NCBI GenBank assembly: GCA_900764725.1
Contig: CAAFPB010000026.1
Location: forward strand, 1 to 15,880
Direction of reading: 5' to 3'
Length of the DNA stretch: 15,880 bases
Origin: an uncultured Catenibacterium sp.
GTDB taxonomy: Bacteria; Bacillota_I; Bacilli_A; Erysipelotrichales; Coprobacillaceae
The translations under genes were made by a program, and so were the position numbers. The notes below the pieces were generated by a model. The model did not search any database. It saw nothing but the letters and a program-made list of their open reading frames with translations, and was not told where the DNA came from. Positions 1 to 15,880 of the stretch are shown piece by piece; position 1 is the stretch's first letter, and each line of letters begins with the position of its first letter.

Positions 1-22
1 CAGACGTGTGCTCTTCCGATCT
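1..22. other. Illumina adapter remnant at contig start
   Basis: These 22 bases are identical, from memory, to the 3' end of the Illumina TruSeq read-2 adapter (the part ending GCTCTTCCGATCT). They are a sequencing or assembly artefact and not genome sequence. The coding frame of the minus-strand gene at 23-363 runs straight into it, so that gene is cut off here. Confidence 0.96.
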
Positions 23-363
23 ACAGATACATCAATTGTCTTAAATAGAATAGTCGCAATGAGACTCATGCATGGACACATGATACATACAATCATACTA
101 GAGATGGCAAGAGTAATCACGATAGGACGATCTGTAGGCGCTACAAAGCGGAATGCAAGCTTATGTGCTAAAGAATCTACTACAAGTAGTTCTAAAAAGA
201 AAGCTACTGGCCACATGATGATCATTTCATGGAAGGCAAGTAAGAATACTTGATTATTCATACCACCAATATTCAAAGAGATGTTGAAGAGAATCATGAC
301 GTACACCATTAAGAATGACATCATCGCTGTGAATAATAAATTTTGTTTAAATGTTTTAGGCAT
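23..363 (-). CDS. DUF2798 family membrane protein, C-terminus missing
   Basis: The ATG is at 363-361, preceded by a good ribosome binding site (AAAGGAG, read from 378 down). About 113 codons are readable before the adapter. The protein starts MPKTFKQNLLFTAMM and has at least three hydrophobic segments, a MVYVMILFN stretch, a second helix after HEMIIMWPVAFFLELLVVD and a third containing PCMSL. This resembles DUF2798, small bacterial membrane proteins made of two similar helical-hairpin units, of unknown function. Family members are usually around 150 residues, so perhaps a quarter is lost. The gene follows the MocR-type regulator on the same strand but has its own candidate promoter and a leader with a terminator-like hairpin. 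The family call rests on remembered sequence pattern and is moderately sure; membrane location is more certain. Confidence 0.72.
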
Positions 364-390
364 TAGAGATGCTCCTTTCTTAAAATACAC

Positions 391-420
391 AAAAAAACAA
401 CACTAAAAATAAGTGTTGTT
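391..420 (-). terminator. Intrinsic terminator or attenuator upstream of DUF2798 gene
   Basis: Read on the minus strand, a 9-bp perfect stem (AACAACACT / AGTGTTGTT, arms 412-420 and 396-404, 7-nt loop) runs into seven T residues. It lies after the MocR-type gene and only about 13 bases before the Shine-Dalgarno of the DUF2798 gene. It could simply end the regulator transcript, or act as a leader attenuator for the downstream gene. Confidence 0.75.
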
Positions 421-486
421 CGTTATCAAGACAAGCTTGTGCGTTTCCAATAATACCCTAAATCAATGTTCTTTTTTGCATGACTT

Positions 487-515
487 ACTTTAATATATTT
501 TAGGAAATATGTCAA
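487..515 (-). promoter_or_regulatory. Candidate promoter for DUF2798 gene
   Basis: On the minus strand a perfect TTGACA (515-510) is followed after 17 bases by TAAAGT (492-487), a 4/6 match to the -10 box. The -35 box overlaps the stop codon of the upstream regulator. Initiation near 480 would give a leader of about 115 nt containing the hairpin at 391-420. The 364-511 intergenic stretch otherwise shows only a 10-bp palindrome at 431-440. Confidence 0.5.
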
Positions 516-1903
516 TAAAGTATTTTCTCTAATATTTCAATTGCTTTTGGTAGTTTATCCAAGTCAATAGAAGAGTAATTCATAATAAAGGTATGTGATG
601 TATGAGGTATATTCTTTAGATAGTAATGAGAAATCGCTCTTAGATGTATACCTTGTTCTTTTAATTTATTAATAAGTGTTTCATCAGACATATGTGTATG
701 AATTGTAATAAGGAAATGGAGACCTGCATCTTCCTTAGATATAGTAATCATATCCTTTAATTTACTTTCTTCTAACATTTTTACAATTGCATCACGCTTA
801 TTATGATAATGATTACGTAATTTAGTAATATGCTTATCAAAATAATGTTCATTAATAAATGATGCAAGAGTATATTGTTCGAAGTTAGAGACAGTACAGG
901 CATAGAAAGATAACTTCTTATTATAAAGTTCTAATAAGTGATGAGGAAGTACCATATAGCTAATACGAATAGTGGAAGCAAGAGTCTTAGTGAAAGTATT
1001 CATATAGATGACCTTTTCACTTAAATCTATACTTTGAAGTGCAGGAATAGGATGACCACTCAAACGTAATTCGCTATCATAATCATCTTCAATAATATAG
1101 CGATGTTCTTTTTTGTTTGCCCAGCCAAGTAATTCATAACGTCTAGACACAGGCATAATAATACCGGTAGGGAAGTGATGAGAAGGAGAAATATGTGTAA
1201 TATCTACATTTAAATCTTCTAATTGATCCACAAGTATTCCCTGCTCATCCATATCAATAGGAACACATTTAGCCCCTAAACTAGAATAAACATCAAGTAT
1301 CTTATTATAGCCAGGATTCTCTACTGCATATAAAAGATCTAAACCTAATAATTGTACGAGTAGTCCATATAAATATTCAGTCCCTGCACCGATGATGATT
1401 CTTTCAGGTTCTACATCCATATTTCTAAATTCTTTTAAATGATGAGAAATCGCTTCTCTTAATTCATAAATACCACCTACTGGAGGATTAACCATTAATT
1501 CTCTCTGATGTTCATTTAATACTTCCTTCATAAGTTTAGCCCAGGTTGTAAAGGGAAATAAATGGGCAGGTGTCTGATTAGAAGAAAAATCACACCAATA
1601 AGTTTCTTTCTTAATAGAAGGTTTATGAATTATCTTGGTAGGAATAAGAGGTGTCTTATTATTAATTGGAGAGACATAAAAGCCTTTTTTTGGTAAAGAA
1701 TAAATATAACCTTCAGCCATTAACTGGGCATAGGCATTTTCTATTGTGATAATACTAATACCAAGATTTTTCGCAAATGTACGCTTAGAGGGCAGTTTTT
1801 CATCTGCAGTTAAATGTCCTTCTAGAATATCATTTTTAATGAATGCATATAATTGCTGGTAGAGAGATGTATGATTATTTTCGTCAAAACTATAAGTAAG
1901 CAT
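512..1903 (-). CDS. MocR-family GntR/aminotransferase-like transcription regulator
   Basis: A 463-residue protein with the standard MocR two-part architecture. Residues about 10-75 form a GntR winged helix (SLYQQLYAFIKNDILEGHL, LPSKRTFAKNLGIS, then ENAYAQLMAEGYIY). Residues about 110-463 form a fold-type I aminotransferase-like domain. The PLP-binding signature is visible: NPGY near 196, DDYDSE at 273-278, and the Schiff-base lysine K306 in FTKTLAS. Such proteins bind PLP or a PLP-amino acid adduct and act in the cytoplasm as activators or repressors of neighbouring genes, often also of their own. The start at 1903 has AAAGGA just upstream. It is divergent from the GNAT gene with a 93-bp gap, so that gene is the natural candidate target. 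It is not clearly PdxR, since no pdxS/pdxT is present. The family is certain; effector and regulon are unknown. Confidence 0.93.
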   Translation of the reverse strand: MLTYSFDENNHTSLYQQLYAFIKNDILEGHLTADEKLPSKRTFAKNLGISIITIENAYAQLMAEGYIYSLPKKGFYVSPINNKTPLIPTKIIHKPSIKKETYWCDFSSNQTPAHLFPFTTWAKLMKEVLNEHQRELMVNPPVGGIYELREAISHHLKEFRNMDVEPERIIIGAGTEYLYGLLVQLLGLDLLYAVENPGYNKILDVYSSLGAKCVPIDMDEQGILVDQLEDLNVDITHISPSHHFPTGIIMPVSRRYELLGWANKKEHRYIIEDDYDSELRLSGHPIPALQSIDLSEKVIYMNTFTKTLASTIRISYMVLPHHLLELYNKKLSFYACTVSNFEQYTLASFINEHYFDKHITKLRNHYHNKRDAIVKMLEESKLKDMITISKEDAGLHFLITIHTHMSDETLINKLKEQGIHLRAISHYYLKNIPHTSHTFIMNYSSIDLDKLPKAIEILEKILY

Positions 1904-1927
1904 AAGTGATTCCTTTCATTTTTTCAT

Positions 1928-1933
1928 ATTATA
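1928..1933 (-). promoter_or_regulatory. Candidate -10 box for the MocR-type gene
   Basis: A perfect TATAAT on the minus strand lies about 25 bases before the ATG at 1903. The region 17 bp upstream (TTCTTT) is a poor -35 box, so this promoter may be weak or activator dependent. It shares the 93-bp divergent intergenic region with the GNAT promoter. Confidence 0.5.
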
Positions 1934-1943
1934 GCGTAATCAT

Positions 1944-1972
1944 TTGAAAAAAAGAAGAAAACAGAATAGAAT
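1944..1972 (+). promoter_or_regulatory. Candidate promoter for the GNAT gene
   Basis: TTGAAA (1944-1949), a 17-bp spacer and TAGAAT (1967-1972) form a near-consensus housekeeping promoter. Transcription from about 1979 would leave a very short leader before the ATG at 1997. The -35 region lies close to the divergent regulator promoter, a usual place for a MocR operator. Confidence 0.65.
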
Positions 1973-1996
1973 AGTCATATTAATGGAGGATAATCT

Positions 1997-2575
1997 ATGG
2001 CATTAACTGCTAAAAGAATTACAGAGAATTTTAAAGAATTAGAAGACCTTAATAATGAAGCATTTCCTAAAGAAGAACGTGTATCTATTGAAAGAATGAT
2101 TGATTTATCTCATACAGGTATTTCAGATCTTTATGGTGTCTATGATGAAGATACATTTGTTGGTTTCTTTATGACAATGACATCTGATACATGTGTCTAT
2201 TTATTCTATCTTGCAATCCGTTCATCACTTCGTTCTCATGGTTATGGAGGACGTACTTTAAAATTGATGGATGATCTCTATCAAAGACAGATAGTATTAG
2301 ATATGGAACCTTTAGATGACAAGGCAGATAACTATGAACAACGTTTAAGACGTACTAAGTTTTATGCAAGTCATGGCTATCGTTCAAGTGGTTATCATTT
2401 ATTCTATTGGAATCAGACATTTGATTTATTATGTACAAGAGGACCATTCCTTAAAGATGACTTTATTGAAATTACAAAAGAACTTCAAAGAGTAGTGGAT
2501 GAATCAGGAGAAGGAGACTTCCATCCAAAGATGTTGAAGGCAGACTATGATATTCTAGATATTATTGACTTGTAA
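1997..2575 (+). CDS. GNAT-family N-acetyltransferase
   Basis: A 192-residue cytoplasmic protein with the GNAT fold, which transfers an acetyl group from acetyl-CoA to an amine. The acetyl-CoA pyrophosphate loop is visible as R79-S-H-G-Y-G84 after the strand CVYLFYLAIRSS, followed by the helix RTLKLMDDLY. The later KFYASHGYR (about 115-124) is the typical FY..GF segment of motif B. A C-terminal extension of about 45 residues (from about 148) is not obviously part of the core domain. GGAGGA stands seven bases before the ATG. The gene is monocistronic, between its own promoter and the terminator at 2574-2596, and divergent from a MocR-type regulator that probably controls it. The substrate cannot be told from sequence; a small-molecule amine or amino acid is as likely as a protein. 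Confidence 0.85.
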   Translation: MALTAKRITENFKELEDLNNEAFPKEERVSIERMIDLSHTGISDLYGVYDEDTFVGFFMTMTSDTCVYLFYLAIRSSLRSHGYGGRTLKLMDDLYQRQIVLDMEPLDDKADNYEQRLRRTKFYASHGYRSSGYHLFYWNQTFDLLCTRGPFLKDDFIEITKELQRVVDESGEGDFHPKMLKADYDILDIIDL

Positions 2576-2596
2576 GAACCGAGAGGTTCTTTTTTT
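2574..2596 (+). terminator. Intrinsic terminator after the GNAT gene
   Basis: AGAACC-GAGA-GGTTCT (2575-2590) followed by six further T residues. The stem begins inside the GNAT stop codon. It separates the GNAT unit from the PRD regulator and PTS cluster. Confidence 0.9.
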
Positions 2597-2599
2597 CAT

Positions 2600-2616
2600 T
2601 TCCTAACACTTAGGAA
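2600..2616. repeat. Inverted repeat, possible operator upstream of PRD regulator
   Basis: TTCCTAA-CAC-TTAGGAA is a perfect 7-bp inverted repeat with a 3-bp centre. It lies just after the GNAT terminator and overlaps the region where the -35 box would be for the TATTAT at 2632-2637. No T-run follows it, so it is not a terminator. A binding site for a dimeric regulator is possible; a match of this size can also arise by chance. Confidence 0.4.
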
Positions 2617-2631
2617 GTTAAATTGAATGCA

Positions 2632-2653
2632 TATTATCCTGTAAACCGTTACA
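2632..2653 (+). promoter_or_regulatory. Candidate -10 box and cre-like (CcpA) site before the PRD regulator
   Basis: TATTAT (2632-2637) is a plausible -10 box with a weak -35. Immediately after it, TGTAAACCGTTACA (2640-2653) fits the catabolite-responsive element pattern for CcpA apart from the centre, and has 5-bp inverted arms TGTAA/TTACA. A cre over the start of transcription would repress when preferred sugars are present, which suits the first gene of a PTS cluster. Identification is by consensus only. Confidence 0.42.
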
Positions 2654-2676
2654 ATAAAGATGCAGGAGGTGTTCAT

Positions 2677-4551
2677 ATGAATAATAGACAGCAGCGTATT
2701 ATAGATATTCTTCATGATTATGATGAATGGGTAACAGGTAAAGAGCTTGCTTCTATGTTGTCTGTATCAGATCGTACAATTCGTTCTGATATTGAGCATA
2801 TTAATAAAGAGTATGAATGTACTCTTATAGAAGCCAATCGTCGTAAGGGATATCACCTAGATGAAATGTTGACAAGTGTCAAAGGGATTACGACTCAGTC
2901 AGTCATTCCTCAGACATCTCAAGAACGTGTATCCTGGATCATTAAGGAACTATTATTTAAACAGGAAATTAATCTGATTGAATTACAGGATCGTATTTAT
3001 GTCAGTGGTTATACGATTGATAACGATTTAAGAAATATCAGACGTATACTTAATGAATATCCTTCATTAAAAGTGGTTCGTGTAAAGAATCATATCCGTT
3101 TAGAAGGCGATGAGAATGAAAAGCGTTCTGTATATAAGCATTTATTAGAATCAGAAATCAAAGGAAACTTCACTAATATCAGTGCTTTGTCTCATTTATG
3201 GAAGGACTTTGATTTGATTGATGTAGTAGATATCTTCAAGAATGTTTGTGCAAATAATCATTATAAGTTCAAGAATGTCAGTCTTCCAATGTTGATGATG
3301 CATGCGGGTATTGCGATTGAACGCATTAGGAATAAGAATTACTTATATGAATCACAAAGTGACTGCACGGGCATTGATCTAGAATATCGTGTCGCAAAGG
3401 ATTTTTTTGAAGAATTATCAGATGAACTAGGTATTCCTTATGTTGAAGAAGAAGTAGTCAAATTTGCCTTCTTATTAGAAGGAAGAGGCAGTCATGTAGA
3501 CTTGAAAACGGAATCACAGCAGTTAGTAGAAGAAGTACTTGTAGATATTAAAGACTGCTTTGATATAGATTTTAGAGATGATGAAGAACTTTATAATAGT
3601 TTAGTGATTCATATGCAGTCATTACTTGATCGTATTAAAGTAGATAAGTCTAATACAACAGCTTATTTAAAGGAGATTAAAAGACAATATCCTTTAGTTT
3701 TTGAAATGGCGATTCATGCCAGTGATGTGATCTCTAAGGCAACAGGTAAATCTTTAGTAGAAGATGAAATATCTTATCTTGCCTTACATTTTGGAACAGC
3801 TTATGAAAGACATATCAATACACAAAAATACCGTGTAGTGATGATTATTCCCCATAATCAGATGCTTGCGAAAGCCTGCAAGGATAAAATAGAAACTCGT
3901 TTTAGAGAACGTATGGAAATTATTAAGGTATTCCCATTCTTTGAAAATAATATGATTGCATCACTTCATCCAAATTTGATTTTGACTGTAGTCCCATTAC
4001 AGCATGAACTGTCTATTAAGACAGTATCAATAAGTCTTTTTGTGAATTATGAGGATGAAAGTCAGATATTCCAGGCATTAAATCAATTGGATAGAGAAAA
4101 ATATCATGATCAGTTCTGTCATATTGTAGAGAAGCTTATTGGACAGGAAACATTCTTTATTAAAGAGGGTATCGCATCTAAAGAAGATGCAATCAACTAT
4201 CTATGTGACAATCTGATTCAGTTAGGCTATGTCACAAAAGAATATAAAGAAGATGTCTTTAAAAGAGAAGAAATGGCAGGAACAGCCTTTGTACAGGGCT
4301 TTGCGGTTCCTCATGCCATTACAGTACAACCACTACGTTCTACTATATCTGTCATGGTATTAAAGAATCCAGTTCAGTGGGGGAAATATGAAGTACGACT
4401 TATTCTCTTATTATCTATTAGTGAACAGGACAATCAGATGCTGCATACATTCTTTGACTGGTTATCCAATGTACTTATTGATTACAACCAGCTGATGCAG
4501 TTTATCGAAGTGGACAATTATCAACAATTTATGAAATTAATGACAGCGTGA
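2677..4551 (+). CDS. PRD-domain transcription regulator with EIIB-like and EIIA domains
   Basis: I start this 624-residue protein at 2677, which has AGGAGGTG just upstream; an in-frame TTG at 2623 has no such site. Order of domains: helix-turn-helix at about 21-43 (GKELASMLSVSDRTIRSDI); a second, Mga-like helical DNA-binding region at about 82-140; PRD1 about 175-275 with H209; PRD2 about 280-385 with H312 and H371 (EISYLALHF); an EIIB-like domain about 385-470; and an EIIA domain of the fructose/mannitol type about 485-624 with the phosphorylatable H546 in FAVPHAI. This is the LicR/MtlR type of PTS-controlled DNA-binding activator, tuned by phosphorylation from HPr and PTS enzymes. The EIIB-like part has no cysteine at its usual active position (VVMIIPHNQML), and PRD1 seems to have Leu where a second histidine is expected. 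It heads the PTS cluster and most likely regulates it. Confidence 0.92.
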   Translation: MNNRQQRIIDILHDYDEWVTGKELASMLSVSDRTIRSDIEHINKEYECTLIEANRRKGYHLDEMLTSVKGITTQSVIPQTSQERVSWIIKELLFKQEINLIELQDRIYVSGYTIDNDLRNIRRILNEYPSLKVVRVKNHIRLEGDENEKRSVYKHLLESEIKGNFTNISALSHLWKDFDLIDVVDIFKNVCANNHYKFKNVSLPMLMMHAGIAIERIRNKNYLYESQSDCTGIDLEYRVAKDFFEELSDELGIPYVEEEVVKFAFLLEGRGSHVDLKTESQQLVEEVLVDIKDCFDIDFRDDEELYNSLVIHMQSLLDRIKVDKSNTTAYLKEIKRQYPLVFEMAIHASDVISKATGKSLVEDEISYLALHFGTAYERHINTQKYRVVMIIPHNQMLAKACKDKIETRFRERMEIIKVFPFFENNMIASLHPNLILTVVPLQHELSIKTVSISLFVNYEDESQIFQALNQLDREKYHDQFCHIVEKLIGQETFFIKEGIASKEDAINYLCDNLIQLGYVTKEYKEDVFKREEMAGTAFVQGFAVPHAITVQPLRSTISVMVLKNPVQWGKYEVRLILLLSISEQDNQMLHTFFDWLSNVLIDYNQLMQFIEVDNYQQFMKLMTA

Positions 4552-4559
4552 GGTAACTT

Positions 4560-5111
4560 ATGAAAAAACAACAACAGACTATTGCATCTTTGCCAAGACG
4601 TTTTGGTGCTTATTTATTAGATTGGTATATCGGTGCTCTTTTTACATCATTTCCTATTGCGATTGTTTCACAGAAATTCTATGGCACAATGAAGAACCAA
4701 AATCTATTAGAATACCCTCATCAGTTAGGACTGATCTGTGGTTTACTCGCATTATTAGGTGCCACTATTTACTATGTCATTATTCCTTTAGTGGTTAATA
4801 AAGGACAGACAATTGGCAAGAGAATTTGTCATATTAAGATTGTAAAGAGTGATGGTAAAGATGTAGGACTTAAAGAATTATTACTAAGAGAAGTATTAGG
4901 AGCCATTATTATTGAAGGAGTTCTTTATTCTGCAAGTACAATATTACATCAGGTCTTACAGATTGGTTTAGGGATTAGTTTAGTGAAGCCAATGATGTAT
5001 GTTGGATTTGTGATTACGATTGTGAGTGCTATTTTATGTCTCGTGAACAAGAAAGAACATCTAGCACTACATGATTATCTAGCACGTACTAAAGTAGTGA
5101 ATTTTTCCTAA
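4560..5111 (+). CDS. RDD family membrane protein
   Basis: A 183-residue integral membrane protein. The N-terminal RRFGAYLLDWYIG (about 13-25) carries the Arg and Asp that name the RDD family. GQTIGKRICHIKIVKSDG near the middle is the second family hallmark, placed between hydrophobic segments. About four membrane helices can be seen (roughly 20-40, 58-80, 115-135, 140-162). The family is widespread, with suggested transport roles but no general function. It starts 8 bp after the PRD regulator, and its ribosome binding site (GTGAGGT) overlaps that gene's stop codon, so the two are co-transcribed. Its link to the PTS downstream is positional; a 74-bp gap with a possible internal promoter separates it from EIIA. 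Confidence 0.88.
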   Translation: MKKQQQTIASLPRRFGAYLLDWYIGALFTSFPIAIVSQKFYGTMKNQNLLEYPHQLGLICGLLALLGATIYYVIIPLVVNKGQTIGKRICHIKIVKSDGKDVGLKELLLREVLGAIIIEGVLYSASTILHQVLQIGLGISLVKPMMYVGFVITIVSAILCLVNKKEHLALHDYLARTKVVNFS

Positions 5112-5153
5112 ATAGAGGAAATCGCATTCACTGCCTGAAAATAAATAAAAGTT

Positions 5154-5159
5154 TATACT
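5154..5159 (+). promoter_or_regulatory. Candidate -10 box before the PTS genes
   Basis: TATACT lies 27 bp before the EIIA start in the only sizeable gap (5112-5185) of this part of the cluster. No good -35 is present at the right distance (CTGCCT), as would suit activation by the PRD regulator. The same gap has the imperfect inverted repeat TTTCCT...AGGAAA (5104-5121) and two copies of GAGGAAATC, the second being the EIIA ribosome binding site. Confidence 0.35.
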
Positions 5160-5185
5160 ATGAATTGTGAGATGGAGGAAATCAC

Positions 5186-5512
5186 ATGGAAGATTTAGAA
5201 TTATTAAGTTTTAATATTATTTCTGCAGTGGGTACTGCAAAGTCACGTTATGTACAGGCAATGTATCTTGCTGAGAAGGGTGATTTTGATGAAGCTCGCG
5301 CAAAAATAAAAGAAGGAGAAGAAAGCTTTGTGAAAGGTCATGAAGCACATGCATCACTTATCCAGAAGGAAGCATGTGGTGAAAAGACAGTTCCAACAAT
5401 TCTTCTTATGCATGCGGAAGATCAGCTTATGAATGCTGAAACAACTAAGATCATGGCTGAAGAGATTATCAAACTATCTCAAAGAATTAAAAAATTTGAA
5501 GGAGGAGAATAG
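5186..5512 (+). CDS. PTS lactose/cellobiose-family EIIA
   Basis: A 108-residue, all-helical cytoplasmic PTS protein. It accepts phosphate from phospho-HPr on a histidine and passes it to EIIB. The active site is H76 in ILLMHAEDQLM, the hallmark of the Lac/Cel EIIA family; the N-terminal helix ELLSFNIISAVGTAKSRYVQAM is also typical. The length is normal for a stand-alone ChbA/CelC-like protein. GGAGGAAATCAC precedes the ATG. Its stop codon (TAG at 5510-5512) is one base before the EIIB start, so A and B are tightly coupled. Lac-family systems transport lactose, cellobiose or diacetylchitobiose; here the neighbours suggest a GlcNAc-type glycoconjugate, but that is inferred. Confidence 0.95.
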   Translation: MEDLELLSFNIISAVGTAKSRYVQAMYLAEKGDFDEARAKIKEGEESFVKGHEAHASLIQKEACGEKTVPTILLMHAEDQLMNAETTKIMAEEIIKLSQRIKKFEGGE

Positions 5513-5513
5513 G

Positions 5514-5837
5514 ATGAAAAAGGTTTATTTATTCTGTAGTGCAGGTATGTCTACTAGTATTCTTGCAAGTAAGATGCAGGAAGTCGCTAATAGCCATAAC
5601 CTACCAATCAAGGTGGCTGCATTCTCTCATAACAAATTAGGAGAAATCGTTAATTCAGATTGTCCTGATTGTATTTTACTTGGCCCACAGGTTGAATATC
5701 TTTATGATGAAACAGTGGCTAACTTTGGACACCTTAACGTACCTATTTCTGTCATCGACCAGGATGATTACGGTATGATGAATGGTGAAAGAGTACTTAA
5801 AAAAGCAATTCTATTAATCAAGAAAAACAATAAATAA
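5514..5837 (+). CDS. PTS lactose/cellobiose-family EIIB
   Basis: A 107-residue cytoplasmic protein beginning MKKVYLFCSAGMSTSIL. C8, just after the first strand, is the phosphorylated cysteine, followed by the phosphate-binding loop SAGMSTS typical of cellobiose/chitobiose EIIB. The domain then follows the usual pattern, with DCILLGPQVEYL near the middle and SVIDQDDYGMMNGE near the end. The start at 5514 is chosen because GGAGGAGAATAGG lies directly before it and the conserved strand begins at once; an in-frame ATG at 5433 would add 27 residues overlapping EIIA. It passes phosphate from EIIA H76 to the sugar bound by the EIIC encoded 23 bp downstream. Confidence 0.95.
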   Translation: MKKVYLFCSAGMSTSILASKMQEVANSHNLPIKVAAFSHNKLGEIVNSDCPDCILLGPQVEYLYDETVANFGHLNVPISVIDQDDYGMMNGERVLKKAILLIKKNNK

Positions 5838-5860
5838 TAATTAAAGGGAGTACTTAAAGT

Positions 5861-7228
5861 ATGATGAAACAACTTGAAAAGTATTTAATGCCTCTAGCGG
5901 AAAAAATCGGGCGTAATAAATACTTAATGGCAATCCGTGATGGTTTCTTAGTATCAACACCATTACTTATTGCAGGATCAATTTTCTTATTAATCGCAAA
6001 CTTTCCAATTACAGCTTGGACAAATTTCTTAGAATCAACAATTGTTAACCAGGAAACTGGTCAGTCATTAGCTGCTTTCTTATCAAAGCCATCTGATGCA
6101 ACATTCACTATTATGGCAGTATTTGCGGTAATGGGTATCGCTTATTCATTTGCTGGTCAGATGAAGACAAATAAGATCTTCGGTGCTGCTTGTGCACTTA
6201 TGTCATGGTTCTTAATCATGCCATACTCAATCACTGGTAACGTTACTGTAGGATCTAAAACTATTGAAGCAACTCTTTCAGGTATCCCATTAGGATGGGT
6301 TGGCGCAAAGGGTATCTTCGTAGGTATTATTACTGCATTCCTAAGCGTACATATCTATGCCTGGGTAGAAGGTAAGGGCTGGACAATCAAGATGCCAGCT
6401 GGTGTTCCACCAACAGTTGTAGAATCTTTCTCAGCATTGATTCCAGCAACATTCGTAATGACTTTCTTCTTCCTAGTTAACTTAATGTTTGGTTTCTTAG
6501 GAACAAACGTATTCCAGATTATCTTTGAATTCTTACAGACACCATTACTTAACCTTGGTGATACATTAGGTGCAATGGTTGTTGCTTATATCTTCTTACA
6601 CTTATTCTGGTTCTTTGGTATCAACGGTGGATCAGTAGTAGGTGCTGTATTTAACCCAATTCTTCAGACTTTATCAGCTGAAAACATTCTTTTCTTTACT
6701 AAGGGACAGGGTACAGGTCATATCATCTGTCAGCAGTTCCAGGACTTATTCGCTACATTTGGTGGATGTGGTTCTACATTATCATTATTAATCGCAATGT
6801 TATTATTCTGTAAATCTAAACGTATTACAGACTTAGGTAAACTTGCATTAGTTCCAGGTATCTTTGGTATCAACGAACCAATCGTATTCGGTTTACCAAT
6901 CGTATTAAACCCTACTATGCTTATTCCATTCATGTTAGTACCAACAGTAAACATCATTATTTCATACTTCTGTATGTCTCTTAAGATTGTTCCAATCTGT
7001 TCAGGTATCAACATTCCTTGGACTATGCCACCAATTATCTCAGGTTTCTTAGCAACTAACTGGGTAGGTGCTGTTCTTCAGGCTGCTTTAATTGTGATTG
7101 GTGTAATTATCTATATGCCATTCATCAAGGTACTTGATAAGCAGTATTTAAATGAAGAAGCTCAGGCTCAGGCTGCTAAAGAAGAAGACGACATTGATTT
7201 AGACGACTTATCTTTTGATGATCTATAA
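5861..7228 (+). CDS. PTS lactose/cellobiose-family EIIC permease
   Basis: A 455-residue polytopic membrane protein, the sugar-translocating subunit. The N-terminus (LEKYLMPLAEKIGRNKYLMA, then IRDGFLVSTPLLIAGS) is the standard start of cellobiose/diacetylchitobiose EIIC proteins. About ten hydrophobic segments follow. FFGINGGSVVGAVFNPI and GIFGINEPIVFGLPIVLNP are characteristic; the conserved NEP in the latter belongs to the substrate site. The acidic tail EEDDIDLDDLSFDDL is longer and more negatively charged than I would expect. Two adjacent ATGs (5861 and 5864) are possible; AAAGGGAG upstream suits either. The gene uses many C-ending codons (TTC, ATC, AAC), unlike most neighbours, consistent with strong expression when induced. 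No 6-phospho-glycosidase lies nearby, unusual for a disaccharide PTS. Confidence 0.95.
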   Translation: MMKQLEKYLMPLAEKIGRNKYLMAIRDGFLVSTPLLIAGSIFLLIANFPITAWTNFLESTIVNQETGQSLAAFLSKPSDATFTIMAVFAVMGIAYSFAGQMKTNKIFGAACALMSWFLIMPYSITGNVTVGSKTIEATLSGIPLGWVGAKGIFVGIITAFLSVHIYAWVEGKGWTIKMPAGVPPTVVESFSALIPATFVMTFFFLVNLMFGFLGTNVFQIIFEFLQTPLLNLGDTLGAMVVAYIFLHLFWFFGINGGSVVGAVFNPILQTLSAENILFFTKGQGTGHIICQQFQDLFATFGGCGSTLSLLIAMLLFCKSKRITDLGKLALVPGIFGINEPIVFGLPIVLNPTMLIPFMLVPTVNIIISYFCMSLKIVPICSGINIPWTMPPIISGFLATNWVGAVLQAALIVIGVIIYMPFIKVLDKQYLNEEAQAQAAKEEDDIDLDDLSFDDL

Positions 7229-7244
7229 GAAGGAGAGATGAAAC

Positions 7245-7766
7245 ATGAAAATCGTAATGATTTATGACCAGATCCAGTCTGGTAAAGGGATTAAAGATGA
7301 TCACATGGTACCTTTAGGACTAGTAAAAGAATCATGTGGACCTGCTATTATGATGGAACCATTCTTAAAACAGGTAAATGGACATGTTGTATGCTGTTTA
7401 TATTGTGGTGATGGATTCTATGAAGCAAATAGTGATGAAGTCAGCCGTAAACTTTGCGCAATGGTAGAAAAAATCAAACCAGATGTTGTTGTATGTGGTC
7501 CATGTTTCAACTATCTTGGCTATGGACGCATGGCTGCACGTGTCGCTTATGATATTAATGAAAAAACTCATTCACATGCTATGGCTGCAATGAGTATAGA
7601 AAATGAAGAGACAATTAATGAATATAAAGACAAGATTCATATCATCAAGACACCTAAGAAGGGTGGTACTGGTTTAAATGAATCATTAGAAGGTATCTGT
7701 CAGCTTGCTAAGGCAATGTGTGAACAGAAAGACGAAGACATCGTTGCTTCTAAATATTGTTTCTAA
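7245..7766 (+). CDS. GrdB-like protein (N-terminal part only), cysteine-rich
   Basis: A 173-residue protein that aligns, from memory, with the N-terminal third to half of GrdB, the substrate-binding/selenoprotein subunit of glycine, sarcosine and betaine reductases. The matching landmarks are GPAIMMEPFLKQVNG, CGDGFYEANSDEV (GrdB CGDNY...N), PDVVVCGPCFNYLGYG (GrdB AGPAF.AGRYG) and SIENEETINEYKDKIHIIK (GrdB EENPGV...). The C-terminal half of GrdB with the selenocysteine motif is absent, and there is no in-frame TGA. It has ten cysteines, including C51-LY-C54 and C84-GP-C87; the latter is the thioredoxin-type CGPC, where GrdB has alanines. It may be redox active or bind metal or substrate; no GrdA, E, C or D partners are present. 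AAGGAGAG precedes the start, 16 bp after EIIC, so it belongs to the PTS operon. Function unknown. Confidence 0.75.
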   Translation: MKIVMIYDQIQSGKGIKDDHMVPLGLVKESCGPAIMMEPFLKQVNGHVVCCLYCGDGFYEANSDEVSRKLCAMVEKIKPDVVVCGPCFNYLGYGRMAARVAYDINEKTHSHAMAAMSIENEETINEYKDKIHIIKTPKKGGTGLNESLEGICQLAKAMCEQKDEDIVASKYCF

Positions 7767-7774
7767 AACTACTT

Positions 7775-7801
7775 GAGGATACGTGAGGACGTATCCTCTT
7801 T
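7775..7801 (+). other. Strong intercistronic hairpin, possible partial terminator or RNA processing site
   Basis: GAGGATACG-TGAGGA-CGTATCCTC (7775-7798) is a perfect 9-bp stem with a 6-nt loop in the 56-bp gap between the GrdB-like and glycosylasparaginase genes. Only three T residues follow, so full termination is unlikely. It may protect the upstream PTS mRNA or lower expression of the downstream enzymes relative to the transporter. Confidence 0.7.
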
Positions 7802-7822
7802 CAATAAAAGGAGGAAAATATT

Positions 7823-8776
7823 ATGTATGGTATTATTGCTACTTGGAGAATGGCTTTAGAAGGAATCACAAAAGCCGATGAAGTATTAAAGAATCATGGA
7901 GATGCAGGAGATGCTATTGTAAAAGCTGTTAAAGCTGTAGAAGATTTCCCATATTATAAATCAGTAGGATATGGAGGATTACCTAATGAAGAAATGATTG
8001 TTGAATTAGATGCGGCTTATATGAATGGTAATACTCTTTCTGTAGGATGTGTTGGGGCAATCAAAGACTTCGCGAACCCTGTAGAAATCGCAAGAAAGTT
8101 ATCTCATGAAAAAGTCAACAACTTCTTAGTTGGAGCAGGTGCTGAAAAGTATGCATCTAAGAATGGTTTTGAAAGAAAGAATATGCTCACTGAACGTGCA
8201 GAAATTCATTATCATAATAGATTAAAAGAAATGACTCAGGAAATTAAACCTTATTCTGGTCATGATACAGTTGGTATGGTCTGCTTAGATGAACATGATA
8301 AGATGACTTCTGCGACTTCTACAAGTGGTTTATTTATGAAACGTTCTGGTAGAGTGGGTGATTCACCAGTATCTGGTTCTGGTTTCTATGTAGATAGTGA
8401 AGTAGGTGGTGCAAGTGCAACAGGGCTTGGCGAAGATGTCATGAAGGGCTGTGTCTCTTATGAAATCGTAAGAATGATGAAGGAAGGTATGCATCCTCAG
8501 GAAGCATGTGAAAAGGCTGTTAATACATTCTCTAAAGAATTGATCAAACGTCGTGGTGAAGCAGGAGATATGTCTTTAATCGCTATGAATAATAAGGGTG
8601 AATGGGGATGTGCGACTAATATTGAAGGATTCTCATTTGTTGTTGCAACTCCTGAACTTGAACCAACTGTATTTGTAGTTAAGCATGAAGGTGAACATAG
8701 CGTCTTTGAAAAAGCAAGTCAGGAATGGCTTGATGATTATATGCGTACAAGAACAGCCCCATTGGTAAGAAAATAA
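7823..8776 (+). CDS. Glycosylasparaginase (N4-(beta-N-acetylglucosaminyl)-L-asparaginase), cytoplasmic
   Basis: A 317-residue Ntn-hydrolase of peptidase family T2. It should cleave the amide bond joining an asparagine side chain to GlcNAc, giving aspartate and 1-amino-GlcNAc. The GHDTVGMV motif places the self-cleavage site between D148 and the nucleophile T149, giving subunits of about 148 and 169 residues. The substrate-site signature GRVGDSP...GASATG matches the Arg, Asp and Thr-Gly that bind the aspartyl part in human AGA. The N-terminal ATW and SVGYGGLPNEE also match AGA, which favours AGA over isoaspartyl dipeptidase. There is no signal peptide, unlike the secreted or lysosomal enzymes I know, so it acts inside the cell. 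AAGGAGG precedes the ATG; its stop overlaps the peptidase start (TAATG). Next to a PTS, the likely substrate is an imported, perhaps 6-phosphorylated, glycosyl-asparagine (inference). Confidence 0.93.
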   Translation: MYGIIATWRMALEGITKADEVLKNHGDAGDAIVKAVKAVEDFPYYKSVGYGGLPNEEMIVELDAAYMNGNTLSVGCVGAIKDFANPVEIARKLSHEKVNNFLVGAGAEKYASKNGFERKNMLTERAEIHYHNRLKEMTQEIKPYSGHDTVGMVCLDEHDKMTSATSTSGLFMKRSGRVGDSPVSGSGFYVDSEVGGASATGLGEDVMKGCVSYEIVRMMKEGMHPQEACEKAVNTFSKELIKRRGEAGDMSLIAMNNKGEWGCATNIEGFSFVVATPELEPTVFVVKHEGEHSVFEKASQEWLDDYMRTRTAPLVRK

Positions 8777-9870
8777 TGAATGAAGAAATACTAAAAGCTG
8801 TTGATGAGATTGCGGATGAGATGATTGAAGGCATCAAGCGTATTGTACGTATTGATAGTGTAGAATCTGAGGCTGTGAGTGATGCTCCTTTTGGAGAAGG
8901 TGTACGCCATGCACTTGATGAAACACTTCAGTTATCTCGTGATCTTGGATTTGAAACAGTGGATGTTGATCATTATATCGGCTATGCACGTTATGGTAAA
9001 AGTGATGATTATGTATGTGCCTGTGGGCATTTAGATGTAGTACCAGTAGGTGAAGGGTGGAAACATCCTCCATTTAGTGCTTATGAAGAAGATGGTGTGA
9101 TTTATAGCCGTGGTATTCTAGATAATAAGGGACCTATTCTTTCATGTCTTTATGCTTTAACTGCTTTAAAGAGACTAGGTATAAAGCCTGAAAGAGAAGT
9201 ACGTATTATCTTTGGTTGTGATGAAGAATCAGGATTTGAAGATTTAAAATATTATTTAGATCATGAAAAAGCACCTGTTGCTGGCTTTACACCAGATTGT
9301 AAATATCCTGTTGTTTATGCTGAAAGAGGACGTGCAGTCATCAAAGTAAAAGCTGATCTAGATCATCTGATTACATTTGTGAATAAGTATATCTTGAATA
9401 CTCAAAATAAAGGTGAAAGACTTGGTATTGATTACAAGAATGATGAATTCGGTCAGTTAGAAATCCGTAACTATCATTTGACTAAAGAATACTTCAGTTT
9501 CTCTATTAGTTATCCTGCAGGACTAACCCTAGAAGAAATACTTAATAAACTTTATCTTATTGAAGGATATGAGTATGAAGTCGTGTCTCATTTCAAGCCT
9601 GTTTATTTTGATAAGAAGGCACCAATGGTAGAAATCATGAAAGAGACATATGAATATGTGACTGGTAATGATGGTACACCTGTGACTACTACAGGTGGTA
9701 CTTATGCAAAGATGATGCCTCATATTGTCCCATTTGGTCCTTCTTTCCCAGGTCAGAAGGGTATTGGACATAATCCAAATGAATGGATGACAAGAAAAGA
9801 TTTAATCACTAATGCGAAGATTTATGCATTAACACTTTATCAATTGTCTAGAAAGGAAACAGAGTTATGA
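8776..9870 (+). CDS. Compact PepV-like M20 family metallopeptidase
   Basis: A 364-residue cytoplasmic protein of the M20/PepV dipeptidase type. The metal site looks complete: H85 and D87 in CGHLDVVP, D116 in LDNKGP, E150-E151 in CDEESG, D174 in FTPDCKYPV, and H332 in GIGHNPNEW. PepV enzymes are about 470 residues; this one is about 100 shorter. The loss is in the lid domain: right after RAVIKVKADL the sequence jumps to LITFVNKYI, skipping the usual G..AH...P..G.NA segment that carries a catalytic, dimer-bridging histidine. Activity or specificity may therefore differ. The start shares one base with the glycosylasparaginase stop and has little Shine-Dalgarno, so translation is probably coupled. 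AGA needs asparagine with free amino and carboxyl groups, so a trimming dipeptidase fits this place (inference). Confidence 0.85.
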   Translation: MNEEILKAVDEIADEMIEGIKRIVRIDSVESEAVSDAPFGEGVRHALDETLQLSRDLGFETVDVDHYIGYARYGKSDDYVCACGHLDVVPVGEGWKHPPFSAYEEDGVIYSRGILDNKGPILSCLYALTALKRLGIKPEREVRIIFGCDEESGFEDLKYYLDHEKAPVAGFTPDCKYPVVYAERGRAVIKVKADLDHLITFVNKYILNTQNKGERLGIDYKNDEFGQLEIRNYHLTKEYFSFSISYPAGLTLEEILNKLYLIEGYEYEVVSHFKPVYFDKKAPMVEIMKETYEYVTGNDGTPVTTTGGTYAKMMPHIVPFGPSFPGQKGIGHNPNEWMTRKDLITNAKIYALTLYQLSRKETEL

Positions 9871-10607
9871 TCGAAGTATGTTGTGGAAGCTATAAGGATG
9901 GTTTACGTGCTTATCATGGTGGTGCAAAGCGTATTGAATTAAACAGTGCCCTTTATTTAGGAGGTTTGACACCTTCAGTGGCTTCATTAAAACTCTTAAA
10001 AAGAGAAACAACGCTTACTATTATCTGTATGGTTAGACCTCGTGGTGCTGGTTTTACTTATGATGAAATAGAATATAAACAGATGTTATTAGAAGCAGAA
10101 GACCTATTAGAAAATGGTGCAGATGGACTCGCTTTTGGCTTCTTAAATAGTGATTATACAATTGATGTTAAGCGTACAAGAGAATTTGTAGAACTCATTC
10201 ATAAATATCATCGTACTGCTGTATTCCATCGTGCCTTTGACTGCTGTGATGATTTAGATCATGTCATGAGCCAGTTGATTGAACTTGGCGTAGATCGTGT
10301 ATTGACTAGTGGAGGACAGCCTACTGCTATTGATGGAAAAGATATGATCAAATCATTACAGGATAAATATGGGCAGAATATTCAAATTCTTGCAGGAAGT
10401 GGTGTAAACTATAATAATGCATCATCTTTAATGGAATATACTGGTATTGATCAGGTCCATTCTTCTTGTAAGGATTATGAAGAAGATCCTACAACATCTG
10501 GTAAATCAGTCACTTATAGCTATTATACTGGTGCACATGTCAATGATTATGAAAGTGTAGATCAGGAAAATGTCGAAAAACTTGTCAGCAGCTTACAAAA
10601 CAAATAA
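9867..10607 (+). CDS. cutC: CutC family TIM-barrel protein
   Basis: A 246-residue protein with clear CutC signatures: EVCCGSYKDGLRAYHGGAKRIELNS and GGLTPS at the N-terminus, MVRPRGAGFTYDE near 55-68, FHRAFD near 120, and GVDRVLTSGG near 146. CutC was named for copper tolerance in E. coli, but the biochemical role of this TIM-barrel family is unsettled and it is often found beside sugar genes. Its start overlaps the peptidase stop by four bases (ATGA), so it is translationally coupled to the pathway genes. In this setting an enzymatic role on the amino-sugar product seems at least as plausible as copper handling, but nothing in the sequence decides this. The length is normal for the family. 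It should not be confused with choline TMA-lyase, which shares the symbol. Confidence 0.92.
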   Translation: MIEVCCGSYKDGLRAYHGGAKRIELNSALYLGGLTPSVASLKLLKRETTLTIICMVRPRGAGFTYDEIEYKQMLLEAEDLLENGADGLAFGFLNSDYTIDVKRTREFVELIHKYHRTAVFHRAFDCCDDLDHVMSQLIELGVDRVLTSGGQPTAIDGKDMIKSLQDKYGQNIQILAGSGVNYNNASSLMEYTGIDQVHSSCKDYEEDPTTSGKSVTYSYYTGAHVNDYESVDQENVEKLVSSLQNK

Positions 10608-11448
10608 AAGATATATTATTACTTTCTTTGCAGTGCTTTTTTCTGCACTCTTGCAGACGTTTGTACTTCAAACATTTTTGAATCCATCTGACTTGCTTTC
10701 AAGTGGTTTTACAGGAATTGCGATTCTGATTAACCGTATCAGTATGCTTTATGGATATTCTTTATCTATTTCCACACTTGTAATTGTATTGAACTTACCT
10801 GTCGCAATTGTCTGTTATAAGACAATAGGTAAGAAGTTTGTTTTCTTCTCTTTCTTACAAGTTATCTTCTTCAGTATTTTTACAAGAGTGTTATCATTTG
10901 ATCCATTATTTGATGATGTGATCTTGAATGTCTGTTTTGGTGGATTCCTTTACGGTTTTGCGATTGCGATTGCTTTAAAAGGTAATGCAAGTACAGCTGG
11001 GACTGACTTTATTGCTTTATATGTATCTAATAAAATGAACAAGTCAATCTTTGAATATATATTTGTCTTTAATACATTAATGTTATGTGTATTTGGATTT
11101 ATGTTTGGCTGGATTCATGCAGGATATTCAATATTATTCCAATTTCTCTCAACAAAAACGATTGATACATTCTATAAGCGATATAAACGAGTGACATTAG
11201 AAATCACTACAATTCATCCAGAAGAATTACGCAAGGCTTATATTGCACAATATCGTCATGGCCTAACAATGCTTCATGGTGAAGGGGGCTATAGTGGTCA
11301 TCCTCTTACTATGATTCATACTGTCGTATCAAGCTATGAAGTACAGGATATTGTGGACTTAATGAAGAGTATTGATCCTCATGTCATTATTAATATATTG
11401 CCTACAGAAAACTTTATCGGTGGATTCTATCAAAAACCACTGGATTAA
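10570..11448 (+). CDS. YitT family membrane protein (DUF2179 C-terminus)
   Basis: A 292-residue protein with about five or six membrane helices in the first 190 residues, followed by a soluble C-terminal domain of the DUF2179 type (about 205-290, VTLEITTIHPEELRKAYI to IINILPTENFIGGFYQ). Family landmarks include LNPSDLLSSGFTGIAILI near 36 and GNASTAGTDFIALY near 140. YitT-family proteins are common in Bacillota; their function is unknown. The ATG at 10570 lies 38 bp inside cutC with AGGAAA upstream; a TTG at 10582 is an alternative, but a later start would cut into the first helix. It is the last gene before the strong terminator at 11447-11469. Its relation to the PTS pathway is by transcription only. 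Confidence 0.88.
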   Translation: MSKNLSAAYKTNKRYIITFFAVLFSALLQTFVLQTFLNPSDLLSSGFTGIAILINRISMLYGYSLSISTLVIVLNLPVAIVCYKTIGKKFVFFSFLQVIFFSIFTRVLSFDPLFDDVILNVCFGGFLYGFAIAIALKGNASTAGTDFIALYVSNKMNKSIFEYIFVFNTLMLCVFGFMFGWIHAGYSILFQFLSTKTIDTFYKRYKRVTLEITTIHPEELRKAYIAQYRHGLTMLHGEGGYSGHPLTMIHTVVSSYEVQDIVDLMKSIDPHVIINILPTENFIGGFYQKPLD

Positions 11449-11469
11449 CAGGCTTCGGCCTGTTTTTTT
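11447..11469 (+). terminator. Strong intrinsic terminator ending the PTS cluster
   Basis: AACAGGC-TTCG-GCCTGTT (11447-11464) with a stable TTCG tetraloop, followed by five more T residues. The stem starts inside the YitT stop codon. It ends the operon that began at the PRD regulator. Confidence 0.95.
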
Positions 11470-11473
11470 GCGT

Positions 11474-11500
11474 AAAAAAACCTCTCAAAATAGAGAGGTT
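11474..11500 (-). terminator. Intrinsic terminator of the AGCS symporter gene
   Basis: Read on the minus strand, AACCTCTC-TATTTT-GAGAGGTT (11500-11479) runs into further T residues (the A-run at 11474-11480). The first arm overlaps the symporter stop codon. It lies back to back with the plus-strand terminator of the YitT gene, only a few bases apart. Confidence 0.93.
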
Positions 11501-12845
11501 AGATACTTAATTCTTCTATAGTACAAGTGTTTTCTTCTTGGAAATATTCTTCTGTTTCCGCAATAACTTCTTTTCTAAGTCCAATCAAACCAATCAGGTT
11601 AGGAATAGCCATACAGCCATTCACGATATCTGCAAGAATAAAGATAAACTTTAATGACATAAATGGACCAATCGCAATAAGAATAATAAAGATGATCTTA
11701 TAAATTTTGATAGAACGAATACCTGCAAGATAATACATACATCTTTCACCATAGTAGTTCCATCCAATAATTGTTGTAAAGGCAAAGAAAATCAAACCAA
11801 CATTCACAATATATTCTCCAATAAATGGAATAATAAGTCCTCTATTAAAGGCAAGAGATGTGACTGCAGCACCTTCTAAGCCACTTGTATTTGCGCCAGT
11901 GATTAAAATTGCAAGACCTGTCATTGTACAGATGACCATTGTATCAATAAAAGTACCTGTCATAGAAACAAGACCCTGTTCTACACATGAATCAGTCTGT
12001 GCAGCAGCTGCTGCAATAGGAGCACTTCCTAAACCACTTTCGTTAGAGAAGATTCCTCTACTAATACCCATTTTCATCGCAACACCCATTCCAGCGCCAA
12101 AGACTGCTTTGATATCAAAAGCTGAAGTAAGAACTGTCTTTAATACATGAGGAATCATTGGAAGATGAGTTACTAGAATAAGTACAACACCACCAATATA
12201 AAATACACACATAAATGGAATGACTTTTTCGGCCACTGCCGCAATTCTATGAATTCCACCAATGGTAATAAAACCAACAAGAACTGTAAGAATAATCGCA
12301 CTGATCCAGTAAGGTACATGGAAAGAAAGATGTAATGCATCAGAAATTGATCTTACCTGTGTAAACGTACCAATACCTAAATATGCGACTGCTACACCAA
12401 AGAAGGCAAATAGACTTGCTAGAAACTTGTTGTGTAGACCTTTTTCAATATAGTACATAGGACCACCGGCTATTTGTCCATTTTCATCTTTTGTACGATA
12501 TTTAATGGCAAGCACTCCTTCTGCATACTTAGTGGCCATACCAAAAAAAGCTGAAATCCACATCCAGAAAAGTGCGCCAGGACCACCTGCAGAAATCGCA
12601 GTTGCTACTCCTACGATATTACCTGTTCCAATAGTAGAACTTAATGCAGTACACAATGCCTGGAAGCTAGAAACATCACCTTCTTGATTTTCATTCTTTT
12701 TAAAAATCAAAGAGAAAGCCTTTTTTAATCTTACAAACTGAATAAACTTTAAATGAGTAGTAAAATAAATACCTGTTCCTAGTAATAATAGGATAAGGGG
12801 CATACCCCATACGAGATTGTTGACTTGAGTCAAAAATTTTGTCAT
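11499..12845 (-). CDS. AGCS family sodium:amino acid (alanine/glycine) symporter
   Basis: A 448-residue integral membrane protein of the alanine-or-glycine:cation symporter family, which takes up glycine or alanine with sodium. Recognisable parts are FQALCTALSSTIGTGNIVGVATAI with AGGPGALFWMWISAFFGMATKYAEG (about 62-110), GGPMYYIEKGL, FSNESGLGSAPIAAAAAQTD (about 267-286) and the C-terminal IIGWNYYGERCMYYL. About ten to eleven membrane helices. The ATG at 12845 has AGAAGGAG just upstream. The leader carries a tandem glycine riboswitch, so glycine is very probably the main substrate, and excess glycine presumably lowers transporter expression as is usual for riboswitch-linked AGCS genes. Single-gene transcript with its own promoter and terminator. 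It is unlinked to the plus-strand PTS cluster, which it faces tail to tail. Confidence 0.95.
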   Translation of the reverse strand: MTKFLTQVNNLVWGMPLILLLLGTGIYFTTHLKFIQFVRLKKAFSLIFKKNENQEGDVSSFQALCTALSSTIGTGNIVGVATAISAGGPGALFWMWISAFFGMATKYAEGVLAIKYRTKDENGQIAGGPMYYIEKGLHNKFLASLFAFFGVAVAYLGIGTFTQVRSISDALHLSFHVPYWISAIILTVLVGFITIGGIHRIAAVAEKVIPFMCVFYIGGVVLILVTHLPMIPHVLKTVLTSAFDIKAVFGAGMGVAMKMGISRGIFSNESGLGSAPIAAAAAQTDSCVEQGLVSMTGTFIDTMVICTMTGLAILITGANTSGLEGAAVTSLAFNRGLIIPFIGEYIVNVGLIFFAFTTIIGWNYYGERCMYYLAGIRSIKIYKIIFIILIAIGPFMSLKFIFILADIVNGCMAIPNLIGLIGLRKEVIAETEEYFQEENTCTIEELSI

Positions 12846-12901
12846 AAAAAAACTCCTTCTAATAAATTAGACGGAATTAATAGTGAAAAGTATAAGTCAC
12901 T
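12846..12901 (-). promoter_or_regulatory. Expression platform of the glycine riboswitch
   Basis: Minus-strand leader between aptamer and ATG. A long hairpin pairs AAUUCC (12878-12873) with GGAGUU (12856-12851), with an inner UCUAAU/AUUAGA stem, and runs into U residues just before the ATG. It resembles a terminator and also buries the Shine-Dalgarno (AGAAGGAG). Upstream, AGUGA (12901-12897) can pair with UCACU (12886-12882), competing with the P1 stem of the second aptamer. The exact switching path is not certain. Confidence 0.65.
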
Positions 12902-13028
12902 GTCCTTTTACCTGAGAGTGTTACTCCTTCGGTGCTCATTATGAGTCTCTCCAGTGATTCGTCCAATAGCGATCCTTTTACCTGAAATCTTCCATCCTTC
13001 GGTGTTCTTACAAAGAATCTCTTTCGCT
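12898..13028 (-). ncRNA. Tandem glycine riboswitch
   Basis: Two glycine aptamers lie in series on the minus strand. Aptamer 1 is 13028-12968 and aptamer 2 is 12956-12898, joined by about 11 nt. Each has the conserved core CACCGAAGG and the downstream CAGGTAAAAGGA, closed by P1 stems (AGCGA/TCGCT for the first; CACTG/CAGTG for the second). It controls the AGCS symporter that starts about 50 nt further on. Identification is by the conserved core, which is highly specific. Confidence 0.95.
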
Positions 13029-13056
13029 ACTATCATCCGTTCTTTTACAAGAAAAC

Positions 13057-13085
13057 ATTATAAACAGAGAACTTTATAAATTCAA
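13057..13085 (-). promoter_or_regulatory. Promoter of the glycine riboswitch and symporter
   Basis: On the minus strand TTGAAT (13085-13080), a 17-bp spacer and a perfect TATAAT (13062-13057). Initiation near 13050 starts the RNA about 20 nt before the first aptamer. Confidence 0.75.
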
Positions 13086-13110
13086 TGTTTTTTTCTTCTA
13101 AAAGCTTTTG

Positions 13111-13116
13111 TATAAT
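13111..13116 (+). promoter_or_regulatory. Candidate -10 box for the SGNH hydrolase gene
   Basis: A perfect TATAAT lies 22 bp before the ATG at 13139. The -35 region (a T-run near 13088-13093) is poor. It is close to the divergent riboswitch promoter; an AAAAGCTTTT palindrome (13100-13109) sits between them. Confidence 0.5.
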
Positions 13117-13138
13117 AATAAAAAAGGGGAATAAATTT

Positions 13139-13675
13139 ATGAATATCGTATGTTATGGGGATTCTAATACTTATGGATTTAACCCTCTTGATGGGGGACG
13201 TTATGAAACAAATTGGGTGGATATCGTAAGAGAGAATTTTAAGGATGATTTTGTAGTGAATGCAGGACTTAATGGGAGACTTGCTGAACCTAGACAATTT
13301 TTATATGATGTGACCTTACGACAATATGCACCTATTGGTCTATTGATTATTATGCTAGGCACGAATAATGTAGATCATCTTGAACAAATAGAACATATTA
13401 CAGTAGGTCTTCATGTGATGTTAAGACGTGCTTTGTCTAAAGCTGAACATATATTACTTCTTGCACCACCTTATTTAAGAAATGATGAAGAGAGATTAAA
13501 AAGAAGTAAAGAACTCAATGAGAAGTTAAAAGTGCTTGCAGATAGCTTTCATGCAGATTTTATTGATGTAGAAGAAGTGGTCAGCGAACTTGCATTTGAT
13601 GGTATTCATTTGACACAAAAGGGACATGAACAGCTAGGAAAAACAATTGTAGACTATATGAAGAAATCCTTATAA
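13139..13675 (+). CDS. Small SGNH/GDSL hydrolase
   Basis: A 178-residue single-domain esterase-type hydrolase. The four SGNH blocks are visible: GDSNTYGF with the nucleophile S9; the block II Gly-Asn in NAGLNGR; GTNN near 74 for the block III Asn; and D154-G-I-H157 for the catalytic Asp and His. It has no signal peptide and so acts in the cytoplasm. The start at 13139 has AAAAAGGGGAA upstream and begins directly with the first strand (MNIVCYGDS); an in-frame ATG at 13085 would add 18 residues that lie over the promoter, and is rejected. SGNH enzymes remove acyl groups, often acetyl, from sugars or lipids; the substrate here is unknown. A weak terminator-like hairpin overlaps the stop codon, before the MATE gene. 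Confidence 0.9.
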   Translation: MNIVCYGDSNTYGFNPLDGGRYETNWVDIVRENFKDDFVVNAGLNGRLAEPRQFLYDVTLRQYAPIGLLIIMLGTNNVDHLEQIEHITVGLHVMLRRALSKAEHILLLAPPYLRNDEERLKRSKELNEKLKVLADSFHADFIDVEEVVSELAFDGIHLTQKGHEQLGKTIVDYMKKSL

Positions 13676-13686
13676 TGGATTTTTTT
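13664..13686 (+). terminator. Weak intrinsic terminator after the SGNH gene
   Basis: AAATCC-TTATAAT-GGATTT (13664-13682) followed by T residues. The stop codon lies in the loop. The stem is only 6 bp and AT-rich, so some read-through into the MATE gene is likely. Confidence 0.6.
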
Positions 13687-13699
13687 ATACGCTCAAAAG

Positions 13700-13708
13700 T
13701 GCTATACT
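13700..13708 (+). promoter_or_regulatory. Candidate extended -10 promoter for the MATE gene
   Basis: TGCTATACT is an extended -10 element (TGn plus TATACT), 22 bp before the MATE ATG. Only the T-rich end of the preceding terminator is available as a -35. Confidence 0.5.
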
Positions 13709-13730
13709 TCGTCATTAGGGGGATTACTAT

Positions 13731-15062
13731 ATGACAAAGAATATGACAGAAGGACATCCATTAAAACTTATTATGATGTTCGCATTGCCTTTATTATTGG
13801 GAAACTTATTTCAACAGACCTATAATATTGTCGATACTGCAATAGTAGGTCAGACACTTGGTGCGAATGCATTAGCTGCAGTAGGTGCAACAAGTAGTGT
13901 ACAGTTTCTAGTATTAGGCTTTTGTATTGGAATCAGCTGTGGGTTTGGTATACCTATTGCACAGGCATTTGGTGGAAACAACTTAAAAAGAATGCGTGAC
14001 TATATTTATCATAGCATCATTCTTACAATCATCATTGGCGTAATATTAACTGTAGGATGCTGTTTATTATGTATGACAATTATTCATATCTTACAGATTC
14101 CAACTGAAATCGCATCACGTTCTTATATGTATTTATTGATTATCTTTATTGGTTTGCCTTGTACATTACTCTACAACTTATGTTCAAGTATATTACGTTC
14201 AGTAGGAGATAGTCGTACACCATTCATGTTTTTGGCTTTTTCTGCCTGTCTCAATATTATACTGGATTTATTCTGTATCATTATCTTAAAGCTAGATGTG
14301 GCAGGAGCTGCCCTTGCAACTATTGTATCACAGGGAATTAGTGGAATTTTATGTCTAATATATATGAAGAAACGTTTTACTGTATTACATCTAGAAAAAG
14401 AAAATAAAGTGATCAAAAGTCCAATGGTTAAGAATATGCTTATAATGGGAGTTCCAATGGGTTTACAGTATTCTATCACAGCCATTGGTTCTATGGTTAT
14501 GCAGGGGGCCAATAACTCTTTAGGCGCCACTTATATGTCTGCCTTTGCGGCTGCAGTGAAGATTAAACAGCTCGCATTATGTCCATTTGACGCTTTAGCG
14601 ACTGCAGCTTCTACTTTCGCGAGTCAGAACTATGGCGCAAAGAAATTTGATCGTATCAAAAAGGGTGTAATCCAGACAGTGATTGTTGGTATTGTATATG
14701 GTATTATTGCAGGTCTCTTATTGATTGTCTTTGGTAGAACAGCTTCATTACTGTTCATCTCATCAAAATATAGTGCAGTACTTGATGCATCTGCCAAGTA
14801 CTTATGTTATATGGGATATTTTTATTGGGTTTTATCAATACTCAATGTTTGTCGTCAAACAACACAGGGTATTGGTTATTCAGGACTGGCAATATTCTCT
14901 GGTGTTGTAGAAATGATTGCGAGATGTTTTGTATCACTTGTCTTTGTACCAATTGCAGGATTTACTGCAATATGTTGTGCTGATCAGACAGCATGGATTG
15001 TTGCAGCAATCTATTGTGTATTCACGTTTAGTTATTGTTTTAAGAAAATTCAAGAAGAATGA
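13731..15062 (+). CDS. MATE family efflux transporter
   Basis: A 443-residue membrane protein with twelve expected helices in two similar halves. The first half opens with MTEGHPLKLIMMFALPLLLGNLFQQTYNIVDTAIVGQTLGANALAAVGATSS, shown here only by landmarks: the LPLLLGNLFQQTYNIVD helix and the VGQTLG.NALAAVGA loop typical of MATE proteins. The second half starts near 225 (MLIMGVPMGLQYSITAIGSM) and repeats the pattern. These are sodium- or proton-coupled exporters of drugs or metabolites in the cytoplasmic membrane; the substrate cannot be predicted. AGGGGGAT precedes the ATG. The gene is convergent with the AraC gene and overlaps its 3' end by 13 bp; its terminator lies inside that gene. Confidence 0.94.
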   Translation: MTKNMTEGHPLKLIMMFALPLLLGNLFQQTYNIVDTAIVGQTLGANALAAVGATSSVQFLVLGFCIGISCGFGIPIAQAFGGNNLKRMRDYIYHSIILTIIIGVILTVGCCLLCMTIIHILQIPTEIASRSYMYLLIIFIGLPCTLLYNLCSSILRSVGDSRTPFMFLAFSACLNIILDLFCIIILKLDVAGAALATIVSQGISGILCLIYMKKRFTVLHLEKENKVIKSPMVKNMLIMGVPMGLQYSITAIGSMVMQGANNSLGATYMSAFAAAVKIKQLALCPFDALATAASTFASQNYGAKKFDRIKKGVIQTVIVGIVYGIIAGLLLIVFGRTASLLFISSKYSAVLDASAKYLCYMGYFYWVLSILNVCRQTTQGIGYSGLAIFSGVVEMIARCFVSLVFVPIAGFTAICCADQTAWIVAAIYCVFTFSYCFKKIQEE

Positions 15063-15814
15063 CGATATTCAAGAGGTGTCATATGATACCTCTTTTTAAA
15101 TTGTGTATTAAAATAACTTGGACGACTAAAGCCACACATCTTTGAAATAGAGACAATAGAATAATTAGTAGATAATAGTTCAGTACTACGCACTAGACGT
15201 AATTCATTTAAATAAACCATAGGAGAAGTATGAAGATATTGTGAGAATATACTACAGCATCTAGAACGACAAATAGAAACTGAATCTGCCATATCCTGAA
15301 TTGTAATCTTTTGAGAAAGATGATCTTCTAGATAATGAATCATATCTAACATCTTATCATACTCCTCGAGTGGTTTGGTTCCTGGAAGAATTGTACTTAC
15401 AAGATGGACAAGACTAGACGCAGTAGATAGAATTAAGAAGGGATTTGTTTCAGGAATGTTGAGTAAACCGTACAGTTTAGTAATTAATGCATGTATTGTA
15501 TGATCATGGATAATAAGATAAGGTGCATGTTCATGATTAAAGAATGAATCAAAATAGCTTAAAAGAGATTCATGCATACTAAAAGCCTCTCTTTCAATAG
15601 AAACTGTCATTAAATGAGCTGTAGAAGAAAGTCTTGCATGAATAACATGTGTATTAATCATAAAGGCTTCACCTTTATGAATAGTGATGGATTCACCATT
15701 AATTAAATAAGATACTTCTCCATGAAGACAATAAATAAATTCTAAAGAATCATGATCATGATAAATCATATCATTTTCTGTATTTTCAATATGCTGAGTA
15801 TGAATAGGAAACAT
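15050..15814 (-). CDS. AraC family transcription regulator with cupin N-terminus
   Basis: A 254-residue cytoplasmic regulator. Residues about 15-60 form a cupin-like sensing domain (YHDHDSLEFIYCLHGEVSYLI, HKGEAFMIN, HVIHARLS), as in AraC proteins that bind sugars. Residues about 155-252 hold the two helix-turn-helix motifs: ITIQDMADSVSICRSRCCSIF (first) and SIVSISKMCGFSRPSYFNTQF (second), then KKRYHMTPLEYR, the standard family ending. The start at 15814 has AAGGAG seven bases upstream; an in-frame ATG at 15874 would add 20 residues lying over the promoter and is rejected. No target gene is visible in the window: the only neighbour, the MATE exporter, is convergent. The regulated genes probably lie beyond 15880. 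Confidence 0.93.
   Translation of the reverse strand: MFPIHTQHIENTENDMIYHDHDSLEFIYCLHGEVSYLINGESITIHKGEAFMINTHVIHARLSSTAHLMTVSIEREAFSMHESLLSYFDSFFNHEHAPYLIIHDHTIHALITKLYGLLNIPETNPFLILSTASSLVHLVSTILPGTKPLEEYDKMLDMIHYLEDHLSQKITIQDMADSVSICRSRCCSIFSQYLHTSPMVYLNELRLVRSTELLSTNYSIVSISKMCGFSRPSYFNTQFKKRYHMTPLEYRHSS
15071..15097 (+). terminator. MATE terminator embedded in the AraC coding region
   Basis: AAGAGGTGTCAT / ATGATACCTCTT (15071-15094) is a 12-bp inverted repeat with a single G-U pair in RNA, followed by TTT and AAA. It lies 8 bp after the MATE stop and codes, on the other strand, for the conserved YHMTPLE end of the AraC protein. There is no T-run on the minus strand, so it serves the plus strand. 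Confidence 0.75.
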
Positions 15815-15845
15815 AAATACACTCCTTGTAAACGATAATGATATT

Positions 15846-15874
15846 ATTATAAGTATAAAGTGAGAAATAATCAA
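15846..15874 (-). promoter_or_regulatory. Promoter of the AraC regulator gene
   Basis: On the minus strand TTGATT (15874-15869), a 17-bp spacer and a perfect TATAAT (15851-15846). It gives a leader of about 25 nt before the ATG at 15814. Confidence 0.75.
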
Positions 15875-15880
15875 TCAGAA

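Follow-up and report, generated by a model that had tools for sequence, protein, structure and literature searches.

What does a phosphotransferase system (PTS) of the Lac family carry when its genes lie in one cluster with those of a glycosylasparaginase (AGA) and a dipeptidase? This question is raised by contig CAAFPB010000026.1 of an uncultured Catenibacterium sp. (assembly GCA_900764725.1), from which a stretch of 15,880 nucleotides, here called the window, was analysed. A preliminary description, made from the sequence alone, had proposed the uptake of GlcNAc-Asn or a short glycopeptide.

Layout of a ten-gene operon

Genes were called from plus-strand open reading frames (ORFs) and then assigned with Pfam and NCBIfam profiles. 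They form a ten-gene operon on the plus strand, encoding a PRD regulator, an RDD protein, EIIA, EIIB, EIIC, a GrdB-like protein, AGA, a PepV-like peptidase, CutC and YitT and closed by a terminator; the gene list, single strand, tight spacing and terminator of the preliminary description are thereby borne out. The first gene (2677–4551, with an alternative in-frame TTG start possible at 2623) encodes a PRD/Mga-type transcription regulator with a C-terminal EIIA-2 domain (PF00874, PF05043, PF08279, PF00359), the probable activator of the operon. It is followed by the gene for an RDD-family membrane protein (4560–5111; PF06271), and the last gene encodes a YitT-family membrane protein with YitT and DUF2179 domains (10570–11448; PF02588, PF10035). 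Intergenic gaps are small or negative, with one base between EIIA and EIIB, a 1-base overlap of AGA and the PepV-like gene and a 4-base overlap of the latter with CutC. The intrinsic terminator (11447–11464, plus strand) is more stably folded than its own shuffles (z −2.87). It had been described as the one strong terminator, but a second hairpin with a 10-bp stem is present at 7775–7798 on the plus strand, between the GrdB-like gene and AGA and 5' of the AGA ribosome-binding site; none of 200 shuffles was equally stable, and it has no U tract on that strand.

The PTS belongs to the Lac/cellobiose family and is complete, with EIIA (5186–5512; PF02255), EIIB (5514–5837; PF02302; TIGR00853, 83.7 bits) and EIIC (5861–7228; PF02378; TIGR00410, 417 bits against a cut-off of 236). 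The ATG of EIIB at 5514 was read off the sequence; the mechanical ORF begins at 5433. The EIIC, of an AGA-linked type described below, scores under the chitobiose equivalog cut-off (PRK10297, 211 against 760 bits). Downstream lies a short, selenium-free GrdB-like protein of 173 residues (7245–7766; NF041545, a profile of 171 positions, 237 bits against a cut-off of 175), whose AlphaFold2 model has a pLDDT of 97.

AGA (7823–8776) is an Ntn hydrolase of the Asparaginase_2 family (PF01112, 205 bits against a cut-off of 27) with the key residues kept and no N-terminal extension, as expected of a cytoplasmic enzyme. Among 75 homologues, Thr149, which we take to be the autoprocessing nucleophile, and Arg177 and Asp180, presumably of the asparagine pocket, are found in all 75, Trp8 in 74, and Thr200 and Gly201 in at least 74. 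The best PDB match is glycosylasparaginase 1p4k (E 1.2e-56), and the protein is 54% identical to one of L. sakei named N(4)-(beta-N-acetylglucosaminyl)-L-asparaginase. From this kinship we infer that AGA hydrolyses GlcNAc-Asn.

The next gene (8776–9870) encodes an M20 dipeptidase of the Sapep subfamily (TIGR01887, 349 bits against a cut-off of 208) that scores below the PepV equivalog cut-off (NF005591, 334 against 435 bits). Its description as PepV-like holds as to Sapep/PepV kinship, but against 3khz and 1lfw the PepV lid shows a gap of about 100 residues. CutC (9867–10607) is a TIM barrel of the PF03932 fold family (178 bits) and misses the equivalog PRK11572 (152 against 311 bits).

The AGA–PTS pair in other genomes and a residue of EIIC

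The preliminary description had tied its proposal to the co-occurrence of AGA with this kind of PTS elsewhere, and a conserved pairing was indeed found, in differing gene orders. The GrdB-like gene is present in 21 of 98 relatives, and AGA in all 21 of these as against 59 of the 98 overall (Fisher 5.8e-6, uncorrected for kinship); in 20 of the 21, AGA lies within 12 kb of the GrdB-like gene. A scan of public genomes for the GrdB-like protein gave 22 loci, mostly of Clostridia and Coriobacteriia, with EIIC in 22 and AGA in 21. In a 392-genome sample of the phylum, five of the six AGA genomes outside the window's order have the AGA–PTS pair. The pairing thus occurs in relatives, Clostridia, Coriobacteriia, Enterococcus, Latilactobacillus and five TGA-reading genomes, which at a guess are mollicutes. 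Gene order is GntR-PepV-AGA-EIIB-EIIC-EIIA in Enterococcus raffinosus and E. gilvus, AGA-GntR-GrdB-like-EIIC-PepV in L. curvatus, and EIIB-DUF3284-M17 aminopeptidase-EIIC-AGA-EIIA in one TGA-reading genome (L242), whose order of EII genes and AGA is matched in three more. The peptidase family beside the pair also varies (M20, M42 or M17). Among 42 loci with AGA and EIIC, a PRD regulator is found in 36, RDD in 32 and the GrdB-like gene in 40, the last count being biased by the many loci that were fetched by that gene.

AGA also works without such a PTS, as is seen from loci that lack one. Of the 38 AGA genomes without a GrdB-like gene, 31 were mapped, and no such PTS was seen near AGA in 29 of these (one of them, L099, lies on a contig that breaks off upstream of AGA); likewise, six of nine annotated AGA plasmid regions, from Hymenobacter, Persicobacter, Sphingomonas and Thermomicrobium, have no PTS.

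Only one relative of the window EIIC has a solved structure, 3qnq of B. cereus (ChbC; E 5.9e-93), in which His250 reportedly has a part in substrate binding. At the aligned position, the window EIIC has Asn255 (codon AAC, 6623–6625, plus strand). Asparagine stands at this site in all 39 non-identical EIICs with an AGA-tagged locus, in six of seven EIICs from loci tagged with the GrdB-like gene only or untagged, and in all five EIICs of the TGA-reading genomes, which were found after the first 39. The 36 unlinked EIICs have histidine in 34 cases, serine in one and asparagine in one (L231); this set omits six of 30 loci and three of 20 loci with an internal stop or no clean ORF, together with five rows that were themselves AGA-linked EIICs, and the comparison as a whole omits a split EIIC (L041) and some EIICs at contig ends. 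Asparagine in place of His250 is a new signature common to the AGA-linked EIICs compared; as a single residue, it is open to mutational testing and to use in the search for such transporters.

In an EIIC tree from which near-identical rows had been thinned and six long-branch background rows excluded, a single clade for all linked asparagine-type EIICs was rejected (AU p 0.0037). Since these EIICs do not form one clade, a repeated origin is likely, and the AGA–PTS pairing may have been built more than once in distant lineages. The number of origins is uncertain, because supported branches give only three independent contrasts for relating asparagine to AGA linkage (median p 0.25 in a sign test) and the EIICs of the TGA-reading genomes lie on long branches.

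A candidate pathway, its alternatives and the companion proteins

With a probability of roughly 70%, the operon serves the uptake and breakdown of asparagine-attached N-glycan remnants, as left from digested glycoproteins, through the Lac-family PTS, the peptidase and AGA. The PTS, with its specific type of EIIC, would import GlcNAc-Asn, alone or within a di- or tripeptide, and phosphorylate the GlcNAc in transport, presumably at C6 as judged from the PTS class. The short-lid peptidase would then remove flanking residues, and cytoplasmic AGA, to judge from its family and residues, would cut the sugar-asparagine amide to give aspartate and 1-amino-GlcNAc, or its 6-phosphate. This sugar would shed ammonia and enter a NagA route encoded outside the operon; nagA is present in all 21 genomes with the GrdB-like gene. 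Since core fucose is carried on O6 of GlcNAc, a route that phosphorylates C6 should serve non-fucosylated remnants. What the computation supports is that AGA and the PTS are paired, that distant lineages repeat the pairing, that the linked EIICs have the changed residue and that nagA is present.

The alternative that survives best, although we consider it unlikely, is that chitobiosyl-asparagine (GlcNAc-GlcNAc-Asn) or diacetylchitobiose enters through the PTS, that a GH170 phosphoglycosidase frees GlcNAc-6-P and that AGA cuts the remaining GlcNAc-Asn. It overlaps with the preferred reading at the AGA step. GH170 (MupG-like) was found by sequence clustering in 13 of the 42 loci with AGA and EIIC, one member being confirmed by Pfam, and one genome (G001) has a GH170 outside the cluster, at C1:53713. 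The statement of the preliminary description that no phospho-glycosidase is present is accordingly right for the window cluster, where, as in the other 29 of the 42 loci, no GH170 was found, but it fails as a general argument. The same alternative gains from the sole solved EIIC relative, 3qnq, which takes chitobiose, and from L. paracasei, in which diacetylchitobiose is served by ChbE (GH170) together with a PTS of cellobiose type and ChbD, a protein with DUF3284 (PMC12791066); both AGA–PTS arrays tested from TGA-reading genomes have DUF3284 as well, L244 clearly and L242 with a score slightly below the Pfam cut-off. The change at the EIIC site, however, sets the window EIIC apart from the histidine type, which is retained in a locus with GH170 and no AGA (L042).

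Salvage of peptidoglycan or muropeptides, with the PTS taking MurNAc or GlcNAc compounds and an AGA-like enzyme cleaving beta-aspartyl cross-bridges, is very improbable, even though peptidases accompany the PTS and GH170 includes the 6-phospho-MurNAc hydrolase MupG (PMC12791066). AGA is nearer to glycosylasparaginases (196 bits) than to isoaspartyl peptidases (at most 114 bits) among its PDB matches and keeps the TW motif, and no MurQ, amidase or racemase is found among the window's ten genes. The aspartate of cross-bridges, moreover, is the D form. Chances are equally slim that the AGA-family protein acts as an isoaspartyl peptidase or asparaginase and only happens to share a transcript with an ordinary cellobiose-type PTS, as the broad beta-aspartyl activities of the family and the many AGA loci without a PTS might suggest, for the pairing recurs over lineages with different gene orders, the EIICs bear a distinctive residue and the cellobiose EIIC equivalog cut-off (TIGR00359) is narrowly missed (417 against 434.45 bits).

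The GrdB-like, CutC, RDD and YitT proteins are unexplained by the proposed pathway. CutC lies within 5 kb of AGA on the same strand in 38 of 59 AGA genomes and directly follows AGA, with a 4-base overlap, in three Hymenobacter plasmids. A plasmid survey gave 65 records with a CutC match (60 listed), from which ten annotated ones were picked by hand besides the three from Hymenobacter. Five of the ten regions adjoin genes of GlcNAc/MurNAc type (murQ and ROK; nagA, nagB and GH20; GH20; GH20 and nagB; fucosidase, ROK and aminopeptidase), two have a BadF-type ATPase gene, by guess a sugar kinase, and three have nothing comparable. Within the window's order, 40 regions with CutC away from AGA were taken, of which 39 gave a CutC ORF; 101 of the 136 listed neighbours were scanned, near-copies and short and very long ORFs having been removed by hand. 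Among the 25 of 98 neighbour families shown, there is no NagA, NagB, GH20 or ROK, and SIS_2 and GH1 occur in three members each. CutC is near AGA in none of the six AGA genomes outside the order, and eight of the 22 loci of the GrdB-like scan, of Collinsella type (L032, L034–L040), have no CutC match. The hand-picked plasmid contexts are suggestive, but the neighbours scanned within the order and the loci with no CutC nearby count against CutC as a general amino-sugar gene. It is doubtful that CutC is an amino-sugar enzyme that processes the 1-amino-GlcNAc (or its 6-phosphate) released by AGA, for example by removing ammonia, with related work in other GlcNAc pathways. If it were, the operon would hold a complete glyco-asparagine PTS route in which the EIIC type had evolved convergently and a dedicated enzyme handled the glycosylamine. 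The proposed pathway, if true, also offers a clue to what CutC does biochemically.

Comparison with known systems

The proposed pathway, if true, would bring glycosylated amino acids or peptides into Bacillota and Actinomycetota by way of a phosphotransferase system; its carriers include the gut genera Collinsella and Butyricicoccus. No demonstrated PTS for such substrates was met in the open-licence literature searched, an absence that weighs little.

Several known systems share parts of the operon. The GrdB-like protein resembles selenoprotein B of glycine/sarcosine/betaine reductase (GrdB) over about 160 N-terminal residues (positions 3–160 of 347 of PF07355). The family given in the preliminary description is therefore correct, but only about the N-terminal half of GrdB is represented; unlike full-length GrdB, the protein has no C-terminal selenocysteine part, and its gene adjoins EIIC in the mapped loci. 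Distant, longer GrdB matches occur elsewhere (L122–L126). The Bacteroidota loci with exported AGA, in the three Hymenobacter plasmids, likewise have AGA adjoining CutC, with GH92 beside it and ROK, GH2 or nagB in one or other; their AGA has a signal-like N-terminal extension that the window AGA lacks, and there is no PTS in the stretch. The N,N'-diacetylchitobiose PTS of B. cereus (ChbC, 3qnq) and L. paracasei (chb; PMC12791066) has EIIABC of the same Lac/cellobiose family, and GH170 is shared with some related loci, but the window cluster has AGA and a peptidase in place of a phosphoglycosidase, and asparagine for His250.

The closest parallel in function is the alf-2 cluster of L. casei BL23, a pathway for fucosyl-GlcNAc-Asn. 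According to PMC6960285, cytoplasmic AsnA2 cleaves GlcNAc-Asn in vitro and is needed for growth on 6'FN-Asn, pepV is dispensable for 6'FN-Asn, and there is no growth on GlcNAc-Asn itself; the abbreviation PTS is explained in the legend of Fig. 7, which concerns the clusters of other lactobacilli. Both systems have a cytoplasmic glycosylasparaginase and a PepV gene, and both would take up the glyco-amino acid whole and pass the end product to GlcNAc metabolism. Where alf-2 has the MFS permease AlfH, the fucosidase AlfC and the kinase SugK, the window operon has a PTS, and none of its ten genes matched an MFS, fucosidase or ROK family in the Pfam and NCBIfam profiles; phosphorylation in transport would stand in for the GlcNAc kinase SugK. 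The window operon is best read as a PTS counterpart of alf-2, not a member of it, that would work alike; the two routes would then be complementary, that of L. casei being specific for fucose and that of the window taking remnants whose O6 is free.

A predicted route for glyco-asparagine

The operon described earlier stands, and its proposed core function, PTS uptake followed by cleavage by glycosylasparaginase (AGA), is well supported by comparative evidence, from which import and intracellular cleavage of a glyco-asparagine are predicted. Ten plus-strand genes form an operon-like array from 2677 to a terminator at 11447–11464. The gene upstream of the array (1997–2575) has its own terminator-like hairpin (2574–2591), and outside the array lie minus-strand genes for a MocR/PdxR-like regulator (NF052282; 512–1903) and an AgcS amino acid carrier (TIGR00835; 11499–12845). 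All parts named in the preliminary description were found, two of them needing correction. The GrdB-like protein is present, but belongs to the selenium-free NF041545, whose 171 positions match only the N-terminal part of GrdB. Its gene adjoins that of EIIC and is missing from two nearly complete AGA-PTS loci (L082 and L084), so it looks accessory to the system; its fold gives no clue to its role. Between the GrdB-like gene and AGA, a stable hairpin without a U tract (7775–7798) may control the relative amounts of upstream and downstream mRNA.

The closest solved relatives of the window AGA are glycosylasparaginase entries from Elizabethkingia (E 1.2e-56; 196 bits, versus at most 114 for isoaspartyl peptidases). 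Among the functionally important residues, Thr149 (the nucleophile), Arg177, Asp180, Thr200, and Gly201 are conserved in 75/75 homologues and Trp8 in 74/75. The window protein has no leader, its N-terminus being the start of the core; Enterococcus and Latilactobacillus homologues have one residue more. Those of Hymenobacter (n = 3), Persicobacter (n = 1), and Sphingomonas (n = 1) are extended at the N-terminus by 36–44 residues resembling signal sequences. A Latilactobacillus sakei protein is 54% identical to the window AGA.

Pairing of AGA with the PTS

Among 98 relatives of G001, the nearest genome compared, 59 have AGA (including G002, with a copy in pieces, and G020, with a decayed copy) and 21 the GrdB-like gene. 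All 21 also have AGA (Fisher 5.8e-6, uncorrected for kinship), at most 12 kb away on one contig in 20 and on a separate contig in G061. Scanning public species genomes for the GrdB-like gene, a search that reaches no further than close relatives, yielded 22 loci, mostly in Clostridia and Coriobacteriia, with EIIC in 22 and AGA in 21. A plasmid search for AGA returned 130 records, 30 of them listed; ten regions were opened, nine of them annotated. Three of the nine hold an AGA and PTS pair in new gene orders: GntR, PepV, AGA, EIIB, EIIC, EIIA in Enterococcus raffinosus and E. gilvus, and AGA, GntR, GrdB-like, EIIC, PepV in Latilactobacillus curvatus. A PTS was absent within the other six annotated stretches (three Hymenobacter, Persicobacter, Sphingomonas, and Thermomicrobium). 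In an even sample of the phylum, AGA occurs in 36 of 392 genomes, six of them outside the window's order. In five of these six, all with in-frame TGA, AGA lies directly among Lac-family EIIA, EIIB, and EIIC genes (L239, L240, L242, L243, and L244, from code-4 genomes); in the sixth, G178, it is not among Lac-family EII genes. The L242 array additionally encodes an RpiR regulator, a DUF3284-like protein, and an M17 aminopeptidase.

Co-occurrence of AGA with a Lac-family PTS elsewhere, proposed as a check in the preliminary description, was therefore found in relatives, Clostridia and Coriobacteriia, Enterococcus, L. curvatus, and TGA-reading genomes. AGA itself is not tied to the PTS: where relatives lack the GrdB-like gene, 29 of the 31 AGA loci mapped showed no such PTS nearby (the contig of L099 stops upstream of AGA).

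A signature residue in the linked EIIC

The only solved relative of the window EIIC is 3qnq (E 5.9e-93), the Bacillus cereus chitobiose EIIC, in which both His250 and Glu334 reportedly contact the sugar. Glu334 is retained as Glu339, while His250 (motif GIHG) aligns with Asn255. Asparagine occupies this site in 39/39 non-identical EIICs from AGA-tagged loci and in 6/7 from GrdB-like-only or untagged loci, the exception, L042, keeping histidine and having no AGA match in its locus. Among 36 other Lac-family EIICs, drawn from five of the same genomes, 34 have histidine, one serine, and one asparagine. This one unlinked case (L231/L237, G036:C1:2216390) lies in surroundings unrelated to a glyco-asparagine pathway, judging from four neighbours scanned, among them genes for a CLC channel, an RpiR regulator, and an FAD-domain protein. 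EIICs from the TGA-reading genomes, added afterwards as a test and selected solely by a neighbouring AGA, have asparagine in 5/5, at 26–31% identity over the aligned part.

With the trait column excluded, a tree placed L042 together with the linked EIICs from the window's order and from Clostridia, Coriobacteriia, Enterococcus, and Latilactobacillus in a single supported group (98–99 SH-aLRT); the four similar TGA-genome rows and L239 fall outside it. A single clade for all 31 linked asparagine rows was rejected (AU p 0.0037). Supported branches gave three independent contrasts, a mean of 2.9 of 3 in the expected direction and none opposite (median sign test p 0.25). Long branches leave the number of origins uncertain. 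Repeated origin of the AGA-linked EIIC type is therefore likely, not proved.

Peptidases, CutC, and the probable substrate

The PepV-like protein (8776–9870) scores as a Sapep dipeptidase without reaching the cut-off of the PepV equivalog, and its lid is shorter by about 100 residues than those of 3khz and 1lfw; homologues in mapped loci have 359–418 residues. The shortened lid would make for a more open active site, suiting bulky glycopeptides. Linked operons carry three peptidase families: M20 (PepV-like, in 41 of 42 AGA+EIIC loci), M42 (pairs in 7 of 42, the family checked in L056), and M17 (a leucyl aminopeptidase in L242, with ORFs of similar size and position in L240, L243, and L244). 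This set fits the trimming of short glycopeptides ahead of AGA, which requires asparagine with free amino and carboxyl groups (PMC6960285). The GH170 family includes MupG as well as ChbE, which is reported as needed for diacetylchitobiose in Lacticaseibacillus paracasei (PMC12791066). Its members occur in 13 of 42 AGA+EIIC loci (by sequence clustering, one member checked), and some systems may therefore import chitobiosyl-Asn. The window cluster indeed holds no phosphoglycosidase, but for the same reason this absence, previously held against a plain disaccharide PTS, is no general argument. All 21 of the 21 GrdB-like genomes have nagA, which in G001 is encoded away from the cluster.

Of the 59 AGA-bearing relatives, 38 have CutC on the same strand as AGA and no more than 5 kb from it; 19 of these linked cases come from the 38 genomes that lack the GrdB-like gene. 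CutC is unlinked to AGA in all six AGA genomes of the phylum sample from outside the window's order, was not seen in eight Collinsella-type loci, and is not annotated beside AGA in the Enterococcus or L. curvatus plasmid regions. Glu3, Cys5, Arg22, Glu24, Arg57, Arg59, His121, Arg122, Asp125, Thr147–Gly149, and His198 are kept in 53/53 CutC proteins of AGA loci and would resemble an active site. NagA, NagB, GH20, and ROK are not among the 25 listed of 98 families neighbouring AGA-unlinked CutC in the window's order. Away from the cluster, G001 encodes another CutC (G001:C1:2469579, L184), and several relatives also have two. On Hymenobacter plasmids (L127, L129, and L134), AGA and CutC overlap by 4 bases and adjoin GH92 and, depending on the plasmid, ROK, GH2, or nagB. 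Proteobacterial plasmid CutC genes neighbour murQ and ROK (L138), nagA/nagB/GH20 (L139), GH20 (L140, L141), or a BadF-type gene (L143, L145). An Alkalihalophilus plasmid (L146) combines a dipeptide ABC transporter, leucyl aminopeptidase, CutC, alpha-L-fucosidase, and ROK, which may constitute an ABC-type glycopeptide route.

In Lacticaseibacillus casei, AsnA2 is reported to free GlcNAc from GlcNAc-Asn and to be required for growth on fucosyl-GlcNAc-Asn, for which pepV was described as dispensable (PMC6960285). The window operon is a predicted PTS-coupled variant of this known glyco-asparagine catabolism.
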